Source of the DNA: Strigamia acuminata
Taxonomy: Eukaryota; Arthropoda; Chilopoda; Geophilomorpha; Linotaeniidae
Length of the DNA stretch: 64,000 nucleotides
Assembly (NCBI GenBank): GCA_949358305.1
Contig: OX442316.1
Span: 13,392,001-13,456,000 of the forward strand
Direction of reading: 5' to 3'
The notes under the pieces are model-generated. The model was not told where the DNA came from. It saw only the letters and a program-made list of their open reading frames with translations, and ran no database searches. Positions 1 through 64,000 of the stretch are shown here, piece after piece (position 1 is the first letter of the stretch; each line of letters opens with the position of its first letter). Position numbers and translations under genes: made by a program.

Positions 1-235
1 GTCGACGAAATCAACGGTGTTGACGGTAAGCGTGATTTTCGTTCATTTTTAAACATTTAGAACGCTAGGTAGTGATTGAAAACGAATTAGTTTGTGTTAG
101 ATGGAGCTTAGATAATTTAGTTGTGACAAGGGAGGTCGGTGGGTCCTGTTAAACCTCCAATTACACGAGTGAATGTTATCGGCTTTCACTCGTTCGCTCC
201 GCTTCGCTCCGCTTCACTTCGTTCAGCCGAGATTA

Positions 236-270
236 CATTCACTCTTAGTAATCTCCGGCTAAACAGGAGA
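236..270. repeat. Inverted terminal repeat of DIRS element, left copy
   Basis: This 35-base sequence, starting cattcactcttag and ending taaacaggaga, is the exact reverse complement of 4644-4678. The match stops abruptly on both sides. It also pairs imperfectly with 144-184, forming a local palindrome at this end. Confidence 0.85.
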
Positions 271-367
271 CTTGAAAGGTAACTTTTTTCCATAGGATAA
301 AAATAAAAATGTTTTGGAAAAAACAAATTTAACAATTTTTCAGTTTAATCATTTTTTATTTATGAAT

Positions 368-1501
368 TTATTTTGGAATTGGTCTGTTTAGGACTGATTC
401 CTGAAAAGCATTGTGGTTGACAATTGTTTTGTTGTAGAACCTCGCGAATGTTTGTTCGGAGGTCCAACCGGCAACACCTAATATTTGTTGTACCGGAATA
501 ACACTGGCGGCTGCGCTGGTGGCCGCAGCTCGCGTCGAATGAGCACCAAACTCTTGACCGACGCCGATCTTTTTTAAAAAATCCTTAATCCATCGTCGCA
601 CAGTATCTTTGGTAGGTGCGGCATGGGGTGGTTGTAATTTTAAGAACAAACCATCGTCCTTGCGTAACGGATTTGTTTTGGCCAAAAAATCCATCAGGGC
701 CTTGAAAGGGCAGATGGCCCGTTCTTGCAAATAAGGGGCCACTCGAAATACAGTATGGTGTCCAACACGAGAATGCTTGTGTAAAGTTTTCGGGTTGAAA
801 ATGACCGCGTCAGTTGAGACTGTCATCTCCGAAATTTTAAAACTTTGCAGCGAGCTGACCCTGGCAGCAGTTGTTAAAGCCAGCAGCATGAGCAGTTTTT
901 CTTGGAGTTGTCTCCAATCGAGATCATCATGCGGCCAGAGTTTTCGCAGGGCGTTCAGAGCTAGGCCCACGTCCCAAGTGGCCACATAACGTGGTAAGTT
1001 CGGCCTTAAATTATTAACTCCTTTTAGAATTCGGGCGATACGATCATCAGCTCTAATTGACGGGTCAATGAAGCCTGCGGCGGTGATGGCCGCTAAACTT
1101 CCCGAAATGGAGGAGTGTGACAAGCCTTCATTGAATCTTGAGGCGATGAAATTTGCGGTATTGACGAGCGTTAAACGATAGTTTGAGTCAAGACTGGGAG
1201 GGAGTGGATTGGAATAAGGTGACCCTTCACCAGAAAATTCCGTCCACCTCTTAATTCCCGCCGTGTACGTTCTGACAGTTGTCGATCTCCACCCGGCCGA
1301 GTACAAGTTGGCAGCGTCCGGCGAAAAGCCTCCTGCGATGAGGTCACTCCACTGACTTTGCAGCCAAGGAGCTGCAGGGCCTGGAGAGGAAACTGGGCCT
1401 CTGGTTGATGAACCAACATCAGATGTTCTGGGGCCGGAAAGGACACTGGTACTGCGACCAGGCAGTCCAACAGTGGTACAAACCACGCTTGTGAGGTCCA
1501 T
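368..1501 (-). CDS. DIRS element tyrosine recombinase
   Basis: Encodes 377 residues from an ATG. An N-terminal SAM-like core-binding domain (about 50-150) precedes a catalytic domain. The tyrosine-recombinase residues are visible: Arg214 in AARVSSL, the H-x-x-R pair at 321-324 (HSTR), Trp346 in VAGW and the nucleophile Tyr356 in ARFYNK. It should insert the circular DNA copy of the element by site-specific-like recombination. It overlaps the upstream polyprotein ORF by about 330 bases, an arrangement common in DIRS1-like elements. No frameshift or stop is seen, so the enzyme looks functional by sequence. The product is unlikely to be anything else. Confidence 0.9.
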   Translation of the reverse strand: MDLTSVVCTTVGLPGRSTSVLSGPRTSDVGSSTRGPVSSPGPAAPWLQSQWSDLIAGGFSPDAANLYSAGWRSTTVRTYTAGIKRWTEFSGEGSPYSNPLPPSLDSNYRLTLVNTANFIASRFNEGLSHSSISGSLAAITAAGFIDPSIRADDRIARILKGVNNLRPNLPRYVATWDVGLALNALRKLWPHDDLDWRQLQEKLLMLLALTTAARVSSLQSFKISEMTVSTDAVIFNPKTLHKHSRVGHHTVFRVAPYLQERAICPFKALMDFLAKTNPLRKDDGLFLKLQPPHAAPTKDTVRRWIKDFLKKIGVGQEFGAHSTRAAATSAAASVIPVQQILGVAGWTSEQTFARFYNKTIVNHNAFQESVLNRPIPK

Positions 1502-4461
1502 TTTGGTACTACTAGAAGTACCGTGGCTTGATCCTGGCGGATTTTTTGTAAAATCCTAGAAATTAAACAAAAAGGAGGAAAGGCGTAAGCAAAAGTTTCT
1601 TTCCAAGAATGGGAGAACGCATCTATCCTGTAAGCGAAGGGGTCAGGGCCCCAAGAAAAATACTTTGGTAATTTATGATTTAGTCTTGTCGCAAACAGAT
1701 CAATCTCAGGTAGTCCGAATAGGGATTTTAATTTATTAAAAATTTTTGGAGATAAACTCCATTCCCCATCCGTAGTTAAAAAATTACGCGACAAATAGTC
1801 GGCCATAACGTTTTCCTTACCGGGGATATGAATTACTGAAAAGTCGATTTTTAATCTTTGGGAATCTTCCCACACTAGTCTCCCAAAATGGTGGAGTTGC
1901 TGGACCTTGCTGCCCTGGTTCCGGAACACGCTCACTACTGTGGAGCTGTCGGAATGAAACAAAACGTGTTTTTTGCCGTCAAAGGGGGCAAAAACCTTCC
2001 AGGCGAACCAGAGGGCCAAAAGTTCCTTGACATTAATGTGAAAATCATTTTCCTCAGCTGTCCACTGGCCATTAGCAGAGCGGGAGTTCCAACTGGCTCC
2101 CCAACCCAAATTGGAGGCATCGGTGAAAACCTCCGTATCCACATCGTGACGGGTTAGATTTTTGGGGGAGAAATTCTCTAATTTAGTCCATCTAGATAAT
2201 TCGACTTTGATGTCGGGGTAATTTTTAACTAAAGTATTATAGTTGTGGTTATGAAGGAACAACTGTCCTGTTTTGAAAGATTCCAGGGGCTTTATGTTCC
2301 AAAAACCGTCAGAAAGCGCTGGCTCGGCGGAAACTAAATTGCCAATAAAAATGGCCAAATCCTGAATGGAGAAATTCTCCAATTGGAGAAGGCGCGAAGC
2401 TAGCTTAATTATTTTTGTGATTTTCCTTTCTGGAAGTGACACTTCCATTTTTCTAGAGTCTAGTGTTAATCCTAAAAATTCTATTCTAGTTTTGGGAATA
2501 AATTCGGATTTTTCCCAGTTAATGCAGAGGCCTAATTTTTGAAAAAAGTTTATTACGTCGTTACAGGCGTTTTTAGCCTCGCAAAAAGAATCACACAGAA
2601 AAATACCGTCGTCCAAATATGGGATTCCGCAAATCCCCCAAGTCCTCAACTCGGAAAAAACAGGGCACATAACCTTAGTAAAGGTCCGTGGGGCACTAGC
2701 CAAGCCCATTGGCATTACCTGATACTCGTATAATTGGCCTTGCCACAAAAATCGTACATATTTTTTGAATTCGTTTTTAATTGGTAACAAGTAAAAGGCG
2801 TTAGTGAGGTCGATTTTAAACATAAATTGACCCTTTTTCATAAGGTTTATCGCATCTTTAAGCGAGGCCATTTTAAAATGGAGATAATCTAAGCTCTCGT
2901 TGAACTTTTTTAGATTTAAAATAATCCGTACGGATCCGTCCGGCTTGGGGACGGCGAAAATTGGACTTAAGTATTCGCCTTCAACGTGGGCGACCTGTTT
3001 AATTATGCCTTGCTGGCAAAGCTTGTCCACAGCTTGGGAAATTGCAAAAGTTTCGCTCAAATTCATTCTATATTCCGTTCTTTTAACGTGAACGAGCTTG
3101 TCGAAATTTAGATCGAATTTTATGCCCGACAGGGCAGATAATACAAACGGATTGGATGTGATTTTACGCCAAACAGGCAAGTAATATTGTAAATTTCCTG
3201 GCTTAAAGGATAGATGCGATATGTGTGAATTGAAGAATAACTCTTTATTTCTTACATTTTCAGATTCAATTACAGGTGATTCTGCCGCTACTTCTTGTAG
3301 GGTTTTCCGCGCTGGCTCTTCCCCCGATCTGCAAAGAGAATCGGAATTAGTACACACGGTCACGGGATTAGAACAAACAATGTTCATACTATTCTGGCGC
3401 TTAAAATCGAAACTTCTTGAGTTGTCTGAGCGCTTGTTATCGTATTTATTATCGTACCTATTGTACGGGTGGTAGCGGCGGTAATTCTTGTCCCTGTCGG
3501 ACTTGCGGTTTTCGGCTTTATCAAAAGTGGCCTTGGAAGTGACCTTTTTTAATTCATCGAATTCCTTGATCTGCTTGGGCAAATCCGGGCCAAACAGGTC
3601 GGATGGGAAAATAACCTTCCCTTTCGCAAACGGCTTGTACCTAGGTGCGAGCGAGTCCGCGAAGTCCAAACGTCGGCGCAACGTTAGCGCCGTATTCATT
3701 GCGCCCAGCAGTGTCATGGCCTCGGCCAGGTGGGTGACCAGTGAATTGGGGTCCAAATTTCCCGCCACTACATCCTTCATTGCCGAAGCAAGCGGAATGT
3801 AAGTCTTCAGAACGAGTTTCTGATGTTTTAAAGACGTCGTGTCTCTCGACCTTATCCAAGGCTGCACATCTCCAAACATAGTGCCGTCCACTTTAGGCGG
3901 GTCCAAGTACTTTGCGTTTTCAGGGATTATCAGTTTATCAACTAATTGGTCCCTAAATTCCGTCGAGGTCTCAAAAAGCGATTTGCTTACCAAAGCCTCT
4001 AATTCGGCGGGCCAGGCGTCGCCAAACTTGGTCTCGGCGCCCAAAAGTTTCGAAACATCCGAAAAACCAACTTTGGTTGCCGAAGTCGGAGCCGTTGAAC
4101 CGTCAACTGGCTTGGTCCCGCTTGTGACGACAAGGGGAACTGCGATTGCGGGGTTCAACAACGAAGTTGTCCCGTCAGTGGCTTTTGGGGTAGGTACAGC
4201 ACCTGGCCCAGCCATCGCGGTGTTCTGCGGCGAAACGACGACCGTTTTCGCAGTTAGCAAATTTTGCATTATGTCTTTTAGCTCGTACACAGTGTCGGCT
4301 AGACATTCGATCCTATTTTGCATCCTTCTCGGCGAAGGTGGCTCTTCTACGATCTCTTCTTCGTGGTTAGGTTCGTGGACCTCCTCATTTTGGAGATTTT
4401 GGACCACGTGGTCGTTCAAAGTAGGGAATCCAGAATCGGTAATCATAACTTGGGAATTCAT
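1171..4461 (-). CDS. DIRS element polyprotein: Gag-like region, reverse transcriptase, RNase H, methyltransferase-like domain
   Basis: Encodes 1,096 residues starting at an ATG. Residues 1-350 are Gag-like: acidic N-terminus, Pro/Thr-rich linker, conserved middle, then a basic Arg/Tyr/Asn-rich tail, with no CCHC knuckle seen. Reverse transcriptase covers about 480-670, with the catalytic YLDD box at 615-618. RNase H covers about 775-895, with acidic residues visible in TDAS, the KELLAL helix, HSDSS and MADYLSR. Residues about 910-1000 (DLFATRLN, KLPKYFSW, YAFPPFCLI) match the methyltransferase-like segment typical of DIRS1-type elements. It copies the element RNA into DNA in the host cell. 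Gag and RT are fused in one frame here, and the last ~110 codons overlap the recombinase ORF in another frame. How the recombinase is translated is not evident. Confidence 0.9.
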   Translation of the reverse strand: MNSQVMITDSGFPTLNDHVVQNLQNEEVHEPNHEEEIVEEPPSPRRMQNRIECLADTVYELKDIMQNLLTAKTVVVSPQNTAMAGPGAVPTPKATDGTTSLLNPAIAVPLVVTSGTKPVDGSTAPTSATKVGFSDVSKLLGAETKFGDAWPAELEALVSKSLFETSTEFRDQLVDKLIIPENAKYLDPPKVDGTMFGDVQPWIRSRDTTSLKHQKLVLKTYIPLASAMKDVVAGNLDPNSLVTHLAEAMTLLGAMNTALTLRRRLDFADSLAPRYKPFAKGKVIFPSDLFGPDLPKQIKEFDELKKVTSKATFDKAENRKSDRDKNYRRYHPYNRYDNKYDNKRSDNSRSFDFKRQNSMNIVCSNPVTVCTNSDSLCRSGEEPARKTLQEVAAESPVIESENVRNKELFFNSHISHLSFKPGNLQYYLPVWRKITSNPFVLSALSGIKFDLNFDKLVHVKRTEYRMNLSETFAISQAVDKLCQQGIIKQVAHVEGEYLSPIFAVPKPDGSVRIILNLKKFNESLDYLHFKMASLKDAINLMKKGQFMFKIDLTNAFYLLPIKNEFKKYVRFLWQGQLYEYQVMPMGLASAPRTFTKVMCPVFSELRTWGICGIPYLDDGIFLCDSFCEAKNACNDVINFFQKLGLCINWEKSEFIPKTRIEFLGLTLDSRKMEVSLPERKITKIIKLASRLLQLENFSIQDLAIFIGNLVSAEPALSDGFWNIKPLESFKTGQLFLHNHNYNTLVKNYPDIKVELSRWTKLENFSPKNLTRHDVDTEVFTDASNLGWGASWNSRSANGQWTAEENDFHINVKELLALWFAWKVFAPFDGKKHVLFHSDSSTVVSVFRNQGSKVQQLHHFGRLVWEDSQRLKIDFSVIHIPGKENVMADYLSRNFLTTDGEWSLSPKIFNKLKSLFGLPEIDLFATRLNHKLPKYFSWGPDPFAYRIDAFSHSWKETFAYAFPPFCLISRILQKIRQDQATVLLVVPKWTSQAWFVPLLDCLVAVPVSFPAPEHLMLVHQPEAQFPLQALQLLGCKVSGVTSSQEAFRRTLPTCTRPGGDRQLSERTRRELRGGRNFLVKGHLIPIHSLPVLTQTIV

Positions 4462-4643
4462 AATAGAATGTTATAAAACTAATAAAGAAACAATTATTAG
4501 AAAGGTGTTCGAAAATATGAGATCCTTTAATTAAAAAGGGGAAAAAACGATATAAAAGCAAATTTTTCTTGTAGAGCAATTCGAACCTGACCGCGCAACC
4601 CGTTAGTAGAACCGGAAGTGACGTAACCCGACTAGTAGCGCCA

Positions 4644-4678
4644 TCTCCTGTTTAGCCGGAGATTACTAAGAGTGAATG
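4644..4678. repeat. Inverted terminal repeat of DIRS element, right copy
   Basis: Exact reverse complement of 236-270. It lies about 180 bases upstream of the polyprotein start and probably marks the 5' end of the element or its complementary terminal region. Confidence 0.85.
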
Positions 4679-5009
4679 CGCTCGAAGGCCAGCTTGAAAA
4701 AAGAATATGCAAAGTAGTCCTGGCGTGCAGACTAATCAGCATAGCCAATCAAAAACTATAGAAACTTCGAGAATTGTGACAAATTCCTGCCACACACATT
4801 CCACCTAGCGACAAAAAATTTAACCACAGAAATTTTTTAGCATCTGTAGAAAATATCACAAAGTTCTATTCTCAGAAAAATTTTGCAATAAAAAAATTAT
4901 ACTTTCTTCCTTCGTGTCAAATGGAATATATTTATTCATTTTTATCATCCAACACTCGATACAATTCAGTAAACGAGGCAAATTAAATTGATGTGGTTTC
5001 ACTCACGTT

Positions 5010-5095
5010 ACGAGATAGCTCGGTGTAGCTCGGTAGTATATGCTGTCTGTCATCGACGCCGGGCGTGCGAGTTCGAATTCCGTTCTTGTTATTTG
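5010..5095 (+). repeat. tRNA-like / SINE-head-like relic
   Basis: Contains an A-box-like sequence (tagctcggtag) and about 35 bases later a good B-box-like sequence (gttcgaattcc), followed by a poly-T run at 5104-5115. Stems of a normal tRNA cloverleaf do not close well, so this is not called a functional tRNA. A tRNA-derived SINE fragment is the most plausible reading. Confidence 0.3.
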
Positions 5096-5188
5096 TGAAT
5101 TTGCTTTTTTTTTTTTCAATGTTTTTCAAGCTCAACTATAAAAAACAAATTTCGAAGTTCTTTTATAAACGACCAGATGGCTGTGCTC

Positions 5189-5281
5189 CCGAAATAAACA
5201 TTCACACAAAGGAGCTGTCCGACGATGGCGGGAGGAAACCCCTGCGACATTAAAGGTGGCTCCTGTGAATGTTTATTTCCC
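5189..5281. repeat. Inverted repeat with about 50-base loop
   Basis: A 16-base arm (gaaataaacattcaca) followed by ggagc after a 3-base gap pairs with its reverse complement at about 5257-5280. This could be a small foldback element or part of the adjacent SINE-like relic. Confidence 0.55.
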
Positions 5282-7724
5282 AAAATTTCCTATGTCATGT
5301 AGTCGTAGACATTTTAGTCATTCCGTCACCAATTTATAAACCACTTTATTATACTAGAATGGGATCTAAATTGCAAATTCTATGTTGTTATGATTTTACT
5401 ATTTACAGTTGTGTAGTTAATCCCCCTTTTTTCCTTTTATAAGCAAAGAAAAATTACGTACGTAAACTGTGTTCATGATGATGGGAGTGCAATGACGAGA
5501 CACCTGAACAATTCTGAAAATCATAAGTTTGATAATTGGTGATGCATCTCACTGGTCTGTGGTTTAACTCCCAGTCTTGGATTCTTGAATTTGTGCTACG
5601 TGTTTTGTATCAGTTTCAATTGCAACCAGAGTATTCTGATTATTATGCTAGAAATAACTATTAAAGTGAAATAAAACCTCAAAAAAAAATCTTGCGAAAA
5701 CATTATATAAAGTAATAATAATTTACTTCCAAGTATCTATTCTTCTTCACTAAGTCAGCTTAAATATTTGTATCTGCATTACTATGATCGCATTAGGAAG
5801 AGGAATAAATGTGGGAAATAAAATATATACGTTTTATTCTTCAATTACATCGTATACATATTTTGAAAAAAAAAATAATTGTGTATGGCAACACAAAATA
5901 TTAATTTAAAAACTTACCTATAAACTCAATGTCGTTGTAAAAATATCCTAGTTTTTTTAGCTGCCAAAAATGATTATTACTAATTGATATTAATGAGAAA
6001 TGATATTAACACGATCAGGTGCACTTGAAAATAGAAACAACATTTTACTTTTTTTTGTCACTGTTGCAAAAACAACTTTTCAATAAAACTCAACTACAGA
6101 ACTAGGAAACTAAGGTCCCCCACTCAACGCTCAATCTGTGTTATATTTTTTTTGTATATTTGACATCATTGAAGACGCACCGTGATCATCAGAGTGATCG
6201 CCAATTCAGCAAAGTTTACTCGCTCGTTGTCTTGACAATGGCAACTATCAGCAGCTTACATCTGCTTAAACTTTGTGATTGTGATGTATTTGGAAACCTA
6301 CTTGCAACATTCTTGCATTGCCGCACTCAATTTGGCATTGGACACATTTGAAAAACGGCCATTTTGAACGAGTGAGGCGGTCTGGTTGAGCGCACCATTC
6401 AAACTGTGATGCAAAATGTAAAAAAAACGCAATTGCGCCCATTCAAGCTCGTACATCCACACGGATCTCTATACCAGCTAATCGAATATCGATGCAAAAA
6501 TTTACGTACCGCAAACAATTCAGCAGATTTTCATTACCACAAATCGCAGTACCAGCAGGAGCTTGTACTTCACAATAGGAAAGTAGGCCTGGAATAAGTA
6601 AGTCCTCAATACCGGTATCAGCTTCAGTGAAGATGATGATGATGAAAGCGAACTAATTGTTCCAACATCAATACATTCATACTTCCTTACTTTAGGAAGT
6701 TAATAACCAGCGGTTCCTTCATTAGTTATCATTTTCCTCACGCTGATACACCATGAAACACGCTAAAACAAACCACCGATTAAAAGCGTGTATGTAGTGT
6801 TTCTAATTTTCGAATGCAGCTCATCTAATATAAATAAACTTGCCCGTGCGTAGCTCACTGGAAACAAAACAAAATTATATGCTTCATAAACAAGAGTAAA
6901 CAAATACGAGGCGCCTGAATTTCTTAGCCCCTATTTGCATAATTAAATTATTTCTAGTTTTGTCTATCATCCATTAGAATCTTAAGCATATACAGAAAAT
7001 ATTTTTATACAATGAGATTGCATAGTGAAACCGTTCTCAAAAAAATGTCGGCTTACAAACAGTGGCCTAATACAATAACAAGAAAAACAAAATAAAAACA
7101 CAAAATTTTTTTTAAAAAAAATTTAACAGTTCGGTAATCACTTTTATGCTTCTCTAAACAGTTTTCTAAATTTAATGTTGACTAAGTCAATATTTGGTTT
7201 CTGGAAACTGAAATCAAAACATTTACAAAGAAACACTTAAAGAAAATACATACTATTTGTACCTTCTATTGCAAGCCACCGGAAGTTCCATAAAACGGGC
7301 ATTTCACTTTAGCAAATTGTCAACCATTAGTCACTCACACGACTAACGTCATATCACACACTTTTAGCAAACAAACCAAAAATAAAAAATAAAAAACATA
7401 CTTCGTAATTATTTTTTATTTACTTTCGTCACAGTAAAATCAACTCGATATAACACTGATATATAACGCACAAATTATCTGAATGCAATTACAATTGAAA
7501 AGAAGTGAAAAAAAATTAAAGCAAAAACAAACAAAAAAAAAACAACTAAAAAGATGATAAAACATTCCATGGAATTTGAATCTTAATACAAATTATTCGA
7601 TATTATTACTAAAACTAATACCCTAAAAAAAAATGTACATTTGATCGGCTTTTACAACTTCACGTAAGAACCAAGTGTGTCAAGCACAACACTCACTAAA
7701 TGACATAATTCGCATAAAACATAG

Positions 7725-10700
7725 TTAAAAAGCATGATGATAAGGCCATTTCAACCTATCTTGAGACGAGCCGGCCTGTTGCGCCTGATTGGCATTCATC
7801 TCGTAATTGGCTAAACTCGGATTAACATTCGACATCAAATTGACCCGCTCTCCTCGCCAAGCCGGTGGTGGTCTGGTGAAGTCGGGTACTTGCGCAATGC
7901 TAGCAAAATTTCTGTTTCCGTACTCGCCGCGTTGCTGGGGGGGCTGACCGTAAAAATTATTCGCGGGTGACACAAGGCCCTGCTGGTTCGAATCCGCATC
8001 GTACAGACTGTCGTTATCCGAATGGAACGAGGAATGTGACTGTCCAGCCGCGTAAACATCAGAAGCGATCTCGCGTCTTCTGTCGAAATTAGGAATGAAC
8101 CCGCGCGGCCGTTCGAAACTTTCGGACGGCGAAATGGCACCCGGCCTGTTGTAGGTCGGGGACATCTCGATCGGTCTATTGTAAGTTGGAGATATCTCGA
8201 GCGGTGAATTGTAAGTGGGGGAGACCTCCATCGATCGATTGAAATTTGCGGACAGCCCACGCGGTCGATTGAAAGTCGGAGACAATTCACCCGGTCGGTT
8301 GAAATTCGGAGATGATAAACGCGGCGGCGGTCTGTTGAAATTCGGAGACGATAAACGCGGCGGCGGTCTGCTGAAATCGGGTGACAATACACGGGGCGGT
8401 CTATTGAAATCGGGCGACAATTCACGCGACGGTCTGTTGAACTTGGGCGATTCTGCACGCGGAGGTCTGTCGTAGGCCGAAGTGACCGTGTGCGATGGTC
8501 TGCCGTAAGCGGGTGACACTTCGCGCTGTCGGTCGCTCCAAGGCGCCACGCCGAGCGGTCGGTCAAAATTGGGTGTGGCCTCGTAACTGGGATTCATCGG
8601 ATTCATCTGGCGAGAACGATCGAAATTCGATGCATTCTCACGTTGTCGTTCGTAAGGTGGCGACGGCGCTCGCGGTCGCACTGGACTAGCCGCACGCGGC
8701 CGCTGAGTCGCATCTCGCGGCTCCGGCGTGTCGAACGAGGTGGTCACTTTAGTGGCGATGGCTTGTTGCACCAAGCGCTGAAGCAAGTCCTCGCTCACTT
8801 CACTGCGACCGGTCACGGTGAGGATGGCCGCCAATTCCGTAGCTATTTGCTGCTTCTGGTAGTCGGCCAACTGCAGATCGTGCGCGCTGGCAGTTTTCGC
8901 CGCAAGTTGCTGCTGCTGCTGCTGCTGCTTCATCTGCATCTGGAGCTGACTCCGAGCCTCCGGGTGCAAATTCAGCTGCGCCAAGTCCAGTCCTTGGGGG
9001 GCACCGCCTCCACCCGATGCTTGCAGCGTCATGCCGTGCGACGGCCTCAAGTTGAGGTTCAACCCGGGCAATTGTGCGGACTTCAATTCCTGCAAATGGT
9101 TGGACAGTTTGCCTAAAATGCTGCGCTTGATGTTCTCCGTCGTGTTCTTGTCAATTTGTTCCAAAGTTGGAATAGTCAACAAGCAAGCCAGAAGATCTTC
9201 CAAGCTCGTTTTGGCTTCCATGGCACTTTTCGTGAGGTTTCCCGCCTCCTGTTGTTGATTCGCACCCCAATTCGGACCACCTCTCGCTCCCGACCCTCGT
9301 TCTTGCTGCACATTTGTCGGTCTCATCACACCCTGCGGTCCAGTGGACACTTTTCCCTCCGCTGCAGGACCCCTTTGCCAATAGCCCCCGTCGTTGGTTT
9401 TATAAACGCGCGACTGAGCATCGTCCCTCTTTTTCTCGTGATCCATCGTGTTCGGACCGCCGCCGAGAGAACGTTTCTCTCGGCGGCGGTTGTACGCCGA
9501 CTCGGCCTGTTGCTTGCTGGACACTTTCCAGTAGTCGGAGAAGTAGTCGATGGGCGACACGTCTTTCTTCACAAACGGTTTTCTCTGCTGATCGACCTTT
9601 CTGTTCTGGCGCATTCGCATGTCGTTGTCTTTCGGCTTGTTCCACGCGGTCTGCTTCGCCTTTTCGTTAGTTAGGACGACGAGGTTTTCTCTCGGCGGTT
9701 TGGAATGTTGTTGGTAGTTGTACTTGACCGGCAATTTGTCCGACCTCGTGTTGCCGCTGCCGGGTTTGTTGTGATCGCGCTCGCCGACCGATTTCTTCTC
9801 TCTGAATCGCTTCGCGTCTTGTTCTTCGTGCGACGATTTTCTTTTCGACGATCTTCTGTCGTCCACGTCCTTCTTCTCCTTCTCCGCATCTCGTCTGCTC
9901 TTCTCCGACGTCTTCTTGTTCTTCTCGTCGTCCCTCATGTCCTTATCAGTCACTCTAGCGTCTTTTCCCGCTCCCTCGCGAACTTTCTCCTTGTCACCGT
10001 CCTTTTTGCTTCTGTCGCGCTCCCTCGCGTCCTTGTCACCTTCTCTTCGCTTGGCATCCTTATCCGAGCGATGCCCGCTGAACCCGCCGAAAACATCTGG
10101 AAAAGTTTTCTTTCCTGTGATTATTAACAGAGGAAATATTTAGCGACATTTTTCATCAAATCAGAGAAGAAGAAAAGAAAATTGTGGACAGCTGGAAGGA
10201 AACAGTTTGAAACGCATCAACTTACCCATTTCTTTATTTTTATGCTCCAATTTGGATTTCTTCGACAAATTTTTTGGTTTCAAACTCTTCTTTGGAATGC
10301 GATAATTAACCAGTACTGACGTGGCTTCTGCACTAGGTATAGCCGATGCTAGAACACGTTTACTGATGTCCTCGTGATCAGGAGGCTGCACTGAACCGGG
10401 CGCCAAGTTTGAAGCAGCGTGCTTCGCTTTCACTTTTTCACTACTGTCCGATGGACTTTCCCAACGAGATTCACGTACGCCTTCTGGCATCGACTTCGCC
10501 TTCTTCTTTTGGCTAATTATTCGGTCCCAGGCCTTCTTCACGGATTCAATTTTACTTCCCTGCATAATTCGGTTTTTCGCAACATTTCCACCGAGTGTCG
10601 ACCCGACGATCATGGATTTCGCAACTAGTTTAGCGGGAGCGATGCCCGACCATGATTTCAAAGTAAATTCGTCCAGTCGTTTCAACGTGACCGACAACGG

Positions 10701-13700
10701 TTTAATTTTCGCCTCGCGAGCAATCGTTCTCAGCGACTCGGAAAGCGGCGTTGTTTCACGTTTCACCATTCTGCCAACAATCTGCTGCTCGTTCGGTGTC
10801 GGTTTAGGCAACACCTGGTCGTCGTCGTCGTCGTCGTCGTCCAAGATTTTTTCAATCTCGTTGATGTCCACATCAGAAATGTCCGATATAGCGGGCAAAT
10901 CGCTAAACTCGGAGACGTCGTCGAGCAAAGACGTTTCAGACACTGTGTCAGTCATTTTGGCTTCTTCGTCCTCACTCACATTATCTAGATCCAACGAGTA
11001 GATTTCTGAAGAAAAAACGAGCGAAACGCCTTCAGTTCCATCGTTCTTACTTATATATTGATTTTCTTCTTCAACACTATCAATATCTGAGATGAAACAC
11101 TCGTCAGTAACAAGGGCGGGAACTTCTGGCGAACGATGTGAAACTAACTGGGTAGTAGCCGCCTTTTTCACATCTGAAATAGCTCAATCAATCAGACAAA
11201 CACTTCAAAAAAATAAAAATCCGTTTCTTTCAACCCAAACACTTGAATCGGCTGAAACAGAAACACTCAAAAGTTAGACAAATGGCGGATTAAAACAAAA
11301 CAAAGCAAAACAAACGTTTATGCATTTTAACACTAGGGGCGGACGTAACAGTATGTAAATGTAAATCTTCACATTTTATCACTAGAGGGTTGAATCCGGT
11401 AATACAAATCGATTATTAATAACACTAACATTAACTCAAATCAAGAATATGTATCAACAAAATTATACCTTGGTGACTTCTTACGCTTTTGGCAGCAGAT
11501 TCGCCGCCTTTCTTTTCCAAGGACTCTTTCGCCTTTTCGATTTTCGCTTCCGGTTGCGTCGATGACTGAAATGAAATGCAATTTAAACTACGAGTCAATC
11601 GAAAATTTGTATTTGTATTTTCTACGTTTTTATTTCCCGTTTTAACTGTAGTTTGCGACTTCGATGTTGACGAACCCTCTTTGACTTCAGCAGCACTCGA
11701 TTTTTTTGACGGCACGGATTTAAGTTGTTGAGCAAATTCCTCTTTTAATTTATTCAAAATTGATTTCGGTCCACAAAACCGTTTAATTTTCAATTCCGTA
11801 GCTTCGGCTTGCGTAAGATTTTGTTTCACATCGGCCGCCTCCACTATTTTAACTGTTTTAACCGGTGCCACCGTTTTCTTCGTTTCCTGGCTGCTAATCT
11901 TTGCCGGCTCGCTATTCTTCCTCGGCTCGCTGCTCTTCTTCTGCGGCTCGCTGCTCTTCTTCTGCGGCTCGCTGCTCTTCTTCTGCGGCTCGCTCTTCTT
12001 CTGCGGCTCGCTGCTCTTCTTCTGCGGCTCGCTGCTCTTCTTCTGCGGCTCGCTGCTCTTCTTCTGCGGCTCGCTCTTCTTCTGCGGCTCGCTCTTCTTC
12101 TGCGGTTCGCTCTTCTTCTGCGGTTCGCTCTTTTTCTGCGGTTCGCTCTTCTTCTGCGGTTCGCTCTTCTTCTGCGGCTCGCTGCTCTTCTGCGGTTCGC
12201 TCTTCTTCTGCGGTTCGCTTTTCTTCTGCGGTTCGCTTTTCTTCTGCGGTTCGCTTTTCTTCTGCGGTTCGCTTTTCTTCTGCGGTTCGCTCTTCGTTTG
12301 CGGCTCGCTATTCTTCTGCTCAACCACCACACACTCATCTTCATCAAGTTCGTCCGTCACTTCCCAATCTCCATCCATCAAATCGGCCATGTCTTCATCG
12401 CCATCACCGTCAGGGTCTTCATCACCATCACCGTCAGGGTCGCCGTCGCCGTCATCCTCATTTTCAACATCGCCTCCACCCTCACCTTCGGAACCAGAGC
12501 CCTCTTCGGCAATACTCCGAACATCGACTATTTTAAAACTAAACTCATCCTCGTCTTTGCACTTCTTCTCACCATCTGCGGCTTGAACTTCGTTTTTAGT
12601 GTCGTCTTCGATTGCTTTGTCGGCTTTGTCGTCGTCAATTTGAGATTCTTTGTGCTCTTTTTCGTCATTCTTACTAATCGAAGCTGTTTCCTCACTCTCT
12701 AGTTTTTCACTGTCACTAGCGAGTGGTTCGGTGTAATCATCACTCATAAACGATTCGTTTAACTTGGCCTTTTTAGCTTCGCAGTCTTCGGACGATTCGG
12801 TCGGAGTCCGACTCCGTTTTCGCGTATTTTCGTCTTCCGGGTCATTCGATTTATTCACTTCGTCCACCAGCAATTTTAAAATGGAAACCGCATCTATCAT
12901 CGATTCGTCTTCGGCTCCCTTTAAAGGACTCTTATCCGCCGCTTTTTCGTTCGCTGGCGCATTATTTTCAATTCCTTCGTCTTCTTTAGTTTCAATTCCT
13001 TCGTCATCTTTAGTTTCAATTCCTTCGTCATCTTTAGTTTCAATTCCTTCGTCATCTTTAGTTTCAATTCCTTCGTCTTCTTCAGTTTCATCATTCAAAT
13101 TCTCGTCGATTTCTTCCGGTTTTTCGACATTTTTAGTCTCTGCGTGGCTACTGTCCGAACTGTCGTCAATAACGACCATATCGAAATCCCCGAGACAAGT
13201 TTCGTCTTCATTTTCGTCGTTTACTTGCTCGTCGTCCGTATCTAGTGTATATTCGTCTTTCACCAGCAAATCTTCGTCCAAATCCTGTTCGTCGGCTTTT
13301 AATGGAGTTTCCGGTTCCTTTTGCTCGTTTGCAGGTGATTTGGGCTTTGAAGTTTCTTTAGGCTTTGAAATTTCTTTCGGTGCTGTTTTGGGTTCAGGTT
13401 TTTTCTCGCCTTGTTCTTTGGATTTTACACCAACAGGTTTAATTTCAACAATGTATTGCTTCTCTGCGATGGTTTGTTTGCTTTTAATGCTTTGGTCGGA
13501 TTTGGAATTTTCTTTTTTCTCCACGGGGATGGATTTGATGTCTTTTTCGTGTTGTTTCGTCGGTTTTTTCGTCGCAATTCGTGAGGAACTTCTCGTAGAG
13601 GGTGCCGTCGTATCCTCGGCATTCGATTTCTTTCTCGCTGCTTCTTTCTCTTTTCTCGCTTCCCTCTCTTTTCTCGCAGTATCTTCTTTTTTATTGGCTT

Positions 13701-13897
13701 TGTGCACTGCGGATAACATGTGCAAGTCCAATGCCTGAAATAAATGTAAAAAAAAAATTTTGTTTTTAAATTTAAAAATAAAATGAAATAAAATAAATAA
13801 CTAATAAAATAAATTGATTACGGCAATTTCATGTTAATAAAAAATCTACCTTCTGGGAAGTGCAAAATGTGTTGCACAACTCGCATCTGAATAACAT
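7725..13897 (-). CDS. Very large low-complexity nuclear-type protein with one N-terminal C2H2 zinc finger
   Basis: Four coding exons: 13897-13850, 13734-11469, 11173-10226 and 10096-7725. Splice phases agree, giving 1,877 residues. The split zinc finger (CELC at 5-8, His pair after the first junction) is of the U1/matrin-like single C2H2 type. It is followed by Lys/Glu-rich sequence, an acidic 24-bp repeat block (residues ~232-272), about 22 copies of a SEPQKK repeat (~489-627), an Asp run (~882-891), an Arg/Asp/Lys-rich segment, a Gln run (~1477) and a block of NRP-P/S repeats with SP motifs (~1620-1740). The composition suggests a nuclear, RNA- or chromatin-associated scaffold, but I do not recognise the family and assign no function. 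The start is chosen because exon 1 supplies the zinc-finger cysteines in frame. Junctions GAG/GTATAA and ATGG/GTAAGT are good donors. Confidence 0.8.
8140..8500 (-). repeat. In-frame tandem repeat coding NRPxx-LSPxF units
   Basis: About ten diverged units of 30-39 bases, encoding variants of NRPPRVLSPDF, lie within exon 4 of the zinc-finger gene. Unit length is always a multiple of three, so the frame is kept. Confidence 0.8.
11914..12321 (-). repeat. SEPQKK minisatellite inside coding exon 2
   Basis: About 22 head-to-tail copies of an 18-base unit coding SEPQKK, with a 21-base variant coding SSEPQKK clustered toward the 3' side of the coding strand. Copies are nearly identical, which points to recent expansion or homogenisation. 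The array is open in antisense frames as well, an artefact of its composition. Confidence 0.92.
12967..13086 (-). repeat. Five-copy 24-base coding repeat (DEGIETKD)
   Basis: Five tandem 24-base units encode DEGIETKD/ED variants within exon 2 of the zinc-finger gene. The three middle units are identical at the DNA level. Confidence 0.92.
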
Positions 13898-14970
13898 GGC
13901 GGGTGCTCGATGATTGAGGATAAATTCGATCTCGAGTTAAACGATCCTAGAAAGGAAATTCATGAAAGAAGAACACGGCGCTATCAGTCAAGTCTACCGT
14001 TAGCCATTACGGATCTGCAGAAAAAGTATAAATATCGAAAAGCTTCATAAATTATTCTCGATTGTTCCAATGTTAATAAATAGAAAACGTTACCATATTT
14101 ACGGTAATCCTGTTTCAACAAACTAGATTCTTTAGTGTAAAAAACGTAAAGGCATAACAAGATCGCGGATAAACCTTGGTTGTGGTGATAGAAGGTGGAA
14201 ATAATTGTGAATCGGCGCGACCTCTTTTGAGTCAATGCGCAAGTACAGAAATGTTATTGCGCTTTGGGAAAAGATATAGTTGTTTATTTTAAAATTTATA
14301 GAAATCCAGCGGTTATTGTCTTTTTATTTGTCAACGGGACAATAATGACGGAAAGAATGAGTTTTTTACATTAAAATTTATTCAACACAAAAATTGTTAT
14401 TTTTTATTTTGTATAAAATAGATCAAATTATGTTGTTTGCATTTGCACTGAGTTAAAGCGGAGCCTTCAAATTTATAAACAAAAGCGTCGTAAAAATTTT
14501 AAACATATTACAACCATTAAATTATAATCTGCGAACATAACGCCCTGATATAAATATGCTCACTAAAAAATTAAGAAACAAAAGATTTGATTAAAAAAAT
14601 GGCAGTGGATAAACCAAACGAACAAATATTGTTTAAAAATGTCTTAAAAATCGAAAAATTCCTTCATCATATTCCGTTTTAAAACGGAAATATTTGTTCT
14701 AAAAAAATCACAACATTCACATAAAAAAAAAATTTTAAATGTGTACAGTACAAAACATGATATCTCTACATGAGTTAATGTCCTATAAAACTAGCAATAA
14801 TTACACATTATTGCAAAGTACCCTCATTTGGCACAAAGAGCCTGTATAGTTTTAAAATTTTGTTAAAAATATTACTTATCCCATGTATTGCAACATGTAT
14901 TTTTTTTCCAGGAACACTTCACAAATTGCATCAAACAAGACCTTATTCACAACAAAGTCACAAACAGTTG
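13898..14970. other. Spacer: 5' region of zinc-finger gene and 3' UTR of the POU gene
   Basis: No coding frame is supported. Both flanking genes run on the minus strand, so this holds the upstream region of the zinc-finger gene (near 13.9 kb) and the 3' UTR of the POU6-class gene. A minus-strand AATAAA at 14377-14382 is a candidate poly(A) signal for the POU gene. Confidence 0.5.
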
Positions 14971-17900
14971 CTATAACGGTGATGGTTTTAATTTTTTAAT
15001 CGTATTCTTTAATGCCTGTCTTTTGTTACAAAACCACACTCTAACAACTTCACGATCGTAATTGAGTTTTTCAGCAAGCTCGGTCATTTCGGCACCTAAA
15101 AATAAAAATAAAATCATTAAAACTCAATCTCAAAAAATAAAACTTGAAAAAACGCTCAATGTCACCTGATGGATGAGTATTTCTCTCGAAGTGCTGATTA
15201 AGAATATCAAGTGCTTGAGGCGTAAAGGACGTTCTTCTCTTCCGTTTTTTGGATGGTTCAGTTCCGATAAATTCCGTCAAATTTTGAGCCCCATTCTTAT
15301 ACCTTTCTTCAGCTTCTTTCATCCAGCGCTCCAACACCGGCTTAATTTTCTGTGCACTTTTTGGAGTAATGTCCAATTTTTCAAATCTTAAAAAGTAAAA
15401 ATTAAAAAATCAGTTCCGAAGCAACCAAGAATAAAACAAAAACCGCTCGTTCTCACCTACAAATTGCACTCTGACTGTAAGCAGGGCCTTCAGTAATACT
15501 TAAGGCTTGACCCACTTGTGTCTGCGTTAAACCCAATGACAATCGTCTTATTTTAAATGCTTTGGCAAATTCTTTGATTTCCTCTAAATTTATACCGTCA
15601 ACGGTATTGGCATCGCTTTGACTTATCGTGTCTGCAAATATTACAAAATTTAAATTCGGTACAATAAAAATTATTATTACTTAAATCTTTTTAGTTTACT
15701 TGTAATTTCAGGATTTGGAGTAGAGGTCGTGACGGCCTGTTGGCCCGACGTCACTTGGTTTTGCGTTACTTGCAACACTTGCTGTGGCGCACCGGAGTTT
15801 GTCGGTGCCCTCTGCAATTTATTATAATAAATACAACTCGATACAACTCGGAATAAGTAATTACTTGTAAAGTTTGAACTCCCAATTGATTCGATGCCCC
15901 TACAGTTGCTATTTGAATTTGAGCTGTATGCGCTTGTTGTACGAGTGTAGGTGCAATGGCCTGTGGTGTTGTCTGTGTAAAATAAGACTTTTCTTGTTAA
16001 AAATAATTTTTGTTTTTACCACTTTTTAACGGGTAAAAAACCTGCTGAATTTGAGTTTTTGCTGCCGATGAAACAACTTGAGAGATCGATGTTGTCTTGT
16101 TTTCTGTAGTCATATGGCTGGTTTGTCCCTGAATGTGTACAACACTTGTTGGTTGATTAGCTGCTGCCATAACCGGTTGAGTTATTAACTAAAAACGTGC
16201 GTATTACTTAATATTATGCAAAAAAAAGAGTTAGAAACTAAGTTTGAAATTTTACTTGAGATCCTATTGCCATCATTTGTCCAGAAGCATTTGTTACAAA
16301 CTGTGGTATTGTCGTCATTTGATTAGTTAAACCCTGAAGATTACCCGGTAACAGCTGCTGAGTAATAGTTCCCGCACCTAATTAAAAGAAATAATTTTAA
16401 AAAAGGTAAATCCTTTGAAATGCACCACCAAACCTGCAGAGGTTGATGAAACACCTCCGACAGATATCGGTTGCGGCGCGGCGATACCTTGAAGATTATT
16501 CATAGTAGCTGCGTATACTTGACCGTTCGAAGCGACTAATTGCACCATTTGTCCCCCTGTCACTTGGTTGATTGGTATCGTCAAGATTTGTTGAGTTGCC
16601 ACTCCTCATTTGAATAAAAAATAAAGTGTTCATTACAATTTTTCTTCCCCCACATTTTTACATCAATACCTGAAGATGTTGGAATAAGTAGTTGCGCACC
16701 TTGAACTCCTTGCAGTAACTGACCCCCAGCCAATATAAACTGAGGCATTGCAACTTGAGTCAGTGCTTGTGGATGTGTCTAAAATATTAAATTTAAAAAA
16801 AATATATTACAAATCGGCATAAATCCAAGAAAATGATGAAAATGATAAAAACATACTTGATGAGATAATTGCGTCGTATGCGAAGTGACAACGGACGGGC
16901 CTGTGCCGTTAGTTGCTATGGAACTTGTTCCGACATTTGTATGATTTGGCGTTGCGAGCGTTACATTTACATTGGCGGATTGAGATAACTGTCCCAAATT
17001 ATGTCCCAAATTAAGTCCGTGCAATCCGATTGTGGCCATTTGAGGTATTCCGGATAAACCTATCAAATATTTACATTTCAAATGTCAAAATTTCATCCTC
17101 TTTGAGTATATCGTTTTAAATTTTTAATCAGTTTATTCGAGATTTCAACCATTGGAAATAGGAGTGTTATTTCCAAATTGAACGCCATTGGTCAATATAA
17201 ACACACCTTGGATGTTCATCATAGTGGCAAGACCACCTGCAGCAATTTGAGTTGTACCATTGAGTTTTGTCCCGCCCACACCTGCCAGCTGCGACGAGTC
17301 TGCAAATATAACAAAATTATTTAATCAAGCAGGTAAATAAATTGAATTGCTTTCGATTGTGGATAGGAATCTACACCTGTTGTTGTCGAGTCTAATTTTA
17401 ACTCATCGTTGCCGTCGATTGTACCGTTGGCCATTGATTGAACGGCGACCAGTAATTGATCTTGCAATGTACCAGTAAGTTGCGTTGGTGCACCCATTGA
17501 TACAATGCTACCCAATGGCATTGTGTGGCTCGTCAATCCACCTTGTGCGACCGACATTACGGGTAATTGACTAGAGATGATTGAATCCTAAAATAAATAC
17601 AAAAAAAGATAAAAACAAAAATAAAAATATTTTTCTCCATTTTTTAAAAAAAAATTCTTTTTATTTATTTTCTAAAATCCCCCTATCAAAAGCGGTGAGT
17701 CAGATTTTTTTTATTTGCATTTAAGAGGGCATTACCCCATTCAACACAAAGGGCATTTTATTTTTCCAATATGCAAACGATTTTCACCCCCCTCGTATTG
17801 AGTGTTCATTAACCGCGTATTATTAAAGTGCAAAAAAAGAGCCTAAATGTGATTAAAACAATTTTGGGAGTCGAGTAAATTTAATGCTGTTGAATAAAAT

Positions 17901-20900
17901 TATCGTTATCTCAATTAATTGTCCGCTAGCTTAAGAAATTTTCATCCCCATTGGTTTAACACGGAGATATGAGACAAATTCTACATGAATCTGGACAACC
18001 GACATCCTCCTCGTTGTTAACGAGGGTCATAGAAATAGTTGGAAGTCGTGATTCGGAAGCACAAGCGCGGAACTGACAATAGAGCTATAAATAATGAAGA
18101 CGGAGCTTGATTGCCACTGCACTGTCAAGGTGTGCCCGTTTCTTGAATGCACTCTATTCTTCTCTCTTGTTTTCTTTTTTATTATTTTTCTTCTTCGTTT
18201 TTTTTACCCATTACTTATCAATTCCTTCATTTTTTCTAAAAGAAGCCACGCAATTTCCATTTATTTTTAACTTTTATTTTTCTGAATAAATTGCAATTAT
18301 TTGCTTCATTATTTTGAGAAATGGATTAGCAAATTAACATCATTTTGTCGGAACCAGCCAATTATTTTTGCCTCGTTAGAGAAATGAATAAACAAATGTA
18401 ACAGTTTCATATTTTTATGATGAAGAGAGAAAAAAAAATGGGTTTCTGTCTAAACAATTTTATATGAAATAAAAAAAGAAGGAAAAAGTTTGATCATTGC
18501 GAGCTGCTGGACCTACTCATCTAGATTACATACGGTCCATTTGCCTGTCTGAAGCCCCGGCTGTAAAAGCATCATAAAACCCAATGACTTCACAAAAACC
18601 GGGAATTCCAGTTATTGGATTATCCTAGCTATCTTTTATAATAAATGTTTTGGAAACGTGATAATTAAATTTGCAGCATTACTTTAAAATGCAACCAAAA
18701 TTGCATTTTCTTTAAAAAAAAAAAAGAAAAGAAAAAAAGAGAGGGGCCGTTAAACTTAACCAACGGTATCAAGGAGAAGAATTTGCGGAAAATTCCAAGC
18801 CAGTACTTGCTATCTTTTGAAAATTAAAATAAAAATTCTAAATTTTTTAATTTTTTAATACTAAATCAATGGAAAACTCGAGTAAACGGTTCCACAAAAT
18901 ATTCCCACACCATAAAAGTTGTTTTTCTAGAAAAACACACTCGAGAAATTGCTAATTTTATCATTTTGACCACTAGTTATAAATATAATAAACATCAGAG
19001 GTATTTAAATCAAATTGTGTGCACTTGAAACAGCATTTAAAACAAAAGTTTGATAATTGAACAAAAGTTAAACTGTGCGCGTGTTATAGCCAAACACAAA
19101 ATGCACTTGTTCAAAGAGTGGCCTCAATTCAATGATGTTTAAGCACGCGTGTAATCTCATTTCATTTGCATTCTGATTACATTATTCACTTTGGTCCGTG
19201 TGGCAATCCTTAGGAATACATAATTTGCAATTCAGATTACCTTTTGCTTCAAATAGCATCTCATTAAAATTTAAACCAAAAATCGCCCACACACACACAT
19301 AGCAAACAGCTATGTACCTTTACTAATGGAAAATTAAACTTTTATTTGCATTCCAATTTTACATTGGACCAACACACACTATTCAGATAAATTCTAATCT
19401 CCTCCTTAATAATTAACATAGAAAAATAGAAAAAAAAAAGAAGAAAAAAAAACAACTCCTAAGTGCAAATTACAAATTTTGTTCCAACCAGAAGATCTTA
19501 GGCAGTGGAAAACAAATTTGTTCCCGGGATTAGAGCAAATAGCAGTGCAAAGAGGCCACGCATTTCGTTTATTCCGGTTAAATCAATAATTACGCACGGA
19601 ACCAAAGGCTAAAATTAAAATTGTCACCAAAGCACAAAACTAGCTTAGCCCTCGCAACCGCATATTGTTTGTATAGAAAAATCTATTTCCCACATTCGCA
19701 GCACCAATCGGAGCGAATTAAAACTATAAAATCGAGTCCACACAATAATTTGTGTGATTTAATTTCTACTACTCGATCCAATCTCACCGAATTAATCCGC
19801 TAGGTAAAGTAAAGTGAGTGTTATCACACATCAAAAATCCCTCGTCTCATTTGCAAATAAACATTCTAACGTCCACAGCCAGCCACATCGATCCAAAAAA
19901 GCTTAACAAAAGCACAAAAGCGAATATCACGACCATTTAATGGATTTATTTGCTGGAATAAAAATAAAAAAAAATAAAATTGCACTTTCCTTTACTTTGC
20001 TGCAATATATATATTAACATAATCCATAGCATATTTTCAAGTTTTGCTATCCAATAAAATTTAGAATACAAAAAAAAAAATTCATCTCTCTCGTGTGTGG
20101 GGAAAAAAAAGCTATATCTCGAAAAATTTATCTCTTTGACGCGTATTTCGATACGGTTCCTTGTTGGAAGTTTAAAATCCTGTGACTGATTTCGTGTCAA
20201 CTCCAATGTCGATCAAGCAAGGAATTCTGTATTGTGCAAGTGCTGTCATTTTTCAAGTCAGCTTTGATTACCACTGATATTACAAAGTCATTTCATTTCC
20301 TCGCGCACAAGTAAAGAAATCGTCTCGCTTTTCCTCATTTAGATCAGCCATCGCAATTTTAAAACATTTCCCCTCGAAAATGGGATAAAAGATGATTGAA
20401 TGGGAGCCAATAATCGCATCAGAAATCAATCAAACCGCGTTATATTAAAAATGGAAATATTGCCCCCACCCCCAACAAAAAAAAAAAAACGAAAAAAACT
20501 TATTAAAGTGCATACAACACTTTTACGTGTCTTTTTAAAAGAAGAAAAAAGAAAATGGAGTTAGTCCATCTGAGAAATGGACACAGAGATCAATACAAGA
20601 CTATGCAAGACGTGACCGGAGAGTGAATGAATCAATTCTCCATTGGAAATCGTCTTGGTCAGTGAAATACTAGTAATAACCTTCACTCTCACGTTCACAT
20701 TTATTTGTGCAAAGACTCCAAGTGGGAATGATAGCCTTTTCCCCTTAGAACTTGCCAAAAATTCATTATTAATCGACGTAATCTTTATATATAAGATACC
20801 GTATTAATTTTATACCTCTTTTTACACACACCTGCAAGCATATCTTATTCAAGAACCTTATTACATTTTCATAAATGTTCCGGGATAATTTATGCAGCTC

Positions 20901-22877
20901 AATTACCATTTTACATAAACAGGCCTCGCAATCGCAACCCTCTAATTTGCACTGTAAAACGTCTCACGCTTTTCCTTTTCTCATCTTCAGAACTGAATGC
21001 AAACAGAAAGAAAAGAAAAAATAAAAATAAAATCGAAAAAAAAATTAAAAAATTATAAATAATTTAAACAAATTAAAAAGTTGTACTGTACTGTTACATT
21101 AGCACCGTTACTTACTTTCAATCAACCATACTCTTCAAACTGTATACAAGTGTTAATAAATAAATTATATTTTGTAATTATCACTTTCTATTCATGACAT
21201 AACAAACATCACTCATGTGAAAAATAAACTTCCTTTCTATACCAGTTAATTGGTCCTAAAGGTCAGAAGTGTATTTTGGGGCTCCCTGCTCGAGATTACG
21301 TCCAATATTTCGCTGATAATTAAATTAAAATGAAGAAATTTAACATTTTTAAATTTTTATCCAACCCGATCTAACCGAGGTAAGTTTAGTAATATATGGA
21401 CCCAACGGGCGGCCATTAAAATCAAAAACCGTATGGATTTAGTCCCCTAACAAACGATTTATTACCGTGTCCCATCTAATAAAAGTTGGTGATAATTTAT
21501 GTATTAAAGTGGACATTTACACGACCAACTTAAAATGGGGATAAGACTTTAAAAGTTTAAAAAAAAAAATGTAGGTAAAAAAATGGTGGGATTATGTATT
21601 CGCAACCTGTGATTTTGCGCAGTTTATACCAGCGATTAAATTTCATTTTTTTTTTTTTAAATTTTAAACTATAATTTTATCGATTGGGATTTGTGAAATG
21701 GGATAAGACTTATTATTATCATCACTAGATCGGATGATTTACAATTTAATATTGCAGTGATGAAACTTGGCCGAGCCGTCTCAGATAATGAAAAACCTCC
21801 TGAGTTTTATACCTTTATTACAGCATACAGCAACATTAATAGAAACATTAATCAAAATTTAATACATGATAGATAGCACGAGGGTCATTAGAGTCAAGTC
21901 TTGTAAAATTGAAGTTTTTAGAGAAAGAATGATGACGATAAATAATACGAAATGAAAGAAAGGAAAAAGAAAAAGAAAAACAATTATTTTAGAAAGAATA
22001 AATAAATATTTCAGATTGTAGAAGTAGTTGGAAATATTTATTGCACCATCAATGTAGAAAATATATAAATATATATATAAAATTGCAGGATTTTGAGACA
22101 AGTGATGATCGTATATCACAGGGGTGAAAAGTGTTATTCTGCTTTTATGGGATTGAGGTGGAATATGGAAAAAGAGAAAGGGAAAGGGAAAGGGAAAGGG
22201 GAGGAATTACAAAAGTTGGTGATTCATGCACGTAAAATAGCAATCGATGTTGCATATATATATTTATATATTTAACTAATTTATATTTCAAAATGCAATT
22301 GACTAATGTCTTCTACAGAATGAAAATGTGCGGAAATTGAATTTCCACTCAGCGGCAGCAACGGAAGGTAATAGAATATTTATGAATCATTAAAACTATT
22401 ATCAAAAGATTTTAATTTCCAAAGTCGAAAACAAAATAATTAATAATTAATGATTTTCTTTCTCTTTTCAGTTATAAATTTATTTTGTGTGTAAAAAAAA
22501 AAAAATAAAAAATGAAATAATGAAATAAAAATAAAAAATGTTGTTGGAACATGAACAACACTTGGATCGACAAATCTCTTGACGAAAAAATTCAAATTAC
22601 CACCATCAGTTAGTTCTCCATAACACGATCAAAACGCGATTAAGGAGGGGACTAATAATGTTGATTCTGATTATGTCATAATTGTATCACGTCAGTGCAT
22701 TCAAATTGTCATTTGAAACTACCCGCCAATAATCTTTCTTTTTTAAATAAAAAAAAAAAAATTGTTCCACCGTACCTCTGGTTTCACGACAGGTGTGATG
22801 GTCAGTTGAGTCCTGTCGTCGTCCGACAACGAATATGTCACCACGGCAGCCGCTTCGTTAGTGCCGTCGCTGTCCAT
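14971..22877 (-). CDS. pdm3: POU6-class POU-homeodomain transcription factor (pdm3 / POU6F orthologue)
   Basis: Thirteen coding exons: 22877-22776, 17587-17377, 17299-17207, 17059-16857, 16778-16670, 16604-16434, 16377-16256, 16188-16042, 15972-15865, 15811-15700, 15631-15457, 15386-15166 and 15095-14971. All phases agree (632 residues). The N-terminal ~470 residues are Gln/Thr/Val-rich like POU6F proteins. The POU-specific domain (~475-545) carries GLTQTQVGQALSITEGPAYSQSAICRF in pieces across exons, and the homeodomain (~565-624) ends with the POU signature VWFCNKRQ. The conserved linker is of POU6 type, unlike Oct or Brn3 classes. It is a nuclear DNA-binding factor; pdm3 acts in neuron identity in flies. 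The start ATG at 22877 is the first in frame in that exon. Upstream non-coding exons are likely at 22953-23001 and possibly 25938-26050. Skipping donor 17206 for a later GT near 17155 would add about 17 residues. Confidence 0.93.
17588..22775 (-). other. 5.2 kb first coding intron of the POU6-class gene
   Basis: No coding exon with acceptable splice signals is visible. The intron has three perfect octamers ATTTGCAT (17713-17720, 19164-19171, 19344-19351), related sites such as ATTTGCAAAT near 19850, and a short (GGGAAA)n run near 22166-22202. It is likely to contain regulatory sequence, but nothing specific is proven. Confidence 0.6.
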
Positions 22878-22952
22878 ACCGTTCTCTGCAAATAAGTTTG
22901 TCATAAAAAGTCAATTTTAATCCCAAACAAGCAAAATGAAAACTCCACTTAC

Positions 22953-23001
22953 AAAATCCACGCCTGGCATCAGCGCTGCGCTTCGAATCAATCAAAACTT
23001 T
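22953..23001 (-). other. Probable 5' leader exon of the POU6-class gene
   Basis: A 49-base block bounded by TTTTTTTTGTAG acceptor and a strong GTAAGT donor, immediately upstream of the exon with the start codon. Joined to the next exon in its only long open frame it creates a TAG, so it is read as leader rather than coding sequence. Confidence 0.5.
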
Positions 23002-26000
23002 CTACAAAAAAAAAATAAAATAAAATAGGTAAGTTAAAAGGATTAAAAAGGATGAATTGACTTCTCGTGTCACACAACTTTTCACTTTTCAACTAAAACT
23101 TCGGCCATTGGGGGTGGCGAAACGAGAAAAGCGAAATGTGTAAACAAAATTCTCGCATTCATTGAGCATAAATTATTCCATGGAAAAATTAAATTAAAAA
23201 AAAAAAGAAGTAAAATAATAAAAGATAAAAATAATGTATCTTGGGAATAGGCCGAGCGACAAGTGAGGCGCAGCAAGCACCAATCAAAACGAACGTATTC
23301 ATTAGCATCAAGAAAGAGAGTGACCTCACATTGCACGGCTTCACTGCATGTCAGATGAGGAGGAGGCTGCTGAGCATCTCTAATCAGCAAGAGGGACGCC
23401 TCACCATGCACATTGTTCACCCCCCTCTGGCTTCAAAGGACGCTCCCATTATACACGACAGGGTACCGGAGAGGAAAGAGAAAGGGAAAAATTTTGCACT
23501 CCCAACGCAACGCAAACATATGATAATGAGTTTAAAATAAATGTGCAAATGTAAAATATCGTTGGAGAGGAGAGGAAAGGAAAACGTTACTGTCGCTGCA
23601 CCTGTTCTCCGGTCCCGCACTTAAACATTATTATCATAAGAATAGACAGGCTGACATGCATGCCGTGCTTCAATTCCACTAATTTATTCAAATTGAAAGG
23701 AATAATTTAACTACAATAAATCAATACAAAAAGAGTTTTTATTTCTATTTTTTTTTTTTTTTAAATTTTGTTTTTATTTTGATTTCATTTTCGCACTTTT
23801 TGTGTATTCCTCCTACCATCCAAAAAAAAAATTAATCTAGCATCGCAAATTGCGTAATTTATTATTTCTATACAAAAATAAAATTATAATAACTCGGAAT
23901 TATTATATAAATTAATTTTTACATAATTATTAAATTAAAAGTTTGCGTTTATTTAAAAATAACATTTTAATACGCGACAATAACAAACAAAATAAATAAA
24001 ACCACAAATTCTACTTATTGAAATCAATTTCTAAAATAAAATAAATTTTAAAAATGATTTTATTATTATTTTTTTTTCTTACTTATTTTTATTTTATTTT
24101 TTTAGATTTTAAAATTGAAAACGTCTCGATGCAACAAACAGTAGTAGCCTATTGATTTTTTGGAGCACTTGCTCTCACTTTCTATACAGTAAATTGCTGC
24201 CCTGAAAATATCACACGGGGGTGCAAGGATGCCTCGCTTCACTGGTGTTTTGGCTCGGAATAATTCAAGCTAATGCCTGAAAGGGATTGGCTTGTGAGGG
24301 ACTCCTCTACCAATTTTATGCTAATAGATACGAGTAGAGACAGCGCAAGAAGCAACGCACCAATATTACTAACGTCGTCCCCCTTATCATTAAAGCATGT
24401 AATTACGAGCACCCTCTCGGTCTCGCTGCTCTTTCCCAGGATCTAGTCCTAATGCCAACGTATAAATAATCTTGACATTTTCCAATTAAAATTTATGACC
24501 TCGTTGTGTCCGATTCTAAGGAGTGCGCGGTATAATTTTATTCTCCCGACTGACACATGATCGTATAAATATGTAAGCAGTTGACTGGACACATTCATAC
24601 ATTAAATTGAAATTTCAAATTTCTCAGACTTGTTACTCGATTATTTGTTTATGCTAATCATTTCGAACCTTCGAGCGACTTTAATTGGTAATTTTTTTAC
24701 ACTCACACTCTTTTCGATATCAACATAATCCAATCGCACGAACTTTTGACATAAATTAGTTCATTAGTGGCAAAAGGTATTAAGCTACCGGTATACGTGT
24801 TTTGCATCGGGCTTAGGAACCCAATTTACGGTCGAGCGTCAATCATTAATCTAGATCACCATTTTGGTACGAATAATCAAATGTTAGATGGTGATTAAGT
24901 GAACTTCTACGTATGTTTGTCTCATGTGTGAACATGTATTTTGAAATTGGGTTTTATTTATGAATTAAAATTAATTAATTAATGGATTTCATGAATAGAT
25001 ATTAGAAATTTCATGTTTAAATACAGGCTAGAATAAATTAATATATTTTATTAAATGAAATGAGGTTTTTTTTTGGTTGTTTCTCTGTTTTTTTTTCCTT
25101 TCATTTTCAGTTGTAATAAATGCAATTTCTTGCGCAATTCTTTTGTAAACATGAGTGAATTGCAAACTCAACAGTCCAGCATTCTGGCCAATCGATTTTA
25201 TCTCAAAAGAGGCTGCAAGGATGAAAAGAAGGTTGCGATGGCATCAAAATCAAAACCTATCCATCTCAATTTTTTTTTAAAATTGAAAATAAAATTTAAA
25301 AAATATAAAATAAAATAAAACATATAAAAACATAATAATTAAAAAATATTAATAATCACTATCATTTCGACATCAATAATTAAAATAATTGCCATACTTA
25401 TTTTAATTGTCAATTATTTAGTGCCGTAATCAAATCACAAGTATTTTAAAAAATATCTTTTTATAAATTTAATTAAAATTGTCCAGTATTTCCTATACAA
25501 ATTCAATTGAAATTCATGGTCGACGTCGACCTTCAACATCTTAATATCCTCATGTGCATTGTAAATCGTATTTACTATCTCTTTATCATCGAGATATAAA
25601 TTATGCAAATAGTCAAAACAAGTAGCACATGGCCAAACCAAAATATAACGTTATATTATGCAAGTTATTTCAATTCAGTGTCAAAACTATATGTAGATAA
25701 AAGAGTAGAAAAGGCGCGAGTAGAGGTGAATCAATAAATACACAACACACCTCTCGGTGCGTTTAGGTATCGAATGCGAGAAAAAAGGCAAAAGTTGGCC
25801 AAATAAACCCATGCACATACATACACCCGTTTTCGTCCCGATTGCATGTATTTTTTATATTTGCACATTTGTGATCGCTTCATTTTATATTAATCAAACT
25901 GGTTTGAGAAACGTTATTTATAAATTATGATAATTACCTTTTTTGATCAGTTGGCGCGTAGTTGTGATGAACGGCTTTTGCGAGCGGACCGACAATATCG

Positions 26001-26754
26001 GATGCGAAACAAATCACCAAGTTAGCTCCAGCGTCGACAGAAAATGCCAACTGCATCAACGCCAAAAATGCCCAATAACATGCAACATAACAAAGCACAT
26101 GTCGAATAAATTATGATAATTTACGCCTACTTCATCATAGTAATTATCGCTAAATACGAATAGCGAGTTGCATATTTTAGACAAACTCCTCCAATTGAAT
26201 AATGTATGAATTGATGATGTAAATTTGGGGGTTATTCAGGCACTCATTTCTCAAGCTGCATTCAAAATGGTTGATTTTTACAAAAGAATAAAGTAGTCGA
26301 TAAATGTCCGTTTGGAATTTTTGTTTTGACATTTTACGACAGTTGTGCAAATTTAATTCAGAATTTTTTTAATTTTTCTTTTTTTTTTTAAGTGATGGAA
26401 GATTGTTTTTCCTCGTGTTTTTATTTGTCCTTTGATATATATAAGTAAAGCTGTATTATCGGAGGCTTGACGAACCACGCCTTTCAGGGTAGTTGTAAAA
26501 CCCGAATAGACTTAAAGAAGTGTTTCAAGGGCATTTAGAACCGCTCTGACAGCGGATAAATAAAGCAAAAGTTATTTAACTTGATTTTAAATAATTATTA
26601 AATCAACATATTTTACAAAAAATAAAGTTTTAAATTTTAATGTAATTTCATTAATTCGTTGATTCAAGCGCTCTGATACAAAACGAATTGTTCGTTTTAA
26701 CTAAAACCTGAAATTGCAGCTGATCAAGATCGTGGGTATCATATCAGAGGCGTG
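23002..26754. other. Upstream region of the POU6-class gene and promoter region of VPS41
   Basis: No conserved coding sequence. It includes an exon-like block at 25938-26050 (minus strand, donor AAAAAG/GTAATT) and a hairpin-rich block at 26461-26557, both discussed as findings. Most of 23.0-25.9 kb is AT-rich with long A and T runs and holds nothing I can name. Confidence 0.5.
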
Positions 26755-29253
26755 ATGGAAGAAAAATCAGTAACTGAGACTTTCGACGACACGATGGTAA
26801 TAATAATAAAAAACATATACGACCAAAATCCTTCTTGAATTATTCAATTTTTAGGAAACCGAAACATCGGCCATAAGTGGTGTTCTATCTGATGACGAAG
26901 AAGAGGTAGATTAAATTCATACAAATCAACGTGCAATCGTCCGTTTTAAGCCGTCTGTATTTTATTTTATTAGGATGCAGAACCTAAATTAAAATACCAA
27001 CGTTTGGGAAATGATGTTGCTAAAATATTGCAAAAAGATGCTGCAAGTTACATCACTGTGCATCCAAAGGTATTCCCGAAGCAAAACTGAATGTCAAATC
27101 CATTTGACCATTTCTAATCCCTTTTTCTTTTAGTTTTTTATTCTCGGGACTCATTGGGGTAATATCAGCATCCTAGATCATCTTGGTAACATTGCATTAA
27201 ACAAAAAAATAGAAACAGTACGCACGTGTACAAAAAAAATTGAAAATTTTAATTCATAAAATCTAATTCCGTCTTCAGCACACTGTGTCAGTAAATCAAT
27301 TGACAATGGACGAAAGAGGAGAATATTTTGCCAGTTGTTCTGATGACGAGGTAATATAACGTTAAAACAATTTAAAATTGTAATTAATTTTCACTCACCC
27401 TCCTTACAGATTAAAATCCAAGGGTTTTATTCGTCGGATCTCAACTACCGATGTAGTTCGGATCGACCTGTCAAAGCAATCGCGATCGATCCTAATTTTT
27501 ACAAAGCTGGAAGTGGTCGACGGTTCATCACTGGTGGCGAAAAAGTAATGTGTAACATGTTATTTTTGAAAAAAATAATAATATAAAGCTTGAATTTAGC
27601 TCGTAATATACGAAAAAGCGTTTTTTGCACGGTTAAAGTCGCGGGTTTTGTACGAAGGTGACGGAATGATTCGTAACATTAAATGGGCCGGGCAATTCGT
27701 GGCTTGGGCAAGTAACGATGTAAGTAAGGAATTTATTTGTAAATTTTAAGTTGCTAAAAATTTTCATTTCTTATCCAGGGTGTACGAATCTACGACATGG
27801 AAACTGACAAAGCTATCGCGCTTATTAAGAGAGATCACAGTGCCCAGTAATGTTCAGTTTACACAATTCAGTTTTAGACTTTAAAATTTATCTCTTACTA
27901 GTTTACGGGCCGAATTATACAGATGTAGCTTGTTTTGGAAGAATAACGTTACGCTTCTAATTGGATGGGCAGATACGGTGAAAATATGCGTCATTAGAAC
28001 GACCAGGCCGGATGAAACGAGGGATTTACCCGTGCCGTTCGTTGAAATTGGTTACATTTTACCCGTTTAATTTAAAAATATTCAAATAAAATTATATATA
28101 TAAATTAATTTACAGTAAATTCCTTCACCACACAGTTTTATGTGTGCGGAATCGCTCCTTACGAAGACAATTTGGTTGTTCTTTGCTGCAATAAAGAAGA
28201 GGAATTAGAGGTAAATAGTGGCATAATTTTTTAACAATTAAAAAATGTGTTTTAAGTTATAAAATGTATTTAAAGCACCAATATTTTGGGGATTATTATA
28301 AGGTAGATGTTTAGAATTGCTGTTTGCACTTTTTTAAAAGCGTTTAATTCATATATATCACATTTATATATTTCTTTTTGTTTTTAGATGAAAAAATCAT
28401 CGGATTACCGACCTCAATTTTGTGTAATTGAACCGAACGTTGACGATTACTCCATTGTGTGCATCGATATGCTTTCAATTCGGGGCTACGAGGAATATCG
28501 TTGCAACGATTACCAGTTGGAATATCTGCAAGAAGACAATTCATTTTACATCATCAGTCCTAAAGATATTATAGTAGCTAAACCCCGAGACGAGGATGAT
28601 CACGTGGCATGGTTAATTGAACATAAGAAATTCGAGGCAAGAGTTAGAGGATTTAAATATTATTTAAGTTTGTAATTTTTTTTTTTTTAAACAGAGAGCA
28701 ATGTCAGCGGTAAAAGAGAACGAAAAAACCTTGAAAAAACATTCGTTGGTCGAAGTGGGACGCTCGTACTTGGATCACCTACTTTGTTTGGGAAAATATG
28801 AAGCTGCGGCAACTTTGTGCGTCGAGATTTTGGGCACAAATAAACAACTATGGGAAGAAGAAGTGTTTAAATTTGCCCAAATAAATCAGCTGCAAGTAAT
28901 AGCAAAATACCTTCCTCACGAAACTGTCCAACTCGAACCTACAATCTACGAAATGGTGTTGAATGAATTTCTCCAACACGATTACGAAGTAACAAATTGC
29001 GTTGACGTCTAATAATAACATTGTATCCAATTTACGCTATCGCACAGGGGTTCCAGAAAATCATTAAGCAATGGCCGTTTAAATTGTACAACATTCCTAT
29101 AATAATCGCTGCAGTTTTGGATAAACTGGCTTACGATCCCAACAGTCGAATCTTGTTGCAATCTTTGGGAGATTTATACATGTTTTCAGAGAAATTTGAC
29201 AAAGCTTTCACTATATATTTGAAGTAAGAACAAGTTTCAAAGAAATATGTAAA

Positions 29254-29306
<53 letters not shown>

Positions 29307-30640
29307 TCAGGTTGGGTTTGCCCGAGTCGTTTGATTTGATCACTGAACACAAACTGTTTAAACTGTCAGCCGATCATTTAGATATGTTGATGCTCTTGGA
29401 CAAGGATAAAGCCATGAAATTGTGCCTAGATAATATCGAACAAATCCCGATCGATTTAGTCGTCAAACGACTCAGTAAGAAAAAGGATTTGTTGTGCTAC
29501 GTAAGTAAAAATACTGTAACCGAGTGATAATGAATTAATTAATTAACCATGAATTGACACTTTTAAGTATTTAGACCGGTTGTTCGCCAAGGATAACAAA
29601 TTGGGCGGTCAGTGGCACGGATTATTAGTCAGTCTGTACGCCGAACACGACCCGGTTAAATTGCTGTCTTTCTTAAAAAGCAGCAATTACTATCCGCTGC
29701 AAGAAGCTTTGGAAGTTTGTCGCCAATACTCGCGGATTAACGAACAAGTTTTCTTATTGGGTATTGGAATCGTCGCTAGATATTTACAATTTGTGGTAAA
29801 TTCATTTCTTTTTTTAAAAAGGTCGGATTGGAAATTCGAAGCAGGCGTTGCGATTAATTACCGATAAACTGAACGATATAAACGGAGCTATCGAGTTTTG
29901 CAAGGAATACGACGATAAAGAGCTGTGGGATGACCTCATAACGTACTCCTTAGACAAACCGGAATTCATTAAGGTTTTACTCAACAATATTGGAACTCAC
30001 GTGGATCCAATCGTTTTCATCCAGCGAATTGATGACAAATTGGAAATTCCAGGATTGAGAGATGCATTGGTTAATATCCTGCACGACTATAATTTACAAG
30101 TAAACGGAGATTGATTAATTAGAAAAGGGAAAATTTACCGTAATTTTTTTTTTTTTTAGATGTCATTACGAGAAGGTTGTAAGAGAATTTTAGTGTCGGA
30201 TTGGTTCAGTTTACAAGAGAGACTAAATAAACAACAGAAAAAAGGAATTGCTGTTTACGGTAGATTAATTTCGCTATTTTCAATACGAAGTCTGTTGTGA
30301 ATAAATTCTTTTTGTGTAGATGATTATATTTGTCACGCTTGCCATGGAAAGATTATTGTTAAAGGTCGTTGACGTATAATTTCTGATCGTTGTACGGCGG
30401 TATAATGTTATTTTTTTGCAGATATTCGTCAAACATCAAATGTGTTCATTTTTTACTGCAAACACATGTACCATGAAAACTGTTTACCAGATATTACTAC
30501 GGTAATTATTAAGTTTTTATGAGTTTGTTTGGGAAAATAAATAAACTAATTTCACTTTATTTCTCAAATAGGATACTTGCATGACGTGTAGTTCTCAGAA
30601 ACGAGGCCCAGGCTCAAATTCAGTTTTTCATTCAAATTAA
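26755..30640 (+). CDS. Vps41: VPS41 (light), HOPS complex subunit
   Basis: Twenty coding exons: 26755-26796, 26855-26905, 26974-27069, 27134-27217, 27279-27350, 27410-27544, 27600-27719, 27779-27846, 27902-28050, 28116-28210, 28388-28636, 28695-28988, 29048-29223, 29311-29500, 29568-29760, 29822-30099, 30160-30259, 30320-30364, 30422-30501 and 30572-30640. Total 861 residues, close to vertebrate VPS41 (about 854). Order: acidic N-terminus, WD40-like propeller (~40-330), helical TPR/clathrin-heavy-chain-repeat region (~350-780, including ELWDDLI and NNIGTHVDPI), then a C-terminal RING-H2 finger (CHAC, CKHMYHENC, CMTC). It tethers late endosomes, autophagosomes and AP-3 vesicles to lysosomes; the fly gene is light. 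Exon 11 probably ends with a GC donor (GAG/GCAAGA). AATAAA overlaps the stop at 30639-30644 and recurs at 30661. Confidence 0.96.
29257..29307 (+). repeat. (TTA)n microsatellite in VPS41 intron 13
   Basis: About 17 uninterrupted TTA/ATT triplets fill most of the intron between exons 13 and 14 and run almost up to the acceptor AG at 29309-29310. Confidence 0.95.
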
Positions 30641-30688
30641 TAAAAGCTCACAAGTACAAAAATAAAAGATAAACTTGTTGTTTTGGAA

Positions 30689-32690
30689 TTATTTAAAAAC
30701 GTTGAAATATTCCTTCGCATATTCGATTACGTCCCGCGGCGTGTGGATTAACACAGACTGCATGAAATCGGCTAAAAGGGCTTGTAAATCGGGGTTACAT
30801 TGCACGTACGAATTGTATTCAGCAAACAAGTTTTGCTAAAAATTGTAAAAAGTTCAATTTTTATAAAATAAAAAAATAAATAAATAAAAATTGATGATGC
30901 ATTTTTTAAAAATAATCACTTTTCTGCTTTCATATTTGGACCACAATTCTAAATCATTTTTCCAAATAAGTTCTTTTTTTTTCCTGGCAGCAACATCCTT
31001 AACTGAATAAGTGCCCGCCTTATTAGGTATTTCTCGATTTGTGTTACGATAAACTTAAAGATTCCATCACTTACTCGCTTTTTGGTATAACAGAAGATCC
31101 AACATTCGATACACAACTGGAAAACCAATCGGAAATTGACTTAAAATGCGTCTGTTATAAAAAAAAAAATTAGTTAGAATAATTAATTTAATTTGTGTAC
31201 GCAAATTAGTATCTCGTACCCTGCTTTGTTGAAATAAATATGATCCTCGAATATTTGCATCTCCGAATAATGAATTTCCCTTTTGAGTCCAAAAATATTC
31301 ATTACATTTCCACACACAACTTGCCTAGTCGTCGGTAAATGTTTCTAATAAAATGCAAAGTTTTGCTTATTTCGCGCTTCGATAATGCCTTACTATAACT
31401 AAATATTGTACAAAATAAATCGGGCATAGTTCACACTCGGTTGTTAAAGTGTCAAATTTATATTCTTCATCCGCTTTCGATACCAAAATGAATAATCGCT
31501 GCACTAAAATACTCGAAGCTAGAAATAAAAATGTAAAGAAAAAAATTAAAATTTTATAATTACTTTAATATCGATAACCCCAAACACACCGTCCGACACA
31601 AAATTTTCCATTTCCGCTTGGGTGAATAGTTTGCTTTCTTTTTTGACCTTCTAAAAAATTAAAATTAAAAATTTAAAGAAAGCAATGAAGTTTGTATAGT
31701 TAGAAGTTAGTATAGTTACTTACACTGTTATGCGACTCCGTTCGATTTAATTCAAATCCGTCACTCGTTTTAATAAGTTCGAGCTGGTTATTCGTCAATT
31801 CGTCGCTCTCCTGAATGAACTCGTGGTGTTGGTAACTAATAGTTTGTAAACTTGGAACCAATACACGCGAGACTGTCTTCATACCACAAGCAACGTCTTG
31901 TACTACTCCGTTACTTTCTAACTGCAAAAAAATAATAACATCAACAAAAACTAAAGCAAAATTACCCACCAAAACTTACGTGCAATTCAATGACTTGCTC
32001 ATTATCAATTTGCAATGTCTTTGTCGTCAATTCCAATTGTCCAATCTCTTCGCCACTTTTTGACATCATAATCAAATGCTCGGAAAAAGTCAAAAATTTC
32101 ATTAAATTTCTACTAGCATCCGACAAAACTTTCAACTCGTTAATTTGATAAATTGTTTCTTCCACGAACACTGGGCCTTTAAGCCTTTCGTAATAATTAA
32201 TCGCTCCAACATATTCACTTTCTTCACTAAAACTATCGGTGTTGTGAGCATTCAATTCATATATAGTGAAAAAACAAGGCAAAGACACGTCCTCTTCGCT
32301 CAACCACGACAATCTGATTCTGCTCGTTTTTGGACCGTACAACTTGCAAAAATTTGTTGCAATCACGTATTCATCGGGAAATGTAAAACAATCCGTTTCG
32401 TGCGGGTTCAAGCAATAGTTGGATTCGTAATAAAACAGAATTTCACTCGCATCGTCGACCAAATCCTCTTCTTCCCCACTTTCTTCTGGCTGAGGAAGGT
32501 CAAAAAATACGCCTTGCTGCGATTCCGATTGCGTTTGTAAAGATTGCTCGATTCCGCTCGCCTCACTCGGGGTGACATCGTCCACGTCGGTTAGTCGGGT
32601 TTTTAAGGTTGAAGATTTGGACGTACTGGCTACGACAACCTTTTTGGTTTTCGTAACTTTGCGACGAGAAGGCGTGCTTACCTTGGGCAT
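30689..32690 (-). CDS. CATIP-like protein (ciliogenesis-associated TTC17-interacting protein family)
   Basis: Eight coding exons: 32690-31980, 31921-31724, 31650-31590, 31518-31394, 31344-31220, ~31151-31075, 31002-30920 and 30835-30689, giving about 508 residues with consistent phases. The N-terminal ~90 residues are Ser/Thr/Lys-rich, then acidic. The conserved core includes FSEHLIMMSKSGEEIGQLEL, a VFGLKRE-like segment (IFGLKREIHYSE) and a C-terminal helix pair (LLADFMQ, PRDVIEYAKEYF) resembling a dimerisation/docking RIIa-type fold. In vertebrates CATIP promotes actin polymerisation during cilium formation; in insects a role in sperm or ciliated neurons is inference. The identity rests on remembered family motifs, hence moderate confidence. 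The exon 6 end and exon 7 start (31075/31002) are the least certain junctions. It converges with VPS41, with only 48 bases between stop codons. Confidence 0.7.
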
Positions 32691-33018
32691 GCTGCGAAGC
32701 TCAGGATTAAATTTAAGAAATTTGATTTTAGCCCTCTCCCGCGCTTCCGCCCTTTCGTTCTTGCTCGTTGCTTATTGGTTTGATATTATTGGTTGGGTGT
32801 GGGAAACTCCGACGAAAACTCCCCAAAGTTTCATCATTAGAATTTTAAACATAATTTTGTTTTAATTTCCATTTTAAATCAGTATTGTTTAATTTTATAA
32901 ATAACGAGAAAAGAAAATGGTTATTGTGTTTTAAAATTTTTTAAAGGTAATAAGTCCGCTGCGTGACTGCTTTGGTATCAGTTCAGTTTCGGTGAATGTT
33001 TCGAGTTCCGATGTCAAA
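32691..33018. promoter_or_regulatory. Divergent promoter region between CATIP-like gene and SNF8
   Basis: The 328 bases between the two start codons must hold both 5' leaders and promoters. No TATA box is placed convincingly; a cccgcgcttccgcc-rich stretch near 32736-32750 is the least AT-rich part. Confidence 0.55.
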
Positions 33019-34131
33019 ATGAATCGCCGAGCGGGTGTTGGTGCGATACAAAAGAAAAATTTGGCACAGGTTTGTAAATACAATCGCTATTGTACGATCG
33101 TTATTATTTGTTCCGTCTTCCTATCGGATTACAGGCAAAATACAAAGACAAGGGCAATGAATTGGCCGAAGATCAATTACAACAAGTAAAAACATGCAAT
33201 CTTATATTCAATTACAATTACAAAATTTTTGTTTAGATGTCCAAACAGTTAGAAATATTTCGGGACAATCTTAGCGATTTTGCCGGTAAATACAAAAATG
33301 AAATCCGGAAAAGTCCTCAATTTCGACGCCAATTTCAGGATATGTGCGCCGCTATTGGAGTGGATCCCTTGGCTTGTCAGTATAAAACTCGGTGCAATAT
33401 ATCGGATAAATATTCAAAGATTACATTTGAACAGCTGGCAAAGGCTTCTGGTCAGAAATGTTGGGAGTAGGTGACTTTTACTACGAATTAGGGGTTCAAA
33501 TTATAGAAGTTTGTTTGGCAACGAGCCATCGCAATGGAGGAATAATTTATCTAGACGAACTAAGAGAACGATTGATCGCATCTTCTGGAAAATCAAAACA
33601 AGACATCGGCAGGTATTATCACGTCAAAAATACTCTAGAATTGTGTTTATACCGGTAATTACAAATTATTATTTTTTCTTAGTGACGACTTGCTTCGTGC
33701 CATTAGAAAACTTAAAATACTTGGAAATGGTTTTACCGTTATCCCGATGAATGGGCGTTATTTGATCCAATCAGTGCCGGGAGAATTAAGTATGGATCAC
33801 ACAACAATTTTGCAATCTGCTGAAGTGAGTTTTCCTAAAGAAGATCTTGTGATGGAAATAATAGTAATTTATTTTATTTATAAGGAAACAGGATACGTGT
33901 CTTTATCGAGTATTAAGAAATTGCTTTCTTGGGAAGATGATCGCATTCTAAGAGCTTTGGTATTGAATGTTTGTTTTGTTTAGTGTTTATTTAATTTTTT
34001 CTTTTTGATTATTTTTTTTGTAGGATTATTTGGTGAAGGAAGGGTTAGCTTGGATCGACGATCAAGCACCGCGAGAGCGTCTTTTTTGGTTTCCGGCTTT
34101 GTTGTCAGTTGAAACGAGCAATAAAGGTTGA
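33019..34131 (+). CDS. Snf8: SNF8 / VPS22, ESCRT-II subunit (EAP30 family)
   Basis: Seven coding exons: 33019-33069, 33135-33185, 33237-33375, 33435-33612, 33683-33824, 33885-33959 and 34024-34131. Total 247 residues, versus about 258 in human. The N-terminus ([10 protein letters not shown]) and a following coiled-coil (~20-60) are typical. The hallmark [20 protein letters not shown] spans the exon 3/4 junction and fixes that short intron. Two winged-helix domains fill the C-terminal half ([16 protein letters not shown], then [11 protein letters not shown]). It is part of the Y-shaped ESCRT-II complex that links ESCRT-I to ESCRT-III when ubiquitinated receptors are sorted into multivesicular bodies. 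It shares a divergent promoter region with the CATIP-like gene. Confidence 0.96.
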
Positions 34132-36865
34132 ATCGTGCATAAGAAACGAGTAAGAAATTGTTTACTCAATCAACGAATACAAAAAAAAAAAAGATAAATT
34201 AAATTCCCAACTCCGAAGAGAATTTTTTTCTTTAAAAAAAAGCCTGCTGTGTAAATATAAACAATACATTTTTTCTTTTTCCTTTTTTATTAAAATTGTC
34301 TTTTTTTATTGGTACTTTTTTCAATATGAAAATGTTTATCTAGTTAAAACATGTAGACAAAAATTACCCCAGTTTTTTCTCTGAGGTTATTGAATTCTGC
34401 GGAGACAGACTTCTGTTTATTTTTTCTCTTTCATCATTTCTCTCCCCTTTTCCTTAATAAAAAGTATCACAGAGCCACAAGAATCTTGGAATTGAAAAAG
34501 AAATTAATTTCAAGAGCCTGTCATTTAAATGGACATTGTCAACGTGGAATTAACGGTAAAGAAAACGTTATTTAGAAACGGAGGCGATTTTTGTTAAATT
34601 TTAATCGACTCACAGAAATCTGTCGCCACATTTTTCAAAAAAGACGGCAAAAAATGGCTATTTACATTTTGACAGGTACTGGATGATTATTTCTCTAAAT
34701 TTGTGAGATTGTTCACGTCAAAGTCGTGAAACAAAGTTTAAGGGCACAATTTGATACGAATATTAAATTAAATCCACTTCACTTAACAAACGAATATTGA
34801 TTCCAATTATTTTGAAATTTGTTTTTAAATTTATTTCTTATTTGAACCCTGAGTGTACTGTAATTGTATTTGAACAGGATAGGATAGGTTACTGTTTGTG
34901 AGCTCTGGAGGCTAAAAACGTATTCATCACCAACTTCATTCAAAATGGAGGGTTCTGTAAATAGCCCGTTTGCAGGTATCGATAGTTTATACAACTAATT
35001 TACGTCAAAAAACGAAAAAGATAAACGAAAACCGGAATAATTTTTGATATGGAGCGCACGTTAATTGTTGTATCATATTCGATAGTACAAAAAGGTTTCG
35101 ACAGCTTAAAACATACTATTCACTATAAGTACAATATATGACTGGTATAAAACCTATCACTGTTTACAACAGATAATGCACATAAAAATTTGAAATATAC
35201 AAAAAAAGTAAAATTAAAAATTATAAACAAAACAAAGTATGTCATAGCATATCAATACAACTGGAAAGAACAAAATGGTTAGTTTTAACTCGAAATAAAG
35301 ATCAAAATAAAAGATAAAAAATAAAAATATATACATAGAAAAATAAAAAAATCTTTGATTCCAGTAGTTTAGGAAACCACACCATCTTTGGCAGATTTGA
35401 CAGCGAGGAATCAAACGAATAAAATAAAAATAAAATAAAAACAAAAAAAAAACCATTACTGAATTCGGACATTATTTGGTTTAAGCTTAAAAAAATCTAT
35501 ACCTGAAATTTTTCCATTTTTATTTTCCCCTCGTAATTTGCGTGAGATTAAAACCACTGAGGTGCATGTAACGGTGCTGATAACACTTCCTTTGGTCAAA
35601 TATTAGTAATAAACAGCGTACAAAAACATTTAAGCTAAATATTTATCCCTAATTTAATTATACAAAAGAACAGCACAATATTATGGGATGTTGTGGTGGT
35701 GGTGTCGGTCGAGAGTCGAGAGGGGGAGGGGGAGGAATGGTAATTGTAAATTCACTATAAGTTACAGCCAAAACACCATTCACAAATCTTCCAGTTGCTT
35801 TACTAAATTTCTATTATTAATTATTATTACTGTTAATTATTATTATTATGTGTTTAAAATATTTGCTAAAATTAAAATAAACATTAAGTAAACACCAGAG
35901 ATTGTTTTCCCTTATCCATTTTGCCAAAATTAATAAATCAAGCGCTACATTAAGGGTGCACCAAATACATTGCACCCATTCTACGACAGATCGTACGAAA
36001 ACAAAACAATACATGATAAACAAAAATAACATTTAACTATTTAAACACAAAGCGGAATGTTACAACTCAAAGGAAAAATAACCAAATTAGAAAATATGAC
36101 AAAAAGAAGAAGAAGAAAAAGAAGAAGCCCATCTTTCCCAATCGGATTAAAAAAACAAAACCTCGCTAGCTGAGAAACTTAAAAAACGCTACAACTACTG
36201 TCTATATCAACCACACAGCCATTCGTTTATTTGCTTTCTCTTATCATTCATCATCTCGGCTAATCTCTAAGTTTTTTTGTTTAAAAGCCATAACTTAATT
36301 ATTCCACACGACGCGTTTCTTTACATTTCAGCATTTTTTTGTACTTTCAGGCAGTGTCTAATCCATTTTTTCTTAAACCACAAACTCACATAAAAACCAC
36401 CCCGATCAATGTGTGGACACGAAATACTGTTCCGTTTAGAATAATCTTTGTCGAAGCTCATCAAGTGTTCAGATGCAGCTTCGACGACTCCCCAAATGGT
36501 GAAAAATATTGTAATCCAAAAAATATTAAGGTTCACGCGGGCAATCAATAAGTTGCGCCGTCATTTCAAGTTGATTGTACACTTTTATCCGCATATCTGA
36601 TACCAAATGTTTGGTCATGCAGATAATTTCGCTTTTATGATCTAATCCATAAAATAAGAAGAACCTTAATTAGATTTTGAATAAATTCTTTTAATACTTT
36701 ACATTCCGATCGAGTTGCCACTCAAAAGGAACAAAATTTAAAATTAAAAAAAGAAAGGAAAAAAAAAGTTCGTTTTAAGTCTAAAAGACAAACATTTACA
36801 AACATTAAAAATTAAAAAAGAATCCTATCACTTTGCCACGAAGAACACGAACAACTTGAACGTTC
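34132..36865. other. Spacer with 3' ends of SNF8 and the FAM117-like gene
   Basis: The two flanking genes converge here. The right part (about 35.1-36.9 kb) is probably a long 3' UTR of the FAM117-like gene, since minus-strand AATAAA motifs occur (for example near 36225). I see no coding sequence. Confidence 0.5.
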
Positions 36866-39626
36866 TTATTGGCCCTCTATGACTGCAGCGTTAGCGGTGG
36901 TTCGGGCAGTAGCTGGCAACACCACGGCGATCGTCTCTTGCGTAGCGATGGACAGATAGCCTTTCCTCAGTGGACAAAAAGCAGATCCTTGACTGGGCTG
37001 CAGAATAAAACTGTCTCGTGGCTTTAATGGATCAGCAAAAAACGACATTAATCTGCAACGAGAATCATGCCGTCTTAAACATCCAGAAAATCCATTTTAT
37101 TTCAATTAAAATTTAAAAAAAAAAAAAAAACCTGGGTTCCTCTATCATCTTCACCCTTTCGCATCCGTCTGGTGGCTCTCGAGTAAGAAATTTGTTATTT
37201 GGACTAGACCCCAGTTTGATGTCTGGATCTGGCGACGGGCAAAAATCTATCAAAAAAATTTAAAAAAAATTTTAAAAAAAAGTGAAAAATTAAATAATTA
37301 GTCGATTTTATTTAATGTACCTTCGATCTGTTTTCTTGGAATATCAAGTTCGTTCTGACTAGAAGTGTTTAAGTTGTCCATAACTCCCAAAATGATTGGG
37401 AAAGGCGGACTCATCGAATGGCATCGTCTCGCTGAACGAATACTTACGTCAACCTCCGAAGGGGTTTGCGTATTCACAGTGCGAGTACTACGAAATAGAT
37501 CTGGCACAGGTGCTCTATGACCATCCGGGGTTGGCTCATGAATCTTTAATCGAAACGATATTATATCTTAAATATTTAAAACAAATTAATTTAATTTAAT
37601 TTAATTTACTCTTTCCAGATCGTCATCAAAACCGGAGATTCCTCTTAGAATAAAAAGCCTCTCAATTTCCTATAATAAAAAATGAATAAATTAGATAAAC
37701 TCGATGACTTAATTAAATTATTTTACTTGATTTAATCCCTCGACGCTGTTTCGCGTTCGCGGCATCATAGATTTAGGAATGCTCGGTATTGCCATCGGTC
37801 GCGATTGGTTTGATTGAGAAACATGTTCGGAATTGATTGTAAAAGTGTGTGTGCCATGACTGGGACTGTGTCTTTGCACACTTGCCATAGTTTGTCGGTT
37901 ACCATCTTTTCGTTGCAATCTGGCACGAAACTACAAAAAAAAACAATTAAACAAACAAATACAATTAAATATTTAAATATTTAAACCATAAAAAAAAAAT
38001 TAAATTAAATTATAACTTCATTCGGAGAAAAACGTACTTTATCCAATTGATCTCCATTACCCATTGAAGCTGATCGTGGTGTGAGGTTCTTCCTCTTTTC
38101 AACTAATTCATTCCACTCATCTGGGGTCTGGCGATGGATGCAATGAAAAAAAAAGTTCGCAGAATAAAACATTTGCACAATACATTTGCATCACCCACAT
38201 GCGGCATATTTCACAATTTTATTTCCTACCTGGGTGGATTTATCAACTACTAATGTGGCACAAAAAGATGGCAAAAAGTCCTTAGGCCAGTGGCCGTGCA
38301 GATAAAGTGTGTCTAATGATCCTGCCCTTCGCATGGGAGATTGCGAATACGTTTTAGGGTTAAGTGTCTTTGATTTTCCGCCTGTAAATAAATGTTTGGA
38401 TTTTTTTTTAAATAACAAAAAATTAAAAAAAAATGTTAACTTTTTTTTTAATATCTATTTTTTTGTTTTAAACAGGTTTAAATGTTATAAAAGTCTGCCT
38501 TAACGCTGTCAAAACAGAGATCATAAATTTGAGAGTTGCCTCCCCTGCGATCGACTAAGTAGAGGTTTGGCTCAAACTAGTCTTAACTTTTTTATAAGGG
38601 ATTCAAGGTAGACAGAAATGAAAATCGAAAACTAGACAAAAGGGAAAATATTGCACTATCCCATCTATATTTATTTTTTCTATTATTTTTTTTCTATATT
38701 TTATTTACCTCCCTTTTGGAAAAGAAAGTTATTCATTTATTTATTTATGTTGAAAATGAAATGAAACACTTGCACAAATCTAAACATAGGCCTTAGACGA
38801 AATGGTTCATGGCCATGCATTTGATCACGTTTATAGATATATAATAATTAACGAATCATTTTTCAAAAAATAAAAAAATATTACAATAATAAATTAAAAG
38901 GAAAAAAAAAATCATAAAAGAAATTGTTGATTCATTAAAAAATTAATTCCAAATAGTGTGCGGGGGTCTGCACGACACAAACGCAACACCAAATTGATAA
39001 TGGAAATGAATGTACTCACGAAGAATGCCAGCGAATAAAAAGCATCGATTATTAACAAACCAATGTAAAAAATGTCGAATTCATCCTTTGAGGCGGATAA
39101 GTCGGTCGCAAAAAGTCATCTCGACGCCGATTAAAATCCGCTCACGAATTTTTCTCGAGACAAAAGGTCTCGAAACCTAGGCGCTTTTTCGACGCAAACT
39201 AAGCGCTTTATCTCGCTTTTCGCCACCAAATCGAACCAACACGTTATCTAGCTAATTACTTAGTAAAACGTAAAAAATTGTCATCGTATTCGAGGGCGAA
39301 ATTCGAGGCAAATTTCGATCGGCAACTTTTGTTTTGACAACATGGCGGTTGGCAGCTTGATCCCCACCTTTAAAATTCGGCGAGTCCGGACTGCGTCTTT
39401 CTGGCGAGGAATGACGATTATCGGGCGATTTCCTCGGTTTTGATTTGCTTCCATCGACAGCCCAAAGAATCGGAGGAGAATTGCTTGGACTAGGTTTTAT
39501 TCCCGGACGAGTAGGGCTGCCTTGCTTCATTAGGGAAACTGGTAAAGTTGCCCTCATCGGGCCTTGCTTTGTTGAACCTGGAGATGCATTAGCGCGAACT
39601 CGCTGCGCTTGGACAGACATTTTCAT
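36866..39626 (-). CDS. FAM117 / GLCCI1-like protein
   Basis: Eight coding exons: 39626-39260, 38381-38230, 38127-38038, 37930-37727, 37669-37610, 37543-37321, 37246-37132 and 37052-36866, about 465 residues with consistent phases. Family marks are SPMRRAGSLDTL plus HGHWPKD (~135-160), DKSTQ, a basic amphipathic segment (FRARLQRK), PDGHRAPVPDLFRS, the SSPNNKFLTREPPDGCE block and the C-terminal GSAFCPL. GLCCI1 and FAM117 proteins are poorly characterised Ser-rich cytosolic proteins; GLCCI1 is induced by glucocorticoid in mammals. Binding to dynein light chain or others is not shown here. Two junctions are weak: the exon 1 donor (CTAA/GTAATT) adds an odd hydrophobic tail, and the exon 6 acceptor (ATTAAAG) lacks a pyrimidine tract. 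The true exon 1 may differ. Confidence 0.75.
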
Positions 39627-40482
39627 CGATTTGCATCAACTTTTCAGATTCTCGCTTGCGTTAGGATTAAGTAAACTATTTTCAACAATCAATAGACATT
39701 TTCATCAAAAAATGACTACGCGGGAGCTCTGTGAACACACGTCCGATCGGAATGGACTTGCAGCCTCAACTCCAATCCGATCGTGTCCTCGTGCTTCGTG
39801 CGCAGGTGAATGTTGACGGTAGTGACGTAATGGAGATATTCCGATTCCATTGGTTGCTGCATCTTAAGTCACGGCATAACTTCCAATCACTCGCTAGCAG
39901 CTTGATGTTAGTGCCCACGACCGGTTGAATTTTTTGTTTCGATCTTGGATAGTTATAAAACCAGATACCCAATTGTTTTGGTTATTATTAAAGTCTGTAC
40001 ATTAGAGTGTTATTTTCAATAGCATTAAATTAAAAATCCAAAAATCATTACTGTATAAAAATTTTAATCGATTTAAATCCATTCTAAATACGTTCTTAAA
40101 ACGTAAAAACCTTTTATTCGCTGACCCCATACGGCTACCGTAGAAACCAATAGCGTACGGAATCTTTGTGTGTCCTCGGTAATGAATCTGAGGTAAGTTT
40201 GATCTTACATTTTGTTGTTTTACGACCTCAGTTTTATTTACATCGATTCAAGTTTCGTTTATTTATGAAAGATTAACGGCAGTCTAATTGTATTCTTTAT
40301 CATATAGATCGGTTTAAATTTCAGCCAATCAATTTTGTTGTTTTTTTCCGTTTGGGCGCCAACATTGACTCGTGAAAAGGAAAACGGATCGGACGATAAA
40401 ATATCTCTTTGGAAAACAAAACTGATTTATTAATATTGTATGGATTTAAGTATCCGGCAGCATTGCTGCTTTAATTTTCATC
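39627..40482. promoter_or_regulatory. Divergent spacer between FAM117-like gene and DBF4
   Basis: About 850 bases separate the two start codons. A GC-richer block at 39720-39830 with a plausible plus-strand donor (GCGCAG/GTGAATG) might be a non-coding first exon of DBF4 or of an antisense transcript. No coding sequence is supported. Confidence 0.45.
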
Positions 40483-42339
40483 ATGGAAATGAAAGAAGCC
40501 AGTAAAGGTAAATTTAGCATCGTATTTCAACTTTGTCCTGAAACTGATGAGATTTTTTTTTCATCTTTTCCTTTGCAGAGGCCAAACAAGCTAAACCGTT
40601 CAGTTCCAAGTCATTTTATTTAGACTTGACGGGTTTCAGTGAAATTAAAACGTTGTCTGAAGATATCTTGTTGCTCGGAGGAGTAAGAATTTACAAAAAA
40701 CAATCTGATAAAATTGTATTAAATGCTTATTGGGTTTCGTTTACTAGACTTTAGAGCAGTTTCTCAGTAAAGACGTAAGCACCGTAATAACTAACGGGCA
40801 GCCAAGAAAACAAGCTAAAGGCAACCCGAGGTGACTTAATTAATTAGATTTAATTTCGACTCATAAACGTTCGATAATAATAGGGAATTATTTTTTAGAT
40901 GTTTAAACGCTGCGCCTGAAACGAGCGATAGAAAAACTCCGGCTAAAGATTCAACAAATTCTCAGGTTAAAATTAATTTTTATTTTGGTTTTTTGTGTGT
41001 TTATTAAAGTTTTTATGTAGGCCGTTTCGAGAGGGATAGAGATCCTTAAAAAAGCTGCTAAAGTGAGTGTTATTAAAGTTTTATCGGACGAAAAAAATTT
41101 TTTTTAATTATTACTTTTTTTAATTAGGTGAGCAGTGGGAATTGCAATGTGCTTGACAACGCTGAAAAATGGGGCTTAGAGATAATAAATTTGCCCGAAA
41201 TGCTTAGCTTAATTGAGAAATATAAGAGCAAACTCGTTTTAAAGAAGCAAATGGTAATGAAATTCCGTAGATTAGAGTTTATTGTCAGTAATCGTTATAT
41301 TCACATTTCCTTTAATTAAATAAAGTGCAAGAAAGAGGCTGAATTAAGATCTCAACACGTCAGTAAGTATTTTGGGTTTGCTGAAAATAAAAATAAAAAA
41401 TAAACATTTTTTATTCTTTTTATCAGAAGTGCTAAGAAAATGTTTTATAAAATTTGAAGCTGTGGATAGGTAAGTGAAAAGGAATCTGGAAATTACGATT
41501 AATTAGAAATTAATTCCCGTTAATTATCAGACAAACTCGTCCAGCGCATATTGAATATTCCAGTTGGCCCGTGTCGGTTTTCTCTTCGGATAGATATCTC
41601 GTTTCACATTCAGCAAGATCGAGACGCAAGTCGACTGAACTCACAGTTGCTGCTCCTACTACAACTACAAAAGTTAAAAAACGGTTTTGCGAAATTTGTT
41701 CTACGTCCTTCCATGCAATACAAACGGTAAAAACATTTTAAAATCTAGTGTTATTAATTTTAAAATATTAAAAATCGAAAAATCTCAATTTCATCAGCAC
41801 GTAACGAGTGAACAGCACCGCAGATCAATGAATGGGAATAACAGATATTCGATATTTGACAAGCTGATCAATGATGGGTACAATTTGGAGTCATATTTGA
41901 AGAAACTACATTCACATTATTCGGAGTAAAACTCATCAGTTAAATCTTTATGCGATGTATAAATTAATAAATTAAATTTTTCAGTTCCAATGAAATATCT
42001 GATGTTGAAATGGCCAACCATATCCCTGATCTAAGTATTTCGAACTGTGAGGAGATTTTGAACGCATCTTCAATTGCAGCTACTGATAACCAGGAAGTTA
42101 CATCTGAATGTTACGCAAATCAAGCACTAGATTTGTCTTGTCGCAAGAGAAGTTTCGAATTTTCAGAATCAAACAGTTGCTGCAAGAAAAAAAGCAAATT
42201 CGATTCAAATTCAGTATTAACAAACGAACAAATAGTTAACGAAATAGTTTTAGAACTGTGCCTTACCGTATCTTTATTTGATCCCGGAATACAATCCACT
42301 TTTCACAATGTTACAATCAATCGTATCTTTGACGAGTAG
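40483..42339 (+). CDS. Dbf4: DBF4, regulatory subunit of CDC7 kinase (chiffon-related)
   Basis: Eleven coding exons: 40483-40507, 40579-40682, 40748-40830, 40899-40965, 41021-41062, 41128-41253, 41326-41362, 41427-41469, 41531-41726, 41798-41925 and 41985-42339, for 401 residues. Motif N (BRCT-like; FYLDLTGFSE, LLLGGTLEQFLSKDVSTVIT) lies at ~20-60 and motif M (RPAHIEYSSWPVSVF) at ~177-192. The DBF4-type CCHH zinc finger, motif C (RFCEICSTSFHAIQTHVTSEQH), is split across exons 9 and 10 (~226-250). It activates CDC7 to phosphorylate MCM proteins at replication origins. It is much shorter than fly Chiffon and lacks any long C-terminal extension. Exon 7 could alternatively start 6 bases later. 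AATAAA at 42461-42466. Confidence 0.92.
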
Positions 42340-42480
42340 CTTTGTGTGTTTTCATTCAAAGTGTGTGTATATACGAATTGTAAAATATTTTTTTTTTAAT
42401 TATTACTAACCCTAATGTAAACTTTACATATTTTATAAGCTGTTTATTCTATTTTCAAGTAATAAAAACCAAAATAAACT

Positions 42481-43547
42481 TCAGTTTTTCTTCCTCCTTT
42501 TAATATTGACGCTTAATTGTGGTTCAGACACCTGAAATGTTTAACAAAAACGTTAATCAATCTACCAAAACAAACTCTTAAATTAATTTCACTGACTCGT
42601 TTCATTTTCTCTCTAATGGAACTCGACGAACTGTCTAGCGAGTCGGGTTTTACAGTTGGCCTTTTCAACTGTCGTGGAATGAATGGAACTTGTGTTTTCT
42701 TAGATTTTGGTTTGGAAGTTTCCTGTTCGTCTTTTGTTGGTGGAGGATCTTGTACCGTATATGTTTTTCCTGCCCAAATGTAAGTAGTAGGTTCTTCTTG
42801 CAACGGAGAAGAAATCGGTTCTTGAACCAATTCAGGTTGTTGTTGGTTACTGGGCTCTGCAGCTGATGAACTGGAACTAGCCGACTTTCGTTTCCACTTT
42901 CCGTGTTTATTTCCAGCTGAGGATTATTAACCGAAATAATTTAACGATTAAAATTAAACAGATAAATGAATAAATATTACGATTTTTTGTTTTGGCCGCA
43001 ATAATTCTTCTTCGTTCGTTAAGTTTCTCTCTAGTGTCTGCCACAGTTTCAAATTCCGGCGCATAACACACGTGCAGAGTTCCCCCGAAGAATGATCTGT
43101 CGTCTAATTTTCTCTTAGCAAACCTGAAGTAAATTGAAATTAATTACACATTACATGGCGTCATATTACGTGAACACAAATTTACCTCGCGTTGTGAATT
43201 TCTTTGTATTTAACGCAATAAGCCTCCGTATATTCTTCACTGGGATAATCGTCGAGCACATAAAGTTCATCGATAACTCCATACTCGCTACACATGTTCT
43301 CGAGTTCATTTTTGGCACCTACAGACGACACACCTTGAATTAAAAGATATTTCGACTCCTGGTTAATGGTGTAAACCTAAAATAGAAAAATATTAAGTTT
43401 TTTTTGTTAAACTATTTGAATTTACGTTGCGAGAATGACCTTAACCGCCGTTAATTTTCTTCCTTGACGATATTTAGCTCGCGTAATGCACAATTCTGCT
43501 TGCTGGTGATGTTTGCACTTCTTCACCTGTTTTATGTGAGCCGCCAT
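42481..43547 (-). CDS. Rbm48: RBM48, RNA-binding protein of the minor (U12) spliceosome
   Basis: Five coding exons: 43547-43440, 43376-43186, 43123-42981, 42916-42597 and 42531-42481, for 270 residues. The N-terminus (HHQQAELCITRAKYRQGRK) and VYTINQESKYLLIQGV lead into an RRM at ~37-115 ending in RSFFGGTLHVCYAPEFET and a basic helix (REKLNERRR). These are signature RBM48 sequences. The tail is Ser/Pro/Gln-rich and basic. RBM48 with ARMC7 binds the U6atac cap region and supports splicing of U12-type introns. Exon 1 ends at a weak donor (AAG/GTCATT), required to keep AVKVYTIN. It converges with DBF4 (142 bases between stop codons) and diverges from DCAKD. Confidence 0.93.
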
Positions 43548-44572
<1,025 letters not shown>

Positions 44573-44696
44573 AAAATGTACATCTATTGCTTTGATATTT
44601 ATCATGTCATGCATATCTGATCTATTTGTAACATAAGATTAAGATTTCGAGAAATAAAAACTGAAAAAAGAAACAAAAAAAAAAAGATTCACTGAC

Positions 44697-44768
44697 CGTT
44701 TTCCTCGGAGAGTGCTGCCATACCAAACACCGTGAGCGTAACAAAAATCAATACATTCTTTAAAACGA
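44697..44768 (-). CDS. Candidate signal-peptide-coding exon (partial gene)
   Basis: Bounded by TTTTTCTAG acceptor and a weak GTCAGT donor. In the open frame it reads VVLKNVLIFVTLTVFGMAAL followed by SEEN, the pattern of a signal peptide with a small-residue cleavage site. It is phase-compatible with an upstream block ending ATG GAT G at 50988, which would supply the start Met-Asp. No downstream exon of such a gene is found; without splicing out, the frame stops two codons later. It could be a chance open frame. Confidence 0.3.
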
Positions 44769-46259
44769 CTAGAAAAACGTTTGCACCTCCCAATCCAATC
44801 AATTTTCTCAATCATTGATAAACGACACTTTTATCCACTGCACTCCAGCATAGAAACTTACAATTTAATCTATTCGACTTTATTGCGCAAATTGGCCAAA
44901 CTACAATTGATTCAGGGGTTCAAAACGTGACCTAAGCCGGCCTAGCAGTTGATCTAACCGTGGTTTTCTCAGCAAATTGGACATAAAGGGTGTCGATCAG
45001 CATTATCAGCCGGCGAATGCAGTTAGATAGCAACGGCGCGACCCAATGGCAACGAATCGCAATCTATCATCGGGGGAGCACGGAGAACGACATCAACCAT
45101 CATCTCCCTTTAACTGCATGAGGGCCACCGTCAATCAAACCCGATGGGTCTCCAGCGTGATCACACGATTAATGAGCAGTTCCATGCATTGCTTTCGATA
45201 CACAAACAACCTCACCGAAAAAATAAATCTCATACATATCCTCTTAAATAAAGGTAGCCTTAGACACGATTTTTTTATTATTCAATGTTTTTTTTTATTT
45301 ACAATTCACATACATCAACGTCAAGCTTCAACAGTTGAGGCGCAGGGTGTAATAAAGAAAATATCAGAGTGAAGTTGAGGGCCTTGACAGAGCCCTGAAG
45401 AGTGCTTACCCCTTACTCGTTCTATTCATTCATTTTGGCAGCACTTAATGACACGGAGACCGACGTCATCGCTTAAACTTTTTACCTCGGATGATTAATG
45501 GAGAAAGGGGATCTGGTGGATTCTTTTGTTCGCTTCAAGGTGACGCTTAGAAAACACGAGCTGATGAACGTTTCTGACCGCTGCCCTCCCTGGTCGTTAA
45601 TTTGTGGCTGCAGCTCGCACGGGTTTTATGGGTATCGCAGTTTGCAGACCACACTTTTGCGTCCGTGGACCCGGTAATCTGTGCCGCATTTAGGTTATTT
45701 CTGTCATAAATTGCCCTTGCCCATCCCACCTCCACCTGCGGTCTCGTGGCTGCGTTCGCATTCATCAAGATGGCGCATTCCTGGTGACACTTGTCGTGTG
45801 AACGGATGACGAATTGGCGCCCTTAATTACTACCAACTGTCGAGGCCACGCAAAATCACTGCTAAACTTCGCAATGTTAGAACTAAAACCACCGACCTCA
45901 AACTCGGCGTCTCGATTCTTCCTCCAAGACCAAAGATCGGACGTTAAATAAGTTATGCGATGTAAATCCCTTTGTGAAAAATGCATGCCACTGTAATACA
46001 ACTTTCATGTTTCCCCAGCCCTATTTTTCTAATAAATCTAAAACACCACGCCCTATACTTTAATTAAAACGAATAAAATTTTAATCGTCCTCATGAAATA
46101 TTGCTTAGTAAAAAAAAAAAGTGCAAAAATGTTCACCTCATCCATTAATTCCAATTCACGCCCACTAAACGAACAAGTTTAAGGAATGTTTAGGGAAAAT
46201 CACAACATAGAACATACTATTTAAAGAAATTTTATTTCATGATGAAATGCAGCAAAGCC

Positions 46260-46516
46260 AAATGCTCTAATAGAACGCGGTTGTCTATTGATTAAACCTA
46301 GATTTCTCCTGCAATTTTTTGAGTGTTTTTGATCAATTTAAACATTTGTTTTAGTCGTTTTGTTCAAATTAGATATTTATTTTAGTATTTTTGTTCGATG
46401 TAGATAATTGAATGTAGTGAATTTGGTTTATTTTCCGTACAGAATTTAGTGGTTTGGTCCATTTAGACCCGCGTCGTAATAGATACCGCGTTGAATGGCG
46501 TTCTATTAGAGCATTT
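46260..46516. mobile_element. MITE-like element with 19-bp perfect terminal inverted repeats
   Basis: The sequence aaatgctctaatagaacgc at 46260-46278 is the exact reverse complement of 46498-46516. The 257-bp unit is AT-rich and non-coding, as in MITEs, and similarity continues imperfectly inward (gcggt-tctatt). No clear target-site duplication is seen at the edges. Confidence 0.6.
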
Positions 46517-49500
46517 CCGGCCAAACGAAATGTTGGAGAAAATCATGTAGTGCAGCGCAGTGTAAATAAACGGCAATGATATAGTGAAGCGAGCTCAAAT
46601 GAAATGATTTACAAATCCATCAATTTGAGCATTGCAAACGTAGAGTGATTTATTATGCCGTTTGCATCGGCTTTCCTGCAATTGACACAAAGCCACATAT
46701 CAAAACTGTTTGTGGACATTATAAAATTTAATCGCCTTCGCGTTAAACCAATAACGATTATTCCTCTCTCATTACAACAAATTGGCCAAAAGTACAAATT
46801 ACTGTCAAAAGCACTATCAGCAAATATTCAAGCTGAAACTCGTCGTGTTCGAATTTTGAACAAACATTTTCTACCAAACCACTTTCCACAGCCAAAGAGC
46901 TCGCAATTGTCATCAAGGCAGTAATTCCAGTGCTCAAAGACTTTCCACATTTGTCGCAGGGAAAAGCATTATCATCCGCTTAAATTGCTTCCATAAAATC
47001 TAATGGGGAAGAGCAAGGGGTCCCTCAAGAAATAGCATTCTACCGGGCCTCAATTGAATGTTGTAGGCACGTGATGCTACAAGAACCGCCTTATTCCTGG
47101 CTTCTCTTACAACATGCAACTTCTTCCAGCCGCCACTACCTTTTTTTATTTCCATTTTCCATCATCATGCAAATTGCTCCATCTTCTCAAAACTTCTTTC
47201 CACTTGATCCCTGCGGAGAGAGAAAGAAACCACAAAAATAAAATAAAATCATAATCAATAAAATCAATCAAATCTTTGCGAGACAACAAAGAGTTATTAA
47301 TTTAATTTTACAATCCCATGATGCATTTCTTTTCGCTTGGCTCTCATCTTGGGGGAACGGAATAACTTCATCAATTCGATTGAAAGTCCGACCGCAACGA
47401 CTTGCCCTAAAGAGCCAAGGAAAAATAGATTTTTTGACCCTCTACGCGCGCGTACGTACACTCTTCGGTAGAAAAAAACTCGAGAGAAACGAAGGTCTAG
47501 CCTCGACCACAAGTCAGCAATTTGAAATCACATCTTCCATGTTCACATTATGTTAGTTAAAGGCAAATATTTGAAGTACAAATAAGTACAAATACAAATT
47601 TCATTTGTTCGCAAATGACATCGTTATTTAATTTTAAAACGCTAATCTCATTAAATCGTAATAAGATTTGCTGCCATTTTGTTGCTTGAGACTGATTGAA
47701 GCTGATCCGACAGACATTCACAACCTTCAGCAAAAAAAAAACCGAATAGAAAACAATACCTTGGCCTTTTAATGAGATTAGGCTAATTCTTTTGACAAGA
47801 AAGAAAAGCAAAGAAAAAGTAAAGCAAAATAAAGCAGATTACAACACAATAAAATTATTTAGAAATTGATAATTTATAAAAAAAAAAAAAAATTTACACT
47901 GCTTTTTGACTTGAGCAAAGACTTATCATTGACTGCACATGCACAGTCGCTTCCTCAACTGAATAGACTACAAAAAAATCCCTCTTGAACAAAACAAAAG
48001 GTTTCGGCTCCTGCTTTTCTTGATTATCTCTCGTTCAGTTAGATAGCCTATGCTCAGTAAAATATTATTGGCCAAGTCCAACGTGTTTCCTGTTAGTCAC
48101 ATCATTTTATAAAATTTTCATCGCTATTAATTTGTCTCCTGAACATCGGTTAAAAATTGCAAAATGCACGACATCCAGTACAGGGCAAACAGTAAATAAA
48201 ATAAAAAAAACGAGGTCGTCAAAAAACACGATTTTTAAGCACGACAGCCAACTATAAAGTTAGAAACTGTCAGGTCAAACGTAGAACGCCTCGTCGTATA
48301 ACTAAAAAGCTAATTCAAAATTGATTCCAAACTGAAACGACATCAATTCGAAATTAAATTAAATTAAAGGTAAACAAGCGTCCAGACAAACACTCCAATT
48401 ATCATCCTTAAAACTTCATACTACGATCAAACACACGATACAAACCCAAATATAATTGATGAAACCAAGACGAGTCCAATCCATCTTTTTTATTTTCTAA
48501 AACTCAACTCTAGGGAACTAACGCCGACCTGGAGGCAAAAACGTGAAGTAATCCTATCGTGACTAACCTCCCTAACCTCTTAGAAATAATTAAGTGAAGG
48601 GTGAGTTTCTATATTTTTTTTTTACATAACATTTCTCCGATTCGCATTAAGTAGAGAGAAATTGCTCCCAGATCATTTTTCACAGTGTGAGAGATGAGAG
48701 AAGAAGAGAAATCAATTTTTCTTCCCTCTCTCTCTCCCTTCCTCCCTCTCTTCCTTTTCCCTTTCCCCCTCCTCTCTTTAAGCATGGAGTGAGACCTCGA
48801 TCAATTAAGGCTTGAGAAGTTGCTTCTCGATTGATCTTGCGCACAGCACAGTCTGCTCCCTTCGACTTGTAGCTGTCGCTTTAAACATGTGCCGCAATCA
48901 ATAATCTTCAAGAGATGGGTATGCACTGCTCCAGAAATATTTTTCTCGCCTGCAAAAGGTAGATTTGCACTCACTTCTTCACTCAGCGTCCGAGCTTCAC
49001 GTAGGAAATGAGCTTTTTCCGTATTTTCTTCAGCCCGCCTTCCATTTTTCCATAGAAAAATTGTCAATCGAGACAAATATTTACATTTTTTCTTTCTGCA
49101 AAGAAATGAGAAATAGAAAAATAAATAATTTACGAACAAGAACATGAAGTCTGTTCAATTTTTGTCCACATTTTATTTATGCGAAACGATGTGAAAACGT
49201 TGAAGAATATTCGCCACAAAATGGAAGAAAAGAAAAAGATGGTTTCTCTCAAACTAATATAACTCGAGATAAATTGGCACGTAGATAATATCGCGAGGCA
49301 AGAAGCAGAGAAAGGAAAGAAAAAAAAACATATAAAAAGATTTTTGTCGCATTAAGGAAATAAAAGCGCACTGATCTTAGTGTGACTTTATCCGAGCTAA
49401 TTCAATCCGATTCAATCAAGAGACGGCGACAGAGCGAGTGTATCGTTCGTTCACACGACGCGCCAACAAACGGACTTTTAATTAAATTTCCAGGCAAAAC

Positions 49501-50248
49501 GAGCCCCGCGGATCTCGTCTTACCACCGACCAACCAAACCTCCCTTAATTAGTGGCCGACAAGCTCAAACTCCTGCGATACTCCAGACTAAACTCCTTAT
49601 TCATTTCATTAAAACTGACCATTGAGTCGTGCACAGCAAAACAATTCTTTACCAATCATTGATTTCAACAACCAAAAACTCCACAATATCCTCATTACAC
49701 TAAACAAACACAGCATCGTCTAAAACCTAAAAAGACAAACGCAAACAAAAAGCACAAACAAAAAATAAAGAACGCCAATTAAAAGATCAACATCCAAATC
49801 ATACAAGTGCCACTGCCAGCAATGCGAGTTATACTGTTATACTCAGTTGAATTAGTGACAGAAACAGAAATAACAATTAAGAAATAAAAAAAAATAATAA
49901 TAAAAAAAACCTTCATCTAAAGTTGTCAAAAATGTTTACAAATAGCAACTTGCTTGCAGGAAACCGAGAGAAACAAACCTGCAAGCAGTAATTAAACCAA
50001 AGCAAACAAAAAATCCAAACAACACAAAGAGTGTTTGCATTATAAATGTCAACAAAAATTCCGTTTCAGTCTAAATAACAGCTGCGATCGCATTTAATTC
50101 GACTAAATAATTGCAATCATCAAATTTCATTTTATGCACAAAAAAATCGAGCACATTTCCCCCCCCCCGTATCAATCGAACAAACAGCAAGCACGTTAAT
50201 TGCATCTCTTTTTTTCTTCCTTCCCCACCCTCCCCCCGCACTCTTTAC

Positions 50249-50337
50249 CTGTACATGACAACTTGATAAAATCCACCTGAATGAGATCGTTGCTCGAGCC
50301 GTCCGCGTGTTGTAGTCTTGGCAACCGGTCGCAGTCG
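50249..50337 (-). other. Exon-like block, minus strand
   Basis: Preceded by CGCCATAG and followed by CAG/GTAAAG. It is open in two frames and GC-richer than its surroundings. No homology is recognised; it may be a leader exon or a chance match. Confidence 0.2.
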
Positions 50338-50987
50338 CTATGGCGACAACATAAACGAAACACAGAGCAAAGAAAAAAGATGGGTGCACGCTTGCTGCTG
50401 ATTAGATTAGGAAGATACGTTTCCATGACAACAATTTTTCGCAAGAGAGAAATCAAACTGCGCGACTGCACCCCCAGTTTGCATAAAATACGCATTCTCT
50501 TCGCACACTACAACATTCCGCTAATCAAGTAATTGCGTTAAAAATAATTGCATCAAATTATTACCCGAAATTCCACTTATTTTCCCTCGCCCGTTCTCTC
50601 TCCCATCCTTTTCTTCCCCTTAATACAATTCATAGGTTTTATTTTTTCTTATTTTTTTTTATCTGCCCCCCTCGTCCTTTCTCCCGGTACAAAGAAGAGA
50701 AGAAAAGAAAATCATTGGTGTTACGGATACAATTGAAAATGACACAGCTTTTTACTTCGTTTCTCTCTCGCTAAGGTTAGAAGGAGAAGAAAGAAGGACG
50801 AAAAAAATCCACCCAATCTTCTAGTGTTCTTTTTCTTTTCTTTTCTTTGTGCGGCTTGGCTACAAGTATAGAAGCAGCGAACTAGCGTGGCTATTGTCCC
50901 ACGGGAGGGCACTCACACACCAATCCATGCCTCTGTTTTATGGTCTCAACCGGTCTGCAGAGGGAGATTCCGTCGAGCGCAACTCAC

Positions 50988-51127
50988 CATCCATGCAGAG
51001 AAGACAAACGACGGGCGGAACTTTGTTTTTTTCCCCCACAATCTGCATGAATCGGAAACGGATGGTCTGTTCTGGTAATGGTCAACAAATTCCAGCTGGA
51101 TCCACTCAGACTGCTTTTCGAACCCTG
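50988..51127 (-). other. Candidate first exon with a start codon just before a strong donor
   Basis: The minus strand reads CTTTGTTGCAG (possible acceptor at 51128-51130) and ends CATGGATG/GTGAGT at 50988, a strong donor. The ATG at 50994 gives M-D plus one base, matching the phase of the exon at 44768. If used it would be a leader exon with two codons. Confidence 0.3.
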
Positions 51128-54100
51128 CAACAAAGAAATCGTCCATCAAACACAATTTACAACACCGCCAACACAATAAATATAAATAAAAAAAAATACA
51201 CGGGTTTTTAAACACAATTGATTTAAATCAATTAAAAATAAAGAAACTTAAATCGTTTCCTTTGCTTTCATCCCCGATCTCCGAGCGCAATTTCCAATTG
51301 ACTCGACTGAACTAACTTTACACTCAAACACTTCTTTACTTTGGCCTTTTAAAGGTTTTGAATTACGTCTCCCGTTAACTGAATTTCCGAATCGACAAAA
51401 CTTAAGTGTTGTCGGCGGAACAATACGCACGAAAGCGCGCATCGGTGCCGTCTAGCGAGCTAATTATACCGCACCTCGTTACTGCAGCGCACAAAGTAAA
51501 CAACCAACTTCAGCGTAGACGTGCGAGATCCCAATGGCGACTGCTGGATCGTGCTACCACCACAAAAATTAAGAGCTTTTCGCGATCCAACTCGACACGG
51601 CTAACAATCCCACGGGCAAAAGACACACACGTGCAACTCGCCCCCATGGGCACCTGATAATTAGGTCCCGGGAAAGACGACGTTTCTTCGCACAGCGAAA
51701 TGCAAACAAAGCGTCCAGGCAACCGAGCCGACCCAGCAGCCATAAACCACTGGCGCACGTTCAATTGGAAACATTTCAATCCGCGCGAGCGCAAGATTCA
51801 TCTTTATTTGCCCGTCACTTGTAATTAACGATCAAAGCGTTTGCTTGCGCACAACCTGTTCTGTTTCGGTTAATTTTAATTCACGGTGAATGATCTAAAG
51901 TTCTAAATCTTCACACGCGTTGTCAATCCCAACTTGACGAAATGACTAAATATTAAACCGGAAATGAGCAACATTGAGAGCTGCTCCTTGAAGAGCCGTC
52001 AAGTGATTACGATTTGAATGAATAACTGCACGGATTTGTTTCATCCATCACCCTTAAGTGAGGGCTTAAATTAAAACTCCAAATTATGATTCGAAGCGAG
52101 ACATATTGATTTTCTGCATCTAAATTTAAAAGAAAGAAAAAAAGAGAGACACCAATTAATGTTTAAAATGTCGTATAAACTGAATTTCAACGCGAATAAA
52201 TAAAAAGATTTCTATTTTTGCCGTCAGAGAAATGATACGGATTAGACGATGAAATATGATTCGGTTGTTGAAACGCATTTGAATGCGAAATGGTGGAACC
52301 ATGCGAGTGAAAAAGGCAATTTAATTTAAGCGAGGCGGGCTTCTCTGCAACGCTGGCCCCGCTCGCATCTGTCATTCGTCGTCCAGAAAGAAGAAAAATC
52401 AGAAGGCTCGATCCTCCCTCGACCGGCGACCAGGTCACGACCAAAGAGAAAATTGGAATTTACGGCTAGTGGGATTAGAGGTGCGACGTGCAAAGGATCC
52501 CTGGCACGGCAACCGGATTCCAAGGCAAACGGAATTCATCAGCTTAAAGAAAACAACTTGGCGGTGTTTTACAATTTGTCATCTCCTTCAATTCGCACCA
52601 ATATAAAACATTTTTCTGCAAATTTTAGAATTTTTTATTACATCTTTCATTTATATATATTTTTACATTTTATTCTCCTCAACAACAACAAGCGCTTTGA
52701 AATTTCCTGTTGCGATGCGCGCAAACTATCCAAACAATTAAGGAAATAAAGAATATTACGAAATCCATTTGCTCCTCTTTTACAACTCGTCTAATGTACA
52801 AACAACAACATTATACGAGAAATACATCAGCTGATAAATCATGAAACAAAACAACAACAACGACAAAAAATGTGATAAACACACGAGTCAGTGACAACAT
52901 CTGAGTAGAAAGAATTCGGTGCAATCAGTATTAAACGCCGTATAAATAGAAAGGAAGTGCACTTGTCTCCGCCTCCTTAATTCATAGCAAAAACAGAAAA
53001 AGTTGACGCTCGAGTTTCTCCTCTTTATAACATCAGCTTTCAGCCTTCGCTTTGTATTAGTCACACTTAACCGGATAGTTATTCTTCGAACATTAAACTT
53101 TTTTTGCAATAAATAAATTGCGTGCGGTCCATTAAAAAAAAACTTTAAAATTGAAAACAAAGTTTAAAAAAAAAAAATGTTTTATTGTTTTTTCTTGGTG
53201 GAAATAAGAGAAATGTATCGGTCACAATGAGAAATTGGTGAATCCATCAGCCGTCACCAGTGTCACCGACAGCGACAAGGCAATCGGTGTCGGCGGCACA
53301 GTTTGGCGATTTGGGTGAATGATGAGAATTGAAAAGGCGTGTAATCAGATTGCTACTTTCAATTTGTTTACAAACCTCAACTTTCACCTTAGTGTGCAAC
53401 CTCATATCTATTAAAAACAAGTGACAAATTCATCAATTTATAACCAATTTCCCCCCAAACCTTCCAATAACCACAGCGGACGATTATCAGTGCACGACAG
53501 TCGCTGAAAATGGAAAGCAAACTACATCAGCCGCCATTTTTTTTAAAAGAAAGATTGCGTCATCTCGAAATAAACTGAGTGTCACTTGAACTTTGCTATT
53601 TGTTTTACGCCAAAAAAAAAAAACGAAAAAAAACATCTTCTCCAGTTCGTCTTTGTTCGAATACAATTACAAATTTTCGCAGGTTTCGTGTTTCCCATCT
53701 TTTTTCTAGGTTGATAAATTCATTTTCTTCCTTTCCCAGTTTCTGTTTTTATGTGCTTTGAAACTTCATATTTAAATACGCTCAAAAATTTATTACTGGT
53801 CACGTTTCAGCGCACGTGACATCAGTCGCTGCTGCTGATACCTTAGATAAACCCAATAAATAATGTTATTTTTCTTATCCTTTTTTCTTAAACATTCTAC
53901 TTTAATACGAACTACAAAAAGAAAACAAACTTTTTCGAACCACCACCAGCAGTTTTATTCAATTCTAAATTCTTGACAATCGCCAAACTAACCAACACCC
54001 AAACAAAATAAATAAATAAAAAGAACTCGAGTGTTGGTGAAAATAAAAACAAGAGGGGTTTCTTTCGTTCACTGCCTCACTCGAGTAAATGGAGAGCCCC

Positions 54101-57100
54101 ATGCTGGTGAATGTCAGGAAGAGTACAAACCAAATAGAAAAAAATTGAAGGTTGAATGGAGAGAAGGCTAAGGAAAGTCTGACACAATCAACAAGAAAAC
54201 GACAAGGAAGAAGGCAAAAATGAGAATGGATGGAGACCATTGGGCCTCTTCGTTTTCGCGCAACGTCTGCACATGTAAAAGTGCAAATACAGCTGAAAAT
54301 ATCTCCTGAAACATCCCAAACACAACAACAACGCAAAATCCATACCCACACAACAAACACAAAAAAAATCAATCCACAAAGAAAAAAGAACAGCAGATTT
54401 ACTATAGCAGATGTTTCGATAATTGTTTGCACACACTACACGCATAATTGCCCTTAATTTGCATATTAATGAGTCATTTTACATGTGCTACACAAGATTT
54501 TTTTTTTAAATACATTTTTTTTTTAAATTTACGGTAGTGAAAAATGTTTAAAATAAAAAGTTTGATTCAAATAGAAAAAAAAATAGAAAAAAAATCGATT
54601 TTCTTGATCAATTTGGTTCAATGCACCCTTTGTGTGTAATTCCTTAAAGAGAAAATAGAGGCTGTTGAAGAGAGAGGCTAAACGAAAGCAATTCTAAACA
54701 TCATTAGACGGCAAGAAAGAAAGATTAAAGCAAATAATTCGGAGAGATAATTTCTGAATCATTTAACCCACTCGTCAAAGACCACGGCAACAACATCAAC
54801 ACGGCGTGGGAAAATTACCAACGATGTTGCAGCTGAATACCGCTCAATTCTATAGACAAACTCTGCTAATTTGTAATAAATTAGCCTAACCTAACGGAAA
54901 TATGGAAATTTTTAAAATCCTGCTTTTATAGGTTAAAAACAAGCAATCTTGTGTCAACATGAAGTCTTCCGATACATTGTTAAATTAGTCAAATAGTAGT
55001 TAAAGTCAAAATTTCCGGTTGACCAGTAAGTCGAGTCAACTCTTCTTGCCGGAAGAAAAAGCCTCTGACACAGGATAAGCGAATCAAGAGGGCACCAACT
55101 AATGAATCCGGCGGAAGTCTCGATGGAGTGGTCACAAGAGATGTGAAGAGGAACCCAGACAGAAAAGAAATCCCTGGAGAACACTCCTTGTCACTATCAG
55201 CTTTCATTAACCCAAAGTGAAGACTTCTAACAAAACAAAGGAAATAACGATCAATTGACCGGCAAATATTTACATTTGCCTTTCCAAATCTGCTCTATCT
55301 CAATAAATAAAAAAACCCAACTTACAGGTAGACTATCCCTCGCATTACCCCATTAATTAATTCCGAGAAAAGTGAAATCGCGTTAACCGAGTTCACATTT
55401 ACAAAGATAAATAGGGAAGCATTTAAACAGCATTTTAAAAGTCACAACTTCTATTTAAGTGGTTCAAGTGTGAACTATAATAAATAATAAATAAATCAAT
55501 TCATTTATTTATTTTACCCTTCGATTGACCTCCATGTGCACGTACCCAGTCTAGGTAAATAAGATGCGATCAAAAAACACAACCGATGATGATCTCAAGA
55601 TCGAAAAGTCTCTGGAAAACTTTTAGATATTAAGCGCCTGGCAATCAACACATTTAAAGCGTGATTACTTTAATTAGGACAATTTATGTGTACTATATAC
55701 CTTTGTTTACAATCGCATTAGTTTCTACCGAAAAATCTGACTCCACGTTGAATTTAAAATTGTAATTTCTTCTAGCTCATTAAAAGTCCTTATTCCGGAA
55801 CTGACAAACACAATCTGTGTTTACCTGAGCCTTTCCCTCGAGCTGTATGCTTTGACGATTGTATTTGATACGTTGTTTACATTGTCACCTACATGCCGAG
55901 TTCTCACCCAGCCCAGTCCAAAGACAAAGAAACGCGGCCGAAGAGCAAACGTTGAATTAGCTCACGTGAAGGAGCCGAGTCGGAGCGCGAACCAATTAAC
56001 CACAACACGCCAGCCATCGACCTCCCGGCTCATGCCCCCTCATAAAGCACGAACGAAGCTTCACCGCTGTACACTACTTTATCACGCATTCGCTTTGCGA
56101 TGGTGGCCGGCGGGCCGGTGGCGGTTGCTGCAAATTGCTTCATTAACCCCCCACCCCGATGGCTGTAAACATCCTTCGCATTCGTGCACGCCCTTCAACG
56201 CATCCGTCACAGGGTTTTAGTGCCACACCTGGCTCGCTTTAACTAGTTCCACCAGCTGCTATTGTATTAAAAGTGGAAAAGAAGAAAAAATGAAAATCCT
56301 CGAGCATAAAACCCCGAGTTGATTTCCATTTCATTTTTTCCCTCTTTCTGTGTTTTCCGATATAGTGGAATTCGTGAGGAATATCACAAACACCTGCGTC
56401 CAAGAGTGCATCTGCCTCGAGGGACGCGCACGAGTGATGGCGTTTCCTTGTCGTGCGAGTCACTTTTAAAGTAAAATTCTCCAACAAATCTGCTTTCGTT
56501 TCCCCCCTTCTGGAAGAAACTTTGCCACTGGGCTTTTAAAACATTAGCTCGTGCCGAGTTCTTAATGAGAAAATGTCCTCGCTCGCGAAGACCATCGACT
56601 GACGTCATTCCTAAGTCTCGTGAGAGTGAGTGAGACAGACAAATGCGAAATCCAAACTGTGCGTGCTACGGGCGCCAAGTGCCTCCGCAGAGGTGCTTTC
56701 GCTTCAACAATCTCGTGATGGACTTTGAAGAAGTGCGCTTTGGTGACATGACATTGGATTCCGCAAACTACATTGCACGCTCCAGTAATACTGGATGAAT
56801 GCCTAATCCGGGCCCTACCAGATTCCCAATTGTTTTTCTTTTCAAATTTTATGTGCAAGACCACTAACTATTTACAATTGGATTTAATTTGATTTAATCA
56901 ACTAAACAGCATTTCAAACAACAAAACTTGTTAACTGATTCGTAAACTCATTTAAACTTGCTTATATTTTCTAAAAGCATTGGTCGGGACCTTATCACTG
57001 GTGTAGTGATATATAAAAGTAGAACCATACACCAGGTTTTAATAATACATCAGGTTTTATTAAACACTTCGTTGTTGTTTTTAATGGAATTCTTTGTGTG

Positions 57101-57666
57101 AATAGTATGATCGCAATCACACACTCCACAGTAAGGAGTAATAAGGCTGGAGTTTTCTCTATTCTTAAGGTCAAACAGAGTATAGTTAAACTGCGTTCCC
57201 CAAAAATCACCAACTCCCTGCATTTTTAATCAAACTGTAACAACTGAACTTAATTTGAATAATACAACATTTTAAATACACTTGCTAAATACGCACTGTT
57301 CCCTGATTGGTGCACGTGTGATGGCAACGTTCATTTACAACACTCCTCAGAACTTTTATTTCTTCATTAAATTTTCAAATCCAAACTGCTAACATTTGTT
57401 TCTTATTCATTCTAAGCTCTATAAAAAATTAACAATTTTGTTTTTGTCACTAGCAATTTGTCGTATTTGACATTTGTGAGATTTGTCAACAGTCATAATA
57501 TAATTGAAATGTAAATTCCATAGAAAAAACATGCCCGTCATACATTTGACAGAACTAAAAATTATTAATAAAAAAAAACCCACTAAGTGAAATTCGAAAT
57601 AAATAATTCATCATTTAACTCGTATAAACATATAATCAAATGAAACGCATCGAATGTCTATCACAT

Positions 57667-58826
57667 TGTAATGAGCTCAAATTTCACTATAAAATAATAG
57701 TGAAATTTCTTTCTCATTGGTGCCGCATCGGGACTTATCAAAATTCTACTAAAACTCAACTCTAAAATCTTAACTGACTAATCAAAGAAGAAATAATCAC
57801 TAATTAGTTCTTAAATAAAGGAAAAAGATTTATTCTTGGCTTGAATAAACTAATAGTAAAATACAATTAAATAATAGGAATTAAAGGTAAAAGTAATAAT
57901 AATTGAAGGTGAAATGGCGAAAATAATACAAAATAGCGGCGATGGCTTGTCGCTCGCTCTCGAATTTCGTTCTTCACTCGACGCTCGCTCTCGAACCTCG
58001 TTCTTCACTCGACGCTCGCTCTCGGACCTCGATACTCGCTCTCGGACCTCAATGCCCGCTCCAAACCTCAAAACGGCGTCCAAACTTCACTCTTTACTCA
58101 CGATGTTCATTCCTGGTTAAACCGGACAAATTTCCGAATTCTTGGTGACTTGAACTCGGACACAATTCCGTTTCTTCTCTCTCAAAACTCGCAACAGATT
58201 CGGACACAATTCCGACTCTTCTTCCTTGATGACTCCGTGGTTGCGGCAAATTCCGCTTTATGTTGACTGGGACAAATTTCCCAATGAGGATTTCTCATCC
58301 AAACAATGGCTGCTTGGCAAGAATGATGATCTCTCCAAACAATGGCTGCTTGGCAAGATGAAAATCCCACTGATGAATATGCTCAATCAGCAAGATAAAT
58401 TTCCCACTACTGGATGTACACAGTAGCAAGAACTCCCACAATAACTTTATGTTATTGTAAGAAATGAGTCTCAATACTCAAGAACATCTCAAAACTGCTT
58501 TAGCAATTTGCAAGAAGGAGTCTAAATACTCAGGCAATCTTTCACCAAATCCACTTGAAGAATTGTATTTTCCCAGGGTAGATTTTGTGACTTGTTGCTC
58601 TCAAGGTTGATTTCAGACTGAAGATTTTTTCTCATTCTCTGCAGGAAGCATTTCCTGTTACAGGAAGCTCATGGGCTGGTTGCCCTGGCAACCACCCTCA
58701 TGTCTTCAAGTTATGCCAGACTTCCTGTTCAGGCATAAAAAATAAACTCAAATAAAAATATGAAATATATAAAATATTTCCAGACACATTTCTGTTCTTC
58801 ATCTAGTGACCACTAGGGTCACTACA
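57667..58826 (-). repeat. 3' LTR of the retroelement (1,160 bp)
   Basis: On the minus strand it starts TGTAGTGACC and ends CTCATTACA. It contains an 8-bp inverted repeat at its start (58805-58825), a 12-bp perfect inverted repeat (aaatttcactat, 57679-57708) near its end, a TATATA-like stretch near 58765-58785, a duplicated ~36-bp unit (caatggctgcttggcaag at ~58305 and ~58341) and a 31-bp tandem repeat at 57950-58060. Short open frames here are not believed to be genes. Confidence 0.9.
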
Positions 58827-58840
58827 CTTCCCCCCTTTTT
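58827..58840 (-). promoter_or_regulatory. Polypurine tract next to 3' LTR
   Basis: AAAAAGGGGGGAAG on the minus strand lies directly against the LTR start, the standard position of the plus-strand primer in LTR elements. Confidence 0.85.
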
Positions 58841-58862
58841 AGGAAGTTAGTTCCTAACTTCT

Positions 58863-61800
58863 CTAAATCTCATCATCGATCCTCGAGGCGAAGTCCTTGA
58901 TGGGGATTTCAGATTCGGAGACCGAAAACTTCAGTTTGTCTTGGGATTTCGTTGAATCATTCCTTGTCGTAACCGATTGATTCTGTCCAGCAATTGCAGA
59001 TGGTGTCCCGCTCCCAGGACTGAAATCCTGCCATCCGCTTCTTCCGGCAGCTTCCTTCAAGTGACCGGTCCAGTTGGCTCGAACAGGCAATTGATTTTCA
59101 GTTGTGTGTTCAAATGATCTGAAACAGGCATCTTGCAAAACTTTGCCTGAGTCAGCTCGATCATTCTGAGTTTTAACATTCATTTCTGGTGTTGTCGCCA
59201 CTAATTGTTGTTGCACAGCTGATGCGTTTGTTGCTTCAAAATTCAATGGCTTTTTGCTTTCCATTAATGTGATTTTATTCCCTGCAATCTTCTCAATTTC
59301 AAGCCACTGCTTCTGGATTTCCGGTTGAGTGTTTGGCAAATCTACATGTTGAATTCTGAACTCCTCCAATAAAAAACTTGCAACTGGCTGTTTTCCTTCA
59401 GATGTACTCTTAATTGTAACTGTAGTGGGCACTGTAGCTCTGCTGTCTGAATTGCTACAATCAGATTTTTTAACAGTATCTGAAAAATTAATCTTGGACT
59501 TATTTCCAATTGCAACTGCACTGACAATATGTTTCTGTAGGTCAGTTGATTCAGTGTAGCTTGCGTAACTAAGCTTCATTGCAGTTTTAACTTCACTGGA
59601 CTCCATGAAGTGTTGATCAACTTGGATTATTTGATTTGGTTGCTTTTCCAATAAATTAATTTTTGAAATGTTTTCAGTTGTGATTGAGCTGGCAGCAAAT
59701 TTTGGTAACTCAATTGATTGAGTGTTGTGTTGCTTCAAGTCAATTCTCTGCAAAGTTTTTTCCAAAATTCTGTTTTCTTTTTCTGTTGGTCGTGGACCTT
59801 GTTTTTCAATTTGACCAATTGATGTTAATACTTGGCAATCTTGATTTTCTGGTCGTCCTTTCAATCCTGTATTTGTATGCTGTTTACTGCAAAGCATCTT
59901 GTAATCATCTGTTTGTAGAGGTTTTTCATTTTCATGTTCACTCCTTGTATCTCCAGATGTTTGGATTGTTTCTACCAGTTTAACTTCAGACCTTTCCTCT
60001 AATTGAATCAATTGCTGTTTAGCTTGGATTCTTTTCTTTGGCAGCTTCTCCACTTTTTCTTTGGTGTCTTGAGTTTCATTTGCCAAATCCAGTCGCTGAT
60101 AACAATTTTTGATCAAAATTTTTACTTCCTGTAGGTCTTCAGAAGTTATATTTTCCAGTATGTTCTTCAGAGCCACGATGAAATATTTGGAGGGCCACTC
60201 TGAATTCTGCCGACATAATTTCGGTGAAAACGTGGAATCTTGTAACATTACATTATCTGTCAGTCGTTTGATCACTTTTCGAAGTTGTTTTCGAACAATT
60301 TTCGTTTCTCGAACCAGACATTTATTTTCTGATTTTCTAGGATTCCTGGATGAATTTTGATTCTTTTTCTCTTTTTCCATCACTCTTCCCCCCTTTTTTG
60401 GAAATGGTTGAACTTGTTCATCAGTTTCAAAATCTACACTTTTTGGAAAAAGCAATGGATTTTCTTCTAAGTTTTCAAAAATCAAATTTTCTGTGTCCGA
60501 TTCGATAATTTTTTCTGCAATCTGTGCATCATCTTGGTTCTTCTTATCATCAGAATTTTGTGTATCCTGTAGAGGTTGCGCATTTTTGTGAGCTTGCATT
60601 TTGTCCGATTTGGACGCACTTTGTGTAATTTTATCACTTTCGACACCCTGTGTGCCTTCTGCATGTCGTGTGTCTTCTGCACTTTGCACACTTTTTTCTT
60701 CTTGTTGTCTACCATCTATGGCTGTTTTTTGGTCATTGAAATTTTCGAAATTGATTGATCTTTGATGGTGACGATCATTTTCGTTTGGCCAGCCTGCCAT
60801 ACATGTGTCAACTTGTGTTTGGCCAAGTTCTCTGTTTGCTGTGGACATTCTGATGTCATCTGGTTGTTGGAGGTTCTGCTTGTCCATGACATCAAATAAC
60901 ATTTTCTTCTGAGCAGGTGTTGAGGTTTGGTTATTATCTCTACGATATTTTGTATCGTCATTTCCTCGCTTTACTGCATTTCCTGTTGAATCCGTAATTG
61001 ACTGTTCAACTTTCGACTGATGCATGACACTTGCTGTATTCCTAACTGGTGGACACCGTGAATGTGCCATGTACCGCAGCTCTTGTGGATCTGGTTTTGA
61101 CTTCTTTGCGTCTTCCTGAGCTGGTGGAGATGCTTTAGGAAAATTTTCGTTTTCAACATGCAATGATGATTCCATTGTCTTCCCTTCTACGACGAGTGCT
61201 TGATTAAAGCTGTCAATCTTTTCCATTTTTTCAGAAGGTGTCTTTTTTGCAAAATTAATCGAAAATGTTTTCATTTCTAGAATTAAGCTTTTCCTCGATT
61301 CAGACATTGTTTCTGTTTCTTCACCAGATGTAGATAACCTTTTTAATGCCTTCTTGACTGCATCCATTGCTACTGGCAATGACAATTTTTTGGCAACTTC
61401 AGAAAACCTTAAGTCCACTGGTGAGTTGTGTCTTTTCCTTGTGGTTACCTCAGCACTGGTCCCATATCTTAAAATTTTCTGGTCATCTCTGGATTGACGT
61501 TTCGTCTCTGCAGGACTGTCTCTAGTTTCGGTCTGTAAACGGCGACGTACTTCTTGTAATTTAAGTCGGGTTGGCGAGCGTACTGCTGATAATGCCGTGC
61601 TGTCAACTGATTTTCTGGTCGAAGTCTTCTTATCCGCCTTTATTAAACAACCTCTTTCTTCGGTTATTTTGATTGGTTCTTCGAACAACAATTTCGTGAG
61701 ATCGCTTTTGCTTCGTGGAATGGATTTTACATTTTCAGATAATGAACGTACTGGAGATGTGGTGCGCGATACGTAATGTCTTCGTGATTGTACTTTGTTG

Positions 61801-63155
61801 GCTTCGAATTTATTTTGTGTTTCGCGTATTTCAAGCTCCATTCTTATTTGCGCGAGTTTATTGTCCAATTTGGTTTCACGTTCCTTGCGCTCTTCCACAA
61901 GTAATTGTTCCTGTAGTTTTTGCTCTTCTAATCTGTAACATTCCCTCCGCTGATCTCGATCATTCGCCGCAGCTATCCATGCAGCATATTCCTCGTGGGA
62001 CATTGGTTCATTTATGTGGCAATAACATGCTTCATGCGTAATGTCTAGCATCCGGTCTTGTACTTCTCGCAGCTTGAGACGTGTTGGCGAAATTATTCTT
62101 TTCAACTGTGTCAAGTCGGTCCTGCAACTGGGTGAGAATCTTGCGCGATTTAGCAATAAACACTTTTGACATGTGGCACGTGGTACGCATTGTTTTGGTG
62201 ATTGCACTGTTTGCATTGTTAAATCCACTGATTCCTGGGAACTCGAGGGAGATTTTGCTAGACTTTCATCCGTTTGTTTCAAGACGAATTCTTGTTCTTT
62301 TATTGCGTTTGCTGGTGAACCAAAGTTATACGACTCATTTCGATAAGAGTAACCATACTCGTTTTGCTGACACGCTTTGTCTTTGAAATGTGATTCACTT
62401 TTCTGGCGGGCTTCGTCCTGATAACGCGACTCATTTCGCTGATTTGAGTCCTCGTTTGGACGTGAGTTGTTCTTAAAACGTGATTCACTTCTGTGGCAAA
62501 TTTCGTCATGATAATGCGACTCATTTCGCGGATCTGAATTTTCGCGTTGACGTGATTCGCAACAATAACGCGACTCGTTTCGCGAATGTGAGTCCTCTTG
62601 TTGACACTCTTTGTCACGGTAGTGCGACTCATTTCGCGACTGGAAGTCCTCGTATTGGCGGAAATCGTCTTTGAGCGAACGTTCTCGTGACGTAGAAGGA
62701 CCATGTTCTTCTTTTCTTTGATTAACTTCGCTTCGACTATCAAGTCCCGAATCATTTCGGTTATCATATCGAATGTCGTATTTTGGTATATCCTGATCTC
62801 GTTGATCGCATCTTCTTTGATAGTTCTGTGGTGAAGAAGAATGACGCATTTCATTTTTATCTCTTGATTGCCGTGTCTTATGGATTGTTAATGTACCACT
62901 TCTACTCTGGCTGGCTTGTAGTTGGTGGTCAGCCATCTTGATTGTAAAATCTTGGAAAAAATTTTCTTGATCCCGTTGAACAATCTTGGAATGTTTTCTG
63001 TCATCTGTGTTCTTAATGGCAATCGGAGACGACATATCTTCTGTGTGGTGTAACAATCCCAAATGTGGTGGCAAACTATATCTTTTCAATCGCAATGATG
63101 ATTGTTGAACTTCCATGGTTGGTCTTTGTACTTGTTTCTTATGATGATCAGACAT
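58863..63155 (-). CDS. 1,430-residue protein of unknown family encoded by the LTR element
   Basis: Uninterrupted from an ATG 260 bases inside the 5' LTR to a stop 23 bases before the polypurine tract. The protein is hydrophilic and rich in Gln, Ser, Lys and Glu. Residues ~170-275 carry about five diverged repeats around RNESHY/RNESRY. A Cys cluster (C323, C329, C332, C344, then CYCH at 377-380) may bind metal. A charged coiled coil covers ~400-450. A motif recurs three times: SPTRLKLREVQDRM (356), SPTRLKLQEVRRRL (527) and SPVDLRFSEVAKKL (578). Near the C-terminus is a Gly/Ser/Pro segment (GRSGWQDFSPGSG). No protease DTG/DSG, YxDD, RNase H or integrase zinc finger is seen. It may be a highly diverged Gag or a captured gene; I assign no function. 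Confidence 0.8.
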   Translation of the reverse strand: MSDHHKKQVQRPTMEVQQSSLRLKRYSLPPHLGLLHHTEDMSSPIAIKNTDDRKHSKIVQRDQENFFQDFTIKMADHQLQASQSRSGTLTIHKTRQSRDKNEMRHSSSPQNYQRRCDQRDQDIPKYDIRYDNRNDSGLDSRSEVNQRKEEHGPSTSRERSLKDDFRQYEDFQSRNESHYRDKECQQEDSHSRNESRYCCESRQRENSDPRNESHYHDEICHRSESRFKNNSRPNEDSNQRNESRYQDEARQKSESHFKDKACQQNEYGYSYRNESYNFGSPANAIKEQEFVLKQTDESLAKSPSSSQESVDLTMQTVQSPKQCVPRATCQKCLLLNRARFSPSCRTDLTQLKRIISPTRLKLREVQDRMLDITHEACYCHINEPMSHEEYAAWIAAANDRDQRRECYRLEEQKLQEQLLVEERKERETKLDNKLAQIRMELEIRETQNKFEANKVQSRRHYVSRTTSPVRSLSENVKSIPRSKSDLTKLLFEEPIKITEERGCLIKADKKTSTRKSVDSTALSAVRSPTRLKLQEVRRRLQTETRDSPAETKRQSRDDQKILRYGTSAEVTTRKRHNSPVDLRFSEVAKKLSLPVAMDAVKKALKRLSTSGEETETMSESRKSLILEMKTFSINFAKKTPSEKMEKIDSFNQALVVEGKTMESSLHVENENFPKASPPAQEDAKKSKPDPQELRYMAHSRCPPVRNTASVMHQSKVEQSITDSTGNAVKRGNDDTKYRRDNNQTSTPAQKKMLFDVMDKQNLQQPDDIRMSTANRELGQTQVDTCMAGWPNENDRHHQRSINFENFNDQKTAIDGRQQEEKSVQSAEDTRHAEGTQGVESDKITQSASKSDKMQAHKNAQPLQDTQNSDDKKNQDDAQIAEKIIESDTENLIFENLEENPLLFPKSVDFETDEQVQPFPKKGGRVMEKEKKNQNSSRNPRKSENKCLVRETKIVRKQLRKVIKRLTDNVMLQDSTFSPKLCRQNSEWPSKYFIVALKNILENITSEDLQEVKILIKNCYQRLDLANETQDTKEKVEKLPKKRIQAKQQLIQLEERSEVKLVETIQTSGDTRSEHENEKPLQTDDYKMLCSKQHTNTGLKGRPENQDCQVLTSIGQIEKQGPRPTEKENRILEKTLQRIDLKQHNTQSIELPKFAASSITTENISKINLLEKQPNQIIQVDQHFMESSEVKTAMKLSYASYTESTDLQKHIVSAVAIGNKSKINFSDTVKKSDCSNSDSRATVPTTVTIKSTSEGKQPVASFLLEEFRIQHVDLPNTQPEIQKQWLEIEKIAGNKITLMESKKPLNFEATNASAVQQQLVATTPEMNVKTQNDRADSGKVLQDACFRSFEHTTENQLPVRANWTGHLKEAAGRSGWQDFSPGSGTPSAIAGQNQSVTTRNDSTKSQDKLKFSVSESEIPIKDFASRIDDEI
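60385..60398 (-). promoter_or_regulatory. Internal copy of the polypurine tract
   Basis: The same 14 bases as the terminal tract (AAAAAGGGGGGAAG on the minus strand) occur inside the ORF, coding within KKGGRV. It could act as a central polypurine tract or be coincidence. Confidence 0.4.
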
Positions 63156-63398
63156 GATGTTAATTTTTAGTAGATAGGATAATGAAGAAAGAAATAGTTT
63201 AACTTAGAAAAATATCTTCTAAACTCTGTTAACCATTTTCCCCCTTTTTTGTTTGAGAACCAAAAAAAAAAAAATTCACACCTATTCTTACTACAAATCA
63301 AAAAATAGAAGTTCCTCAATCTAATTAACCTATCACAAAACAATTTTCCAAACAAATTAGGTCCCTCAACTAAATAAAAGTTGTTAAGGTTCAAATCT

Positions 63399-63416
63399 TT
63401 CAGGCCCAGGCCCCCA
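63399..63416 (-). promoter_or_regulatory. Candidate primer-binding site
   Basis: Two bases after the 5' LTR the minus strand reads TGGGGGCCTGGGCCTGAA. It begins with TGG as sequences complementary to tRNA CCA ends do. The matching tRNA is not identified. Confidence 0.45.
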
Positions 63417-63418
63417 AG

Positions 63419-64000
63419 TGTAATGAGCTCAAATTTCACTATAAAATAATAGTGAAATTTCTTTCTCATTGGTGCCGCATCGGGACTTATCAAAATTCTA
63501 CTAAAACTCAACTCTAAAATCTTAACTGACTAATCAAAGAAGAAATAATCACTAATTAGTTCTTAAATAAAGGAAAAAGATTTATTCTTGGCTTGAATAA
63601 ACTAATAGTAAAATACAATTAAATAATAGGAATTAAAGGTAAAAGTAATAATAATTGAAGGTGAAATGGCGAAAATAATACAAAATAGCGGCGATGGCTT
63701 GTCGCTCGCTCTCGAACCTCGTTCTTCACTCGACGCTCGCTCTCGGACCTCGATACTCGCTCTCGGACCTCAATGCCCGCTCCAAACCTCAAAACGGCGT
63801 CCAAACTTCACTCTTTACTCACGATGTTCATTCCTGGTTAAACCGGACAAATTTCCGAATTCTTGGTGACTTGAACTCGGACACAATTCCGTTTCTTCTC
63901 TCTCAAAACTCGCAACAGATTCGGACACAATTCCGACTCTTCTTCCTTGATGACTCCGTGGTTGCGGCAAATTCCGCTTTATGTTGACTGGGACAAATTT
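63419..64000 (-). repeat. 5' LTR of the retroelement, first 582 bp visible
   Basis: Matches 57667 onward base for base as far as I can read, but has one fewer copy of the 31-bp tandem unit. The rest of the LTR and the flanking target site lie outside the window. Confidence 0.9.

Follow-up and report, generated by a model that had tools for sequence, protein, structure and literature searches.

The window analyzed here is a stretch of 64,000 nucleotides from the centipede Strigamia acuminata (assembly GCA_949358305.1, contig OX442316.1), at the end of which lies an LTR element on the minus strand. Its 5′ LTR runs on past the window end, and the remainder was taken from L001, the genome copy of the element. 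The features are given below by window position; H1 is a pol-bearing relative from the same genome.

57663..57666, no strand: 3′-side copy of the 4-bp target site duplication (TSD), ATGT in element orientation, read from the flanks of L001
57667..58826, minus: 3′ LTR, 1160 bp, TG..CA, TGTAGTGACC...GCTCATTACA, from LTR pair comparison
58827..58840, minus: terminal polypurine tract (PPT), AAAAAGGGGGGAAG, adjoining the 3′ LTR
58863..63155, minus: fused ORF of 1,430 aa, stop codon included
58875..58955, minus: ORF aa 1401-1427 (KFSVSESE), with the end of the relative's ORF3 as probable source (E 0.049, weak alone)
60366..60584, minus: ORF aa 858-930, related to the H1 Pol C-terminal tail (aa 914-1006 of the L034 piece)
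60385..60398, minus: internal PPT, 14 nt identical to the terminal PPT, within the Pol-tail segment
61536..61730, minus: ORF aa 476-540, related to aa 96-160 of H1 Gag (37% identity across 65 aa)
61761..61958, minus: ORF aa 400-465, long charged helix in a single-sequence model (pLDDT about 85-97 for most of its length)
62319..62804, minus: ORF aa 118-279, related to H1 Gag aa 528-707 (RNES-repeat part, N-terminal arm) by protein comparison
63156..63418, minus: leader, with 84% identity to that of H1 at nt 23-89
63236..63250, minus: third purine tract, AAAAAAGGGGGAAAA, inside the leader
63388..63416, minus: primer binding site (PBS) region, TGGGGGCCTGG...GATTTGAACC, tRNA-Pro-like
63419..64000, minus: 5′ LTR, visible part, 582 bp of 1129 bp, the remainder from L001

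The element possesses the hallmarks of an LTR retrotransposon, namely an LTR pair with TG..CA ends, a PBS, a PPT and a TSD, which was read from the whole genome as ATGT/ATGT (4 bp). The PBS match to tRNA is short, at 8-11 nt, and the five Rfam matches each lie below the gathering score. The visible 582 bp of the 5′ LTR equal the 3′ LTR except for one 31-bp tandem unit, and the full 5′ LTR of L001 differs from its partner by three mismatches and a 31-bp indel, so that the near-identical pair reported in the preliminary description is borne out.

An open run of 1,430 codons would arise by chance at the given base composition with a probability of about 1e-42. The same description had held that the ORF lacks pol functions, and this was confirmed: Pfam returned no family at E values up to 1, and a pattern scan of the ORF revealed no RT catalytic motif, integrase HHCC motif or zinc-knuckle pattern. 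The 21 matches to a loose D-D-35-E pattern were not accepted as an integrase, and an envelope-like ORF was ruled out by a maximum mean hydropathy of 0.61 over any 19-residue window. PHROGs and NCBIfam likewise gave no family for the ORF, and the best PDB hit had an E value of 0.21. Among approximately 5.8 billion proteins, in a search that scores only candidates sharing short words with the query, the whole ORF had no match at E 0.01 (5778 candidates scored) and aa 900-1430 had none at E 1 (7988 candidates with the most words in common), while a control query from the window, searched in the same way, found 137 relatives. Searches of phages and viral contigs found nothing, a genome-contig database queried with one LTR 23-mer gave no matches, and no description of such an ORF was found among titles and abstracts of a literature that covers few subscription journals. 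AlphaFold2 models of two ORF segments, made without an alignment, reached mean pLDDT values of only 56.4 and 35.9, too poor for a fold search. In a charge-hydropathy test, the whole ORF and six of its seven segments fall on the disordered side.

The claim that the protein resembles no Gag or Pol therefore holds for the databases, but not for the genome's own relatives. H1 (L034/L035) is a pol-bearing Ty3/Gypsy-type element of about 14.9 kb, whose ORFs contain zinc knuckle, RNase H, RT and IN domains above the Pfam cut-offs; its pol frame is open over 1,769 aa. The order is PR-RT-RH followed by IN, an assignment made by domain order, not by an RT tree, and with a protease that scores only below its cut-off. 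Since pol is absent from the window element, it offers neither this domain order nor an RT phylogeny of its own. The window ORF matches H1 Gag in stretches of 65-67 aa at 37-43% identity (E values 4e-8 and 6e-8) and the H1 Pol tail with an E value of 1.5e-6, while pieces of a further element, L013, are 64-67% identical to H1 Gag 86-277 (E 4e-48 and 1e-19). The best shuffled control for these matches scored 29.6 bits, compared with up to 170 for the real sequences. All Gag parts retained in the ORF lie inside Gag 57-834, and none comes from later Gag. Missing from the element are Gag beyond approximately aa 838, with the presumed capsid and the zinc knuckle, as well as PR, RT, RNase H and IN; the capsid is called presumed because Pfam finds no capsid domain in H1 Gag either. 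A coiled-coil module kept in L013 is mostly lost in the window subfamily. The ORF thus joins, in a single frame, N-terminal Gag-arm modules, the Pol C-terminal tail and approximately 470 aa (aa 931-1400) for which no source was found in H1; its end probably derives from a relative's ORF3.

H1 and the window element each carry their own variant of the PPT sequence, and in both of them the internal and terminal tracts agree at 14 of 14 nt. In a first test, the 14-mer appeared in 24 of 3000 synonymous-codon shuffles of the ORF; the assignment is based not on this test but on the presence of the tract in H1 and in other subfamilies as well.

The element is no lone remnant: the proposed genome search and copy count scored 33 such elements, of which 28 have an intact frame of 1,430-1,990 aa and five are broken by one premature stop each, ahead of the usual frame end. 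Of 28 elements scored for the TSD, 25 have an exact 4-bp one, and 17 of 29 LTR pairs show no substitution. Large in-frame length differences are tolerated among copies, and subfamilies C and D have the frame in common although LTR identity to the window type is only 0.56-0.61 in these two, showing that the subfamilies diversified with their frames kept open. One broken copy, L021, carries its premature stop between identical LTRs, and the ORF may therefore not be needed in cis, unless the stop arose after insertion.

Three intact subfamily representatives were compared, with 449-546 nt differences between them across the aligned ORF. Absent any constraint, this divergence should have brought 24-34 stops; there are none. 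Together with the copy count, this upholds the view of a young multi-copy element with a maintained frame. The suggested dN/dS comparison between ORFs gave a divided result. The C-D ratio of 0.49 was reached or undercut in only 2/200 and 0/200 neutral runs, whereas the A-C and A-D ratios of 0.60-0.62 fall inside the kappa-corrected neutral simulation; as that simulation gives equal values, the raw A-C and A-D ratios of 0.60-0.65 were not accepted as proof of purifying selection. Codons entered the simulation only where the alignment is locally good (1252, 1236 and 1577 codons), with kappa taken from 31-43 fourfold differences. Along the alignment, the A-C and A-D ratios are lowest, at 0.39 and 0.34, over its last 100-150 codons. 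Of the 25 variants among 18 window-type copies, six are synonymous, which equals the neutral share. For internal repeats, dN/dS was significant in a single case (p 0.047), one of the three pairs detected at the DNA level. Amino-acid constraint on the ORF is weak. Nucleotide gap sizes between distant subfamilies, which are not multiples of three in 4/17, 6/17 and 3/14 cases, were ambiguous and were set aside.

The window element and H1 have in common their LTR tips, the PBS start, leader nt 23-89, the PPTs and a 4-bp TSD (CAGT/CAGT in H1), while their LTRs are only 0.55 identical overall. Seven further pol-bearing elements, H2, have LTR pairs that are 80-83% identical to those of subfamily D over the first ~526-568 nt. 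A U5 search of the genome gave 57 matches, 52 of them in known copies, and a mid-LTR search placed 50 of 51 matches inside known copies; neither search found a pol-bearing element with window-type LTRs throughout. One further U5 match (C3:25072733), however, lies in the chimeric 5′ LTR of an H1-family element that has pol, with its Pol at C3:25063666-25066800. In this LTR, 998 nt identical to the element's own 3′ LTR are followed by 87 nt equal to the window-type LTR end, with a PBS and then an H1-type leader downstream. For the proposed target, an autonomous element with LTRs of the window type, the match is confined to these last 87 nt in one element. Of the two outcomes named beforehand as damaging, the first applies, as the ORF does hold Gag and Pol fragments; the second does not, since the searches revealed no pol-bearing copy with window-type LTRs throughout and the ORF is no single chance remnant. 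Judged by its sequence, the chimeric LTR is a trace of contact between the window type and the H1 family. Template switching between both RNAs in one particle would fit its structure; DNA-level recombination could have produced it instead.

It is probable, in our assessment, that the window element is a non-autonomous, internally rearranged Ty3/Gypsy-type derivative that is moved in trans and whose frame is maintained. Lacking pol, it needs a helper, as the preliminary description had supposed. We infer that its RNA would be packaged, copied and integrated by pol-bearing relatives, whose machinery would recognize the common PBS, post-PBS leader, terminal and internal PPTs and LTR tips, and would leave the 4-bp TSD. 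Less surely, the frame may be kept because the RNA gains in cis from being translated into a disordered Gag-arm chimera, either through the shared arm bringing it to helper Gag or through the long RNA staying translated and hence protected from decay. Against this explanation stand the failure of the searches to find a pol element with window-type LTRs throughout and the LTR identity to H1 of 0.55, as well as A-C and A-D amino-acid constraint not above neutral, the neutral share of synonymous variants among window-type copies, the premature stop of L021 and the loss of most of the coiled-coil module.

Several alternatives bear on why the frame is open. Conceivably, openness is selected for itself, through continuous translation of the genomic RNA (NMD escape or ribosome-linked packaging), with a nearly free peptide. 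The strongly kept frame with neutral A-C and A-D ratios, the tolerated length differences and the predicted disorder all point this way, yet the C-D ratio lies below nearly all neutral runs and the last aligned codons have the lowest ratios. The corresponding view of the lineage, in which a frame of 1,400-2,000 codons is kept while amino acids drift almost freely, so that whole-RNA translation rather than any specific protein is the maintained trait, is tentative to a similar degree. A comparably uncertain proposal is that the ORF product enters helper particles via the shared N-terminal arm, carrying its own RNA. The restriction of retained Gag parts to 57-834, outside the presumed capsid and knuckle part, and the chimeric LTR, which fits co-presence in one particle, agree with it; the loss of most of a coiled-coil module still present in L013 and the weak amino-acid constraint do not.

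That the element is an ordinary deletion derivative, open merely through youth, might be suggested by the many LTR pairs that are identical or nearly so. This is very unlikely given the 449-546 nt between representatives without one of the expected stops, the frame common to C and D despite their divergent LTRs, and the five broken copies with a single premature stop each. Also most improbable is a host gene captured between the LTRs. In Bs1-like host-gene transduction, the ORF derives from a cellular gene; aa 931-1400, without a source in H1, would leave room for such an origin, but the Gag-arm and Pol-tail parts are retroelement-derived, and neither the whole ORF nor aa 900-1430 has database relatives at the thresholds given above, where the control found 137. 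Moreover, fourfold sites of the ORF are 47% A compared with 15-22% in four exons of the window that presumably belong to host genes, and CpG is lower. The earlier idea of a foreign protein is thus not sustained, with parts of a Gag arm, a Pol tail and probably an ORF3 end in the frame; for aa 931-1400, a captured host gene may still be the source.

Non-autonomous LTR elements are usually regarded as lacking a coding role, or else as retaining just a plain gag. In this family, a giant chimeric frame is kept open over much divergence, alongside pol-bearing relatives in one assembled genome, which opens two testable questions: which features a retrotransposon parasite cannot lose, and whether retrotransposition depends on translation of the RNA as such. 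The interiors of LARD elements are usually non-coding, unlike that of the window element, which is nearly filled by one giant frame kept open. It resembles them in other features: its LTRs, PBS and PPT are kept, and its interior exceeds 2 kb without a recognisable gag or pol domain, in agreement with the LARD rule given in PMC6022998 (over 2 kb, no recognisable retroelement domain). TR-GAG elements, described there as pol-less with a gag-derived coding sequence kept (PMC6022998), are similar in both properties. The window ORF, however, has no recognisable Gag domain (no Pfam family, no knuckle, homology ending at Gag aa 834), and its N-terminal arm parts are fused to a Pol tail and to sequence without an H1 match. 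H1 differs in having the rest of Gag with the zinc knuckle, PR, RT, RNase H, IN and an ORF3 of 1,023 aa. The tandem-repeat LTR families of Culex quinquefasciatus are also non-autonomous, with no master copy found, but have no coding potential, according to PMC3286476. Finally, CERV of Cer1, compared here by description, is an extra element-encoded protein that serves its own element's RNA, as is proposed for the window ORF; according to PMC10309623, it arises from a spliced mRNA of an element with gag and pol, whereas the window element is pol-less.

The LTR retroelement at the end of the window consists of the following features; the remainder of its 5' LTR was taken from the element's own locus, L001, in the host genome (G000).

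57667-58826, minus strand: 3' LTR, 1160 bp, TGTAGTGACC...GCTCATTACA
58827-58840, minus strand: polypurine tract (PPT)
58863-63155, minus strand: ORF of 1,430 codons
Between the ORF and the 5' LTR, minus strand: leader of 263 nt
63419 onward, minus strand: 5' LTR, running past the window end

The LTR pair at L001 is three substitutions and one 31-bp tandem unit apart, and ATGT stands on either flank of the insertion. A Pfam search at E up to 1 finds nothing in the ORF, and an RT motif, an integrase HHCC, a knuckle pattern and a strongly hydrophobic 19-residue window were each sought in it and not found. A charge-hydropathy test places the protein mostly on the disordered side, and in a single-sequence structure model one long helix, rich in charged residues, spans about aa 400-465. 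Overlapping the RNES repeat region on the same strand, but in a different frame, is a 184-aa ORF (62300-62854, minus) that the 18-nt repeat unit has probably generated as a side effect. The window also holds a DIRS-type element (368-4470, minus), in which a tyrosine recombinase ORF (Phage_integrase) overlaps an RT/RNase H ORF.

The genome copy count proposed in the preliminary description was run on the genome from which the window comes (237.5 Mb in 157 contigs), and because just 33 of 1129 candidates were scored, the family counts are lower bounds. Eighteen of the 33 are window-type copies matching aa 1-1430, five are near-identical with a different ORF end, two have insertions splitting the ORF match, two stand at 93-94% with one stop, and six are divergent. 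The frame is intact in 28 (1,430 to 1,990 aa counted from the ATG), while the five broken copies (L010, L012, L013, L020 and L021) carry one premature stop apiece, at five different places: a TAA at the relatives' lysine in L020 and a TGA at the relatives' arginine in the other four. In L021 (G000:C10:8774501-8783000) the LTRs are identical over 1161 bp despite the stop, which may have been present already when this copy moved. Zero substitutions separate 17 of 29 LTR pairs, a set that includes L004 in part only, to which L010 and L013 contributed no pair, and from which the tandem loci L028 and L033 were left out. These last two (G000:C3:24911030-24923689) are tandem copies with a middle LTR common to both (LTR-ORF-LTR-ORF-LTR). 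With coordinates as used, 25 of 28 elements have an exact 4-bp TSD; when the flanks were re-read, a 4-bp TSD fitted L015 and L022 too, and L014 has CCGG/CCGT.

Comparison of A, C and D, three subfamilies of ORF-only elements, bears on how the frame is maintained. The aligned ORFs differ by 546 nt (A-D), 449 nt (A-C) and 533 nt (C-D), differences that without constraint would be expected to bring 24 to 34 stops, and none is present in the representatives compared. Although the representatives were picked as intact copies, the conclusion of an open frame holds, since the broken copies carry just one premature stop each. Over well-aligned codons dN/dS is 0.62, 0.60 and 0.49 for A-D, A-C and C-D, against neutral simulation means of 0.63, 0.70 and 0.65 at the estimated kappa; 103, 19 and 2 of 200 neutral runs, respectively, fall at or below the observed value, and 35, 31 and 0 of 200 do so at kappa 4. 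The proposed dN/dS check thus gave a divided answer, C-D lying below nearly all neutral runs and A-D and A-C within the neutral range. Of 25 variants among the 18 window-type copies, 6 are synonymous, which is the neutral share. Together, the stop deficit, the simulations and this share show that the openness of the frame is clearly kept and the identity of its residues weakly so. The preliminary description of the element as genuine, maintained and without pol was right. A occupies 47% of fourfold sites in the window ORF, against 15-22% in four exons of the window that are presumed to belong to host genes, a composition that speaks against recent capture of a host gene.

Genome searches with the leader and the PPT led to longer elements with matching ends, and so to H1, a pol-bearing Ty3/Gypsy-type relative (L034/L035) of about 14.9 kb with LTRs identical over 1005/1005 positions and the TSD CAGT. 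H1 has a Gag frame of 1,262 aa with a zinc knuckle, an open pol frame of 1,769 aa that encodes RT, RNase H and integrase and whose protease match falls short of the cut-off, and an ORF3 of 1,023 aa (L034:1074-4142, minus) without a match in a Pfam search. In composition-adjusted BLASTP, the window ORF matches H1 Gag at 528-707, 572-638 and 96-160 (E 2e-7 to 4e-8) and H1 Pol at 914-1006 (E 1.5e-6). The subfamily C and D ORFs give stronger Gag matches, all inside Gag 57-834 (E down to 7e-21), and the two pieces of L013 match at 64% to Gag 86-215 (E 4e-48) and 67% to Gag 217-277 (E 1e-19). No shuffled control scored above 29.6 bits, and at E up to 10 no match came from three proteins of the window that are presumed to be the host's. 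The protein had been described as unlike any Gag or Pol, a claim that these matches overturn; on the alignments, it is a fusion of rearranged segments, Gag-arm and Pol-tail parts among them, and belongs to a non-autonomous lineage. At E up to 1e-3 the family ORFs leave unmatched PR, RT, IN and H1 Gag beyond aa 834, that is, the presumed capsid (Pfam named none there) and the knuckle. The last 27 aa of the window ORF (KFSVSESE) resemble the end of H1 ORF3 at E 0.049, which is no more than suggestive of derivation from it, and no source for aa 931-1400 was identified in the H1 proteins. The lineage fits neither of two known classes: LARD elements have a non-coding interior, whereas here an ORF is kept open, and TR-GAG elements keep a Gag domain, whereas here there are Gag-arm parts without one.

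A pol-less element implies a helper, as had been proposed. In the genome, a window-type U5 24-mer matches at 57 places with up to 3 mismatches, 52 of them inside known copies and five outside; a mid-LTR 29-mer matches at 51, of which 50 are inside known copies and one adjoins one of the five stray U5 places. Neither placement led to an element that has pol and window-type sequence along the whole of its LTRs; in place of the autonomous partner with matching LTRs that had been sought, there is one chimeric 5' LTR. The stray U5 match at C3:25072733 lies within it, in a pol-bearing H1-family element whose Pol (C3:25063666-25066800) is 99% identical to H1.

G000:C3:25072601-25074000 (L036) and C3:25058701-25059950 (L037): pol-bearing H1-family element with the chimeric LTR

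This 5' LTR is 95% H1-type, and over its first 998 nt it does not differ from the 3' LTR of the same element. Next comes a short junction in which a AGCTCATTTAGTAGAATTT motif is repeated, then 87 nt that match the window-type LTR end without a difference and are absent from the 3' LTR, then the PBS, and last a leader of H1 type (95.6%). The 87-nt piece therefore indicates that the H1 and window lineages exchanged sequence, and the exchange point is exactly where reverse transcription starts. The simplest reading is that template switching between the RNAs of both lineages in one particle would have produced the chimeric LTR; recombination at the DNA level could also have done so. Of 44 Pol places scored from 7046 candidates, 25 are H1-like at 94% or more and 19 belong to a second pol-bearing group, H2, at 82-83%. 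In seven cases the LTR pair on either side of H2 Pol shares 80-83% identity with subfamily D along roughly the first 526-568 nt.

Shared between the window type and H1 are the first 17 and last 14 LTR nt, the PBS start, a PPT and a TSD length of 4 bp; leader nt 23-89 are 84% identical, while whole-LTR identity is only 0.55. A 24-nt stretch joining the LTR end to the PBS start is found at 67 genome places when up to 2 mismatches are allowed, both within window-type copies and beside H1- and H2-type Pol. Over 11 nt, the PBS of C, D and H1 matches the complement of a tRNA-Pro-like 3' end from putative tRNA genes of the genome; the window-type PBS matches the same end over 8 nt and a variant, present at two places, over 11 nt. 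Within the Pol tail, an internal tract of the window element (AAAAAGGGGGGAAG) agrees with the terminal PPT at all of 14 nt, as does that of H1 in its own variant (AAAAAGAGGGGAGG); the tract is one base off in D and shorter in C. We read it as a putative central PPT, a feature of lentiviruses and Ty1.

At C6:12505631 to 12510954 (G000), an LTR end with PBS and an exact PPT with LTR start lie 5.3 kb apart on the same strand, and none of the scored places matching the ORF or H1 Pol falls there; this is perhaps another non-autonomous type. Unassigned LTR-PBS ends of a similar kind occur at C3:15591046, 15600041 and 15608825, C1:8693390 and C1:61332045. Further related PPT-LTR starts (AAGGGGGGGAAGTGTGGTGACC), found at many places in the genome (for example C1:3482153), probably represent another related family.
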